Below the pieces are notes generated by a model. The model made no database searches, was not told the DNA's origin, and saw only the letters and a program-made list of their open reading frames with translations. This document shows positions 1-47,574 of a stretch of DNA of 47,574 nucleotides, piece after piece. The stretch comes from an uncultured Erysipelotrichaceae bacterium (GTDB lineage Bacteria > Bacillota_I > Bacilli_A > RFN20 > CAG-826): contig CACZZG010000005.1 in the NCBI GenBank assembly GCA_902785645.1, forward strand, positions 1 to 47,574, given 5' to 3'. The position numbers and the translations under genes are program-made. Position 1 is the stretch's first letter; each line of letters begins with the position of its first letter.

Positions 1-1
1 A

Positions 2-1231
2 TCGCAATTATTATTTAATTTTGCTTATGGAGCAGTTTCTGGATTTGCGACGATAACTGCGAACTATCATGGTTCAAAAGATCCGGATAAATGCCGTAAG
101 AGCATGTATCAAAGTTTATATATCTCTTTAGCAATATCGATTTTGATTAGCGCGATTGGATTTATTTTCTTAGATCCACTGATTGCATTTTTAAATATTG
201 ATGAGATTTTTATCGCTGATGCGAAGAAATATTTTGTCATCATCTTAGCGATGTTCCCGTTAATGATGCTCAATAATTTATTAGCCGCAGAACTAAGAGC
301 GTTAGGCAATTCCTTCTTCCCATTAGTGGTTTCTATTATTCAAGCGGCAGTAAATGTTCTTTTTGCGTTATTATTTGCAGGTCCATTAAAAATGGGCGTT
401 CAAGGTGTGGCCTTCGCCTCACTTATCGCTTATTTTGTCACAATAGTGATTTATGTTTTCTATATAGTCTTTAAATATCCGATTTATCATCCCACAAAAG
501 CGGCTTTAAAACTTGATTGGTCAATGATTTGGTCATTATTAAAACTTGGTCTTCCTTTAGGATTCCAATGGTCAATTCTATTTATTGGCAGTTTTATTCA
601 ATCAAGTGTCGTCAATCAATTTGGTGCAGGTATGGCCTCTAAGGCGAATGTTTGTTCCACAACATACGAGAGTTATATCTCAATGGTGGTGCTATTCCTA
701 GGAAATGGTTTATTAACATTTGTTGCCCAAAATTATGGAGCAAATAGAATCGATAGAATTAGACAAGGTATTAAGGTTTGTTGGATTTCTACGATGATTT
801 TATGGGTCGCCACAATTAGTGTTGCGGTATTTATTATTCCTTATGTCCCATATATCTTCCTTCCTAAAGCAGAAGTAAATGAACAGATTCTTTATTACTC
901 TAGTGTTTATTGCTATGTCATTTCTGCGTCCTTATTCTTACAAGGTACATTAAGAATATGCCGCAGCGTTCTTCAAGGTATCAAAAAATCCTTATGGCCA
1001 CTTTTAAGTGGTATTGGAGAATTAGCCGCAAGATCACTTGTGTGTTTATTAATTCCACAATTAATTAATCCAAGTAATCCGACAAGTAATGCGAGCTTTG
1101 TGGGCTTATCCTTCTCAAATTCTGCAGCTTGGTTAGCGTCAGTGATTATTATGGGTATCGCCACAATTTATCATTTGAAAAAAGGTGTTCTTAAGAAAGA
1201 AACACCTCTTGAAACACAGACTGAACAATAA
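2..1231 (+). CDS. MATE-family multidrug/Na+ efflux transporter, 5'-truncated by the window edge
   Basis: Multi-pass membrane exporter of the MATE family, which expels drugs or metabolites in exchange for Na+ or H+. The reading frame is open from base 2, so the first ATG at 104 is internal. The residues before it (GFATITANYHGSKDPDKCRK) match the conserved cytoplasmic segment after the second helix of MATE proteins, so only the N-terminal helices are missing. The rest shows about ten hydrophobic segments and the second-half motif FVAQNYGANRIDRIRQGIK, the internal repeat of that segment. The protein ends in a short polar tail and a TAA. It converges on the GH43 gene only 6 bases away. Family assignment is solid; the substrate cannot be told. 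Confidence 0.88.
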   Translation, partial: SQLLFNFAYGAVSGFATITANYHGSKDPDKCRKSMYQSLYISLAISILISAIGFIFLDPLIAFLNIDEIFIADAKKYFVIILAMFPLMMLNNLLAAELRALGNSFFPLVVSIIQAAVNVLFALLFAGPLKMGVQGVAFASLIAYFVTIVIYVFYIVFKYPIYHPTKAALKLDWSMIWSLLKLGLPLGFQWSILFIGSFIQSSVVNQFGAGMASKANVCSTTYESYISMVVLFLGNGLLTFVAQNYGANRIDRIRQGIKVCWISTMILWVATISVAVFIIPYVPYIFLPKAEVNEQILYYSSVYCYVISASLFLQGTLRICRSVLQGIKKSLWPLLSGIGELAARSLVCLLIPQLINPSNPTSNASFVGLSFSNSAAWLASVIIMGIATIYHLKKGVLKKETPLETQTEQ

Positions 1232-1237
1232 TATTTA

Positions 1238-2131
1238 TTATTTAACTAGGAATTTACCATCCTTGAAGATGAGTTCTCCCATGTAGGAATGAACGGTATT
1301 CCAGCGGATGGTTTTTTCTTCTTTTGGCCAAGCATGGAAGAAAATGAGATTTTTATCTTTTCCTTGAATAACGGAACAATGGCCAGGACCTTTACATACA
1401 TCATTACTTTGTAAGAATGGTTCTTTAGCTTTTATCCATGGATCTTTCATTGGGTCTTTGCCATCTAGTTTTAAAGCGATAATGCAGTAGTAGATATCCC
1501 ATGAACCGCTTCCGGAATAAAGGATATATAAATCATCATTATCATAGAATGGGAATGGACCTTCGTTAATATATGGTGATTCCAGTCCATGACAACTTCC
1601 TCTTTCGAATTCTTCATCTGGAGAAGATATTAATCTTCTTTCACTTGAAATAGTGAATGGATCACTCATTTTAGCAATATATAAGTTTTGTGCGATATTT
1701 ATATCGCCTTCCCAACCTGACCAGACCATATAGAGTTGTCCATGATATTGAACAATTGTTCCATCAATTGCCCATTTATTGGTTTTATCACCAATTTGCC
1801 CATGCATCTTATATTCATCTAATGGATTGTTAGAATTATTTTCTAAGACATACATTCTATGGTGATAGTTTTCGCCATCATCCATGGCGACATAAATATA
1901 GCATTTATCATCTATGATATGGATTTCTGGCGCCCAGATTTCATGGGCATATTCTTCTTTATCCGCGGTAAATACTGGAATAACTTCCGCTTTATCTAAA
2001 TCCTCTAATTTATCCACACAACACATCAGTACTTGATTGCCGTTAGAAAAGCAGTGGTAGTACTTGTTGTTATGAAAGATGATTGATGGATCTCTGGGGT
2101 TGTGGTTTTCATTGTGAACGATGATTTTCAT
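1238..2131 (-). CDS. Glycoside hydrolase family 43-like enzyme (arabinosidase/xylosidase type), cytoplasmic
   Basis: Five-bladed beta-propeller glycosidase of the GH43 type, which removes arabinose or xylose from plant oligosaccharides. The three expected acidic residues are visible: D14 (PRDPSI), the pKa-modulating D123 (WAIDGTI) and the probable acid E190 (NEGP). The later motif GPGHCS near residue 250 is also typical. There is no signal peptide, so it should act in the cytoplasm on imported oligosaccharides. The length of 297 aa fits a single-domain member. A clear Shine-Dalgarno (AGGAG) precedes the start. It lies 9 bases downstream of the thioredoxin-like lipoprotein gene and is probably co-transcribed with it. 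The exact substrate is not deducible. Confidence 0.85.
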   Translation of the reverse strand: MKIIVHNENHNPRDPSIIFHNNKYYHCFSNGNQVLMCCVDKLEDLDKAEVIPVFTADKEEYAHEIWAPEIHIIDDKCYIYVAMDDGENYHHRMYVLENNSNNPLDEYKMHGQIGDKTNKWAIDGTIVQYHGQLYMVWSGWEGDINIAQNLYIAKMSDPFTISSERRLISSPDEEFERGSCHGLESPYINEGPFPFYDNDDLYILYSGSGSWDIYYCIIALKLDGKDPMKDPWIKAKEPFLQSNDVCKGPGHCSVIQGKDKNLIFFHAWPKEEKTIRWNTVHSYMGELIFKDGKFLVK

Positions 2132-2140
2132 ATTAATCTC

Positions 2141-2587
2141 CTATTTATATGATTCGATAAATCCCTTTATTTCAGTATAGTCACGGGAATATTTAGTAAT
2201 TGTTTTATTATCAATACCGATTAATGTCGGTGTGCTATAGCAATAGACATCTTCAATTTTATCTTTGCCTAATGATGCATCAGCGAGATTCTCATCTTTG
2301 GTAAAGGGAATATCATCTGATGGATAGATGAAATAGAAATTAGCTTTCTTTTCCTTGGCAAAGCTAATAACTTCTTCTCTTAACATTGAACAAGGTGTGC
2401 ATGTGACAGAATAGACATAAGCAAAATATTGTTCTTCTTTTTGATTTAATAAATCTTTCCACTCAATATGAAATTCCTCTACCTCTTCGTAGTGGGGTTC
2501 AATAAAAGAAGATGTATTCTTGTTATTTTTTTGACATCCCACTAAAAGAAATATAGGTAATAATACGAATGGTAAAAGTCGTTTCAT
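2141..2587 (-). CDS. Thioredoxin-like lipoprotein with CxxC motif
   Basis: Small 148-aa lipoprotein. The N terminus has a basic start, a hydrophobic stretch and lipobox LLVGC with the lipidated cysteine at C18. The rest looks like a thioredoxin fold: FAYVYSVTCTPC places a CxxC pair at C63/C66 at the end of a beta strand, and CYSTPTLIGI carries the cis-proline (P120) that faces the active site in thioredoxins. It may act as an extracytoplasmic thiol-disulfide protein. It is the promoter-proximal gene of a two-gene minus-strand unit with the GH43 gene, and is divergent from the CotH gene, sharing a 64-bp intergenic region. It ends in TAG. Confidence 0.7.
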   Translation of the reverse strand: MKRLLPFVLLPIFLLVGCQKNNKNTSSFIEPHYEEVEEFHIEWKDLLNQKEEQYFAYVYSVTCTPCSMLREEVISFAKEKKANFYFIYPSDDIPFTKDENLADASLGKDKIEDVYCYSTPTLIGIDNKTITKYSRDYTEIKGFIESYK

Positions 2588-2651
2588 CTATCAATATTAT
2601 TCCATTAATTTTAAAAGAAGAAAAATAGTTAATAAATGTTATTATTAATGT

Positions 2652-4463
2652 ATGAAAATTCATCACAAAATTCTTTTCTCGATGTTATTCATTCCTTTTG
2701 TGGTTTCTTGTATTCCTAATCGTGGTGCGAGCATCACAAGTGATATGCCAAATGATTCTTCAATTAATCCAGATGATCCTGTAGTTGACGATGATATTTT
2801 TGATAAGGGATACACAAATATCCCAATTGATGGTGAAGTATATTATTTAGTGACACCTGGTTTATATGTAAATAAAGAACCGGGATTATATAAAAAAGAT
2901 TTCGACTTAAAATTTGCTTATAACAAAAAGAAAGCAAAGCTTTATTATAACTACTCAGGTGAAAAACCAATTCTCAATAAGATTTATTCTTTAGATCCTT
3001 TTAAGGCTATTGAGATATATGAAAATGTCCCAGAAACTAATGATGAGATTCCAATGTCAGTAGCGGTGGATGAAAAACTAAGAGACTATAACAACCGTTG
3101 TGTTTCTTATAACTACATCAATAACATCCAAGATCCAGGAACATATCAATATTTCCATAATGCCTGTGTTGTGGATATTTCCTTTATCTATAACGATATT
3201 CAAACTGATATGTCTTTAACATATTTAGTGGACAGCACTAAAGAATACACACTTCCAATGGTCTTTTTATCCATGCCATTTAGAAAGTGGTTTGGTAGCC
3301 CATATTATTTCTATAACAATATCTACGAAGAAGATGTAGAACAAAGAGTCCAATTGGAATTCTTTGATCCAGTTACGAAGGATTATTGGCAAAGAAATAG
3401 TAAAATCAAAGTTGGTGGTGGATGGTCCAAAGGATATCCTCAAAGAACTTTAAACCTTAACTTTAAAAAAGATGAAAAAGGTAACAAAAACGAAAAAGTT
3501 AATTACGATATTTTCACCAATAGAAAAACATGTGGTGACACCACAAAGCCATTAACTAAACACGCGAGATTTAGACTTCATAATGGTGGTAACTGTTTTG
3601 AACAGTGGAGTGGATTTAATGATGCGATTCTCCAAAGAGCGATGTTTGGCACAAATGTTGCCACAACTGCATATCGTCCTTGCTTAGTTTATTTAAATGG
3701 TGAATATTGGGGACTTATGTCTCTTAGAGAGCATTATTCTGATTATTATATTCAACAAAACTATGGTGTATCCGATGATAACGTCACGATGTTTGAAGTT
3801 AAAGGTGGAATCATCTTTGATGATGGTGATGAAGGTGGCACAACATATTTATATGAATTAGAGACATTATTAAAAGATTCTCGTTTCAATTCTTCTAACC
3901 AAGCGACAGTGGAGCAAGCCTATCAAGAATTAACCGCGAAAGTGGATATGGATAGTCTTATCGATGCATTATTATGTGAATATTACTGCTGCAACTGGGA
4001 CTATGTTGGTAATTACAACAACTTAAAGATGTGGAGAGTAATGGAAACATCAGATAAGAAATACGAAGATGGTAAGTGGAGATTCTGTTTACATGACGCT
4101 GACTTTGCCTTTACTGAACACACAAACTTCTTTGATAAAAACGTTGATCACTCTTATAACAATTGGCCACTTGTTAAAGATTGTATGAAATCCAAAACCT
4201 TTAGGACCAAAATGGTTCAACGTGCGGAAGAACTCGCAAATAACAATTTGAAAGCCAATAATCTTTCTGACATTACTACAGCGATGTATAACGAAGTAAA
4301 AGATTATAAGAGAGATTCTGGAAAGAGATGGGGTCAACCTAATAATTACTACAATGATTGGATTAATTATAAGACCTATTTACTCAATTATTTCCAAACA
4401 AGATCTAGTGACTTTGTTTCCATATTAAAAGATACGATAAATAATCAATACGGAGGTTATTAA
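2652..4463 (+). CDS. CotH-kinase-family surface lipoprotein
   Basis: 603-aa lipoprotein (lipobox VVSC, C20) with a CotH-type domain, a family of atypical protein kinases best known from Bacillus spore coats and from cellulosome-related surface proteins. Visible landmarks are HARFRLHNGGNC near residue 303, the highly conserved YRPCLVYLNGEYWGLMSLRE near 341 (nucleotide-binding region) and WRFCLHDADFAF near 476, whose aspartates match the metal-binding DxD region. Residues 25-200 are a beta-rich leader domain I do not recognise. No Shine-Dalgarno is seen. A TATTAT hexamer at 2640-2645 lies at the distance expected if transcription begins at the ATG. The SGNH lipoprotein follows 5 bases later, so the two form an operon. 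Confidence 0.82.
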   Translation: MKIHHKILFSMLFIPFVVSCIPNRGASITSDMPNDSSINPDDPVVDDDIFDKGYTNIPIDGEVYYLVTPGLYVNKEPGLYKKDFDLKFAYNKKKAKLYYNYSGEKPILNKIYSLDPFKAIEIYENVPETNDEIPMSVAVDEKLRDYNNRCVSYNYINNIQDPGTYQYFHNACVVDISFIYNDIQTDMSLTYLVDSTKEYTLPMVFLSMPFRKWFGSPYYFYNNIYEEDVEQRVQLEFFDPVTKDYWQRNSKIKVGGGWSKGYPQRTLNLNFKKDEKGNKNEKVNYDIFTNRKTCGDTTKPLTKHARFRLHNGGNCFEQWSGFNDAILQRAMFGTNVATTAYRPCLVYLNGEYWGLMSLREHYSDYYIQQNYGVSDDNVTMFEVKGGIIFDDGDEGGTTYLYELETLLKDSRFNSSNQATVEQAYQELTAKVDMDSLIDALLCEYYCCNWDYVGNYNNLKMWRVMETSDKKYEDGKWRFCLHDADFAFTEHTNFFDKNVDHSYNNWPLVKDCMKSKTFRTKMVQRAEELANNNLKANNLSDITTAMYNEVKDYKRDSGKRWGQPNNYYNDWINYKTYLLNYFQTRSSDFVSILKDTINNQYGGY

Positions 4464-4468
4464 TTAAT

Positions 4469-5485
4469 ATGAAAAAACTATTTATGCTGGGAGGACTATT
4501 ATTTATGTCCATGTCAATGTTCGGATGTAACACATCCCATAAACAAAACGAATCACAAGGTTCTGGTGGAGAGCAAGAATCAGAACAAGAAAGTTCATCT
4601 AAAGACACTACAGATTACGGAAAAGTCTACTTTAAAACCATGTACATCTATGGTGATGCGAATATCATCTTTGATGAAGTGCCCATTAGACCAATCTTCA
4701 CTATCCCAGAAGCATGTAAAGACGAAGTATTTGAATATGATGTCGCCGATGAAAGCATTTGCTATATCGAAAACGATCATGTTTATGGATTAGGAATGAA
4801 TGGTTCCACAAAAGTAACTGCGAAGAGTCAACATTTAAAAGGCACATTCTATGTTTATTCTTCAAATAAATACGCGAATAATGAAGCCTTCCAAAAAGCT
4901 AAATCATTAGCAAATACCGCTTCTAAGACCACACAACAAGGTACAACATTATTTGTTGGTGACTCATTCTGGGAATTCTGGAAGAACCAAGTTGGTATCA
5001 CTGAAAGCTTCGCTACTGCATTCTCTGGATATGATGTCGCAAACGTCGGAATTTCCGGTACACAAGCTAGAGAATGGAGAAGTATGAGAAAGAAATTAAT
5101 CGATCCATATCAACCAGCGAATATCGTCTTAAATATCGGTATTAATGATGTCGATGATAATAGTGAAGATGGTGAAACAACCGCGGAATATATCATGAAC
5201 TTATGTAATGATATTTGGGAAACCAATCCAAATTGCAATATTTATTATTGTTCTATTACTAGATGTTCCGGCTTTTTTGCGAATAAGTGGCCACAACATG
5301 AAAAATCCAACGAACTTATGAAGGCTAATGCGGAAAGCAATAGCAAATTGCATTATTTGGATGTCATGGAAAAATATGGAAGCAATTATGCTTCTTATGA
5401 ACAAGATGGATTACATCCAAATACCGCTGGATACGCGATTTTTAGAGATTTAATCAAAGCAAACGTTCCACTAAAAGCTAAATAA
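4469..5485 (+). CDS. SGNH/GDSL hydrolase lipoprotein with N-terminal Ig-like domain
   Basis: 338-aa lipoprotein (MFGC, C20) followed by a Ser/Glu/Gln-rich linker. Residues 52-130 look like a bacterial Ig-like (Big2-type) fold. Residues 158-335 are an SGNH hydrolase with all four blocks: GDSF (nucleophile S166), GISG (oxyanion G194-G197), GIND (N226) and DGLHPN (D313/H316). Such enzymes deacetylate or de-esterify glycans or lipids. The intact catalytic set predicts activity outside the membrane. A strong GGAGGT precedes the start inside the end of the CotH gene, and a hairpin terminator follows, so the CotH/SGNH pair is a closed two-gene unit. The natural substrate is unknown; esters on cell-wall or host polysaccharide are plausible. 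Confidence 0.85.
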   Translation: MKKLFMLGGLLFMSMSMFGCNTSHKQNESQGSGGEQESEQESSSKDTTDYGKVYFKTMYIYGDANIIFDEVPIRPIFTIPEACKDEVFEYDVADESICYIENDHVYGLGMNGSTKVTAKSQHLKGTFYVYSSNKYANNEAFQKAKSLANTASKTTQQGTTLFVGDSFWEFWKNQVGITESFATAFSGYDVANVGISGTQAREWRSMRKKLIDPYQPANIVLNIGINDVDDNSEDGETTAEYIMNLCNDIWETNPNCNIYYCSITRCSGFFANKWPQHEKSNELMKANAESNSKLHYLDVMEKYGSNYASYEQDGLHPNTAGYAIFRDLIKANVPLKAK

Positions 5486-5506
5486 AAAATCAACAATTTT
5501 TAAAAG

Positions 5507-5535
5507 GGCCATTAAAATTAATGGTCTTTTTTATT
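5507..5535 (+). terminator. Rho-independent terminator after the CotH/SGNH operon
   Basis: An 8-bp stem (5507-5514 with 5519-5526, one G-T pair) and an AAAT loop are followed by a run of T. Confidence 0.85.
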
Positions 5536-5608
5536 TCAAAATGAAATAGTAAATTTTAATATAAATTTGTAAAAGGCTTTTAACGAGCCAAGATAATTGG
5601 AGGTCCAA

Positions 5609-8186
5609 ATGAAAAAGAATTATCGTTTACTTTCGTTATTGTTCGTTATTCCTTTGTTCCTTAGTGGATGTCAAGGACGCCCAGGTGGTGGAGGTTCAAG
5701 TGGTGACCAATCACAAGCTTCCGGTGTCACAGGCGTTGCCATTGACAAAGTCGATGAAACCACAGTTTTAGATGGAACCAGAGTTTCTCTTAAAGCTAAA
5801 GTTTCAGGTGATGAAGGCGTTTCACAAAAGGTCAAATGGAGTTCCAGCGATGACAGCGTTGCAACAGTCACAAATGGTGTTGTTAACTTCTTAAAAGTTT
5901 CTGAAGAAAAGAAAGTTACAATTACCGCGGCTGCTCAAGAAGACGCAAACTTCAAAGATTCCGTTGAATTTACAGTCGAACACTCACCATTCGATCTCAA
6001 GAATTCCCGTGGTAATCCAGACACATCATTATTCTTTGATGATGGATCATTCATAATCGAAGATCCACAAGATATCGCATTAATCTATTCTGATGTTCAC
6101 GACACACGTTGGTATGTCGAAGCCACAATCATTATTAATGACGCAGATCCAACCGATGCATATCCAAAATTCGGTATTATGGCATCTGAAAGAGATGATG
6201 GTTTCTGGACACATGAAAAATCACATCAAATTTTCTACTATGTTGATTCAGTCCGTGATGGCAATACCTGGTCTAACATGAACGTCGTTAAAGAAAACGA
6301 CACATTAGATAACTGGGATTGGGCAGGACAACTTTCTCTATGGAAAAGCCTCTGACTTATCATTAAAGATGGTCGGCAGTTTTGAATACAATAGCTTTGG
6401 CGACCAAGCAAACTATGTTTGGGTTGGTGGTTGGAAAGAAGCCGCTGTCATCAGTGATGCAAAATGCATGGTTGGCGATGAAATCGACGCATTATACACA
6501 ATTCCTGAAGGTCTCTCACTCAAATCAAATGAAGAAATTCTTTATTTAGGTGAAACTTATAGAATTCAAGTCACAACCGAAGGTTTGTGGGATAGAAATA
6601 AACTCACATTTACATCAAGCGATCCAACAATTGCTACAGTTGACAATAAAGGCGTCATTACCGCAAGTAGTGAAAAAGCTGGAAACGTCACAATTACTGT
6701 TGGCTTACAAGGCACAGAATTAAGCGCTGAATTTGCTCTTGAAGTTACAGATGATGAAAAATTCAGAGTCATCCTCGATGGTGAAATGAATGATCTCATT
6801 TGGTCTGATAAGGTCAAAACAAATAGATATTCATTAAAGAAGAACGATTCTTATTATGTCAACATTTATGGCGCAAAGAATTCCAGAGGTTTATATCTCT
6901 TCATGGATTATGTCGTTGCTGAACAAGCAATTTGCAATCCAAATGAATGGTGGACATGGGAAAACGTCGAATTCAGATTAGCCGATGATGACAAAGCATG
7001 GAGCGGCCAATATTGGTTATCCTCTATGAATGGTGGTTCATTCGTTTCTGTTGGTACAGGCGAAAAACCAGAAGCTATTTTCTACAAAGCACTAGTTAAA
7101 GGTGAAGATAACTTATATCATGGTGCATTCGAAATGTTTGTTCCTTATGGTGATGATTGTGTCACAAAAGGCGAAAGTACATATGCTTGCTTCGGCTTTG
7201 CACCAAAATCCGGTTGGTATAACGGCTATAACTGGTACGCTAACCCAATCCCAGAAACAACATTAAATATTACTGAAGATGGCTTTGCTCATGATGGAAC
7301 ACAATGTTCTGAAGGCCATGTCTATGGTGACTGGGTTGTTGATTTAGCACCAACATGTCAAGCTGCAGGTAGTAGACATAAAGATTGTGCTTTCTGTGGA
7401 CATCGTGTAACAGAAGTATTACCAATCGATCCAGATGCTCACCAATTCGATTATGAACACGCTGTAGTTACAACTCCTGCAACATGTTCAACAACTGGTA
7501 TTGGTACAGCCACATGTACATTATGTGGTGCAATAGATGAAACAGTCTTACCACTTGACTTTACAAATCATAGTGATACCGATTATCCAACAACACATGG
7601 ATATTGCCATGGTTGTAATGTAGGCGATCACTTAACAAATGCTTCCGGCGATGCTTATGACCACAACTTTGGTGGTTGGGATAACAAAACCACATGGACA
7701 GATTTAGGTGTTATAAGAGGCAACTTTAAAGTTGAATTAGAATTCAATATGAAAGGTTGTTTAGGTGGAAATCCATCTGATCCAGGAAGTACATGTTGGA
7801 GAACAGTCTTACCAGTTCTTTATGACGAAGGTTTTGATGCCGGAACACATAAAGTTGATGTAGTATTCCGTATGGACTGGTTTGGTTGGTCTGATGGCGG
7901 TTACGCTACTGAACAAGATAAAGGCTCTATGCCTGCAGGATTTGACTGGAATGTCAACTCAGAAGCATTCTCTGATATGGATATCACTTTAGTTATTACA
8001 AAGAATGGTGCCAAAGTCACATTAGACTGGGTCTGGGAATGTAATGCTACAACCGGTATGTATGTTGGAAAGACATTTGAATACCATCAAAGCTGTACTT
8101 TAGCTAATGGCGAAAAGACTGGTGTTGCTTTATCCGCTGAATGGACAACATACACAGTCACCAAAGCTCAAGTCACAAGACTTTAA
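5609..8186 (+). pseudogene. Large Ig-like/carbohydrate-binding lipoprotein, reading frame broken by a +1 shift near 6330
   Basis: One gene split over two frames. ATG 5609 follows GGAGGT at 5599-5604 and opens a lipoprotein (LSGC, C21) with a Big2-type Ig domain (VKWSSSDDSVATVTNG). This frame runs into TGA at 6353-6355. The next frame is open from upstream of the shift (codons read NFLYGKASDLSLK) to TAA 8186. Dropping one T from the TTT at 6333-6335 joins them seamlessly as GQLLYGKASDLSLK. The second part has a further Big2 domain (about 6520-6760), a region like CBM9/DOMON sugar-binding domains (6770-7250), two Cys-rich CxxC/His repeats (7325-7570) and a C-terminal beta-rich domain. It could be a true pseudogene, a phase-variable gene, a recoded gene or an assembly error. 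The surface role in glycan binding is inferred. Confidence 0.75.
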
Positions 8187-8204
8187 TTCAATACTGAAGT
8201 AATA

Positions 8205-8227
8205 ACTCATTCACATTTGTGAAGAGT
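8205..8227 (+). repeat. Stem-loop between gene end and terminators
   Basis: ACTC-a-TTCAC / GTGAA-GAGT forms a 9-bp stem with one bulge and an ATTT loop. It has no T-run. It is the first of three consecutive hairpins in this intergenic region. Confidence 0.5.
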
Positions 8228-8235
8228 GAAACATT

Positions 8236-8260
8236 AGAGGGGTTCGCCCCTCTTTTGTTT
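8236..8260 (+). terminator. Rho-independent terminator
   Basis: AGAGGGG / CCCCTCT stem with a TTCG tetraloop, followed by TTTTGTTTT. It ends the Ig-like lipoprotein transcript. Confidence 0.92.
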
Positions 8261-8277
8261 TGCCTTTATGAAAAAAT

Positions 8278-8308
8278 AAGAGTGGAACAATCTACTCTTT
8301 TTTATTTC
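8278..8308 (+). terminator. Second hairpin terminator in tandem
   Basis: AAGAGTGGA / TCTACTCTT stem (one G-T pair), ACAA loop, then a T-run. It backs up the preceding terminator. Confidence 0.75.
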
Positions 8309-8312
8309 GCTG

Positions 8313-8341
8313 TTGCAAAGGCTATTTTATAGTGATAAGTT
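8313..8341 (+). promoter_or_regulatory. Candidate promoter of the starch-binding surface protein
   Basis: TTGCAA (8313-8318), 17-bp spacer, then TAAGTT (8336-8341) preceded by TGA as an extended -10. The GAGGAGG ribosome site follows about 15 bases later. Confidence 0.5.
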
Positions 8342-8369
8342 TTCACATTACGTGTAGAGGAGGGTTTCT

Positions 8370-9458
8370 ATGAAAGGATTAAAAATTGCACTCGGAATTG
8401 CATTATCAACTGTCGGAGTGGGTTCTGGTGTCGCCATTGGAGTTTCTAATTTTGCGGGCAATTCTGAATCTTACGTGAAAGCCGCTACTGATGGTTATGT
8501 TTTAACAGTTAATTCTTTCTCTTATAAAGAAGACTATGAATTTACAAAAGTTGATGGAGAATATCAATTATTAGGTGTAAAACTTAACAATGGCGATTTC
8601 TTTACTATCTATGATAAAACTGATAAATATGAATATCTTGGTTGGGAGAATTTAGATGATGGAACCGCCAAACCATTTTTTGATGAATATTACGACAACG
8701 CAATTGTTTGTGGTGCAGCTAGTACATTTAACATCTATTTAAATTCATTTGGAGACATTACTATCAATTTAGCCCAAGAATCTACTGTCTATGTTCAACT
8801 TCAAGATGGAACAACAAGTCTTTATGTTTGGGATGAAATCAGTGATTCTTCATATAAATATGAAGCATTACGTGGATGGCCTGGACAAACGTTAGAAAGT
8901 GCTTCTGGAGATGCTAACTTTAATCATGCTGGTGGAATTGCTAAAGTCACATTCCCAATTGTTAATGTCGAGAACACAAAAGTTATTGTGGTTTATAATG
9001 GTGGTCAAACTGCTGACTTAAACTTAGTTGATGGCGGTTATTATTACAATAATGCTGGTGAAGGACTTAAGTATTTAGGTGATGCTGCAGAAGTAGTGAT
9101 TCAAATAGTAGATGAAATCAAAAAAGCTTCTGATTCATCTATCTGTAATATCTCTAGTTCTAAAGCAGGCGAATTATATAATTTATATAATGGATTAAGC
9201 GCTGAGGCAAAAGGAGCAGTTAATAATTCCACATTATGGACTTATAAATCCAAAGATATGAGTGAAGGCTATGCTGATATCAGTTTTGTGGATATCACTA
9301 ATAGATTATCTATGCTATCTAGTAAAGGATCTTCATCCAATTTCATTCTTCCACTGAAAAGAAATGAATATGGAATGGCCATACTAGTGTCTATTATCTC
9401 TGTTATTTCGATTTCAGTTATTGCATTCTTTGTGATCAAAAGAAAAAGACATCAATAA
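8370..9458 (+). CDS. Membrane-anchored surface protein with a CBM26-like starch-binding module
   Basis: 362-aa secreted protein: N-terminal signal segment (residues 5-25), extracellular body, C-terminal transmembrane helix (about 333-355) and basic tail KRKRHQ, so it stays anchored with its body outside. Residues 140-225 resemble the starch-binding module CBM26: TSLYVWDE, the aromatic YEALRGWPGQ motif, then IVVYNGGQTADLNLVDGGYY. There is no glycosidase domain and no LPXTG sorting signal, so it probably holds starch or alpha-glucan at the surface for other enzymes. The start has a near-perfect GAGGAGG ribosome site. It stands alone between terminators. Confidence 0.72.
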   Translation: MKGLKIALGIALSTVGVGSGVAIGVSNFAGNSESYVKAATDGYVLTVNSFSYKEDYEFTKVDGEYQLLGVKLNNGDFFTIYDKTDKYEYLGWENLDDGTAKPFFDEYYDNAIVCGAASTFNIYLNSFGDITINLAQESTVYVQLQDGTTSLYVWDEISDSSYKYEALRGWPGQTLESASGDANFNHAGGIAKVTFPIVNVENTKVIVVYNGGQTADLNLVDGGYYYNNAGEGLKYLGDAAEVVIQIVDEIKKASDSSICNISSSKAGELYNLYNGLSAEAKGAVNNSTLWTYKSKDMSEGYADISFVDITNRLSMLSSKGSSSNFILPLKRNEYGMAILVSIISVISISVIAFFVIKRKRHQ

Positions 9459-9474
9459 TTGATGTTTATCAATA

Positions 9475-9503
9475 AGGGCGGGAAAACCGCTCTTTTATTT
9501 TGT
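9475..9503 (+). terminator. Rho-independent terminator
   Basis: AGGGCGG / CCGCTCT stem (one G-T), GAAAA loop, T-rich tail. It separates the surface gene from the str operon. Confidence 0.88.
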
Positions 9504-9577
9504 TCTATAGAAGAAATGGTGGTTATGATACACCTGGATACGTTGAAAATTATTTTACAAAAATTATTATTTTTTTG

Positions 9578-9606
9578 TTGCCATAATTTATTGATTTCAC
9601 TAATAT
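9578..9606 (+). promoter_or_regulatory. Promoter of the rpsL-rpsG-fusA operon
   Basis: TTGCCA (9578-9583), exactly 17 bp, TAATAT (9601-9606). The predicted start near 9613 gives a leader of about 120 nt. Confidence 0.72.
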
Positions 9607-9611
9607 ATATG

Positions 9612-9731
9612 AGCGTGTTAATTTGTAACTACGCTGACCTTGGGGTCCATTTTTTAAAGAGAGAATGTGATACACCAGGTTCCGTGGAAATAGATAAACA
9701 ACATTAATTAGTAATCGAAAGGAGCAATTAT
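9612..9731 (+). promoter_or_regulatory. Structured 5' leader of the str operon
   Basis: AGCGT (9612-9616) can pair with ACGCT (9631-9635). It is directly followed by a GACC-TTGG-GGTC hairpin (9636-9647) and six T (9650-9655), which looks like an attenuator. Downstream lies TGATACACCAGG (9668-9679), an 11/12 match to TGATACACCTGG at 9526-9537 upstream of the promoter. The leader ends with AAAGGAG before rpsL. A ribosomal-protein autoregulatory site or attenuator is possible but inferred. Confidence 0.45.
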
Positions 9732-10151
9732 ATGCCAACCATTAACCAATTAGTTCGTGAAGGTCGCCAAAACAAGACTTGGAAATCCAAGGCTCCAGCA
9801 TTAGGCACAAGATGGAACTCTTTAAAGAAAAAGAACATCGGCCAAGCTGCATCACAAAAACGTGGTGTTTGTACCCGTGTCGGTACTATGACTCCTAAAA
9901 AACCTAACTCTGCGTTAAGAAAATACGCCCGTGTTAGATTATCAAATGGATATGAAGTCACAGCCTACATCGGTGGTGAAGGACACAACTTACAAGAACA
10001 CTCCACAGTTATGATCAGAGGTGGACGTGTTAAAGACTTACCAGGTGTCAGATATCACATCGTTCGTGGTACCTTAGACTGCGCTGGTATCGATGCTCGC
10101 CGTCAAGGTAGAAGCTTATACGGCACCAAAAAGCCAAAAGGAAATGAATAA
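9732..10151 (+). CDS. rpsL: 30S ribosomal protein S12
   Basis: Decoding-site protein of the small subunit. The 139-aa length is standard. The family signature [20 protein letters not shown] is complete, including the lysines of the PKKPNS loop where streptomycin-resistance changes occur in other bacteria, here in the wild-type form. Ribosome site AAAGGAG lies 6 bases upstream. It is first in the str operon, with rpsG 19 bases downstream. Confidence 0.98.
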
Positions 10152-10170
10152 TTGATAGGAGGAAAACATT

Positions 10171-10638
10171 ATGCGTAAAGGAAATGCTGTAAAACGTGAC
10201 GTGTTACCAGATCCAATTTACAATAGTAAATTAGTTACACGTTTAATTAACAAAATTATGCTTGATGGTAAAAAGGGAACTGCCCAAAACATTCTCTATT
10301 CCGCCTTCAAGAAAATTGAAGACAAGACTGGAAAACCAGCTATGGACGTCTTCGCAACTGCGCTTAATAACATTATGCCAACAGTTGAATTAAAAATGCG
10401 CCGTGTCGGCGGTAGCAACTTCCAAGTTCCTACAGAAGTTACACCAGATAGAAAAGTCACATTAGGCTTAAGATGGTTAGTTAACTATTCTCGTTTAAGA
10501 AACGAAAAGAGCATGGAAGAAAGATTAGCCAACGAAATCATCGATGCCGCTAACGGTACTGGTGCTTCAGTTAAGAAGAGAGAAGATACTCACAAGATGG
10601 CAGAAGCCAACAAAGCTTACGCCCATTATCGTTGGTAG
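10171..10638 (+). CDS. rpsG: 30S ribosomal protein S7
   Basis: Primary 16S-binding protein that nucleates the 30S head. 155 aa, the usual bacterial length. It has the [14 protein letters not shown] core and a full C-terminal RNA-binding region ending [10 protein letters not shown]. It starts after an AGGAGG site and ends in TAG. In E. coli S7 represses its own operon by binding the rpsL-rpsG spacer; the spacer here is only 19 bases, so any such control would have to use another site, for example the long leader. Confidence 0.98.
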
Positions 10639-10656
10639 TAGGGGAGGCAACACCAT

Positions 10657-12738
10657 ATGGCAAATCGTGAATTTGACTTAGCCCATACCCGTAATATCGG
10701 AATTATGGCCCATATCGATGCCGGTAAAACTACAACAACAGAACGTATTCTTTATTTCACTGGTAAAATCCATAAGATTGGTGAAACCCATGAAGGTGCC
10801 GCCACTATGGACTGGATGGCCCAGGAACAGGAAAGAGGTATTACCATTACCTCAGCAGCGACAACTGCTTACTGGAAGGGCAACAGAATTAACATTATTG
10901 ACACTCCAGGGCACGTCGACTTCACCGTTGAAGTTGAACGTTCACTTCGTGTCTTAGATGGTGCCATCACCGTTTTGGATGGTAAAAGCGGTGTTGAACC
11001 ACAAACAGAAACCGTTTGGAGACAAGGTAGCAAATACGGTGTTCCAAGAATCGTCTTCGTTAACAAACTAGACGCTATCGGTGCCGACTTCGAAATGAGT
11101 GTTCGCTCATTATACGAAAGATTAGGTGCTAACGCCGCTGCTGTCCAATACCCAATTGGTATTGAATCTTCACTTAGAGGCTGTATCGATATTATCGAAC
11201 AAAAAGCCTATGTCTATACTTCAGACATCCATGATGATCCACAAGAAGTTCCTATTCCAGAAGAATATAAAGATAAAGTTAAGGAATTAAGAGAAAAATT
11301 ATTCGAAGCATTATCTAACTTCGATGAAGAAATCTTAATGACTGTCTTAGAAGGGGAAGAACCAAGTGTTGAAAAGACCAAAGAAGTTATTCGTAAGGCC
11401 GTTTTAACTGGTGAATTCCACCCAGTCTTCTGTGGTAGTGCTTACAAAAACAAAAACATTCAATTACTCTTAGATGGCGTTATTGATTACTTACCAAGTC
11501 CATTAGACATTCATCCTGCCAAAGGAACTGATGACAGAGGTAATGAAGTCACATGCGCTCCAACTGATGACGCTCCATTAGCCGCGTTAGCGTTCAAAAT
11601 CGCTACCGACCCATTCATTGGTCGATTAGCTTACGTTCGTGTCTATAGCGGTGTCTTAAAAGCTGGTAGCTATGTCTTAAACTCCACAAAAGGTGTCAAA
11701 GAGAGAATTGCTCGTGTCGTCTTGATGCACTCTAATCACCGTCAAGAAGTTGAAGAACTTCACGCTGGTGACATCGGTGCGGTCGTCGGCTTAAAGAACA
11801 CAATTACTGGTGACACATTATGTGATGAGAAACATGAAATCGTCTTAGAAAGAATGGAATTCCCAGATCCAGTTATCGAAGAAGCTGTTGAACCTAAGAC
11901 CAAAGCCGATCAAGAAAAGATGAATGTGGCATTACAAAAACTCGCTGAAGAAGATCCAACCTTCAAAGTGAGAACTAATGCTGAAACCGGTCAAACCCTT
12001 ATCGCTGGTGTCGGTGAATTGCACTTAGACATCATCGTTGACCGTATGAGAAGAGAATTTGGCGTTAATGTTAACGTCGGTGCTCCTCAAGTTGAATATA
12101 AGGAAACAATTAAATCCGCTGCTGATTGCGAAGGTAAATATATCAAGCAAAGTGGTGGTCGTGGTCAATACGGTCACGTTTGGATCAAATTTGAACCTAA
12201 CCCAGGCAAGGGCTTTGAATTCGTTGATGCCGTTGTTGGTGGTTCTGTTCCAAGAGAATACATTAAACCAACTCAAGACGGTTTAGTGGACGCTCTAAAG
12301 AGAGGTATGGTTGCTGGATTTGATGTCATGGATATTAAAGCCACATTATTCGATGGTTCTAGCCACGATGTCGACTCTAGTGAAGCTGCCTACAAGATTG
12401 CTGCCTCTTTAGCGCTTAAAGAAGCGGCAAAGAAATGTAACCCAGTCATTCTTGAACCAATCATGAAGATTGAAGTTACAGTTCCTGAACAATATTATGG
12501 TGATGTCATCGGTGACATCTCTCGTAGAAGAGGTAACATTACCGGTGAATCTCAAAGAGCCAATGCGAAGACAATTGAAGCGGAAGTTCCACTTTCTGAA
12601 ATGTTCGGCTATGTCACTGACTTACGTAGTATGACACAAGGTCGTGGTAACTACGTCATGCAATTTGACCGCTATGGCGAATGTCCAAAATATATTCAGG
12701 AAGAAATTATCAAAAAGAGTGGCATGTCCGCTCGATAA
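10657..12738 (+). CDS. fusA: Elongation factor G
   Basis: Translational GTPase that drives translocation and, with RRF, ribosome recycling. 693 aa, full length. The G domain has [13 protein letters not shown] (P-loop), RGITITSA (switch I), DTPGHVDF (switch II) and NKLD. Domains II-V follow, with domain [14 protein letters not shown] and C-terminal [24 protein letters not shown] site lies 10 bases ahead of the start. It is last in the str operon; tuf follows after 108 bases with its own promoter. Confidence 0.98.
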
Positions 12739-12748
12739 AATTATGTCT

Positions 12749-12796
12749 AATACCTAATTAATTGGTATTGATAATAAAAAATAATTGCTATATTAT
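12749..12796 (+). promoter_or_regulatory. tuf promoter with overlapping inverted repeat
   Basis: TTGATA (12768-12773), 17 bp, TATTAT (12791-12796). An inverted repeat AATACC (12749-12754) / GGTATT (12764-12769) abuts the -35 box. It lacks a T-run, so it is either a weak fusA 3' end or an operator. The transcript start is expected near 12803. Confidence 0.7.
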
Positions 12797-12846
12797 GTTT
12801 TCGTTGCGAAATTGCATATACGAAAGAGAAGGGAGATTTCAATTTT

Positions 12847-14031
12847 ATGGCAAAACAACATTTTGACAGAACCAAAGAACACGTTAATATTGGTACAATT
12901 GGTCACGTTGACCACGGTAAAACAACATTAACCGCTGCTATCACTTCTGTCTTAGCTAAAAAGGGCGGTGCTGTCAAAACCGATTATGCACAAATCGACT
13001 CCGCTCCAGAAGAAAAGGCTCGTGGTATTACAATTAACACAGCCCACATCGAATATCAAACAGATAAAAGACACTATGCTCACGTCGACTGCCCAGGCCA
13101 CGCTGACTATGTTAAAAACATGATCACCGGTGCTGCTCAAATGGATGGTGCAATCCTCGTCGTCGCAGGCACAGATGGCGTTATGCCACAAACACGTGAA
13201 CACATCTTACTTGCTCGTCAAGTTGGTGTTCCATACATCGTTGTCTTTATTAACAAAACAGACTTAGTCGATGATCCAGAATTATTAGACTTAGTCGAAA
13301 TGGACGTCCGTGACTTATTAAATAGCTACGGCTTCCCAGGTGATGAAGTCCCAGTCATCCGTGGTTCCGCTCGTAAAGCCTTAGATGGCGATCCAGCAGA
13401 AGAAGCACACATCATGGAATTAATGGATGCATGTGATACCTACATCCCAGCTCCAGCCCGTGAAAAAGACAAACCATTCTTACTTGCTATCGAAGACGTC
13501 ATGACCATTTCTGGTCGTGGTACCGTCGTCACAGGCCGTGTTGAACGTGGTCAAGCAAAATTAGGTGATGAAGTCGAAATCGTCGGTATCAAACCAACAC
13601 AAAAATCCGTTATTACAGGTCTTGAATCCTTCCGTAAGATCTTAGACTACGCCGAAGCAGGCGATAACGTTGGTGTCTTATTAAGAGGTATCAACCGTGA
13701 TCAAGTCCAACGTGGTCAAGTCTTAGCAAAACCAGGTTCAGTTACACCTCATAGCAAATTCACAGGTCAAGTCTACGTCTTAACCAAAGAAGAAGGTGGC
13801 CGTCACACAGCTTTCTTAAGCAACTACCGTCCACAATTCTACTTCCGTACAACAGACGTCACCGGTGTTATTACACTTCCTGCAGGTGTTGACATGGTTA
13901 TGCCTGGCGATAACGTTGAATTAACCGTTGAATTAATTCACCCAATCGCTATGGAAAAAGGTACCAAATTCTCCATCCGTGAAGGTGGCAGAACCGTTGG
14001 TGCTGGTACAGTTAGCGAAATTATTAAATAA
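12847..14031 (+). CDS. tuf: Elongation factor Tu
   Basis: GTPase that delivers aminoacyl-tRNA to the ribosome. 394 aa, the expected length. The G domain has [34 protein letters not shown] and NKTD. Domain II has [13 protein letters not shown], and domain III ends with [14 protein letters not shown]. Its codon use is visibly more uniform than that of its neighbours, as expected for a very highly expressed gene. It stands as a single-gene unit between its own promoter and a strong terminator. Confidence 0.98.
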
Positions 14032-14055
14032 TTTAGTTAATTTAGATTATGAACT

Positions 14056-14084
14056 AACCCATCGTTTATCGGTGGGTTTTTTTC
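14056..14084 (+). terminator. tuf terminator
   Basis: AACCCATCG / CGGTGGGTT stem of 9 bp with loop TTTAT and a seven-T tail. Confidence 0.93.
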
Positions 14085-14121
14085 TTATCATTAATTCATA
14101 TATGTGATATATTTTTAATAT

Positions 14122-15348
14122 ATGGCTGAAGTATATTCCACATTTCAAAGACAAGAAACCAACGGTTTAAAAAATATTACTCACGCAAAACTATTTCCTC
14201 GTTTTGTTGCGGTCATCGTTGATCTAGCAATTATGGGAACAGTCTTTTTTGGATTATTGTTATTAGTGCAAAAAGTTATCTGTCCAAATTCTAAATATGT
14301 CAAACAAGCCGAACAAGAGTATTACGGATATAACATTGATAGTGGGTTATTTGTCTACGATGAAGAGGCCAAAGCTTATAAACCTAGGACTTTTAGTGAT
14401 TATAAGGGCTATCAGGACTTGTTTTATACCTATTACACAGATTATCTCGTGAATGATTGTCCCGAGCCTTATCGTGTCAATTATGAAGGAAATGAAACAT
14501 ATTGGTTTAATGTCCATGTCTTAGGGCAAAAAGATGATTTAGCTAAATATGATGATATTAATCAATTAAATAAATTAGTGACATCTACAGGTAATGCGTT
14601 ATTCTCCTATAAATTAGATAGCGATAATAAACCTATTTATAACGAATTAGCGATTCCAACTTGTCAGCAAAACGATCCAGAAAAAGAGATTAGCGAAGAA
14701 GATAAAGCAGCATTAGTGAAATACTTCTATATCGCTGATGAAAATAACAAAGATAATGAGACATGTTATTACCATATCGCCGCATTAGATTTATCAGGTA
14801 GACCATTTGTCTCTAAAGCATATGATAAGTGGTATGAGCATTATTATAATTTACCAATTATATTTACCTTCTCATTCTCCATGCTCATATTCTTCTTTAT
14901 CATTCCAATTTGTTTCAAAAATGGTGAAACCATTGGTAAATTAATCTTCCATTTAGGATTAGTTAATAAATTAGGATATCGATATAACAGATTACAGCTC
15001 ATTCCCCGTTTCTTATTTGAGATGGCGGTCATTGTGCTCCTATATGTCTTCTTAGTGGTTTTCTATAGTGCATTAGCCTGGTTCATGGGTATTGTGACAT
15101 TCCTCGGATTAGCTAGCTATGGATTAGCGATATTCACTAAAGATCATAAAGCCATCCATGACTATGTCGCAGGTACAATAGTTATCGATAAAGTTCATTC
15201 TGAAATCTTTGATAACGCGAACCATGAAGCGAGAGTGAAGGAAGAAATCGAATCCGTTAAGCCATTACTCGCAGAAGTGGAAACACCAAGAGAAGAGACA
15301 ATTCTCTACAAAAATGAAGATTTTGATAAGACAAATAAAGAAGGTTAA
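14122..15348 (+). CDS. RDD-family membrane protein with a large extracytoplasmic insert
   Basis: 408-aa integral membrane protein of the RDD family. The first helix begins LFPRFVAVIVDLAIMG, carrying the family's Arg and Asp. After it comes an insert of about 190 polar residues, then helices starting NLPIIFTFSFSML, the GETIGKLIFHLGLV motif and the closing HKAIHDYVAGTIVI signature. A charged cytoplasmic tail follows. RDD proteins are mostly uncharacterised; some are Na+/H+ antiporters. The long insert between helices 1 and 2 is unusual for the family. No Shine-Dalgarno is seen; an extended -10 (TGA-TATATT, 14105-14113) sits so close that the mRNA would have almost no leader. Confidence 0.8.
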   Translation: MAEVYSTFQRQETNGLKNITHAKLFPRFVAVIVDLAIMGTVFFGLLLLVQKVICPNSKYVKQAEQEYYGYNIDSGLFVYDEEAKAYKPRTFSDYKGYQDLFYTYYTDYLVNDCPEPYRVNYEGNETYWFNVHVLGQKDDLAKYDDINQLNKLVTSTGNALFSYKLDSDNKPIYNELAIPTCQQNDPEKEISEEDKAALVKYFYIADENNKDNETCYYHIAALDLSGRPFVSKAYDKWYEHYYNLPIIFTFSFSMLIFFFIIPICFKNGETIGKLIFHLGLVNKLGYRYNRLQLIPRFLFEMAVIVLLYVFLVVFYSALAWFMGIVTFLGLASYGLAIFTKDHKAIHDYVAGTIVIDKVHSEIFDNANHEARVKEEIESVKPLLAEVETPREETILYKNEDFDKTNKEG

Positions 15349-15375
15349 TCGGAAAAAATCTGATTAACTTTTTTT
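15344..15375 (+). terminator. Terminator overlapping the RDD gene stop codon
   Basis: GTTAATCGGA / TCTGATTAAC stem of 10 bp (one G-T) followed by seven T. The 5' arm contains the TAA stop. Confidence 0.88.
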
Positions 15376-15411
15376 GTGCGTTTGTGTGCCCCTAAGTGCG
15401 CACTTTTTTAT
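15376..15411. promoter_or_regulatory. Palindrome upstream of the ABC/nuclease operon
   Basis: Perfect 12-bp palindrome AAGTGCGCACTT at 15394-15405. A second GTGCG at 15376-15380 can pair with CGCAC (15399-15403), followed by TTTTTT. It is either a second terminator or an operator in front of the operon promoter. Confidence 0.45.
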
Positions 15412-15423
15412 TTTAATAAATAG

Positions 15424-15452
15424 TTCCATGTGCTAAACTCAAATTGTATAAA
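15424..15452 (+). promoter_or_regulatory. Weak candidate promoter of the ABC/nuclease operon
   Basis: TTCCAT (15424-15429), 17 bp, TATAAA (15447-15452). The match to the -35 consensus is poor, which would suit a regulated promoter. AAAGGAG follows before the ATG. Confidence 0.35.
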
Positions 15453-15483
15453 TTTTCCATACTATGAGAAAGGAGTTATCTCT

Positions 15484-16944
15484 ATGGAAGTAAGAATTGA
15501 ACATCTTACCAAATCTTTCATTGGTAAGAAAGGTTCCAAGACTACCGCCGTTAACGATATGTCTTTTGTCGTGCCTGATGGCAAATTGGTCGGTTTGCTT
15601 GGTCCTTCTGGTTGTGGTAAATCAACAACCCTTTATATGATTGCGGGTTTACACAAACCAACCGATGGTCACATTTGGTTCGGTGATGAAGATGTTACTA
15701 ATGTTCCTCCAGAAAACCGTGGTATTGGTTTAGTTTTCCAAAACTATGCTTTGTATCCACATTTTTCTGTTAAACAGAATATCACCTTCCCACTCGACAA
15801 CGTTCGTTTCCCATCTCCTCTTCAAGCTTATAAGACAAGAGTGAATGAAGCGAAATCCCAAATCAAAAAAGCTCAAAAGGCTGGTGACCAAGAAGCTCTC
15901 GCCCTCCACGAAAAGGAATTAGCGGAAGCAGAAGAAGCCTTACAAAAGGCCACAGAAGAACTTGAACAAATTAAAGTTCAAGATCCAGAGCGTTATGCTC
16001 AACTCACAAAGAAAAAGCTAACTAAGGAAGAAAAAGACGAAATCGCCCATAAGATGGCTAGACTCGTTGACATCGAGCCTTATTTAGAAAGAAAGCCAAA
16101 GGAATTATCTGGTGGTCAACAACAACGTGTTGCTATCGCGCGTGCCTTGGCGAAATCCCCTCGTGTTTTGTTGTTAGATGAACCATTATCTAACTTAGAT
16201 GCTCGTTTGAGATTACAAACACGTGAAGAAATTAGACGTATTCAAAAAGAAACAGGCATTACCACAATCTTCGTCACACACGACCAAGAAGAAGCTATGT
16301 CTATTTCCGATGTTATTGTCGTTATGAACTTTGGTGTCATTCAACAAATTGATGAACCACAAAAAGTTTATGATGAACCAGTTAACTTATTTGTTGCTAA
16401 ATTCTTAGGTTCTCCAGCAATTAACATCTTTGATGGCGAAATCAAAGGTGGCAAATTATATGTCGCTGGCGAAGTCTTTGATGATGACAAAGTGTACAAA
16501 GAAGAATATCACGGTGTCATTCATCACGAATATGCCTTTGTTAAAGGTACAAGAATGACTTCAGAAGAATATCAAGCTGATTTAGCGGCTCACCCAGAAA
16601 GATTAGAAGGATTACAACCAAAAGAAGTTAAAGCTTTAAAGAATCCTGAAATCGAAATCGTCCAAGAAGACGAAGAAGTGGTGAAGAAAGACCGCTTAGT
16701 CAAGATTGGTGTTCGTCCAGAAGCCTTTACCTATAGTAAGAAAGGCTCTCTCCCAATCGATGTCCAATTCGTACAACACGTTGGACGTGACGTTTCCGTT
16801 ATTGGCCGTGTCAAAGGCCAAGAAACAGGTATGAAGATTATTATTCCAAGCGAATCTTGGAAAGATGTTGTTGGTCAAAACGAATTAAGATTTGAACCAA
16901 AACGTTTCTATGTCTTCGAAGAATCTGGAGAAAGGATTAAATAA
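15484..16944 (+). CDS. ABC transporter ATP-binding protein, MalK/UgpC type, with coiled-coil insertion
   Basis: Energises the permease pair encoded next to it. ATG 15484 is chosen for the AAAGGAG ahead of it; the frame stays open 54 bases further up without a ribosome site. 486 aa: Walker A GPSGCGKST (40-48), Q-loop Q86, signature LSGGQQQR (208-215), Walker B VLLLDEP (228-234), H-loop H266, then a regulatory OB-type domain as in MalK/UgpC. Residues about 112-190, between Q-loop and signature, hold an extra run of charged heptad-like helix (NEAKSQIKKAQKAGDQEAL...) absent from ordinary MalK proteins of about 360 aa. The C-terminal domain is also longer. First gene of a seven-gene operon. Confidence 0.93.
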   Translation: MEVRIEHLTKSFIGKKGSKTTAVNDMSFVVPDGKLVGLLGPSGCGKSTTLYMIAGLHKPTDGHIWFGDEDVTNVPPENRGIGLVFQNYALYPHFSVKQNITFPLDNVRFPSPLQAYKTRVNEAKSQIKKAQKAGDQEALALHEKELAEAEEALQKATEELEQIKVQDPERYAQLTKKKLTKEEKDEIAHKMARLVDIEPYLERKPKELSGGQQQRVAIARALAKSPRVLLLDEPLSNLDARLRLQTREEIRRIQKETGITTIFVTHDQEEAMSISDVIVVMNFGVIQQIDEPQKVYDEPVNLFVAKFLGSPAINIFDGEIKGGKLYVAGEVFDDDKVYKEEYHGVIHHEYAFVKGTRMTSEEYQADLAAHPERLEGLQPKEVKALKNPEIEIVQEDEEVVKKDRLVKIGVRPEAFTYSKKGSLPIDVQFVQHVGRDVSVIGRVKGQETGMKIIIPSESWKDVVGQNELRFEPKRFYVFEESGERIK

Positions 16945-16968
16945 CATTTAAGTTATTTGGTATTTTTT

Positions 16969-18063
16969 ATGGCAAATTTAAAAGAAAGGAATGAAGAAGT
17001 TGTCGTAACTGCCAACGGTAGTGCGGTTTTACAAACCCCTTACATTGACGCGGTAACCAATAAAGGCTATCTCGATGTCAAACAACACAAATGGATCATG
17101 CCTGAATGGTTAAAGGGCTGGATTGCTTTAATCCCTGCTTTAATCTTCTTGATTGTGTTTATGATTTACCCAATCATCAACTCATTCATGATTTCATTCA
17201 TCAATAACTTCTATTGGGTCGGTGGTAGTAACTCATCCTTAGCGATCGTTAACTTTATTGCCTCAAGAGCCAATACAAGAAGTAGTATTGTTCAATCGTT
17301 TGGTATCCAGAACTATGTCAACATCTTTAAAGATCAATTGTTCTGGCAAGCTCTTGGAAACACCGGTTTAATCGTTATCGTTGAAGTTCCTTTGACAATC
17401 TTAGTTGGTTTAATCATTGCAGTGTGTTTGCATTCCATTAAACCTTTACAAGGTTTCTATCAAACAGTCTTCTTCTTACCATATGTTACCAACGCCATCG
17501 CCTTAGGTATGGTCTTTAACGTCATGTTCTCTGACGGAAGCGCTGGTCTATTCAATACTCTCATTGGTTGGTTCGGTATCAATCCAGTTAACTGGTTAGG
17601 TGCAAGTGCTAGCAAATGGAGCATGTTCTTCGTTATCGTCGTTTACTCAATTTGGAACGGCATTGCCTTTAAGATCTTAGTCTTTATGTCTGGCTTATCC
17701 ACAATTGATAAACAATATTACGATGCCGCAAGAATCGATGGTGCATCAAAATTCACCATCTTTAGAAGAATTACCGTTCCTCTATTATCTCCACAGATCT
17801 TATACATTACCGTTACATCGTTCATCGGCGCAGCGAAATCATATTCACAAATTATCGCCTTGTTCGGTGCCGGTCCTGTTAACTTCGGTGGTACCGATGG
17901 TACAAGATGGATTACTATCGTCGGTTTTATTTACAAATACATGCAATCAACACAAGAATCCGCTTTAGGCCGTGCTGCAGCTGGTTCTGTTATCTTGTTG
18001 ATTCTTATCTTATTACTCACTCTTGTTCAATTTGCGGTTAGCAAGAACAGAGTGCATTACTAG
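16969..18063 (+). CDS. ABC transporter permease, MalF/UgpA type
   Basis: 364-aa inner-membrane permease (CUT1 family). A cytoplasmic N-terminal segment of about 48 residues is followed by six or more helices. The EAA loop that docks onto the ATPase is clear: YYDAARIDGASKFTIFRRITVPLLSP. The length and the extra periplasmic loop after helix 1 are MalF-like. Start choice is uncertain: ATG 16969 has no good Shine-Dalgarno, and an in-frame TTG lies at 16957. Only 24 bases separate it from the ATPase gene, so translational coupling is likely. Ends in TAG. Confidence 0.92.
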   Translation: MANLKERNEEVVVTANGSAVLQTPYIDAVTNKGYLDVKQHKWIMPEWLKGWIALIPALIFLIVFMIYPIINSFMISFINNFYWVGGSNSSLAIVNFIASRANTRSSIVQSFGIQNYVNIFKDQLFWQALGNTGLIVIVEVPLTILVGLIIAVCLHSIKPLQGFYQTVFFLPYVTNAIALGMVFNVMFSDGSAGLFNTLIGWFGINPVNWLGASASKWSMFFVIVVYSIWNGIAFKILVFMSGLSTIDKQYYDAARIDGASKFTIFRRITVPLLSPQILYITVTSFIGAAKSYSQIIALFGAGPVNFGGTDGTRWITIVGFIYKYMQSTQESALGRAAAGSVILLILILLLTLVQFAVSKNRVHY

Positions 18064-18078
18064 AAAGGAGAATGACTT

Positions 18079-19011
18079 ATGGCTGAACATGAAGTGTATT
18101 TCGCTAGTGAAGCTCAGATGAGACGTTATAAAGCGCAAAAGATCATCACCCAAGTGTTGCTTTATGGCTTCCTCACCATCATGGGTTTATTCATTGTTAT
18201 TCCTTTCTACTACATGATTATCACATCATTCAAATCCACTGATGCTTATAATCTTGAAGTTCAACACGGACAACTTAACTTATTGTTAACATCCTCTAAC
18301 TTCTCCTTTGAACAATATGGAAAAGTTATGGGTAAATCAGGTGACTTCGGTACATTCTATTTAAATACAATTTATACCGCAGTCGTCTCCACAGCCTTTA
18401 CAGTAGTGACATCTGTCTTAGCAGCCTTTGCTTTCGCAAGAGTCAACTTTAAAGGTAAAGACTTAATCTTCACAATTTTATTAGGAACCATGATGATTCC
18501 TGGTGAAATGATGATGATTACCAACTTCCAAACCACAATGGCTTTGAACTGGAAAGACACCTTTGCGGCGTTAATCTTCGTCCATGGTGTTAGTGTCTTC
18601 TATATCTTCTATTTAAGACAAACATTCCAACAAATCCCGAATGAATTATTCTTAGCAGCGAAAGTTGATGGTTATGGACACTTTGCATACTTATGGAAGT
18701 GTATGATTCCAATCGCCATGCCAACAATCGTTACCATTATGATTCTTTCACTTATGGGTGCGTGGAATGCCTATATTTGGCCACAATTGGTCGCTTCAGG
18801 CAAACACCCATGGTTATTTGGCAAAAACGTGCACGATATGCATTTAGTCTCTAACGGCTTAATGAGTAAGTTCCAAAGCACAGAGTTTGCTTCAGATGAT
18901 CCTGCGAAAGTCACCGGTTCCTTATTCGCAACCATTCCATTATTTATATTCTTCTTAATCTTTAGAAAATATATTATGCGTGGTGTTTCACGTTCCGGTA
19001 TTAAAGGATAA
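18079..19011 (+). CDS. ABC transporter permease, MalG/UgpE type
   Basis: 310-aa partner permease with six helices. The EAA motif reads LFLAAKVDGYGHFAYLWKCMIPIAMP, typical of the MalG branch. A good AAAGGAG site lies 8 bases before the ATG, in the 15-base spacer after the first permease. It carries a longer than usual loop between helices 1 and 2 and another late loop (KHPWLFGKNVHDMH). The two permeases and the ATPase make a complete membrane core; specificity must come from the two binding lipoproteins that follow. Confidence 0.93.
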   Translation: MAEHEVYFASEAQMRRYKAQKIITQVLLYGFLTIMGLFIVIPFYYMIITSFKSTDAYNLEVQHGQLNLLLTSSNFSFEQYGKVMGKSGDFGTFYLNTIYTAVVSTAFTVVTSVLAAFAFARVNFKGKDLIFTILLGTMMIPGEMMMITNFQTTMALNWKDTFAALIFVHGVSVFYIFYLRQTFQQIPNELFLAAKVDGYGHFAYLWKCMIPIAMPTIVTIMILSLMGAWNAYIWPQLVASGKHPWLFGKNVHDMHLVSNGLMSKFQSTEFASDDPAKVTGSLFATIPLFIFFLIFRKYIMRGVSRSGIKG

Positions 19012-19029
19012 AAGAAAGGAAAATTTATT

Positions 19030-20628
19030 ATGAAAAAACTTTTATCAATCATTGCACCTATCGCTTTATTATCCACATTAGCTATGGGCGGCTGTGCCAA
19101 AGGTTTAGGCCCTGCCGATACAGATAATGTCGATGTAACAGTGGATACAAGAGGTGCCACAATTAGCTTCTGGACAGGTTTTGGAACGTCCATTAGTGAC
19201 AAATTAAAAGAAATCGTCGCTGATTTCTCTGCTAAAACTGGTATCACAGTTGAATACGAATCAAAAGGTGGATATCCAAACCTTCAAACCGCTATTAACT
19301 TATCAGTTACAAAGAAAGAATTCCCAAATGTTGCTGTTGGTTATCCAGATCACTTTGCTGGTTATGTTAACAGTAATATTCAATTACGTCTTGATGGTCT
19401 CATCAAGAACGATGAAAAACGTAAATCCGATAAGAAAGATGAAAATGGTCATGACGCCGATGCCGATGGCATTAGATTATTAGACTATTCCAATTTCTAT
19501 AAAGATTACACAAAAGAAAACGAATCATTAGAATTTAAAGCCGATGGTACAGGCTATGTCTTAGGCTTACCATTCAACAAATCTAGTGAAGGTATGGCAG
19601 TCAACAAAACATTCTTTGATTGGTTCGCCACACAAGAAGCATACAAAGATAAAATCTTTGTTCCAACAACATGGGGCGAAGTTAAATCCGTTGGTTTAGC
19701 CGTTAAAGACTTCTTTGCAACAAAAGGTGTCTATGGACATATTTTAGCAAGCGATGGCAATGTCTATGATGATGAAGCAGGTATTCCAACTGGTCAAACA
19801 AAAGTTTATGATGCTACACGTGTTGCTGATGCTGATGCATTCCGCTTATTGTCATATGACTCAACAGAAAACCTATTCATTACATTAGTTAGACAATTTG
19901 GTGGTACATTCACCGAATTAGATCCAACAAGAACAGGTAAAGGTTTTGCTGCATTTAACGATGCCGATAAGAAAGATAAGACCCTAGCCGCGATGGATAT
20001 GTATAAAGATTTAGCCGACAAGAAACTCGTTGGTATTCCAGCCACTTTTGGTGAATCCTTATATTGCTCCACACCATTCTGTAATGGACAATCATTATTA
20101 AACGTTGGTTCAACAGCCGGTATTTACAATGCCATTCCACAAGGCAATGCCTTCAAAGTTAAAGCTGCTGCTATTCCACAAAACGAAAATAACCCAGATG
20201 GTGCTAAATTCGTTATTTCTCAAGGTACAAACTTAGCCTTATTCAATAAAGGCACTGATAAAGAAAAAGTCGCCGCTTGGAAATTAATGGTTTACTTATC
20301 ACAACAAGCCAATGGTAGATTTGCTGCCGAAACTGGTTATTTCCCAACATGTGAAGACGCCACCAATTCTAAAGAATATCAAGACTACCTTGAAAGTAGT
20401 GCTGATGCCAAAGGTATGATCACCATTGAATGTGGTCGTATTAATAAAGAAGTCTATGGTAATAAAGAAGACGGTTGGGTGAGATTCGTCGACCCAGCAT
20501 TCTTAGGTTCTTCCGCTGTTAGACAAGAATGTGGTTATATTCCTGGTTACATCATTTCTGGTGAAGTCGGAACCAATCAACAAATCTTAGACGCAGTCTA
20601 TAAGAAATTACCAGACTTCACAAGATAA
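19030..20628 (+). CDS. ABC substrate-binding lipoprotein, family 1, copy A
   Basis: 532-aa extracellular solute-binding protein tethered by lipid (lipobox AMGGC, C22). The mature start ATISFWTGFGTSISDKLKEI is the typical first strand and helix of family-1 sugar-type binding proteins. NLQTAINLSVTKKEFPNVAVGYPDHFAGYV is shared almost word for word with the next gene. Binding proteins of this fold are usually about 420 aa, so this one is enlarged. It lies 18 bases after the permease gene with an AAAGGA site. Substrate unknown; the operon's nuclease argues for nucleosides or nucleotides rather than a plain sugar, which is inference. Confidence 0.9.
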   Translation: MKKLLSIIAPIALLSTLAMGGCAKGLGPADTDNVDVTVDTRGATISFWTGFGTSISDKLKEIVADFSAKTGITVEYESKGGYPNLQTAINLSVTKKEFPNVAVGYPDHFAGYVNSNIQLRLDGLIKNDEKRKSDKKDENGHDADADGIRLLDYSNFYKDYTKENESLEFKADGTGYVLGLPFNKSSEGMAVNKTFFDWFATQEAYKDKIFVPTTWGEVKSVGLAVKDFFATKGVYGHILASDGNVYDDEAGIPTGQTKVYDATRVADADAFRLLSYDSTENLFITLVRQFGGTFTELDPTRTGKGFAAFNDADKKDKTLAAMDMYKDLADKKLVGIPATFGESLYCSTPFCNGQSLLNVGSTAGIYNAIPQGNAFKVKAAAIPQNENNPDGAKFVISQGTNLALFNKGTDKEKVAAWKLMVYLSQQANGRFAAETGYFPTCEDATNSKEYQDYLESSADAKGMITIECGRINKEVYGNKEDGWVRFVDPAFLGSSAVRQECGYIPGYIISGEVGTNQQILDAVYKKLPDFTR

Positions 20629-20639
20629 GGAGGTCTTTT

Positions 20640-22244
20640 ATGAAAAAACCTATAGTTACGACCTTATTATCAGTTGCAATGCTAGGTGGCATAGCAGTTA
20701 GTTCAACAGCTTGTAAACCAAGTTGGAGAAACAAATATGCTTATGACATTGACTTTAATGCTGATGTTAAAGGCACAGAAATTGAATTCTGGACTGGTTT
20801 CGGTTCCGCAATTAACGACGTTTTAGAACCAGTTATTGCTGAATTCGAACACATGACAGGTGTTAAAGTTAAATATGAAAGTAAGGGTGGATATACCCAA
20901 GTCCTCAATGCGACAACATTAGCAGCGACAAGTGGTAAATTCCCACACTTAATCGTTGGTTATCCTGACCACTTTGCTACATATGTTAACCAAGACATTA
21001 TCGTTAGATTAGACTATTATTTCCAAAATGATGTCAGAAGTTCATTTGAACCTGATAATCAACAATTCAAAATTGAAGACTTCTATGCTGACTACATGAG
21101 AGAAAATCAATCTATTGAATTTGATGCAGAAGGCAAACCTTACACCTTAGGTGTACCATTCAATAAATCCACAGAGGTTTTGATTGTTAATGATACATTC
21201 TTCTCATGGTGTGCTGCTAATGAACCTTCATACAACATTCATGTTCCTGCAACATACGCAGAACTCGATACAGTTGGTAAATCCATTCTTAAATTATTAG
21301 ATGATAAAGGTGTCTATGATCACTATCTATTAAAAGATGGTACTGTGACCACAGAACAACCAGAAAATCCAAAAGATATCGTCTTAAATTTAAGTGGTAT
21401 CTTTAAATGGGGAACTGCAGGCAAAGCTCAAAAAGACTGCTTCAAACCATTCTCCTATGACTCACAAGCCAACTTATTCATTACATCCATTAGACAAAAT
21501 GGTGGAACATACACTGAATTAGATAAAGAAACAAGAAAAGGTTATGTGGCATTTAATTCCCCAGAAACCGTCGATGTTTTAAACAAACTAAACACAATGT
21601 ATAATGACCAAACATTTGGCATTCCAGCTGACTGGAATGAACAAAACTATGGTTCCAACCCATTTAAAGCTTCAAAGACCGTCATGACTCTTGGTAGTAG
21701 TGCTGGTGTCGCAAATGACGCTCCTACAGGCAATGCCTTTGATATTAAAGCTGCTCCAGTTCCATATTGGGATGCCGAAAGAAAATTCGTCATTTCTCAA
21801 GGTGCTAACTTAGCTTTATTAGATAAAGGTAGCCGTGAACAAAGATTAGCAGCATGGATGTTATTAAAATTCTTAACCAAATACGCTAATGGTTATATTT
21901 GTTCTCAAACATCTTATTATCCAGCTTCTCCATACGCCGAATTAGGTGGTATGTGGAAGGGTGCTGATGAAGAAAAATACGTCGACTACGCAACATGGCT
22001 TGGCGATTCATTAGAATCACCAAACACCACAGAAAGAATTAAAGGTCAAACCGCTAATATTAACGTTGATTACTACATCAAAGCCACTGAAAAGTGGACA
22101 AAATTCGTCGATCAACCATTCCCAGGCAGTGCTTCTGTCCGTGAAGAAGTTGCTTCTGTTCCAAAATACGTCTTCTTAGATAAGATGGAACCACAAAAGG
22201 CCATTGATGAAGTATTAAAACAATTAAGAGATTACGTTAGATAA
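20640..22244 (+). CDS. ABC substrate-binding lipoprotein, family 1, copy B
   Basis: 534-aa paralogue of the preceding gene, with the same FWTGFGSAIND, YESKGGY, VGYPDHFATYVNQDI, PFNKSTE and FVISQGANLALLDKGS blocks. Overall divergence suggests an old tandem duplication. The lipidation site is weaker (SSTAC, C25: serine rather than leucine at -3). It follows copy A by 11 bases with AGGAGG. Two binding proteins sharing one permease core would let the transporter take two related ligands, or bind two positions of one polymer. Confidence 0.9.
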   Translation: MKKPIVTTLLSVAMLGGIAVSSTACKPSWRNKYAYDIDFNADVKGTEIEFWTGFGSAINDVLEPVIAEFEHMTGVKVKYESKGGYTQVLNATTLAATSGKFPHLIVGYPDHFATYVNQDIIVRLDYYFQNDVRSSFEPDNQQFKIEDFYADYMRENQSIEFDAEGKPYTLGVPFNKSTEVLIVNDTFFSWCAANEPSYNIHVPATYAELDTVGKSILKLLDDKGVYDHYLLKDGTVTTEQPENPKDIVLNLSGIFKWGTAGKAQKDCFKPFSYDSQANLFITSIRQNGGTYTELDKETRKGYVAFNSPETVDVLNKLNTMYNDQTFGIPADWNEQNYGSNPFKASKTVMTLGSSAGVANDAPTGNAFDIKAAPVPYWDAERKFVISQGANLALLDKGSREQRLAAWMLLKFLTKYANGYICSQTSYYPASPYAELGGMWKGADEEKYVDYATWLGDSLESPNTTERIKGQTANINVDYYIKATEKWTKFVDQPFPGSASVREEVASVPKYVFLDKMEPQKAIDEVLKQLRDYVR

Positions 22245-22259
22245 TAAGGAGGATCGTTA

Positions 22260-23948
22260 ATGAAAAATAAAATCCTATTATTATTAGTCGCAAGCGCGAT
22301 GCTTGTGACCGGATGTAAAGCTAGAGGTGGTAAATGTCCTGCCACTCCAACAGGCGATACCGTTTTAGCTACACCTTACACCGATAGCTTAAAATTAGCG
22401 CAAGCAGATAAACTCGAAGGTGCTTCATTCGCTTCTACAAGCGAAGATAGCAAATCCTATGAGCATTATGGCTACGTCACATTAAAGAGTTGTACTGATG
22501 GTGACACCGCTAACTTCTCGCAAAAAGGCTATGTTGATGAAGATAAGAAAGAAATTACTATTAAGACACGTTTCTTAGGTGTTAATACTCCAGAATCAAC
22601 CGCTAAGGTTGAACCATGGGGCAAAAGAGCTTCCTTATTTACAAAACATATCTTAGAAGCCGCACAAGCAAAAGCGGACGAAGAATCCGCTGCTGCTGGC
22701 AAAACAGTTTATAACATCGCTTTGATTACCGATCCAGAAACGATGGGGGAAAGAGATTCCTCTGGTAACCGTTGGTTAGCGTTTGTTTGGTATCGTAAGA
22801 GTTCAAGTGATGCTTGGAGAAACTTAAACCTTGAATTAGTCGAACAAGGTTATTCAAGAAACCAATTATTTATCGATAGCAAAGTTTGTGACTATCGTAA
22901 ATCATTCGAAGCCGCAGGTTCCTTTGCTGAAAAGTGTGGAATCCGTGTCTATGGTGAAGAAGATGATAAATATGACTATACCGCTCAAGCATATGAATAT
23001 TCCTTATGGGGAATTAAAAAACACTATGATGAAATCGGTATTAACGATGAAGGTGGTTCTGGCGTTCAATTAATCGTCACAGCCTTAGTCGTTGGTATTC
23101 AAGGTGACAACATGTATTTACGTGATGTCTTAATTGATGAAGAACAATACGAAGAAGAAGGCGAAGGCGCACAACTCTTTGGTTTATACGCTTATGCTGG
23201 ATTTAACACCGCATTATGTTCTACATTAGCCAACCTTTCTGAAAAGGCCGGTATGGATGGAACAGGTGTTGGATTAGTTGTTAGATTCTTCGCACGTGCT
23301 ACAACCTATGGTGGAAACATTCAATTATCAGACGTTAAAACCGGAACTTCTGGTGCTAAAGCATTCAGAGTCATCTCCGCTGATAACTTTGATAAATATA
23401 AAGATTCCTTGAACTGGTCTCACCAATACAAGATTGATAAAGACTTTACATTTGCAGACTTGAACGTTTCAACTGCTCCAGTTGCTATTGATAATAGCAA
23501 GTTAGATAGAAACCACAAATCAGAAGATTGCAATTGTACAGATTTACTCCAATATCAATATCAATGGATCCAAGTCAATATGAAGATCAGAAAAGTCACA
23601 CCTTCTGAAGATGATGATAAAGAAGAACAAAAAAACATCGTCCGTGGTGCTGAAGATCCATATTGGAACAATTCAAATTCCGAAACAAAAGCCTATACAA
23701 TCTATGCTTCAATCGAAGACAAGAATGGTGAATCCATTTACACCAACATTAGAGTTGATGCTTCACTCAATCCATATGTTGCTCCAGCTTTCTTTGGCAC
23801 AAGTGACAAACACGATGTCAGTAGCGCTAATAGCCCAGTTGGCAAGACATATAAAGTGACTGGTTACTTTGTAAAATACTACGATAAGTTCCAAGTTCAA
23901 CTCGCAAATAACTACTTAGCCTATAAGTACATTGAATTAGTAGGCTAG
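22260..23948 (+). CDS. Secreted thermonuclease-like (SNase) lipoprotein
   Basis: 562-aa lipoprotein (MLVTGC, C19). Residues about 72-225 are a staphylococcal-nuclease-type domain: TDGDTANF (D80/D82), TRFLGVNTPES (R104, E112) and the third catalytic arginine in GNRWLAF (R171). These match R35, E43 and R87 of the S. aureus enzyme. N109 stands where that enzyme has the calcium ligand D40. About 330 C-terminal residues form one or two beta-rich domains I do not recognise, possibly OB-like nucleic-acid binders. It would cut DNA or RNA at the outer face of the membrane. It sits 15 bases after the second binding protein, in the same operon. Ends in TAG. Confidence 0.87.
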   Translation: MKNKILLLLVASAMLVTGCKARGGKCPATPTGDTVLATPYTDSLKLAQADKLEGASFASTSEDSKSYEHYGYVTLKSCTDGDTANFSQKGYVDEDKKEITIKTRFLGVNTPESTAKVEPWGKRASLFTKHILEAAQAKADEESAAAGKTVYNIALITDPETMGERDSSGNRWLAFVWYRKSSSDAWRNLNLELVEQGYSRNQLFIDSKVCDYRKSFEAAGSFAEKCGIRVYGEEDDKYDYTAQAYEYSLWGIKKHYDEIGINDEGGSGVQLIVTALVVGIQGDNMYLRDVLIDEEQYEEEGEGAQLFGLYAYAGFNTALCSTLANLSEKAGMDGTGVGLVVRFFARATTYGGNIQLSDVKTGTSGAKAFRVISADNFDKYKDSLNWSHQYKIDKDFTFADLNVSTAPVAIDNSKLDRNHKSEDCNCTDLLQYQYQWIQVNMKIRKVTPSEDDDKEEQKNIVRGAEDPYWNNSNSETKAYTIYASIEDKNGESIYTNIRVDASLNPYVAPAFFGTSDKHDVSSANSPVGKTYKVTGYFVKYYDKFQVQLANNYLAYKYIELVG

Positions 23949-23962
23949 AAAGGATTAACACT

Positions 23963-24415
23963 ATGAAATTTAAAGCATTATTCTTAGCTCCAGTCATGTT
24001 AATGGCATTAACAGGCTGTGGCAAAAAAGGCAAAACAGATCAACAAATTGTTGATGAAATGGCTTCAATGGTCACTAACATTGTCAATCCAGTTACTGGT
24101 TCTGGATTAGAACCAGGTTCAACCCTAAGATTGAAGAATAGTAATTACCTTTTAGGTGTCAAAACATTAAAATACGAAACAGAAAGAAAAAATAAAGATG
24201 GAACCCCGGTCGTTGCTGAACCAGAAATCAATTGGACATTCTCTAATGATAAATGGAAACTTCAGGAATACACAGCCGATGAATCATATACAATTTTAAA
24301 ACCAAAAATGATTTATAAAGCAGCTGATGAATATGATACTGATATAAAATTAACAATGACTTGGAATGGTTTAACTGCAGAGTCTACTTATCACGTTTCA
24401 ATTTACTACGCCTAA
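23963..24415 (+). CDS. Small lipoprotein of unknown function, last gene of the ABC/nuclease operon
   Basis: 150-aa lipoprotein (MALTGC, C19). I do not recognise the mature domain; it looks beta-rich and ends in alternating hydrophobic strands (AESTYHVSIYYA), which suggests an Ig-like fold. It starts 14 bases after the nuclease with a GAAAGGA site and is followed by a strong terminator, so it closes the operon. Co-transcription points to a role beside the nuclease or the binding proteins. Confidence 0.75.
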   Translation: MKFKALFLAPVMLMALTGCGKKGKTDQQIVDEMASMVTNIVNPVTGSGLEPGSTLRLKNSNYLLGVKTLKYETERKNKDGTPVVAEPEINWTFSNDKWKLQEYTADESYTILKPKMIYKAADEYDTDIKLTMTWNGLTAESTYHVSIYYA

Positions 24416-24425
24416 TAAGCAAAAA

Positions 24426-24455
24426 AGCCGTCATTTTGTTGGCGGCTCTTTTTTA
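24426..24455 (+). terminator. Terminator of the ABC/nuclease operon
   Basis: AGCCGTC / GGCGGCT stem (one G-T), loop ATTTTGTT, long T tail. It is the first convincing terminator after 15484. Confidence 0.9.
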
Positions 24456-24496
24456 TTTTAAAAAAAGTTTAACAAATTACTTTTACTTATATAAAA

Positions 24497-24502
24497 TATA
24501 AT
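24497..24502 (+). promoter_or_regulatory. Candidate -10 box for the following lipoprotein gene
   Basis: Perfect TATAAT. The upstream -35 region has only weak matches (TTTAAC 24468-24473 is too far, TTACTT 24477-24482 is close). Confidence 0.4.
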
Positions 24503-24533
24503 TACAGGTCAAACCTAACATAAGGAGAAAAAA

Positions 24534-25154
24534 ATGAACAAGAAATTATTCTTAATCCCATTAGCGGCTTTATTGTTAGTCGGTTGTAACACCAAAAAGC
24601 CAGCTAGCTCACAACAATCTGAGCAACCAAAATCAAGTGAACCAGCTCCATCTTCTTCTGAAGAACCAGCAAAAGAATGGACACAAGTCACACCAGTCGC
24701 AGGCAAAAAATATAAACTCGCTGAAGATGTTACTGCCGGAAGAACATGGTGCGCAGGCACATTTGATAGCTCCAAACACGTTATCAATGGTACAACAGAT
24801 GTTGATGAAGCGGCAGATGTCGAATTAGTCGCAGTTGAAGGTGGCTTCAATCTCAAAGTTACATTACCAGATGGCGAAACAGTTAAGTACATCAACTTCA
24901 ATGATGGTAACTACACTTCCCCAGCACTCGAAGATACCGCCAAATCAGTGTATGTCATTGGTGATCCAGGAAATGAAGATGCCGCAAAGAAAGCATTCGT
25001 CGAAAAGACATTAGTCACAACCTTTAAATATAAAGGCAACGACACCAAGATTTGTGTTGGTACACAAAAACAATACAGCACATTCGCAGGCACAATTGAA
25101 AAATATTGGGTTGCTGAATCCAATGCTCCTGCAATGTTCATGGAATTAAAATAA
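24534..25154 (+). CDS. Lipoprotein of unknown function with Ser/Pro/Glu linker
   Basis: 206-aa lipoprotein (LLLVGC, C18). Residues 20-48 are a low-complexity Ser/Pro/Glu linker (SSEPAPSSSEEPA), then a single domain of about 155 residues with many short strands (YKLAEDVTAG, FNLKVTLPDG, FKYKGNDTKICVGTQ). I do not recognise it. Strong AAGGAG site. It is a single-gene unit with a terminator on each side. Likely abundant and surface-exposed. Confidence 0.75.
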   Translation: MNKKLFLIPLAALLLVGCNTKKPASSQQSEQPKSSEPAPSSSEEPAKEWTQVTPVAGKKYKLAEDVTAGRTWCAGTFDSSKHVINGTTDVDEAADVELVAVEGGFNLKVTLPDGETVKYINFNDGNYTSPALEDTAKSVYVIGDPGNEDAAKKAFVEKTLVTTFKYKGNDTKICVGTQKQYSTFAGTIEKYWVAESNAPAMFMELK

Positions 25155-25174
25155 TTAATTCGCTTATCTAATTA

Positions 25175-25217
25175 AGGGTGTTCTTAATGAACATCCTTTT
25201 TTGTTATAATGAGGAAG
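25175..25217 (+). promoter_or_regulatory. Terminator overlapping an extended -10 promoter
   Basis: GGGTGTTC-TTAAT-GAACATCC hairpin and T-run end the upstream gene. The T-run leads straight into TGT-TATAAT (25202-25210), an extended -10 that serves the next gene, whose start lies 17 bases beyond. Confidence 0.65.
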
Positions 25218-25227
25218 AGGTGATTCC

Positions 25228-26337
25228 ATGAAAACCAAAATTATTTCTTTAGTTGCTTTAATTTCACTTATTTCTATTATTGGTTGTTCTAAAAAGAACT
25301 ATAAACCCGGTGATACATTAACCATAACATCTATTGAAATGGCGGATGAATATGGGGAATCCACACTTATTCAGCACAATGGGTTTGATATTTTAGTGGA
25401 TTCCGGTAGTGAACTAGATGCTAACCATGTCAAGGAAGTCTTAAATACAAAGGTTAGTGACAAAACAATTGATTTATTAGTGGTAACACATCCTCACGGC
25501 GATCATATTGGTGGAATCATTAATGATGCCTTAAGTGATATGACTATCAAACAAATAGTCGATTATGGATATACATATGTGACTGATGGCCATGATAAAA
25601 TCACCAACAATGAATATGTTCAAGCCTACATTAATAAAAGAAATCAATTTATTAGTAGTGGCGCTAAATATCACGGCATTGTGGAGCAAATGAATGAATC
25701 TAAAGTCCTTGCTATAAGCAAAAAGGATGATTTGAATCTTCGCTGGCTAAAAAATGATTACTATTTTAGTGAAAAGGATACGTTCCCCAATAGTGAATGC
25801 AAATCCACAAATCCAAACGTCACTTCCGTTTCATTTGTTTTGGAATATAAATATTGGAATTTAGTGATGTGCGGTGATATTGATAGCACATTCGCAGAAC
25901 CATCTATATCAAATAACCACGAAAAACTATTCAATGATAAAAATAAAAGAATACTTTTAAAAGGAACCCATCATAGCAGTTCATCTTCTATGGGATATAA
26001 GTTCCTAGACTGGACAAGACCAGAAATAATATTTACCTCTTCCGCAATGATTGATTCCGTTTGCGTTCCTAACGAAGTCGTATTGGGTAGTGGTGAAGGT
26101 CAACTTAATCATCCAAACAAATCAACAATGAAAAGAATGAAGGATAGATGTGAGACCATTTATTGGAACGGCATTAATGGTGACATCACTTTCACCACAG
26201 ATGGTGTTAATGATATGACTATGTCAGGCACTGGAAGGCATAAAGATTATTACAAAAAAGGCACAACTGATATTGCAGATAAAGAAAAAGAGAAGAGTGT
26301 TAAATTCTTCGATAGCGAATTCGCTAAGTATTATTAA
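25228..26337 (+). CDS. ComEC-like metallo-beta-lactamase-fold lipoprotein
   Basis: 369-aa lipoprotein (SIIGC, C20) with a metallo-beta-lactamase fold like the extracellular hydrolase domain of ComEC. The zinc motif THPHGDHIGG gives H88, H90, D92 and H93. DILVDSG (D58), LVMCGDID and KGTHHSS (H248/H249) complete the expected metal ligands. In ComEC this domain is thought to degrade the non-transported DNA strand. Here it is a stand-alone lipoprotein with no channel. It has a good AGAGGTG site and its own promoter. It lies 0.8 kb after a nuclease/ABC operon, which makes an extracellular nuclease or phosphodiesterase role attractive but unproven. Confidence 0.82.
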   Translation: MKTKIISLVALISLISIIGCSKKNYKPGDTLTITSIEMADEYGESTLIQHNGFDILVDSGSELDANHVKEVLNTKVSDKTIDLLVVTHPHGDHIGGIINDALSDMTIKQIVDYGYTYVTDGHDKITNNEYVQAYINKRNQFISSGAKYHGIVEQMNESKVLAISKKDDLNLRWLKNDYYFSEKDTFPNSECKSTNPNVTSVSFVLEYKYWNLVMCGDIDSTFAEPSISNNHEKLFNDKNKRILLKGTHHSSSSSMGYKFLDWTRPEIIFTSSAMIDSVCVPNEVVLGSGEGQLNHPNKSTMKRMKDRCETIYWNGINGDITFTTDGVNDMTMSGTGRHKDYYKKGTTDIADKEKEKSVKFFDSEFAKYY

Positions 26338-26346
26338 AACCAAATA

Positions 26347-26372
26347 GGTGCGGTAATCGCCGCATCTTTTAT
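26347..26372 (+). terminator. Terminator after the MBL lipoprotein
   Basis: GGTGCGG / CCGCATC stem (one G-T) with TTTTATTTAT tail. From here to the tRNA (26373-26498) I see only the tRNA promoter. Confidence 0.85.
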
Positions 26373-26452
26373 TTATGTATAAATTATCGTTTTCATCGTA
26401 AAAAGGCCTTAAATCGCTTGTTTTTATAAATAAAATACGTTTTGTTTTACTA

Positions 26453-26481
26453 TTGAAATGTCTAAACCTTTCATATATTAT
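26453..26481 (+). promoter_or_regulatory. tRNA-Lys promoter
   Basis: TTGAAA (26453-26458), 17 bp, TATTAT (26476-26481). Start expected near 26488, 11 bases before the tRNA. Confidence 0.75.
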
Positions 26482-26498
26482 TATTAAGCGCGAAAAAT

Positions 26499-26574
26499 GG
26501 TCCCTTAGCTCAGCTGGTAGAGCAACTGACTCTTAATCAGTGGGTCAAAGGTTCGAATCCCTTAGGGATCACCA
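26499..26574 (+). tRNA. tRNA-Lys (anticodon CTT)
   Basis: 76 nt with encoded CCA. Acceptor GGTCCCT / AGGGATC, D-arm GCTC/GAGC, anticodon stem ACTGA/TCAGT with loop CTCTTAA, T loop TTCGAAT. The anticodon CTT reads AAG. The T-stem (AAAGG / CCCTT) has one A-C mismatch at 51:63. Confidence 0.95.
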
Positions 26575-26585
26575 AACCGCAAAAT

Positions 26586-26618
26586 AAGCAGTAACTTCGG
26601 TTATTGCTTTTCTTTTTT
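26586..26618 (+). terminator. tRNA-Lys terminator
   Basis: AAGCAGTAAC-TTCG-GTTATTGCTT, a 10-bp stem with a UUCG-type loop, then a T-run. Confidence 0.9.
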
Positions 26619-26671
26619 AACCATTAATAAATATAGTTTGCTATATAATTAATATGTTAGAGGTGTTTCAT

Positions 26672-27097
26672 ATGAAAGAACCAAATGTTAAAGATCTAAA
26701 GAAATATTTACAAGGCATGGCTAAACTTCCAAAAGCCAAATATATTACTTCAGAAAGACTTTCTCGTATCGTTGGCATTTATCCAGAAGTGATTAATGAA
26801 AATCTTTCATATTTTGATCCAATGGTGAAGATGGATTATGAATTCAATCTTTTGGAACTCGTTCCACAGATGAAAAAGTTCATCGAAGCTAAAGAAGCTA
26901 AAAGAGCACCAACCCCAAAACCAGTAGTGGTGAAGAAGGATGAAATTGATTTATATGACAACTATTTTGATTTCATTTATAAGAAACTAACCTATGGTGG
27001 AATGATTGATAAGAGCGTGGAATTGTCTGATAAAGACTTAAAAATTCTTAAAAAATTAATTAGTGAAGAACTCGCAAATAGAAAAGGTAAGAAATAA
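26672..27097 (+). CDS. Small Rex-N-like winged-helix protein without NAD-binding domain
   Basis: 141 aa from ATG 26672, chosen because AGAGGTG lies just upstream (26659-26665); an ATG at 26654 precedes that site and lies at the expected transcript start of TATAAT 26644-26649. Residues 10-50 (KLPKAKYITSERLSRIVGIYPEVINENLSYF) resemble the N-terminal DNA-binding domain of the redox repressor Rex (SSKELAEALGV...RKDLSYFG). Rex then has a Rossmann NAD domain of about 130 residues. This protein instead has a Pro-rich linker and a charged helical tail. It may be a DNA-binding remnant or a nucleoid/regulatory protein. Moderate confidence in the homology. Confidence 0.55.
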   Translation: MKEPNVKDLKKYLQGMAKLPKAKYITSERLSRIVGIYPEVINENLSYFDPMVKMDYEFNLLELVPQMKKFIEAKEAKRAPTPKPVVVKKDEIDLYDNYFDFIYKKLTYGGMIDKSVELSDKDLKILKKLISEELANRKGKK

Positions 27098-27101
27098 AAA
27101 T

Positions 27102-27134
27102 AAAACTGAGCAGGTGTGCTTGCTCAGTTTTTTT
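27102..27134. terminator. Bidirectional terminator between convergent genes
   Basis: AAAACTGAGCA / TGCTCAGTTTT, an 11-bp stem flanked by A and T runs, serves the Rex-N-like gene on the plus strand and hepT on the minus strand. Confidence 0.88.
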
Positions 27135-27471
27135 AATTAATCTTAATTTTCAAAATTTCTTCTCTTAAAGGCGGTAAATCGTTTTTAGCGATTTTGTAAA
27201 TTTCTTTAAAATTTACTTTGTTATAAATATGAACTATTAATGTTCTAAGTTTTATCGCTTCTTTCCATGGAATGTTTGGGTATTCTTCCCCAAAAATTTC
27301 TTTTAATTTGGTAAGTTGCTCTCCTATTTGCATTAACGAGAAACAAGTGGCTCTACCATGTAGGTCTGATTTTTCGAACTCTTCTAAGGATAAATCTTTT
27401 AAATCATCAGTCACAAAATCAATGTGTTTAATGATTGACTCAATTCTTAGTTTTATAGTTGTTTTGTCCAT
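27133..27471 (-). CDS. hepT: HEPN-domain toxin, HepT type
   Basis: 112-aa all-alpha HEPN protein of the DUF86/HepT family. The RNase-type motif RX4HXY is intact: R76, H81, Y83 in KLRTLIVHIYNKV. In the known HEPN/MNT (type VII) systems HepT is the toxin, an RNA-cutting enzyme, and the partner nucleotidyltransferase silences it by adding AMP to the motif tyrosine. It is encoded directly downstream of the MNT gene and overlaps it by 32 bases, so the two are co-translated. Confidence 0.87.
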   Translation of the reverse strand: MDKTTIKLRIESIIKHIDFVTDDLKDLSLEEFEKSDLHGRATCFSLMQIGEQLTKLKEIFGEEYPNIPWKEAIKLRTLIVHIYNKVNFKEIYKIAKNDLPPLREEILKIKIN

Positions 27472-27940
27472 AAATTTTTACTCCATCTACTAACACTCTT
27501 GCTAAAAATTCATCATTATTTGAGAGTTGTTCGGAACTCAATAAATCAACCTGTTTTCCCAGAGATTCTTCTAATTCTGCGGCCAGGCCATAGAATTTCA
27601 GTCCCATTGTTTCGCTTTCCACAATGACAATGTCAACATCGCTTTGACTAGTCGCGTCTCCACGAGCATAACTTCCAAATAAATACGCACACCTTACTTC
27701 AGAATATTTAGCAAATATTTCACTTGCTTTTGCTCTGATAGTTCTCAAGTTTAAAATAGCAGGACTACCATCTTGATTTATTCCCATTCCCTTGAGTTTT
27801 GCTAAGATTTCATCGTATGCTTCACAGATATCACCTTTTTCTTCATAAGTTTGATAAGTGCGTCTAGACACACCGCATATTCTTGCGGCATCAACTTGAG
27901 TTAAACCAGCTTTTTTTCTGACTTCTTTTAGAGTTTGCAT
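27440..27940 (-). CDS. MNT nucleotidyltransferase antitoxin fused to an N-terminal XRE helix-turn-helix
   Basis: 166 aa. Residues about 3-35 are an XRE-type helix-turn-helix (LKEVRKKAGLTQVDAARICGVSRRTYQTYE). Residues 70-160 are a minimal nucleotidyltransferase with LFGSYARGDATSQSDVDIVI: GS at 89-90, then D101 and D103, the GSX10DXD motif. In MntA-HepT pairs this enzyme AMPylates the toxin. The fused DNA-binding domain and an inverted repeat in its promoter suggest that it also represses its own operon. It ends in TGA, the only TGA stop of an intact gene in this window. AAAGG precedes the ATG. Confidence 0.88.
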   Translation of the reverse strand: MQTLKEVRKKAGLTQVDAARICGVSRRTYQTYEEKGDICEAYDEILAKLKGMGINQDGSPAILNLRTIRAKASEIFAKYSEVRCAYLFGSYARGDATSQSDVDIVIVESETMGLKFYGLAAELEESLGKQVDLLSSEQLSNNDEFLARVLVDGVKIYGQNNYKTKN

Positions 27941-27960
27941 ATATGGACCTTTCTATTAAC

Positions 27961-27989
27961 ATTATAGTTGCGCAAAAATTAATGCGCAA
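27961..27989 (-). promoter_or_regulatory. Promoter and operator of the HEPN/MNT pair
   Basis: On the minus strand TTGCGC (27984-27989), 17 bp, TATAAT (27961-27966). A perfect inverted repeat, TTGCGCA (27968-27974) / TGCGCAA (27983-27989), covers the -35 and the spacer, the right place for an autorepressor. Confidence 0.75.
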
Positions 27990-28031
27990 GTAAGTATTAT
28001 TGAAATAATATCCCCATTTTTTTATTCGTCC

Positions 28032-28061
28032 TTGCGAACAAATTAGACGTGCGCGTATAAT
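28032..28061 (+). promoter_or_regulatory. Promoter of pyruvate:ferredoxin oxidoreductase gene
   Basis: TTGCGA (28032-28037), 18 bp, TATAAT (28056-28061). A GAAAGGA site precedes the ATG. Confidence 0.7.
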
Positions 28062-28096
28062 TATTACGGTTATTACGAAAGGATAGTTTTTAATTT

Positions 28097-31000
28097 ATGG
28101 AAGAAATTAAGAAAACAATGCTCTCAGTTGATGGTAATACTGCAGCAGCATTAGGTTCCTATAACTACATTGAAGTAGCAGGCATCTACCCAATTACTCC
28201 ATCTTCACCAATGGCGGAAAACATTGATGTTTATGCTTCACAAAAAAGAAAGAACTTCTTTGGTTCTGTAGTTAAGGTTAGTGAAATGCAATCTGAAGCT
28301 GGTGCTTCTGGTGCAGTTCACGGTGTATTACAAGCTGGTGGATTAGCAGCCACATATACTGCATCCCAAGGCTTATTATTAATGATTCCAAATATTTATA
28401 AGTGGGTCGGTGAATGCTTACCAGCAGTCTTACATGTTTCTGCAAGAAGCTTAGCCACACGTAGCTTATCAATCTTTGGCGATCATCAAGACATCTACGC
28501 AATTAGACAAACAGGCATTGCAATGTTATGTTCACATTCTGTGCAAGAAATCGCAGATTTAACAAACGTTGCTCACTTAATAGCCATTGATGCTCAATAT
28601 CCAGTTTGTCATTTCTTTGATGGCTTTAGAACATCTCATGAAATTCAAAACGTTGAATTCATCGATGATGCTGAATGGAAGAAATTATTACCAATGGATA
28701 AGGTTGAACTCTTTAGAGCTAGAGCCTTAAATCCACACACTCACCCAGTCACACGTGGTGGTGCAGAAAACGATGATATTTATTTCCAAGGCAGAGAAGC
28801 TCAAAACAAGAAAGCAGACGAAGTCCTTGAAGTCGCTATTAAATATTTCAAAGAAGCCAGCAGATTAACTGGTAGAAATTATGCTCCATTCACCTATTAT
28901 GGTGATAAAGATGCTGATAGAGTCATCATTGCTATGGGTTCTGTTACAGAAACCATCAGTGAAGTCATTGATGATTTAAGAAGCAAAGGTGAAAAAGTCG
29001 GTTTAGTGAAAGTTCACTTATATCGTCCATTCTCCGCTAAACATTTATTAGAAGTTTTACCAAAATCAGTCAAACGTATCGCTGTTTTAGATAGAACCAA
29101 AGAATTAGGTGCTTCCGGTGAACCATTATATGAAGATGTCGTCGCTGTTATTAAACAAGCTGGCTTAAACATCGAAGTATTAGGTGGTCGTTATGGTTTA
29201 TCCTCTAAGGATACACAACCAAAAGACATGAAAGCCGTCTTTGATTTCTTGAAAGCGGAAAAACGTTGGAACGGATTTACCGTTAGCATCAATGATGATG
29301 TCACACACTTATCCATTCCTGTGGATGAACATTATCATGTTAAAGGTGACTACACATCCTGCTTATTCTACGGTTTAGGTAGTGATGGTACAGTTTCCGC
29401 TAACAAATCATCCATCAAGATTATCGGTGATGCTACACACCAATACGCACAAGCATATTTCGCATATGACTCACGTAAAGCTGGTGGTGTTACACGTTCA
29501 CACTTAAGATTTGGTAAAACACCAATTAGATCCACATACTATGTGCAAAACGCAGACTTTGTGTCTTGCTCATTAGATACATACCTCTTCAAGTTCGATA
29601 TGATTAAGAACTTAAAAGAAGGTGGCACATTCTTGCTTAACACTGATATGGACGATGCCACATTAGTGAAGATGATGCCAAACCGCGTCAAATATCAATT
29701 AGCGACAAAGAAAGCAAAATTCTATGTCATCGACGCTAACAAGATTGCTAGCGAAATTGGTATGGGACGTCATACAAATACCATTCTCCAAGCCTCATTC
29801 TTCTATTTGAATCCAAATATTATGGATTATAGCGAAGCTAACAAATGGATGAAGAAGTTCGCAGAAAAGAGCTACGCCAAGAAAGGTCAAGATGTCGTTG
29901 AACTTAACTGGAAAGCTATTGATGCCGGTACTGAAGGCTTAAGAGAAGTGAAAGTCGATCCAAAATGGGCCGAATTATCTCCAAAAGCCGAAGTTAAATT
30001 AACTGGTGATGATTACTTTGACCAATACGTTTCCGTTATCGGTAACTTAGATGGTGATAACTTACCAGTCAGCAAATTCTTAGAAGGTGAATTATTAGAT
30101 GGCACAATGCAAAACAATATCACCTTTAAAGAAAAGAGAAGTATTGCGGATAGAGTCCCATTATGGCACCCAGAAGCATGTATCCAATGTAATAACTGTG
30201 CCTTTGTCTGTCCACATGCCACAATTAGACCATTCTTACTCAACGATGAAGAATTAGCCAAAGCCCCAGAGCTCGCTAAAGAAGTTGTTGATCCAAAACT
30301 CCCAATGCTCAAAGCCAAAGGCTTAAAATACAGATTACAAATTTCTCCACGTAACTGTGTTGGCTGTGGATTATGTGTCAGCGAATGTAACGCTAACAAG
30401 ACCGGTAAAGTCGCTCTTGAAATGGTTGAAGCTAAATCACAATTCGCTCAAGAAGAAGCTGCTGATTACTTATTCAAACACGTCACTTATAAAGCTGATG
30501 CTTTACCAGCACCAATGCTCGATAGTGTCCTTGGTGTTAGTTACTTAATGCCATATATGGAAGTTTCCGGCGCTTGTGCGGGATGTGGTGAAACACCATA
30601 TTACAGATTAGTCTCTCAATTATTTGGTAAAGATATGTTAGTTGCTAACGCAACTGGTTGCTCATCCATCTATAGTGGTTCCACTCCATTAACTCCATTC
30701 TGCACCGATAAAGAAGGTCAAGGTATTGCCTGGGCTAACTCCTTATTCGAAGACAACGCTGAATTCGGTTATGGTATGAGAGTGGCAACAGATGCCAAGA
30801 TCAAACGTATCATTGAAATCTTATTAGCCGCAAAAGAAAGAGGCTTAGAACCTGAATTAAACGAAACAATTGATGCTTACTTTGCTAACATCAAGAATAG
30901 AAACGCTGTTAGACCAATCGTGAAGAGATTAGTCGAACTTGTTAAAGCCAGTAAAGATGAAGGCGTTAAAGAAGTCCTTACTTATGAAAGAGACTTACAA

Positions 31001-31639
31001 GACAAATCCATTTGGATTATCGGTGGTGACGGATGGTCATACGATATCGGTTATGGTGGATTAGATCACGTTATCGCTAACGAAGAAGATGTTAACATCT
31101 TAGTCTTAGATACCGAAGTCTATTCTAATACCGGTGGTCAATCATCTAAATCTTCACAAACTGGTTCTATCGCGAAATTTACCGCTTCCGGTAAAACAAC
31201 CGCGAAGAAGAACTTAGCCCTCATCGCCATGAGCTATGGCAATGTCTATGTCGCTCAAATCGCTTTAGGCGCTAACCCAGTGGCCGCTATTAAAGCCTTA
31301 AAAGAAGCTGAAAGCTATGATGGTCCATCATTAGTAATCTGCTATGCTCCATGTGCTAACCATGGTATTAAAGGTGGCTTAGCCAACTCCATGAGACAAG
31401 AAAGATTAGCAGTGGAATGCGGTTATTTCCCAATCTTCAGATATGACCCACGTAAAGAAACTCCACTTACTGTCGATTGCAAAGATCCAGATTACAGCAA
31501 GTTAAGAGACTTCGTCATGACTGAAACCAGATTCTCTCAACTCCCAAGAGTCAACCCTGAACATGCTGAAGAATTACTCACAAAATGTGAGAAATATGCG
31601 AAGGATAGATTCGATAGAATCAAGAAATTTGGTCTCTAA
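28097..31639 (+). CDS. nifJ: Pyruvate:ferredoxin (flavodoxin) oxidoreductase
   Basis: 1180-aa single-chain enzyme that oxidises pyruvate to acetyl-CoA and CO2 and reduces ferredoxin; oxygen-sensitive and typical of anaerobes. All domains are present: N-terminal YPITPSSPMAE, two 4Fe-4S motifs (CIQCNNCAFVCP near 695, CVGCGLCVSECN near 754), the CAGCGETPY cysteines near 827, and the thiamine-diphosphate site GDGWSYDIGYGGLDHVIA through VYSNTGGQSSKSSQTG. Length is normal. Single gene with its own promoter and terminator. It explains how this organism makes acetyl-CoA from the glycolytic pyruvate of the gap-pgk-tpiA pathway. Confidence 0.97.
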   Translation: MEEIKKTMLSVDGNTAAALGSYNYIEVAGIYPITPSSPMAENIDVYASQKRKNFFGSVVKVSEMQSEAGASGAVHGVLQAGGLAATYTASQGLLLMIPNIYKWVGECLPAVLHVSARSLATRSLSIFGDHQDIYAIRQTGIAMLCSHSVQEIADLTNVAHLIAIDAQYPVCHFFDGFRTSHEIQNVEFIDDAEWKKLLPMDKVELFRARALNPHTHPVTRGGAENDDIYFQGREAQNKKADEVLEVAIKYFKEASRLTGRNYAPFTYYGDKDADRVIIAMGSVTETISEVIDDLRSKGEKVGLVKVHLYRPFSAKHLLEVLPKSVKRIAVLDRTKELGASGEPLYEDVVAVIKQAGLNIEVLGGRYGLSSKDTQPKDMKAVFDFLKAEKRWNGFTVSINDDVTHLSIPVDEHYHVKGDYTSCLFYGLGSDGTVSANKSSIKIIGDATHQYAQAYFAYDSRKAGGVTRSHLRFGKTPIRSTYYVQNADFVSCSLDTYLFKFDMIKNLKEGGTFLLNTDMDDATLVKMMPNRVKYQLATKKAKFYVIDANKIASEIGMGRHTNTILQASFFYLNPNIMDYSEANKWMKKFAEKSYAKKGQDVVELNWKAIDAGTEGLREVKVDPKWAELSPKAEVKLTGDDYFDQYVSVIGNLDGDNLPVSKFLEGELLDGTMQNNITFKEKRSIADRVPLWHPEACIQCNNCAFVCPHATIRPFLLNDEELAKAPELAKEVVDPKLPMLKAKGLKYRLQISPRNCVGCGLCVSECNANKTGKVALEMVEAKSQFAQEEAADYLFKHVTYKADALPAPMLDSVLGVSYLMPYMEVSGACAGCGETPYYRLVSQLFGKDMLVANATGCSSIYSGSTPLTPFCTDKEGQGIAWANSLFEDNAEFGYGMRVATDAKIKRIIEILLAAKERGLEPELNETIDAYFANIKNRNAVRPIVKRLVELVKASKDEGVKEVLTYERDLQDKSIWIIGGDGWSYDIGYGGLDHVIANEEDVNILVLDTEVYSNTGGQSSKSSQTGSIAKFTASGKTTAKKNLALIAMSYGNVYVAQIALGANPVAAIKALKEAESYDGPSLVICYAPCANHGIKGGLANSMRQERLAVECGYFPIFRYDPRKETPLTVDCKDPDYSKLRDFVMTETRFSQLPRVNPEHAEELLTKCEKYAKDRFDRIKKFGL

Positions 31640-31654
31640 TATCTATTACAATTT

Positions 31655-31688
31655 AGGAGGAAGGTTTGCTTCCTCCTTTTTGTTTTGA
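31655..31688 (+). terminator. nifJ terminator
   Basis: AGGAGGAAG / CTTCCTCCT, 9 bp, loop GTTTG, then TTTTTGTTTT. Confidence 0.93.
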
Positions 31689-31728
31689 TACATTCTTAAG
31701 TTTTTGTATATTTTTATTATCTTTTCAC

Positions 31729-31757
31729 TTGTTAAAGGATTAAATTTGGTCTATATT
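31729..31757 (+). promoter_or_regulatory. Promoter of the small hypothetical gene
   Basis: TTGTTA (31729-31734), 17 bp, TATATT (31752-31757). Confidence 0.6.
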
Positions 31758-31777
31758 AATGTGGTAGGTTAAGCATT

Positions 31778-32128
31778 ATGAATAAACAATTTAGACAACT
31801 CGAATTAGTATTAGAATTAATGAATGAAAAGGAACAAATCGAAGAAAATATCAAAGCCCTTCCAGTTGGTTACATTTCCGTTAAACAAATTTCTGGACAT
31901 ACTTATTACTACCGTCAATGGAGAGAAGGAAGCAAAATTATTTCTTCATACGTTCCAGAGGCATTTTTGAACGCCACAAGAAGAAAAATCGCTGCAAGAA
32001 AAGAACAAGAATCTCTTTTAAGAGCAGTTAAATTAGATCTCAAGAAAGCCTTGAGAAAAGTTAATAAAGAACGCGCTTTAACAAAAGAAGAAGTCGAACA
32101 ACTTCTCGAACAAGAAAGAGCGAAATAA
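31778..32128 (+). CDS. Small helical protein of unknown function with YYYRQWREG motif
   Basis: 116 aa, no signal peptide. A helical N terminus, then a beta-hairpin module LPVGYISVKQISGHTYYYRQWREGSKIISSYV, and a long Lys/Arg/Glu-rich helix to the end. I recall the GYI..K.I.G..YYY.QWREG pattern in short uncharacterised Firmicutes proteins, but can name no function. Arg and aromatic content would suit nucleic-acid binding. No strong Shine-Dalgarno is visible (AGG lies 12 bases up). A terminator follows. Confidence 0.65.
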   Translation: MNKQFRQLELVLELMNEKEQIEENIKALPVGYISVKQISGHTYYYRQWREGSKIISSYVPEAFLNATRRKIAARKEQESLLRAVKLDLKKALRKVNKERALTKEEVEQLLEQERAK

Positions 32129-32150
32129 TTTCTTAAATAAAATGAATAAG

Positions 32151-32173
32151 ACAGGACTTGTCCTGTTTTTTCT
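32151..32173 (+). terminator. Rho-independent terminator
   Basis: ACAGGA-CTTG-TCCTGT hairpin followed by a T-run. Confidence 0.85.
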
Positions 32174-32203
32174 TTATATGTAAAATATCTCTTAGGATTA
32201 TTT

Positions 32204-32698
32204 ATGTCGAAATTAGTCGTTTTATCAGGTGTTCCAGGTAGTGGAAAGAGTTACTTCTCTAAAATGCTCCGCAAAAAGAAAGTGGGGCATGTTTATATCA
32301 TTTCCTCTGATTCATTAAGAGATATTGTGACTGGTAGTCAAAGAAACATCTCAGAAGATGAATTAATGTGGAAGATGTATTATCAACTCGCTAAAGTTTA
32401 TTCCGCTGATCCAAACGGCATTGTGGTCTTAGATGCGACAAATCGAAATATTAAATATCGTATCGATCCAGTTAAAGAATTAAGAAAGAATTTTGATGAA
32501 GCGGATCTAGTTATATTCGATATTCCTAAAGAAGTAGTTATTAGACAAAATCGCGAGAGAGAATTCCCGGTTCCTGAATCAGTCTTAGATGAATATTTTG
32601 CTGATTTCCAATTACCGCAAAAAGAGGACTATGAATTCTTCAAAAATGTCTATATCGCCACAAGCGATAATGAAAGCGAAATAATTGATTTATTATAA
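32204..32698 (+). CDS. P-loop kinase of the AAA_33/polynucleotide-kinase-like family
   Basis: 164 aa. Walker A GVPGSGKS (residues 9-16), SSDSLRD, VVLDATN (Walker B region) and the lid arginines RQNREREFPVPESVLDEYFADFQLP follow the layout of T4 Pnk/Pnkp-type 5'-kinases and zeta-like kinases. The compact size means kinase domain only, with no phosphatase or ligase. It could phosphorylate RNA/DNA ends, a nucleoside or another small molecule. An AGGA lies 6 bases before the start. Single gene with terminators on both sides. Confidence 0.75.
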   Translation: MSKLVVLSGVPGSGKSYFSKMLRKKKVGHVYIISSDSLRDIVTGSQRNISEDELMWKMYYQLAKVYSADPNGIVVLDATNRNIKYRIDPVKELRKNFDEADLVIFDIPKEVVIRQNREREFPVPESVLDEYFADFQLPQKEDYEFFKNVYIATSDNESEIIDLL

Positions 32699-32703
32699 AA
32701 ATA

Positions 32704-32730
32704 AACATCTACAAAGTAGATGTTTTTTAT
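32704..32730 (+). terminator. Rho-independent terminator
   Basis: AACATCTAC-AAA-GTAGATGTT hairpin with a T-run; it faces the oppositely oriented tRNA-Pro. Confidence 0.85.
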
Positions 32731-32734
32731 TACC

Positions 32735-32811
32735 TGGTCGGAACGATGAGATTTGAACTCACGACCCCTTCCACCCCAAGGAAGTGCGCTACCAAGCTGC
32801 GCTACGTCCCG
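32735..32811 (-). tRNA. tRNA-Pro (anticodon GGG)
   Basis: 77 nt with encoded CCA on the minus strand. Acceptor CGGGACG / CGTTCCG (one G-U), D-arm GCGC/GCGC, anticodon stem CTTCC/GGAAG with loop TTGGGGT, T loop TTCAAAT. The anticodon GGG reads CCC and CCT. Confidence 0.95.
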
Positions 32812-32822
32812 ATAACTAATTT

Positions 32823-32851
32823 ATTATACTGATATTTCATTTTTTTGATAA
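32823..32851 (-). promoter_or_regulatory. tRNA-Pro promoter
   Basis: On the minus strand TTATCA (32846-32851), 17 bp, TATAAT (32823-32828). Confidence 0.65.
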
Positions 32852-32908
32852 GGGTTTCTAGGTTAATTAGATATAAATAAAATTTATCGTTACTTTTATG
32901 AAAAAGCA

Positions 32909-32934
32909 AAGAAGAGGTAGAAATATCTCTTCTT
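32909..32934. repeat. Inverted repeat in front of uvrA
   Basis: AAGAAGAG (32909-32916) and CTCTTCTT (32927-32934), perfect 8-bp arms around 10 bases, just upstream of a possible -10 (TATTAT 32943-32948). It could be an operator or an mRNA hairpin. Confidence 0.5.
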
Positions 32935-32956
32935 CATGTTTATATTATTAATTACT

Positions 32957-35797
32957 ATGGAAACGAAAATTGTTATCAAAGGTGCAAAAGAGAATAATTT
33001 AAAGAATATCGATTTGGAATTACCAAAGAATTCTTTGATTGTCTTTTCTGGTTTATCCGGAAGTGGTAAGACCACTTTAGCGTTTGATACCATCTTCGCG
33101 GAAGGTCAAAGAAGATATATGGAATCATTATCTTCCTATGCCCGTCAATTCTTGGGAAACTACGATAAACCAAACGTTGATAGCATTGATGGATTATCAC
33201 CAAGTATTGCGATTGATCAAAAAAGTGTTTCACATAACCCCAGAAGTACTGTTGGTACAGTTACTGAGATATATGACTACTTAAGATTGCTATTTGGTCG
33301 AGTGGGTATTCCATATTGTCCAAATCATCATCAACCAATCATTTCTTTTTCTCCATCTATGATGACTGATATTGTTTTAGGATATCCAGAAGGGACAAAA
33401 ATACAATTATTAGCCCCAGTTGTTCATGAAGAAAAAGGCACGCATAAAGAAATATTAGACAAGATTAGAATCAATGGTTTTACTCGTTTAAGAGTGGATA
33501 ACAACCTCATTACCATTGATGAAGTTAAAGAACTCGAAAAGAATAAAAGACATAATATCGATATCGTCATTGATAGAATTATCGTTAAAAAAGAGAATAG
33601 AAGCCGTATTTATGACTCAATCGAAACCGCTTTAGACTGGTCACATGGTTTATTAGTGATTCTTACTGAAGAGGGCGAAAGAGTGCTTTCTGATAAGCAT
33701 ACATGTCCAATATGTGGATTCTCTGTTCCAAAAGTGGAACCAAGATTATTCTCCTTTAACGCGCCGATGGGATTTTGCCCTGACTGTAAAGGTCTAGGTG
33801 TGAAAAGAGAAGTGGATGTCGATATCTTAATTCCTGATAAAAACTTATCGATTAATCAAGGGGCTATTAGATGGTTTAAAAATATCATTGGTAGTAAGAA
33901 TATTGAGTGGCAAGAATTTGCTTTACTATGTAAGCTCTACAAAATCGATATGGATAAACCATATAAAGATTTAACCGAAAAAGAGAAACAAATCGTTTTA
34001 GTGGGTAGTGATCAACCATTTAAATATGAGATTACTTCCGTGAATGGAAATGTCATGCATAGAAACGGTTATATCGAAGGCATTAAAACTCGTATTGACC
34101 GTCTATATAACAACACGAGCAGCGATATGATGAGAGAAATCTTTGAATATTATGTTTGTGATAAAGAATGTACAACCTGTCATGGAGCTAGACTTAATCA
34201 ACAAGCATTATCTGTTTTAATCGATGGCAAAAACATTTACGAAGTCACATGTATGCAACTCAAAGAGCTACTGAAGTGGGTAGATGAATTGCCAAATAAA
34301 TTAAGTGAAAGTCAAAGAACTATCGCGGATATGGTCTTAAAAGAAATCCATAACCGTTTATCATTCTTATGTGATGTGGGATTAGATTATTTAACTCTAT
34401 CTCGTATGGCAATGACTCTTTCCGGTGGAGAAAGTCAACGTATTCGATTAGCCACACAAATCGGTAGTAAATTAACCGGTGTTTTATATGTTTTAGATGA
34501 ACCATCTATTGGCTTACATCAAAAAGATGACCAAAGACTCATCAGCACGATGAAAAAGATGAGAGATTTAGGAAACACTTTAGTGGTGGTTGAACACGAT
34601 GAAGAAACCATTAGAAGTGCGGATTATATTGTTGATATTGGTCCTGGTGCTGGATTCCATGGTGGTGAAGTTGTCGCTTCTGGTTCCTTAGAAGATATTG
34701 AAAAAGCGGAAAATAGTATTACTGGACAATATTTAACCGGTAAGAAATATATTGCTATTCCAAAGAATAGAAGACCAGGAAATGGTAAATTCATTCAAAT
34801 TAGAGGCGCAAAGAGTAATAACTTAAAAGGCGTGGATGTTGATATTCCTTTAGGTTGTTTTGTCTGTGTTACTGGTGTCTCTGGAAGCGGTAAATCATCT
34901 TTAATCAACCAAACACTTTATCCGTATATCCAAAAATTATTTAATGAAAACGCTGAAGTTACCTTAGGTAAGTTCGATGAAATTAAGGGTGTGGAATATT
35001 TAGATAAGGTTGTCGATGTCACTCAAGATCCAATTGGTAGAACTCCAAGAAGTAACCCCGCTACATATGTGAAGTTATTTGATGATATTCGCGATTTATT
35101 CGCAGAAACTATCGAAGCTAAAGCTCGTGGTTTTGATAAAGGAAGATTCTCTTTTAATACTACAGGTGGTAGATGTGAAACATGTCAAGGCGCAGGTGTC
35201 ACTTGTATCCCCATGAACTTCTTACCGGATGTTTATGTTAGATGTGATGCTTGTGGTGGTAAACGTTATAACGAAGAAACGTTACAAGTTACCTATAAAG
35301 GTAAAACCATCTATGATGTCTTAGAGATGACAATTGAGGATGCCTTAAAGTTCTTTGAAAATCGTCCAAAGCTCAAAAAGAGAATTCAAATTCTTTATGA
35401 TGTTGGTCTTGGCTATATGAAACTCGGTCAACCCGCGACCACATTATCTGGTGGTGAAGCTCAACGTGTTAAATTAGCCTATGAACTTCAAAAGAAACCA
35501 ACTGGCAAATCATTATATATTCTTGATGAACCCACAACTGGATTACATACAGATGATGTCTCAAGATTATTAAAAATCTTGCAAAGAATTGTCGATAATG
35601 GTGATACTGTCTTAGTTATTGAACATAACTTAGATGTCATCAAAGTCGCTGATTATATTATCGATTTAGGACCTGATGGTGGCGATCGTGGTGGCACAAT
35701 CGTCGCTAAAGGAACCCCAGAAGAAGTCAGTGAATGTGAAAGATCATACACTGGACAATATCTAAAAGATATTCTTAAGAAAGGACAATACGAATAA
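32957..35797 (+). CDS. uvrA: Excinuclease ABC subunit A
   Basis: Damage-recognition ATPase of nucleotide excision repair. 946 aa from ATG 32957, which gives the normal N terminus METKIVIKGAKENNLKNI; the in-frame ATG at 32936 would add seven hydrophobic residues not found in the family. Two ABC modules: Walker A GLSGSGKTT and GVSGSGKSS, signatures LSGGESQR and LSGGEAQR, Walker B VLDEPS and ILDEPT. Zinc modules CPIC...CPDC and CETC...CDAC are intact. uvrB is not in the window. The stop overlaps the lgt start (TAATG). There is no Shine-Dalgarno before ATG 32957. Confidence 0.97.
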   Translation: METKIVIKGAKENNLKNIDLELPKNSLIVFSGLSGSGKTTLAFDTIFAEGQRRYMESLSSYARQFLGNYDKPNVDSIDGLSPSIAIDQKSVSHNPRSTVGTVTEIYDYLRLLFGRVGIPYCPNHHQPIISFSPSMMTDIVLGYPEGTKIQLLAPVVHEEKGTHKEILDKIRINGFTRLRVDNNLITIDEVKELEKNKRHNIDIVIDRIIVKKENRSRIYDSIETALDWSHGLLVILTEEGERVLSDKHTCPICGFSVPKVEPRLFSFNAPMGFCPDCKGLGVKREVDVDILIPDKNLSINQGAIRWFKNIIGSKNIEWQEFALLCKLYKIDMDKPYKDLTEKEKQIVLVGSDQPFKYEITSVNGNVMHRNGYIEGIKTRIDRLYNNTSSDMMREIFEYYVCDKECTTCHGARLNQQALSVLIDGKNIYEVTCMQLKELLKWVDELPNKLSESQRTIADMVLKEIHNRLSFLCDVGLDYLTLSRMAMTLSGGESQRIRLATQIGSKLTGVLYVLDEPSIGLHQKDDQRLISTMKKMRDLGNTLVVVEHDEETIRSADYIVDIGPGAGFHGGEVVASGSLEDIEKAENSITGQYLTGKKYIAIPKNRRPGNGKFIQIRGAKSNNLKGVDVDIPLGCFVCVTGVSGSGKSSLINQTLYPYIQKLFNENAEVTLGKFDEIKGVEYLDKVVDVTQDPIGRTPRSNPATYVKLFDDIRDLFAETIEAKARGFDKGRFSFNTTGGRCETCQGAGVTCIPMNFLPDVYVRCDACGGKRYNEETLQVTYKGKTIYDVLEMTIEDALKFFENRPKLKKRIQILYDVGLGYMKLGQPATTLSGGEAQRVKLAYELQKKPTGKSLYILDEPTTGLHTDDVSRLLKILQRIVDNGDTVLVIEHNLDVIKVADYIIDLGPDGGDRGGTIVAKGTPEEVSECERSYTGQYLKDILKKGQYE

Positions 35798-37308
35798 TGG
35801 TACTATTTATTATTGCAGCAGTTGTCAGCTGCTTCGCCCTTGGCCTAGGCATATATTGGGCAGTGAAATTTATTAAAGAAACAGTTCCATCTGTTCCTTT
35901 TGTCACATTAATCAAAAGATTATCTATTATCATCGGTGTCTTTTCACTAACATTTGCAACAATGATGATTTCCATTTATTTATGGGGTCATCTTAAACCA
36001 AGAGCCTATGAATTAACCGCGACAATTGTTGGTGGCTTATTAACTGGCTTTTTAGGTTCGCTTTCTTTATTCACATTCATGCTTCATTATTGGGGTGGTG
36101 GCGAAGCCAAAGGAAATGTTCCTTCCATTGATAAATGGTTATTTAAAGCCTTAATGGCGGCTTTCCCATTATTTATCATCTCTTTATTCTTCTTAAGCGA
36201 AGGATTTGCGAGATTTATGACATATCCATTAATTAATGGTATTAGTTTTACTAAAGGATTTGTTTCACCCACAAGTAGTGTCAGTCCAAACATTGCTTTC
36301 TATGCCTTATGTATTCTTTCTGGCGCAATTTATGTCTATTTCATTTGTGACCATAAATTCTATTTAGAATATGGCAAACACGGCATTATTGAATCAACAT
36401 TCTTAGTGGCGTTCCCCGCTGGTATCTTAGGAGCAAGAATATTCTATGTTATTGGTAACTGGAGTGTGGAATTCGCTCATACAGAGTGGTGGCATGTCTT
36501 TGCTATTTGGGAAGGCGGATTAACCATCTTAGGTGGTGCGATTACCGGTATCGTTGTCGGTGTCGCTTGGTTCATGTGGAGAAATAAAGGCTATAGCATT
36601 TGGTTAGCTATCGATATTATTGTTCCAACCATTTTAGTGGCTCAAGCAGTCGGTAGATGGGGTAACTTCTTCAACTGTGAAGTTCATGGAACTTTACAAC
36701 CTCTATCTAATTGGAGTTGGTTGCCACGTGTTATTTGGGAAAATGCTAGATATTCATCCGCTTCCGGATGGGCTCCTGAAGGATATATCTATGTCCCATT
36801 GTTCTTTATTGAATGTATTACCAACTTATTAGGTTACTTTGTTTTAGCCCACTTATTTGGTATTGCTTTAAGAAAATATACAGAATTAGGTGATTTAGCC
36901 TTTGGCTATATCATGTGGTATGGTTTAACTCGTGTTTTGATGGAACCTCTTAGAGATACCGCATTTAACATGGGTGAAAATGGATATTGGTCATGGATTT
37001 GGTCATTATTATTCGTCCTCGGTGGTGCATTAGCAATTGCGGTGAATCACTTAGTGAGATATTTAAGAAAACCAAGACAAATTAATAGAAACAAATACTT
37101 AATCGGTTCTATCTGTGTTGGTTTTGTCTCAATCGGTTTAATCGCTTTAGGTGCGATTTTAATGAGCCAATCTTCATTCACTAAATCTTTAGTGCTCAAT
37201 CAATTCCATTGGGGATTAATCGTTTTAACCCTTGGTGTTTCATTATTATTTGGTTTAATGATTACTCTTCCACCTTTATTTAAGAAAGAACAGGTCGTTG
37301 ATGCATAA
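35797..37308 (+). CDS. lgt: Prolipoprotein diacylglyceryl transferase with an extra N-terminal membrane domain
   Basis: Transfers diacylglycerol to the lipobox cysteine of prelipoproteins, the first step of lipoprotein maturation. The core (about residues 155-430) has GGLTILGG and the Lgt signature GRWGNFFNCEVHG with essential-type R287, plus the final LAFGYIMWYGLTRVLMEPLRD. The total of 503 aa far exceeds the usual 260-300. Residues 1-150 add about four extra helices before the core, and about 70 C-terminal residues add two more. It overlaps uvrA by one base and the next gene by 8 bases. It serves the many lipoproteins of this window. Confidence 0.94.
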   Translation: MVLFIIAAVVSCFALGLGIYWAVKFIKETVPSVPFVTLIKRLSIIIGVFSLTFATMMISIYLWGHLKPRAYELTATIVGGLLTGFLGSLSLFTFMLHYWGGGEAKGNVPSIDKWLFKALMAAFPLFIISLFFLSEGFARFMTYPLINGISFTKGFVSPTSSVSPNIAFYALCILSGAIYVYFICDHKFYLEYGKHGIIESTFLVAFPAGILGARIFYVIGNWSVEFAHTEWWHVFAIWEGGLTILGGAITGIVVGVAWFMWRNKGYSIWLAIDIIVPTILVAQAVGRWGNFFNCEVHGTLQPLSNWSWLPRVIWENARYSSASGWAPEGYIYVPLFFIECITNLLGYFVLAHLFGIALRKYTELGDLAFGYIMWYGLTRVLMEPLRDTAFNMGENGYWSWIWSLLFVLGGALAIAVNHLVRYLRKPRQINRNKYLIGSICVGFVSIGLIALGAILMSQSSFTKSLVLNQFHWGLIVLTLGVSLLFGLMITLPPLFKKEQVVDA

Positions 37309-37942
37309 ATACGAATTAATTCTTTTTGATTTAGATGGCACTGTCGCGGACACTGATGAGATGATTGTCCAGACAATGAACATTCTTTACGATAAATATC
37401 GTAATGGTAGAAGAACTCCTCGAGAAGAAATATATTATTTCTCTGGGCCTCCTATATATGAAACGTTACAAAAAGAATTTCCTGGTCAAGACATGGAATT
37501 CTTATTTAATGAATTCGTCAAAGAATCCGTTAAATTATATCCAAAAGTAGTGACGACATATCCACATTGTAAAGAAACAATTTTAAATCTTAAAAAACGT
37601 GGATATAAAGTTGGCATTGTCACAAATAAGATGCATAACGCTACTGTTTTATGCTTAGGTCTACTTGATTTAGACAATTTATTTGATTGCATCGTTTGTT
37701 ATGATGATGTTAGTCATCCTAAACCAGAAGCTGAACCAATATTAAAATCTATGGAAATTGTTGATGTATATGATTTGAATAAAGTCTTATATATTGGCGA
37801 TAATAAAATTGATCTAGATACCGCGAATAGTGCGAAAGTTGATTGCGCATTAGTGACTTGGGGTCCACGTGTCTTAGATCCGAATTTAAAACCAACTTTG
37901 AAAATATCTTCTTATGAAGATTTAGAAAGGAAACTCGCTTAA
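37301..37942 (+). CDS. HAD-family phosphatase, PpaX/phosphoglycolate-phosphatase-like
   Basis: 213-aa HAD hydrolase: nucleophile motif FDLDGTVADT (D10, D12), helical cap, motif II IVTNK, motif IV YIGDNKIDLDTA. In B. subtilis the gene beside lgt is ppaX, a pyrophosphatase that works with HPr kinase/phosphorylase; position and family suggest the equivalent here, though hprK is absent from the locus and phosphoglycolate is an alternative substrate. ATG 37301 lies inside the end of lgt; a TTG at 37298 is also possible. The stop overlaps the trxB start. Confidence 0.85.
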   Translation: MHKYELILFDLDGTVADTDEMIVQTMNILYDKYRNGRRTPREEIYYFSGPPIYETLQKEFPGQDMEFLFNEFVKESVKLYPKVVTTYPHCKETILNLKKRGYKVGIVTNKMHNATVLCLGLLDLDNLFDCIVCYDDVSHPKPEAEPILKSMEIVDVYDLNKVLYIGDNKIDLDTANSAKVDCALVTWGPRVLDPNLKPTLKISSYEDLERKLA

Positions 37943-38853
37943 TGGAAAAATATGATGTTCTTATTATCGGTGCTGGACCATGTGGTATTGGCTGTGCTTT
38001 AAAGCTCCATGAAGCTGGAGTTAATTTCGGTTTAATTAATAGTGGAACTCCTGGCGGAAAAGTCAACATTGCTCCTCGCGTGGATAATTATCCAGGTCAT
38101 AAAGAGATTCCTGGACCAGATTTAGCTTTTAAATTCTTTGAAAGATTATTAGAGAAAAATATTCCTATCATTGCTGACGATGTTTTGGAATTAACAAAAC
38201 AAGGTGATATTTTTCATTTAAAAGGCACATATGGCGAATACGAAGCTAAATTTGTTGTTATTGCTTCTGGAACAAAAGAGAAGAAAGTCGGCCTAGCCAA
38301 AGAAGATGAAATGTTAGGTCATGGCTTATCATATTGTTCTTTATGCGATGGACATTTCTTTAGAAATAAAGATGTCGCAGTTATCGGTGGTGGTAACGCC
38401 GCGTTAAAAGAAGCCATTCATCTCTCACATATTGTGAAGAAACTTTACGTCATTCACCGCCGCAATGAATTTAGAGGCAGTAACAAGTTAGTTGATGAAT
38501 TAAAGGCGATGGATAATGTGGAAATCATTACGCCTTATATCCCAGTTGAAATCTTAGCGGATGATAAAATCACCGGTCTTGTTATTGAAAACCGTGAAAA
38601 TGGCGAAAAAAGAACATTAACCATAGATGGATTATTCCCATTAGTGGGACAAATCCCAAATACTTCATACATCAAGATTGATGGTGTATTAAATGAATGG
38701 GGCACAGTTCCAGTTGATAGAAGCATGAAAACATCATGTGATGGTTTATATGCAGGCGGAGATGTCTTACCAAGAGATATCAGACAAATCTATTTAGCGG
38801 AACATGATGGTATGGTCATCGCTAAATCAATAACTGAATTATTAAAACAATAA
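37942..38853 (+). CDS. trxB: Thioredoxin reductase-like flavoprotein
   Basis: Class-2 NAD(P)H:disulfide oxidoreductase of 303 aa. FAD site GAGPCG (10-15; the usual motif is GxGPAG), redox pair CSLC (C132/C135) in the YCSLCDGHFF motif, NADPH site GGGNAALKEA and HRRNEFRGS, second FAD motif GLYAGGDVLPRDIRQIYLA. It keeps thioredoxin reduced in the cytoplasm. It overlaps the HAD gene by one base (TAATG), so uvrA-lgt-HAD-trxB is a tightly coupled operon closed by a terminator. Confidence 0.93.
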   Translation: MEKYDVLIIGAGPCGIGCALKLHEAGVNFGLINSGTPGGKVNIAPRVDNYPGHKEIPGPDLAFKFFERLLEKNIPIIADDVLELTKQGDIFHLKGTYGEYEAKFVVIASGTKEKKVGLAKEDEMLGHGLSYCSLCDGHFFRNKDVAVIGGGNAALKEAIHLSHIVKKLYVIHRRNEFRGSNKLVDELKAMDNVEIITPYIPVEILADDKITGLVIENRENGEKRTLTIDGLFPLVGQIPNTSYIKIDGVLNEWGTVPVDRSMKTSCDGLYAGGDVLPRDIRQIYLAEHDGMVIAKSITELLKQ

Positions 38854-38855
38854 AT

Positions 38856-38880
38856 ACCGAGTAAACAGCTCGGTTTTTTA
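38856..38880 (+). terminator. Terminator of the uvrA-lgt-HAD-trxB operon
   Basis: ACCGAG / CTCGGT stem, loop TAAACAG, six-T tail. Confidence 0.9.
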
Positions 38881-38908
38881 TTGCATAAAAATATTTATTT
38901 GCTACACT
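38881..38908 (+). promoter_or_regulatory. Promoter of rapZ-whiA
   Basis: TTGCAT (38881-38886), 16 bp, TACACT (38903-38908) preceded by TGC (extended -10). The predicted leader is under 10 nt and lacks a Shine-Dalgarno. Confidence 0.6.
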
Positions 38909-38923
38909 TATGAGTGTATTGAT

Positions 38924-39775
38924 ATGAAAGAACTATTTATTCTCTCTGGTCCAAGTGGAAGTGGAGTTTCTTCTTCGAAATTCGTCTTTGAAGAATTGGG
39001 TTTTTATGTGATTGATAACGCTCCTAGTAGTGTCACTCAACCAATCCTAGATGAATACGCAAATAAGAAATCTATGAAAGGTGTTTGCTTGATGCCGAGA
39101 ATTAACGGGGCAAAGAAAGTCTTAGATATCGCTAAAAAAGATCCAAGATTCCATGTCACCTTCATTTTATTAACTACAGAAAAAGATGAATTAATTAAAA
39201 GATATGCTTTATCTAGACATGCTCATCCACGTTCAATACTTGATAATATCTCATTAGAAGAAGCGATTGACTTAGATGTTAAAGAAACTTTATCTTTGGC
39301 TAATGTCGTGGATTATGAGATTGACACAACCAAATTAACTACAAAAGAATTAAGAATTAATTTATATAATAAATTACAAGGTAAAGATACTGATAATATT
39401 ACTAAGATCACATTCCTTTCATTTGGATTAAAGAACGGTATTCCTGTCGGATTAGATGCGATGTTTGATGTTCGTATTATTCCTAATCCATATTGGGTAG
39501 AATCATTAGCACCTTTAAATGGTGGAGATCAAGAAGTCATCGATTACATCATGTCCTTTGATGTCACTAAAAAGTTATTGAAAGATATTATCGATTATTT
39601 GGAATTTTATATTCCAGAAATGCAAAAAACAGGTAGAGCAAGTTACACAATTGGTATAGCTTGTAGTGGTGGTCAACATCGTTCCACATTTGTAGCGAAT
39701 TATTTAAGAGATTATTTTAAAGATAAATATCACGTTGAAAGTTATCATCGTGATTCCCCGGAATTGAATAGATAA
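38924..39775 (+). CDS. rapZ: RapZ/YvcJ-family protein with altered Walker A motif
   Basis: 283-aa member of the RapZ family; in E. coli RapZ adapts small-RNA-controlled GlmS synthesis, and in Bacillus YvcJ binds nucleotide. The N-terminal P-loop reads GPSGSGVSS (9-17): valine 15 replaces the invariant lysine of GxxGxGKS. The DNA (GGA GTT TCT) confirms it. The rest of the N-terminal domain (ELGFYVIDNAP) is normal. The C-terminal domain, the RNA/partner-binding part, is well kept: NPYWVESLAPLNGGD and IACSGGQHRSTFVA. Nucleotide binding is therefore probably weakened or lost. whiA starts 1 base after the stop. Confidence 0.92.
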   Translation: MKELFILSGPSGSGVSSSKFVFEELGFYVIDNAPSSVTQPILDEYANKKSMKGVCLMPRINGAKKVLDIAKKDPRFHVTFILLTTEKDELIKRYALSRHAHPRSILDNISLEEAIDLDVKETLSLANVVDYEIDTTKLTTKELRINLYNKLQGKDTDNITKITFLSFGLKNGIPVGLDAMFDVRIIPNPYWVESLAPLNGGDQEVIDYIMSFDVTKKLLKDIIDYLEFYIPEMQKTGRASYTIGIACSGGQHRSTFVANYLRDYFKDKYHVESYHRDSPELNR

Positions 39776-39776
39776 T

Positions 39777-40736
39777 ATGAGGAAAGAATCGTTTACTAGA
39801 CAAGTCAAAGAGGAACTATGTTCCAATGAATATCCATCCAAAGATCGTTTAAGAGCCTTATTAGCCGCTTATATACGTATCAATGGTAGTTTAGTCTTCC
39901 GTGATAAGAAGAGTTATTTGACTATGTCAAATGAAAACGCAAAAATCGCTAGATTCATCTATGAAACAATTAATAATATCTATGAAGCTGACGCTCATCT
40001 ATCTTTTTCCAATAAGAGCAATTTAGCGAAGAATACGATTTACACAATTGAGATTCAAGAAGCTAGTGAAACGATTATTGAAGATTTGGATATTTCCTTC
40101 CTTGAAGGTAAGATTTCCAAAAACATCGTGAGAAATGATGACACAATATCTGGTTATTTAGCCGGTGCCTTTTTAGCGAGTGGTTCTGTCAATTCTCCAG
40201 AGACAAGTAATTATCATTTAGAAATCGCCCTCAATAGTGAAAACTTCGCGAAATGGTTATCTAAATTATTCTCTAAATACCGTAACAGCGATATTGAACC
40301 AAAGGTTATTAAAAGAAGAGAACAATTTGTTATCTATTTCAAAAAGAGTGATCAAATCTCTAATTTCTTAATCATGATTGGTGCAGTGGAATGCTGTATG
40401 GAATTTGAAAATGTCAGAGCGAACCGCGACATGATTAATTCCGCGAATAGATTAACCAATATGGACACCGCAAACATGAGAAGAATTTATGATACGGCGA
40501 ATAAGCAAATCAAAGAAATTAAAGTCATAGATGAGAAGTTAGGAATTGATAATATCACCAACGAAAAAGTTCGTATGTTATGCAAATTAAGATTAGAAAA
40601 TGAAGCGGCTTCATTATTAGAATTATCAGAAATAATGTCTAGTATTATGAATAAGACCATTACTAAAAGTAATGTTAATCATTTATTTAGAAAAATACAT
40701 GAATTATATGAGAGGTTAGATGATGGACGTAAATAA
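39777..40736 (+). CDS. whiA: WhiA-family DNA-binding regulator
   Basis: 319-aa WhiA: N-terminal LAGLIDADG-derived fold beginning with the diagnostic SFTRQVKEEL, the GYLAGAFLASGSVNSPE segment of the second half, and a C-terminal helix-turn-helix (RANRDMINSANRLTNMDTANMRR). WhiA controls sporulation septation in Streptomyces and cell division or chromosome segregation in Bacillus; it is kept even in minimal Gram-positives. In Bacillus the order is yvcJ-yvcK-whiA; here the middle gene is missing and whiA abuts rapZ. No independent ribosome site of note, so coupling to rapZ is likely. Confidence 0.95.
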   Translation: MRKESFTRQVKEELCSNEYPSKDRLRALLAAYIRINGSLVFRDKKSYLTMSNENAKIARFIYETINNIYEADAHLSFSNKSNLAKNTIYTIEIQEASETIIEDLDISFLEGKISKNIVRNDDTISGYLAGAFLASGSVNSPETSNYHLEIALNSENFAKWLSKLFSKYRNSDIEPKVIKRREQFVIYFKKSDQISNFLIMIGAVECCMEFENVRANRDMINSANRLTNMDTANMRRIYDTANKQIKEIKVIDEKLGIDNITNEKVRMLCKLRLENEAASLLELSEIMSSIMNKTITKSNVNHLFRKIHELYERLDDGRK

Positions 40737-40941
40737 GCAATTAGGAATGAGAATCAAGTATTTGCGTTCCCTCAATAAATGGTCGCAAGAAGACTTAGCC
40801 TTAGAAGCGGGAGTGAATAAGAATTATCTCTCCGATTTAGAAAGAGGAAGTCGTAATCCCACAGTCAAGATTTTAGAGAAAATTGCAAAAGCACTTGATA
40901 TCACATTAGAAGAATTATTCAAAGGCATCCAAATTATCTAA
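40723..40941 (+). CDS. Small XRE-family transcriptional regulator
   Basis: 72-aa (73 if the adjacent ATG at 40720 is used) helix-turn-helix protein made of one XRE domain: [50 protein letters not shown]. It has no sensor domain. The start overlaps the end of whiA, and AGAGG (40711-40715) favours the second ATG. Third gene of the rapZ-whiA unit; a terminator overlaps its last codons. Targets unknown; it lies just ahead of gap, where B. subtilis has the unrelated regulator CggR. Confidence 0.85.
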
Positions 40942-40953
40942 GGATGCTTTTTT
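40923..40953 (+). terminator. Terminator overlapping the XRE gene's 3' end
   Basis: GGCATCC / GGATGCT stem and TTTTTT tail. The 5' arm lies within the last codons. Confidence 0.8.
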
Positions 40954-41006
40954 CGTGTAAAAAATCAAATTTTTTATTCCTTTGGTGTGTTTTTCTTGGC
41001 AAAAGG

Positions 41007-41032
41007 TTTACATATAGTATAGACTATATAAC
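41007..41032 (+). promoter_or_regulatory. Candidate gap promoter region
   Basis: TTTACA (41007-41012) and TATAAC (41027-41032) with a short 14-bp spacer. An alternative is TTGGCA (40996-41001) with TAGACT (41020-41025), 18-bp spacer. Confidence 0.4.
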
Positions 41033-41057
41033 GCAAACAAAAGGAGGACATTATTAC

Positions 41058-42131
41058 ATGTCAGTTAAAGTTGCAATTAACGGATTCGGTCGTATTGGCC
41101 GTTTAGCGTTCAGACAAATGTTTGGAGCCAAAGGTTATGAAATCGTCGCGATTAACGATTTAACTTCTCCAAAGATGTTGGCTAACTTATTAAAATATGA
41201 TACCGCCCAAGGTGGTTATGCTGGTGTCATCGGTGAAGGTTTACACACCGTCAGTTCAAAAGAACCAGTCTTAGCAGAAGATGGCAAAACAGTCTTAGAA
41301 CCAGGAAGCATTACCGTTGATGGTAAAGAAATTACCATTTATGCAATGCCAAAAGCAGACGATCTCCCATGGGGCAAATTAGGTGTTGATGTCGTACTCG
41401 AATGTACAGGCTTCTACTGCTCAAAAGAAAAATCCATGGCTCACATCAGAGCTGGTGCAAAGAAAGTTATTATTTCCGCTCCTGCAGGTAAAGATTTACC
41501 AACCATCGTCTTCGGCGTTAACGAAAAAACATTAACAAAAGATGATCAAGTCATTTCCGCAGCTAGCTGTACCACAAACTGCTTAGCTCCAATGGCCAAA
41601 GCCTTAAATGACTTAGCTCCTATCCAATCTGGTATTATGAGCACAATTCACGCCTATACTGGTGACCAAATGATTCTCGATGGTCCACACAGAAAAGGTG
41701 ACTTACGTAGAGCACGTGCTGGCGCAGCCAACATCGTTCCTAACTCTACAGGTGCTGCAAAAGCTATCGGTTTAGTCATTCCTGAATTAAATGGTAAATT
41801 AATCGGTAGTGCACAACGTGTCCCAGTCCCAACTGGTTCCACAACAATTCTTACCGCTGTCGTCAAATTCGACGGTGAATTAACTCCAGAAGCAATCAAC
41901 GCTCATATGAAGAGTGTTGCTAACCAATCCTATGGTTATAACGAAGATCCAATCGTTTCTTCCGATGTTATCGGTATGAGATTCGGTTCCTTATTCGATG
42001 CTACACAAACAATGGTTAGCAAGATTGGTGAAGGTTTATATCAAGTCCAAGTTGTCTCTTGGTATGATAATGAAAACTCCTACACCAGCCAAATGGTCCG
42101 TACCATCAAATACTTTGCTGAAAATTGCTAA
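41058..42131 (+). CDS. gap: Glyceraldehyde-3-phosphate dehydrogenase
   Basis: Glycolytic NAD-dependent enzyme making 1,3-bisphosphoglycerate. 357 aa from ATG 41058, chosen for AAGGAGGA upstream and the N terminus [13 protein letters not shown] (NAD site); the open frame reaches back to 40944 but that part overlaps a terminator. Catalytic [16 protein letters not shown], the [20 protein letters not shown] loop and closing WYDNENSY are intact. An insert near residues 70-90 ([17 protein letters not shown]) makes it about 20 aa longer than the B. subtilis form. First of a gap-pgk-tpiA series. Confidence 0.97.
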
Positions 42132-42164
42132 GTTTTGATCTCGGGTCGCTAAATAATTAAATAT

Positions 42165-42197
42165 TGGCACCTGTGTCTTATCATGGGTGCCATTTTA
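42165..42197 (+). terminator. Hairpin between gap and pgk
   Basis: TGGCACC (42165-42171) / GGTGCCA (42186-42192), 14-nt loop, ATTTTAAAT tail. The weak tail suggests partial termination that would lower pgk expression relative to gap. Confidence 0.6.
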
Positions 42198-42219
42198 AAT
42201 AAAAAAAGGAGAATTAACT

Positions 42220-43437
42220 ATGTTAACAGTTAGAGAACTTAACGTAAAAGGACAACGTGTTATTGTTCGTGTTGACTTTAACGTCCCTCTAAAAGGTGGA
42301 GAAATTAGAGACGATAATAGAATCGTTGCCGCCTTACCAACAATCAAAGAGTTATTAGCTAAAGGCGCTCGTGTTATCTTAATGAGCCACTTAGGCAAAG
42401 TGAAACACAAAGAAGCTCCAGAAGTTGTTGAAGAACAAAAGAAAAAGAACAATATGGCCCCAGTCGCAAAAAGATTAGGCGAATTATTAGGCCAAGAAGT
42501 TATCTTTGTCCCAGTCACTCGTGGTGAAGAACTTGAAAAAGCCGCCGCTTCATTAAAAGATGGCCAAGTCTTATTAATGCAAAACACCCGTTATGAAAAG
42601 GGCGAAGAAAAGAATGATCCTGAATTAGCCGCTATTTGGGCAAAATTAGGTGATGCATTCGTCATGGATGCATTTGGTAGTGCTCATAGAGCACATGCTT
42701 CCACATATGGTATTCCTGAATTATTAAAGAAAGAAGGAAAACCAGTTGCAGTTGGTTATTTAGTGGAAAAAGAAGTTGCCAACTTAACCAGATGTGTTGA
42801 TGTCAAAAAATGTGATAGACCATATGTTGCAATTTTAGGTGGTTTAAAAGTTTCAGATAAAATCAAAGTTATCGAATCTTTATTAGCTAAATGTGACAAA
42901 ATCCTCATCGGTGGTGCAATGGCCTTTACATTCTCAAAAGCATTAGGTCACCCAACCGGAACATCCCCAGTGGAAGATGATCAATTAGATTACGCACGTG
43001 GATGTTTAGAAAAAGCACAAGGTAGAATCGTCTTACCAATCGATACAGTTGTCGGTGATGCTTTTGATCCAGAACAAAGAACCACAATCCAAGTCTTAGA
43101 CAGCGTTGATGTCCCAGATGGATTCCAAGGTTTAGATATCGGTCCAAAGACCAGAGAATTATTCGCTAAAGAAATTAGCAAAGCTAAGATGTTATTCTGG
43201 AATGGCCCAATGGGTGTCTTTGAACAAGAAGAATTCCAAAAAGGTACATTAGCTATTTGTGAAGCAGTCGCAAAATTAGAAGGTTCCTTCACTGTTTGTG
43301 GTGGTGGCGACTCCGCAGCTGCTATTAAACAATTTGGCTATGCCAAGAAGTTCTCCCACGTCTCCACAGGTGGCGGTGCTTCCTTAGAAATGATTGAAAA
43401 CGATGGCCACTTACCAGGCATCGATGTCCTCAAATAG
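42220..43437 (+). CDS. pgk: Phosphoglycerate kinase
   Basis: ATP-forming glycolytic kinase. 405 aa, normal length. N-domain RVDFNVPLKGGEI, the MSHLGK substrate loop, VMDAFGSAHRAHAST, hinge KEVANLTRC, and nucleotide-side motifs GGAMAFTF, FWNGPMGVFE and GGGDSAAAI with the final HVSTGGGASLEM. AAAGGAG site upstream. Ends in TAG, 2 bases before tpiA. Confidence 0.97.
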   Translation: MLTVRELNVKGQRVIVRVDFNVPLKGGEIRDDNRIVAALPTIKELLAKGARVILMSHLGKVKHKEAPEVVEEQKKKNNMAPVAKRLGELLGQEVIFVPVTRGEELEKAAASLKDGQVLLMQNTRYEKGEEKNDPELAAIWAKLGDAFVMDAFGSAHRAHASTYGIPELLKKEGKPVAVGYLVEKEVANLTRCVDVKKCDRPYVAILGGLKVSDKIKVIESLLAKCDKILIGGAMAFTFSKALGHPTGTSPVEDDQLDYARGCLEKAQGRIVLPIDTVVGDAFDPEQRTTIQVLDSVDVPDGFQGLDIGPKTRELFAKEISKAKMLFWNGPMGVFEQEEFQKGTLAICEAVAKLEGSFTVCGGGDSAAAIKQFGYAKKFSHVSTGGGASLEMIENDGHLPGIDVLK

Positions 43438-43439
43438 TT

Positions 43440-44195
43440 ATGAGAAGAAAATTATTATTAGGCAACTGGAAAATGAACAAGACTTCTGCGGAAGCCAAAC
43501 AGTTTGCCCTAGACACAAAAGAGCTTGTTGAACTCGCAAGCAAAAACAACATCGATATCGGTGTTGCTCCAACATATTTATCTTTAGCCGCGGTTAAAGA
43601 AAATGCTGATAAGAGAATGATTGTTGCTGCACAAAACTGCCACTTCAAAGAAAGCGGTGCTTTTACCGGCGAAATCTCTATTCCAATGTTATTGGAATTT
43701 GGCATTGATTGGGTCTTAATTGGTCACTCTGAAAGAAGAGCATATGACAATGAAACCAATTTAAAATGCCATGACAAAATTCAAGCCTTATTAGCAAACA
43801 ACATGGTTCCAGTCTACTGTGTCGGTGAAACATTAGCAGAATTCGATGCAGGAAGAACCAAAGAAGTCGTTTCACGTCAAATCAAAGAAGGCTTAGAAGG
43901 ATTTAGTGCTGAACAAGTCAAACGCTTAGTCGTTGCTTATGAACCAGTTTGGTCTATCGGTACCGGCAAAAACGCTTCCACTGAAATCGCTCAAGATGTC
44001 TGCGGATTTATCCGTGAACTATTAAGAGAACAATTCGGTGCAGTCGCTGATGAAATCAGAATCCTTTATGGCGGTAGCGTCAAACCAGAAAATATCAAAG
44101 CATACTTATCTTGCCCAGATATCGATGGTGGCTTAGTTGGTGGTGCCTCTTTAAAGAGAGAATCTTACGAAGGATTATTGACTAACATCTTATAA
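43440..44195 (+). CDS. tpiA: Triosephosphate isomerase
   Basis: Interconverts dihydroxyacetone phosphate and glyceraldehyde-3-phosphate. 251 aa. Catalytic lysine in GNWKMNKT, histidine in IGHSERR, glutamate in AYEPVWSIGTG, phosphate loop LYGGSVKPEN and GGASL. It begins 2 bases after the pgk stop without its own Shine-Dalgarno, so it depends on translational coupling. pgm and eno, often next in Bacillus, are not here. Confidence 0.97.
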   Translation: MRRKLLLGNWKMNKTSAEAKQFALDTKELVELASKNNIDIGVAPTYLSLAAVKENADKRMIVAAQNCHFKESGAFTGEISIPMLLEFGIDWVLIGHSERRAYDNETNLKCHDKIQALLANNMVPVYCVGETLAEFDAGRTKEVVSRQIKEGLEGFSAEQVKRLVVAYEPVWSIGTGKNASTEIAQDVCGFIRELLREQFGAVADEIRILYGGSVKPENIKAYLSCPDIDGGLVGGASLKRESYEGLLTNIL

Positions 44196-44198
44196 TCT

Positions 44199-44966
44199 AT
44201 GTCTCAAACAGATTATTACAATAATGAAAAGGCCGTTTCTTCTGGAACGACCTATTCTTTAGCCAAAATATTTGGCTATATGTTCGCTGGACTACTAATT
44301 ACCGCTTCAGTGGCTGCTGGACTTGGATTCATGTTCCGTTACCTATTAGGCGTTGATTACGCTAATGGTGTTAATGTCAACATGCAAACATCCGCAGCTG
44401 TTGCTCTAGTTGTCTTGATGATTGTTTCATTTATCGGAATCATCATCATGTCATTTGTAGTTCCAATTACCGCGAGTAGGGAAAATAGTAGTGCTTTAGT
44501 CCCATCCATTATTTATTCAGTATTGATGGGCGCAGCATTATCATCAATTACTGTTTTTATTCCTTGGTTCTTATTAGGCATTACCTTTGGTATTACTGCA
44601 TTAGTCTTTGGCTTAATGGCTTTAATTGCTTTCCTTGCCAAAGGCAAACTCAATGGTTTAGCTATTGCCGCGATCGGATTATTCTTCGGCGCTGGCATCA
44701 TGTCGTTAATGTTATTGATCTTAATGTTAGTTGGCGCGATTGGCGGAACAATGGTGTGGTTATATTGGGTTATCTCTTTAGCGGTTTTCGCCGCAGTGAT
44801 GCTCATTACCATTTGGGATTTAAGAAGAATTAAAGATATTGCCGCTCGTGGCGAATTAACCCGTAATTTGTCATTATTCTGTGCATTTATTCTTTATAAC
44901 GACTTCATTAATATCTTCTTAAGAATACTTAGAATTGTTGTCTATTTATTTGGAAGAAAGAATTAA
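44199..44966 (+). CDS. Bax inhibitor-1/YccA-family membrane protein
   Basis: 255-aa protein with a polar N terminus of about 20 residues and seven hydrophobic helices. The closing LFCAFILYNDFINIFLRILRI matches the signature of the BI-1 family (L..Y.DFIN.F...LR), whose bacterial members include pH-sensitive Ca2+ leak channels. It starts 3 bases after tpiA without a ribosome site and ends before a strong terminator, so it is the last gene of the glycolytic unit. A TATAAT lies at 44191-44196 but too close to serve this start. Confidence 0.85.
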   Translation: MSQTDYYNNEKAVSSGTTYSLAKIFGYMFAGLLITASVAAGLGFMFRYLLGVDYANGVNVNMQTSAAVALVVLMIVSFIGIIIMSFVVPITASRENSSALVPSIIYSVLMGAALSSITVFIPWFLLGITFGITALVFGLMALIAFLAKGKLNGLAIAAIGLFFGAGIMSLMLLILMLVGAIGGTMVWLYWVISLAVFAAVMLITIWDLRRIKDIAARGELTRNLSLFCAFILYNDFINIFLRILRIVVYLFGRKN

Positions 44967-44985
44967 AATTGTTAATAAAAGATTT

Positions 44986-45017
44986 AAGGATCGGTATTAA
45001 GCCGATCCTTTTATTTA
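44986..45017 (+). terminator. Terminator of the gap-pgk-tpiA-BI-1 unit
   Basis: AAGGATCGG / CCGATCCTT stem of 9 bp, loop TATTAA(G), TTTTATTT tail. Confidence 0.92.
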
Positions 45018-45047
45018 TAAAAAAGACCATGAGCATCGCCCACGGCC
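45017..45047 (-). terminator. Terminator of the leucine-rich-repeat gene
   Basis: On the minus strand a 10-bp stem with three G-U pairs and a GAT loop (45025-45047), followed by six T. Confidence 0.8.
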
Positions 45048-45065
45048 TTTAAATGTTAGTAAATA

Positions 45066-46679
45066 TTAGAATGTGATAGTACCGTCTGTACAAACAACTC
45101 CAGTGGCTGGGCAAGATGTATGCCAACTATCATCATCGAAAGTGATTAATCCCCATTGTTCAACTGTTCCAGCATAGTTAAATGTTGCTAGGCTCGTACA
45201 ACCGTCGAAAACATATGTTTCTATTCTATTAACAGAAACGGGAATATCGATGGTAGTTAAAGCTGAACAATTTCTAAAGCTATAGCTTGATAATCTATAC
45301 ATGTTAGCGCCAAAGGTCACAGCCTCTAATGTTGTACAACCTTCAAATGCTTCCGCGCCGCTATATGTTACAACATCGTTATATGTAAATGTTTTTAAAA
45401 CATTACAGTTTTCTGCAAATTCACTATCAACACTTACAACATTATCTGGCATTACATAGTTTTCAGTGGCGTTGTGTGTTGGGATTTGTACCAATGCAAA
45501 GTCTTCTCCGGATTTTCTATATAAGATACCATCGATGGCTTTATAGTAAACGCTATCTTCAGCGGTAATATATGATTCAAATACCATATCTCCATAGAAT
45601 TCTGGGTATCCGCCATTAAAGTTTTTGCCCAATCTACATGTTTTTACACCTTCGCACCAGTTAAATGAACCATTATCAATGGAGGAAGGAGTGCATAAAT
45701 CTGAGAAAATAACGTGTTCAATATCGTCACAACCATAGAATGCGCTTCCTTCAAGAATCGTTAATCCATCACCAAAGGTGAGTGTTCCACTTAATTTTGT
45801 ACCTTGTAAGCAAGAATTTCTAAATGATGTGATTTGTTCAAAGCCTAAGATTGTATCTAAGCTAATACAATTGCTAAATGAGTATGTCCAAAGTTCATTG
45901 ATATTACTGCCTCTTAAATCTAGAGTTTCAATAGCGTAATTACTACCGAATCCACTTAAAACAGTCACTGGTAAACCTTTAATTGTTGATGGGAATGTTA
46001 AAGTGGTTGGATTCTCTGGATCATCTTCATCAATAAAACCTTCGCACCAATAAACATCGTCATGACGTTTATATTTCATTTTTCCAACTTGTGCATAAGG
46101 ATCAGTTCCAGCTTCACATTCTCTCCCGTATTTAATGATTATTTGGTAAAGCATATCGGCATATTTATTGCCTGATTCAATAAGGAAATAATTTGGCTTT
46201 TCATTATTAAAACTAAATTCAGTGCCTTCTGGTCGAGCATAATCCCATGTTTTATTCTCGTAGACAATTTCTTCTCCATCTGCCCAACCCCATTTTACAG
46301 TGAATGGATCATTAGCACCTTTAATGATGATGGAATTCATACCACGGATTTCACTATTTGTACCAATATAATTAAATATTTTGCCTGTGCCATTACTTCC
46401 TAAGTAAATCGCATCCTGAGGTTCTGTTACTCTAAAAACCTGTTCGTATTGTAGATTAATAGGGTTGTCTAGTTGGTCGGTTCTAACCTGAAAAACTCCA
46501 TTTACATATGAAATTGCATCAGTGACATCTTCAGGATTAATCGTGATGGTGTAGAAATCATCATCACCTTTTGTCTTGTCTAATCTATTGTTGCGTTGAT
46601 TCACTAAGATGCACGATACGGCTATCATTGTGGAAGCAAGAACACAACTAATAGAAAAAAATAGTGCCTTTCTTTTCAT
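45066..46679 (-). CDS. BspA-type leucine-rich-repeat surface protein
   Basis: 537 aa. An N-terminal hydrophobic segment (8-28, ending IAVSC, a poor lipobox) exports it, anchored by that helix or by C23. Residues 30-190 are an unrecognised beta-rich domain. From about 200 on come LRR_5 (BspA-like) repeats of about 23 residues: GLPVTVLSGFGSN, SFSNCISLDTILGFEQ, AFYGCDDIEHVIF, AFEGCTTLEAVTFG, SFRNCSALTTIDIP, VFDGCTSLATFNYAG. Such proteins bind host matrix or other microbes. AAAGGAG precedes the start and a clear promoter lies upstream. Single gene. Confidence 0.88.
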   Translation of the reverse strand: MKRKALFFSISCVLASTMIAVSCILVNQRNNRLDKTKGDDDFYTITINPEDVTDAISYVNGVFQVRTDQLDNPINLQYEQVFRVTEPQDAIYLGSNGTGKIFNYIGTNSEIRGMNSIIIKGANDPFTVKWGWADGEEIVYENKTWDYARPEGTEFSFNNEKPNYFLIESGNKYADMLYQIIIKYGRECEAGTDPYAQVGKMKYKRHDDVYWCEGFIDEDDPENPTTLTFPSTIKGLPVTVLSGFGSNYAIETLDLRGSNINELWTYSFSNCISLDTILGFEQITSFRNSCLQGTKLSGTLTFGDGLTILEGSAFYGCDDIEHVIFSDLCTPSSIDNGSFNWCEGVKTCRLGKNFNGGYPEFYGDMVFESYITAEDSVYYKAIDGILYRKSGEDFALVQIPTHNATENYVMPDNVVSVDSEFAENCNVLKTFTYNDVVTYSGAEAFEGCTTLEAVTFGANMYRLSSYSFRNCSALTTIDIPVSVNRIETYVFDGCTSLATFNYAGTVEQWGLITFDDDSWHTSCPATGVVCTDGTITF

Positions 46680-46702
46680 AAAATTTCTCCTTTGATAAAT
46701 TA

Positions 46703-46731
46703 ATTCTAACGAAGAATAGGTGTTTTAACAA
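46703..46731 (-). promoter_or_regulatory. Promoter of the leucine-rich-repeat gene
   Basis: On the minus strand TTGTTA (46726-46731), 17 bp, TAGAAT (46703-46708). Between 46732 and 46877 I see only AT-rich sequence. Confidence 0.7.
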
Positions 46732-46877
46732 GGATTTACAAAGTAAATAAGCCAAAAAGCTAATTTTTGCGACGAAATCAATATTTATTGTGTAGCTTTA
46801 TTATTAATTAAAGATATATATGGAAGATAGTTTTCTAGAATCGTGTTTTTCTATTTTAAAAAAAATTAAAAATTTGC

Positions 46878-46905
46878 TTTACATATATGCGCATAAATGT
46901 ATAAT
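46878..46905 (+). promoter_or_regulatory. rrn promoter P1
   Basis: TTTACA (46878-46883), 16 bp, TATAAT (46900-46905), preceded by an A/T-tract region resembling an UP element. Confidence 0.7.
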
Positions 46906-46973
46906 AGGAAAAGCGCTGTAAAAAGCGCGGTCATATTACCCGAAAAAAAGAAATAAAAAAGTTTCAAAAGTCG

Positions 46974-47003
46974 TTGACACGATAAATCGGATAGTGATAT
47001 GAT
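46974..47003 (+). promoter_or_regulatory. rrn promoter P2
   Basis: Consensus TTGACA (46974-46979), 18 bp, TATGAT (46998-47003) with extended-10 TGA directly before it. Start expected near 47010. Confidence 0.82.
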
Positions 47004-47009
47004 TATCAA

Positions 47010-47148
47010 GCATGCTGCGGAGAGATCCGACCTATATTACAAAGTAATACAGTATGCACTGATCTTTGAAAACTGAACAGATGTACAAACACAAAACGTC
47101 AATTATTTTTTAATACAATAACCAGATAATTATTTTGAACTAGAATAA
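47010..47148 (+). promoter_or_regulatory. Structured rRNA leader with antitermination box
   Basis: GCATGCTG (47010-47017) pairs with CAGTATGC (47050-47057). Inside are a CGGA-GAGA-TCCG hairpin (GNRA loop, 47018-47029) and a TATTAC-AAA-GTAATA hairpin (47035-47049), giving a three-way junction that starts at the predicted +1. CTTTGAAAACTGAAC (47064-47078) follows, the conserved Bacilli rRNA-leader element near boxA. Confidence 0.65.

Positions 47149-47574
<426 letters not shown>

Follow-up and report, generated by a model that had tools for sequence, protein, structure and literature searches.

Valine substituted for the Walker A lysine in a full-length RapZ/YvcJ homologue encoded directly upstream of whiA

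What does a RapZ protein do once the lysine of its nucleotide-binding loop is gone? The question is raised by a gene at positions 38924 to 39775 (forward strand, ATG start) of the window, the 47,574-nucleotide stretch of DNA analyzed here, which codes for a 283-aa RapZ/YvcJ homologue. Its P-loop (GPSGSGVS, aa 9 to 16; 38948 to 38971) keeps the glycines and the following Ser/Thr but has Val15 (codon GTT; 38966 to 38968) instead of the Walker A lysine, and the open reading frame, the codon, and the domain matches all agree with the description of the loop (GPSGSGVSS) in an earlier, sequence-only reading of this DNA. The N-domain (Pfam RapZ-like_N, aa 3 to 154; 38930 to 39385) and the C-domain (PF22740, aa 161 to 277; 39404 to 39754) are full length and in order, and both exceed their curated cutoffs (63.4 bits against 25.4, and 126.5 bits against 27). 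The protein misses the NCBIfam RapZ equivalog cutoff (NF003828; 223.3 bits against 244), which just 26 of the 147 genomes sampled from the order pass. A second RapZ with an intact P-loop, the counterexample named by the sequence-only reading, was sought in the whole draft assembly (47 contigs, 1,171,691 bases), which gave this single RapZ match.

Upstream of rapZ is a trxB-like gene (37942 to 38853, forward; TIGR01292, 278.9 bits, below the cutoff of 343.45), and between the two is a putative terminator-like hairpin with a T-run (38856 to 38874, forward), a pattern match that does not in itself show function. Downstream, whiA (39777 to 40736, forward; TIGR00647, 252.8 bits) is separated from the rapZ stop by one base, and its end is overlapped by a gene for a small helix-turn-helix protein of 73 aa (40720 to 40941, forward; HTH family matches, all below cutoff). 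The Bacillus subtilis YvcJ belongs to the same two-domain fold family and is also encoded ahead of whiA, but it carries Lys22 and the next gene is glmR, whereas the window has valine and no GlmR gene between rapZ and whiA, as judged against the yvcJ-glmR-yvcL (whiA) operon. (GlmR is the name used in papers for the partner formerly called YvcK, and mgfK in the earlier reading.) That whiA follows directly had been correctly read from the sequence; the claimed absence of GlmR also holds, provisionally, since PF01933 (CofD/GlmR) has no match in an own-genome assembly that is 88.3% complete.

The lysine loss is not confined to this genome. We sampled 147 genomes of the order, 92 of them from the window's own family, and a RapZ C-domain is present in 53, all within that family (a weak match in a 465-aa frame of G058 was dropped as spurious). 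The P-loop has Lys in 32 of these genomes (among them G135, with a loop, GPFDSGKI, that has decayed apart from the lysine), Arg in 6, and Val, Leu, or Ile in 13 (the V/L/I group); two have no P-loop, one with a decayed N-domain (G118) and the other coding for a C-domain of 125 aa only (G068). The 13 include, as Leu, a gene of G028 that is split (L053/L054) and is excluded from the residue counts of 12 proteins given below. Named relatives add Ala and Asn at the lysine position; these 80 loci partly duplicate the sampled genomes, so we do not treat them as independent, and two (L188, at a contig end, and L185, from G028) were unparsed. In the rest of the class, 60 genomes matched and 59 were fetched (leaving out G171, E 2.9e-4, and secondary matches); 58 code for a full-length RapZ, all with GK[ST], and G304 for a C-domain only. 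Arginine also occurs outside the family, in a locus labeled Thermoanaerobacterales (L205), and is recorded at this position in Mycobacterium tuberculosis Rv1421 (PMC11229554). The Lys-free RapZ of the sequence-only reading is thus real, and its scope has widened to a clade-wide loss in which the position is V, L, I, A, N, or R.

On a WhiA tree of the 53 genomes there are at least five changes between Lys and not-Lys, a parsimony count that ignores uncertainty on a quick tree built from a single 320-residue protein. We read these as lysine losses because every class protein from outside the order has Lys. One change lies below a group of 15 genomes from five genera, the window's included (support of 94 in the quick WhiA tree); two genomes without a WhiA match (G087 and G122) are outside the 90-row tree. 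The gene is missing altogether from 39 of the 92 family genomes, and rapZ is therefore not essential there. We note that in one of these from the window's own genus (G129, L065:4891-6799) rapZ is cleanly missing between trxB and whiA with synteny otherwise identical, and that this genome has no GlmS match.

The sequence-only reading had set loss of nucleotide binding beside loss of mgfK (GlmR), and a linked loss is not supported. In all 53 family genomes whiA directly follows rapZ (the contig halves of G028 counted as one), and none of the 54 rapZ loci of the family has a GlmR-like open reading frame, many of these loci reaching only ∼1.5 kb beyond rapZ. PF01933 matches 6 of the 147 genomes, three of them among the 92 of the family; all three are of the Lys type, and their frames (581 to 587 aa) are on contigs other than that of rapZ. 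Outside the order, GlmR is directly next in 46 of 59 rapZ loci and whiA in 12, with Lys kept, and one locus (L103) has neither within 1.5 kb. GlmR loss is thus uncoupled from lysine loss, as GlmR is missing beside rapZ genes with or without the lysine.

The remainder of the Lys-free N-domain is under constraint. As reference we took the 22 N-domain sites with conservation of at least 90% among the 58 full-length proteins from outside the order; 12 of these are kept at a frequency of at least 0.9 in the V/L/I proteins (n = 12) and 13 in the Lys proteins (n = 32). Residues G12, G14, E23, L83, R93, R98, H101, P102, D134, and T135 are present in 12 of 12 V/L/I proteins, as is a Ser or Thr at position 16, and K15 is in none. 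In the window protein R93, R98, H101, and P102 align within RYALSRHAHP (aa 93 to 102; 39200 to 39229), and the first three are found in all 108 aligned sequences once that of Escherichia coli is set aside; P102 too is conserved in every sequence compared. Among the changes in the V/L/I group, A13 has become Ser in 11 (the residue that E. coli also has), E118 is Asp in all 12, D31 is kept in two, T97 in three (otherwise Ser), and R99 in two (otherwise His). The erosion at D31, R99, and E118 is not tied to the lysine, since the Lys proteins have mostly changed there too (retention of 0.38, 0.12, and 0.19, respectively). Mean retention at conserved sites is 0.79, 0.76, and 0.70 for the N-domains of the Lys, Arg, and V/L/I proteins, and 0.84, 0.85, and 0.78 for their C-domains.

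Relaxed selection on the N-domain after lysine loss was looked for in substitution rates and is not seen, either in dN/dS among the pairs listed or in the ratio of N- to C-domain branch lengths (50 proteins, WhiA topology fixed). This ratio is 1.92 for the V/L/I group and ranges from 1.08 to 2.02 in the other clades of the family: 1.08 (g17 with g14, Arg), 1.12 (g10), 1.20 (g11, Arg), 1.40 (g2), 1.76 (g5), 1.88 (g13), and 2.02 (g8, mostly Lys). The highest value, 2.31, comes from the Leu genus g6 when it is considered by itself. Among the pairs listed, N-domain dN/dS is 0.036, 0.074, and 0.077 in close Leu-type pairs, and 0.140 (against 0.068 for the C-domain) in the Lys pair G142/G110; in the Val pair formed by the window's genome (G000) and G123, of the same genus, it is 0.185 against 0.109, with dS near 1.3. 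The N-domain is thus under purifying selection in those pairs that are close enough to measure. It does not look dead; with most of its site kept, it looks re-tuned rather than broken.

The C-domain is well conserved, as the sequence-only reading had it, and its pocket is intact. The E. coli RapZ pocket is described as H190, T248, G249, H252, and R253 (PMC5737377); the window protein shares G249, H252, and R253, within the aligned motif CSGGQHRS (aa 247 to 254; 39662 to 39685), and has Ser for T248 and Tyr for H190, a position at which all 58 class proteins have Tyr or Phe. C247, G249, H252, and R253 are present in 12 of 12 V/L/I proteins, and S248 is likewise retained in the Lys-free clade. 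Three shifts accompany this conservation: V255T in 12 of 12 V/L/I proteins (one Thr among the 32 Lys proteins; Val or Ile in 58 of 58 outside proteins), D176G in 10 of 12 (D176 is near-universal in outside proteins), and G246A in 11 of 12. Given V255T and D176G, the ligand preference may have shifted.

A predicted structure of the window protein has a pLDDT of 89.8 and a pTM of 0.58. The best 16 PDB matches listed for this model are all E. coli RapZ, which is the closest solved protein both by sequence (153 bits) and by fold. The model's C-domain matches that of RapZ (5o5s) with a target-normalized TM score of 0.93, and its N-domain matches that of Rv1421, which comes second to RapZ itself in the fold comparison, at 0.75. 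Whole-chain TM scores of the predicted model are just 0.42 to 0.47 (rmsd of 12 to 15), which we read as arising from a different relative placement of the two domains. E. coli RapZ differs in having Lys14 and a basic RNA-binding tail, which we take to end KRKP, whereas the window protein ends HRDSPELNR, with PELNR at its terminus and no tail of that type. The basic tail is reported not to be conserved in YvcJ homologues either (PMC7525490).

The nearest experimental counterpart is the engineered K22A variant of B. subtilis YvcJ, which resembles the natural lysine loss seen here. K22A is reported neither to bind nor to hydrolyze ATP and to show no UDP-GlcNAc binding, and it still binds GlmR; in vivo it lowers competence, as deletion does, and the lysine can thus matter (PMC7525490). 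Rv1421 offers a second, natural replacement (Arg30), and its N-domain is reported to bind UDP (PMC11229554), so loss of the lysine need not end binding; arginine can contact phosphate, however, whereas the valine of the window protein is uncharged.

The reading that we favor, at about even confidence, is that the window protein is a full-length RapZ/YvcJ homologue turned pseudo-NTPase that retains C-domain sensing and keeps its N-domain as a scaffold or switch. Across the clade the lysine is replaced by V, L, I, or R (also A or N), with the glycine loop, S/T16, R93, R98, H101, and D134 kept. By analogy with YvcJ K22A, hydrolysis of ATP or GTP is very probably gone, and binding is doubtful, with nucleotide and UDP-GlcNAc predicted to be held weakly or not at all. 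The N-domain may be retained to build a tetramer, to bind a partner, or because its backbone amides and arginines still hold a phosphate ligand; tetramer formation is reported to require the RapZ N-domain, which those who solved the RapZ:GlmZ structure propose to be an allosteric switch with an unknown ligand (PMC9841335). Sensing of GlcN6P, or of a related sugar phosphate, would remain with the C-domain, and the E. coli C-domain alone is reported to bind GlcN6P (PMC7073468). Points against this reading are the competence defect of YvcJ K22A, UDP binding by Rv1421 with its arginine, the lineages that do without an N-domain, the somewhat lower mean N-domain retention of the V/L/I proteins (0.70, against 0.79 for Lys), the N-domain dN/dS of the Val pair, and the lack of rapZ in 39 of 92 family genomes. 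More tentatively, its output may go to a partner other than GlmR; whiA is the constant partner gene across the family.

A different account of the same N-domain is that the P-loop has been re-specialized for a phosphate- or UDP-containing ligand with no need of the lysine, leaving the N-domain a true allosteric input; we regard this as unlikely, albeit with several points in its favor. Retention of S/T16, R93, R98, and H101 in all 12 V/L/I proteins fits it, as do UDP binding by Rv1421, the C-domain shifts V255T and D176G (a change in the sensed ligand), and the E. coli Walker loop, in which a sulfate is reported to be held mainly by backbone amides (PMC5737377). Counting against it are the reported lack of stabilization of YvcJ K22A by UDP-GlcNAc (PMC7525490) and the range of residues tolerated at the one position: V, L, I, A, and N look like drift rather than a new contact.

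That only the C-domain works in the window protein, with the N-domain a relic on its way out, we consider distinctly improbable. Its best support comes from genes in which the N-domain has gone. In G068, a 125-aa C-domain gene (PF22740, 143 bits) lies between trxB and whiA, its ATG overlapping the trxB stop and its end just before whiA; in G304, from another family, a C-domain gene of ∼120 aa (L135:3076-3435, reverse strand; PF22740, 86.4 bits) has a GTG start behind AAGGAAGTG, with GlmR and then whiA downstream. Both stand in the same slot before whiA as the window rapZ (with GlmR between in G304) and have no N-domain. The RapZ C-domain can persist alone in some lineages, and from these two genes and the decayed N-domain of G118 the N-domain is dispensable there. 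However, G068 and G118 lie on branches of the WhiA tree other than the V/L/I clade, G304 belongs to another family, and the dN/dS values, site retention, and N/C rate ratio of the V/L/I group all speak for a constrained N-domain. The proposal of the sequence-only reading that the C-terminal function survives alone thus fits the lineages with stand-alone genes and is not supported for the window protein.

An assembly error, a pseudogene, or a chance substitution in one genome is barely conceivable even for a draft in 47 contigs, since the frame is open and free of stops, the codons at the lysine position in independent genomes include GTT, GTC, ATC, ATT, TTA, and CTT, the same-genus G123 also has valine (GTC), and three named rumen or omasum loci (one of them apparently the G123 contig) read GPSGSGVS.

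The sequence-only reading had named RF39-like genomes for comparison; the window's family, one of rumen and gut bacteria, is probably order RFN20, family CAG-826, not RF39. This rests on one linked genus in an older GTDB release: WhiA of the g13 genomes is 89 to 92% identical to those of Candidatus Fiminaster equi and UBA3207, whose genus is assigned to RFN20/CAG-826 in GTDB R06-RS202 (PMC8957277). CAG-826 is predicted to be peptidoglycan deficient (PMC10868615), and our check agrees with a wall-less family. The MurG profile TIGR01133 was discarded, since it matches every one of the 14 controls, even archaea, while its cutoff is passed by just 2 of 147 genomes; the Mur-ligase domain was used instead. 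Each of the 53 RapZ genomes has at most one such domain and the window's own genome has none; the one tested, from G123, is FolC (TIGR01499, 330.6 bits). RapZ is in 0 of 22 order genomes with at least three Mur-ligase domains versus 53 of 125 others, a comparison confounded with family and in which many genomes lack both. RapZ is thus retained by genomes that gave no Mur ligase other than a FolC-like one, which suggests a role that extends beyond peptidoglycan supply.

The own genome codes for GlmS (TIGR01135, 613.5 bits), flanked by open reading frames identified by eye as pyrG and glnA. GlmS is present in 24 of 32 Lys, 4 of 6 Arg, and 10 of 13 V/L/I genomes and in both genomes without a P-loop, with no link to the lysine state seen. 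A search with strict filters gave a glmS ribozyme in just one of the 147 genomes (G135, of the Lys group) and in neither the window's own genome nor any other V/L/I genome. With GlmS in most V/L/I genomes and the ribozyme in none, RapZ may therefore be a remaining means of feedback regulation of GlcN6P supply in cells with, apparently, no peptidoglycan synthesis. GlmS is in 40 of 53 RapZ and 15 of 39 non-RapZ genomes of the family; co-retention of the two is not claimed, as the tree offers just six supported independent pairs (sign test, median p of 1).

A broader proposal, rather unlikely as a whole, is that RapZ has lost its coupling to GlmR, nucleotide turnover, and wall synthesis and survives as a minimal sensor of amino-sugar phosphates that reports to its constant operon partner WhiA, in some lineages as the C-domain alone. 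Were this true, sensing by the C-domain would be the core of RapZ, with the kinase-like domain as an optional regulator. As to the role of the nucleotide in the N-domain, nature appears to have run the test several times, with V, L, I, R, A, or N for Lys and twice with a bare C-domain, and the Lys-free proteins could separate an N-domain acting as an NTPase from one acting as a scaffold. None of the titles listed in the literature searched concerns a Lys-free or C-domain-only RapZ.

Four g10 genomes without a detectable RapZ have open reading frames of 182 to 191 aa at the site where rapZ would lie, with trxB on one side and whiA on the other (L068:3084-3656, L220:2286-2858, L075:2098-2670, and L221:1262-1807, the last on the reverse strand). 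Of the two searched, one matched no Pfam family (L220) and the other gave one sub-cutoff DUF match (L075). Aligned with RapZ by hhalign they give E values of 0.13 and 0.028 in the C-domain register, scores that 15 to 93 of 500 shuffles match, and no RapZ is among the structure matches listed for a model with a pLDDT of 69. They are either decayed RapZ or an unrelated gene.

Amino-sugar and transport genes add two minor observations. The own genome (g1) codes for a GlmU-like protein of 335 aa (L248:2152-3159, reverse strand) that matches profile positions 3 to 328 of 452 (304 bits, below the cutoff of 366.85); the match likewise ends at ∼318 to 343 in G123 and eight g6 genomes, and is full length in g18 and g11, so the acetyltransferase part of the g1 protein seems to be shortened. 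Elsewhere in the window, at 19030 to 22244, two adjacent open reading frames of 532 and 534 aa are by eye solute-binding lipoproteins and lie downstream of ABC-transporter-like open reading frames.
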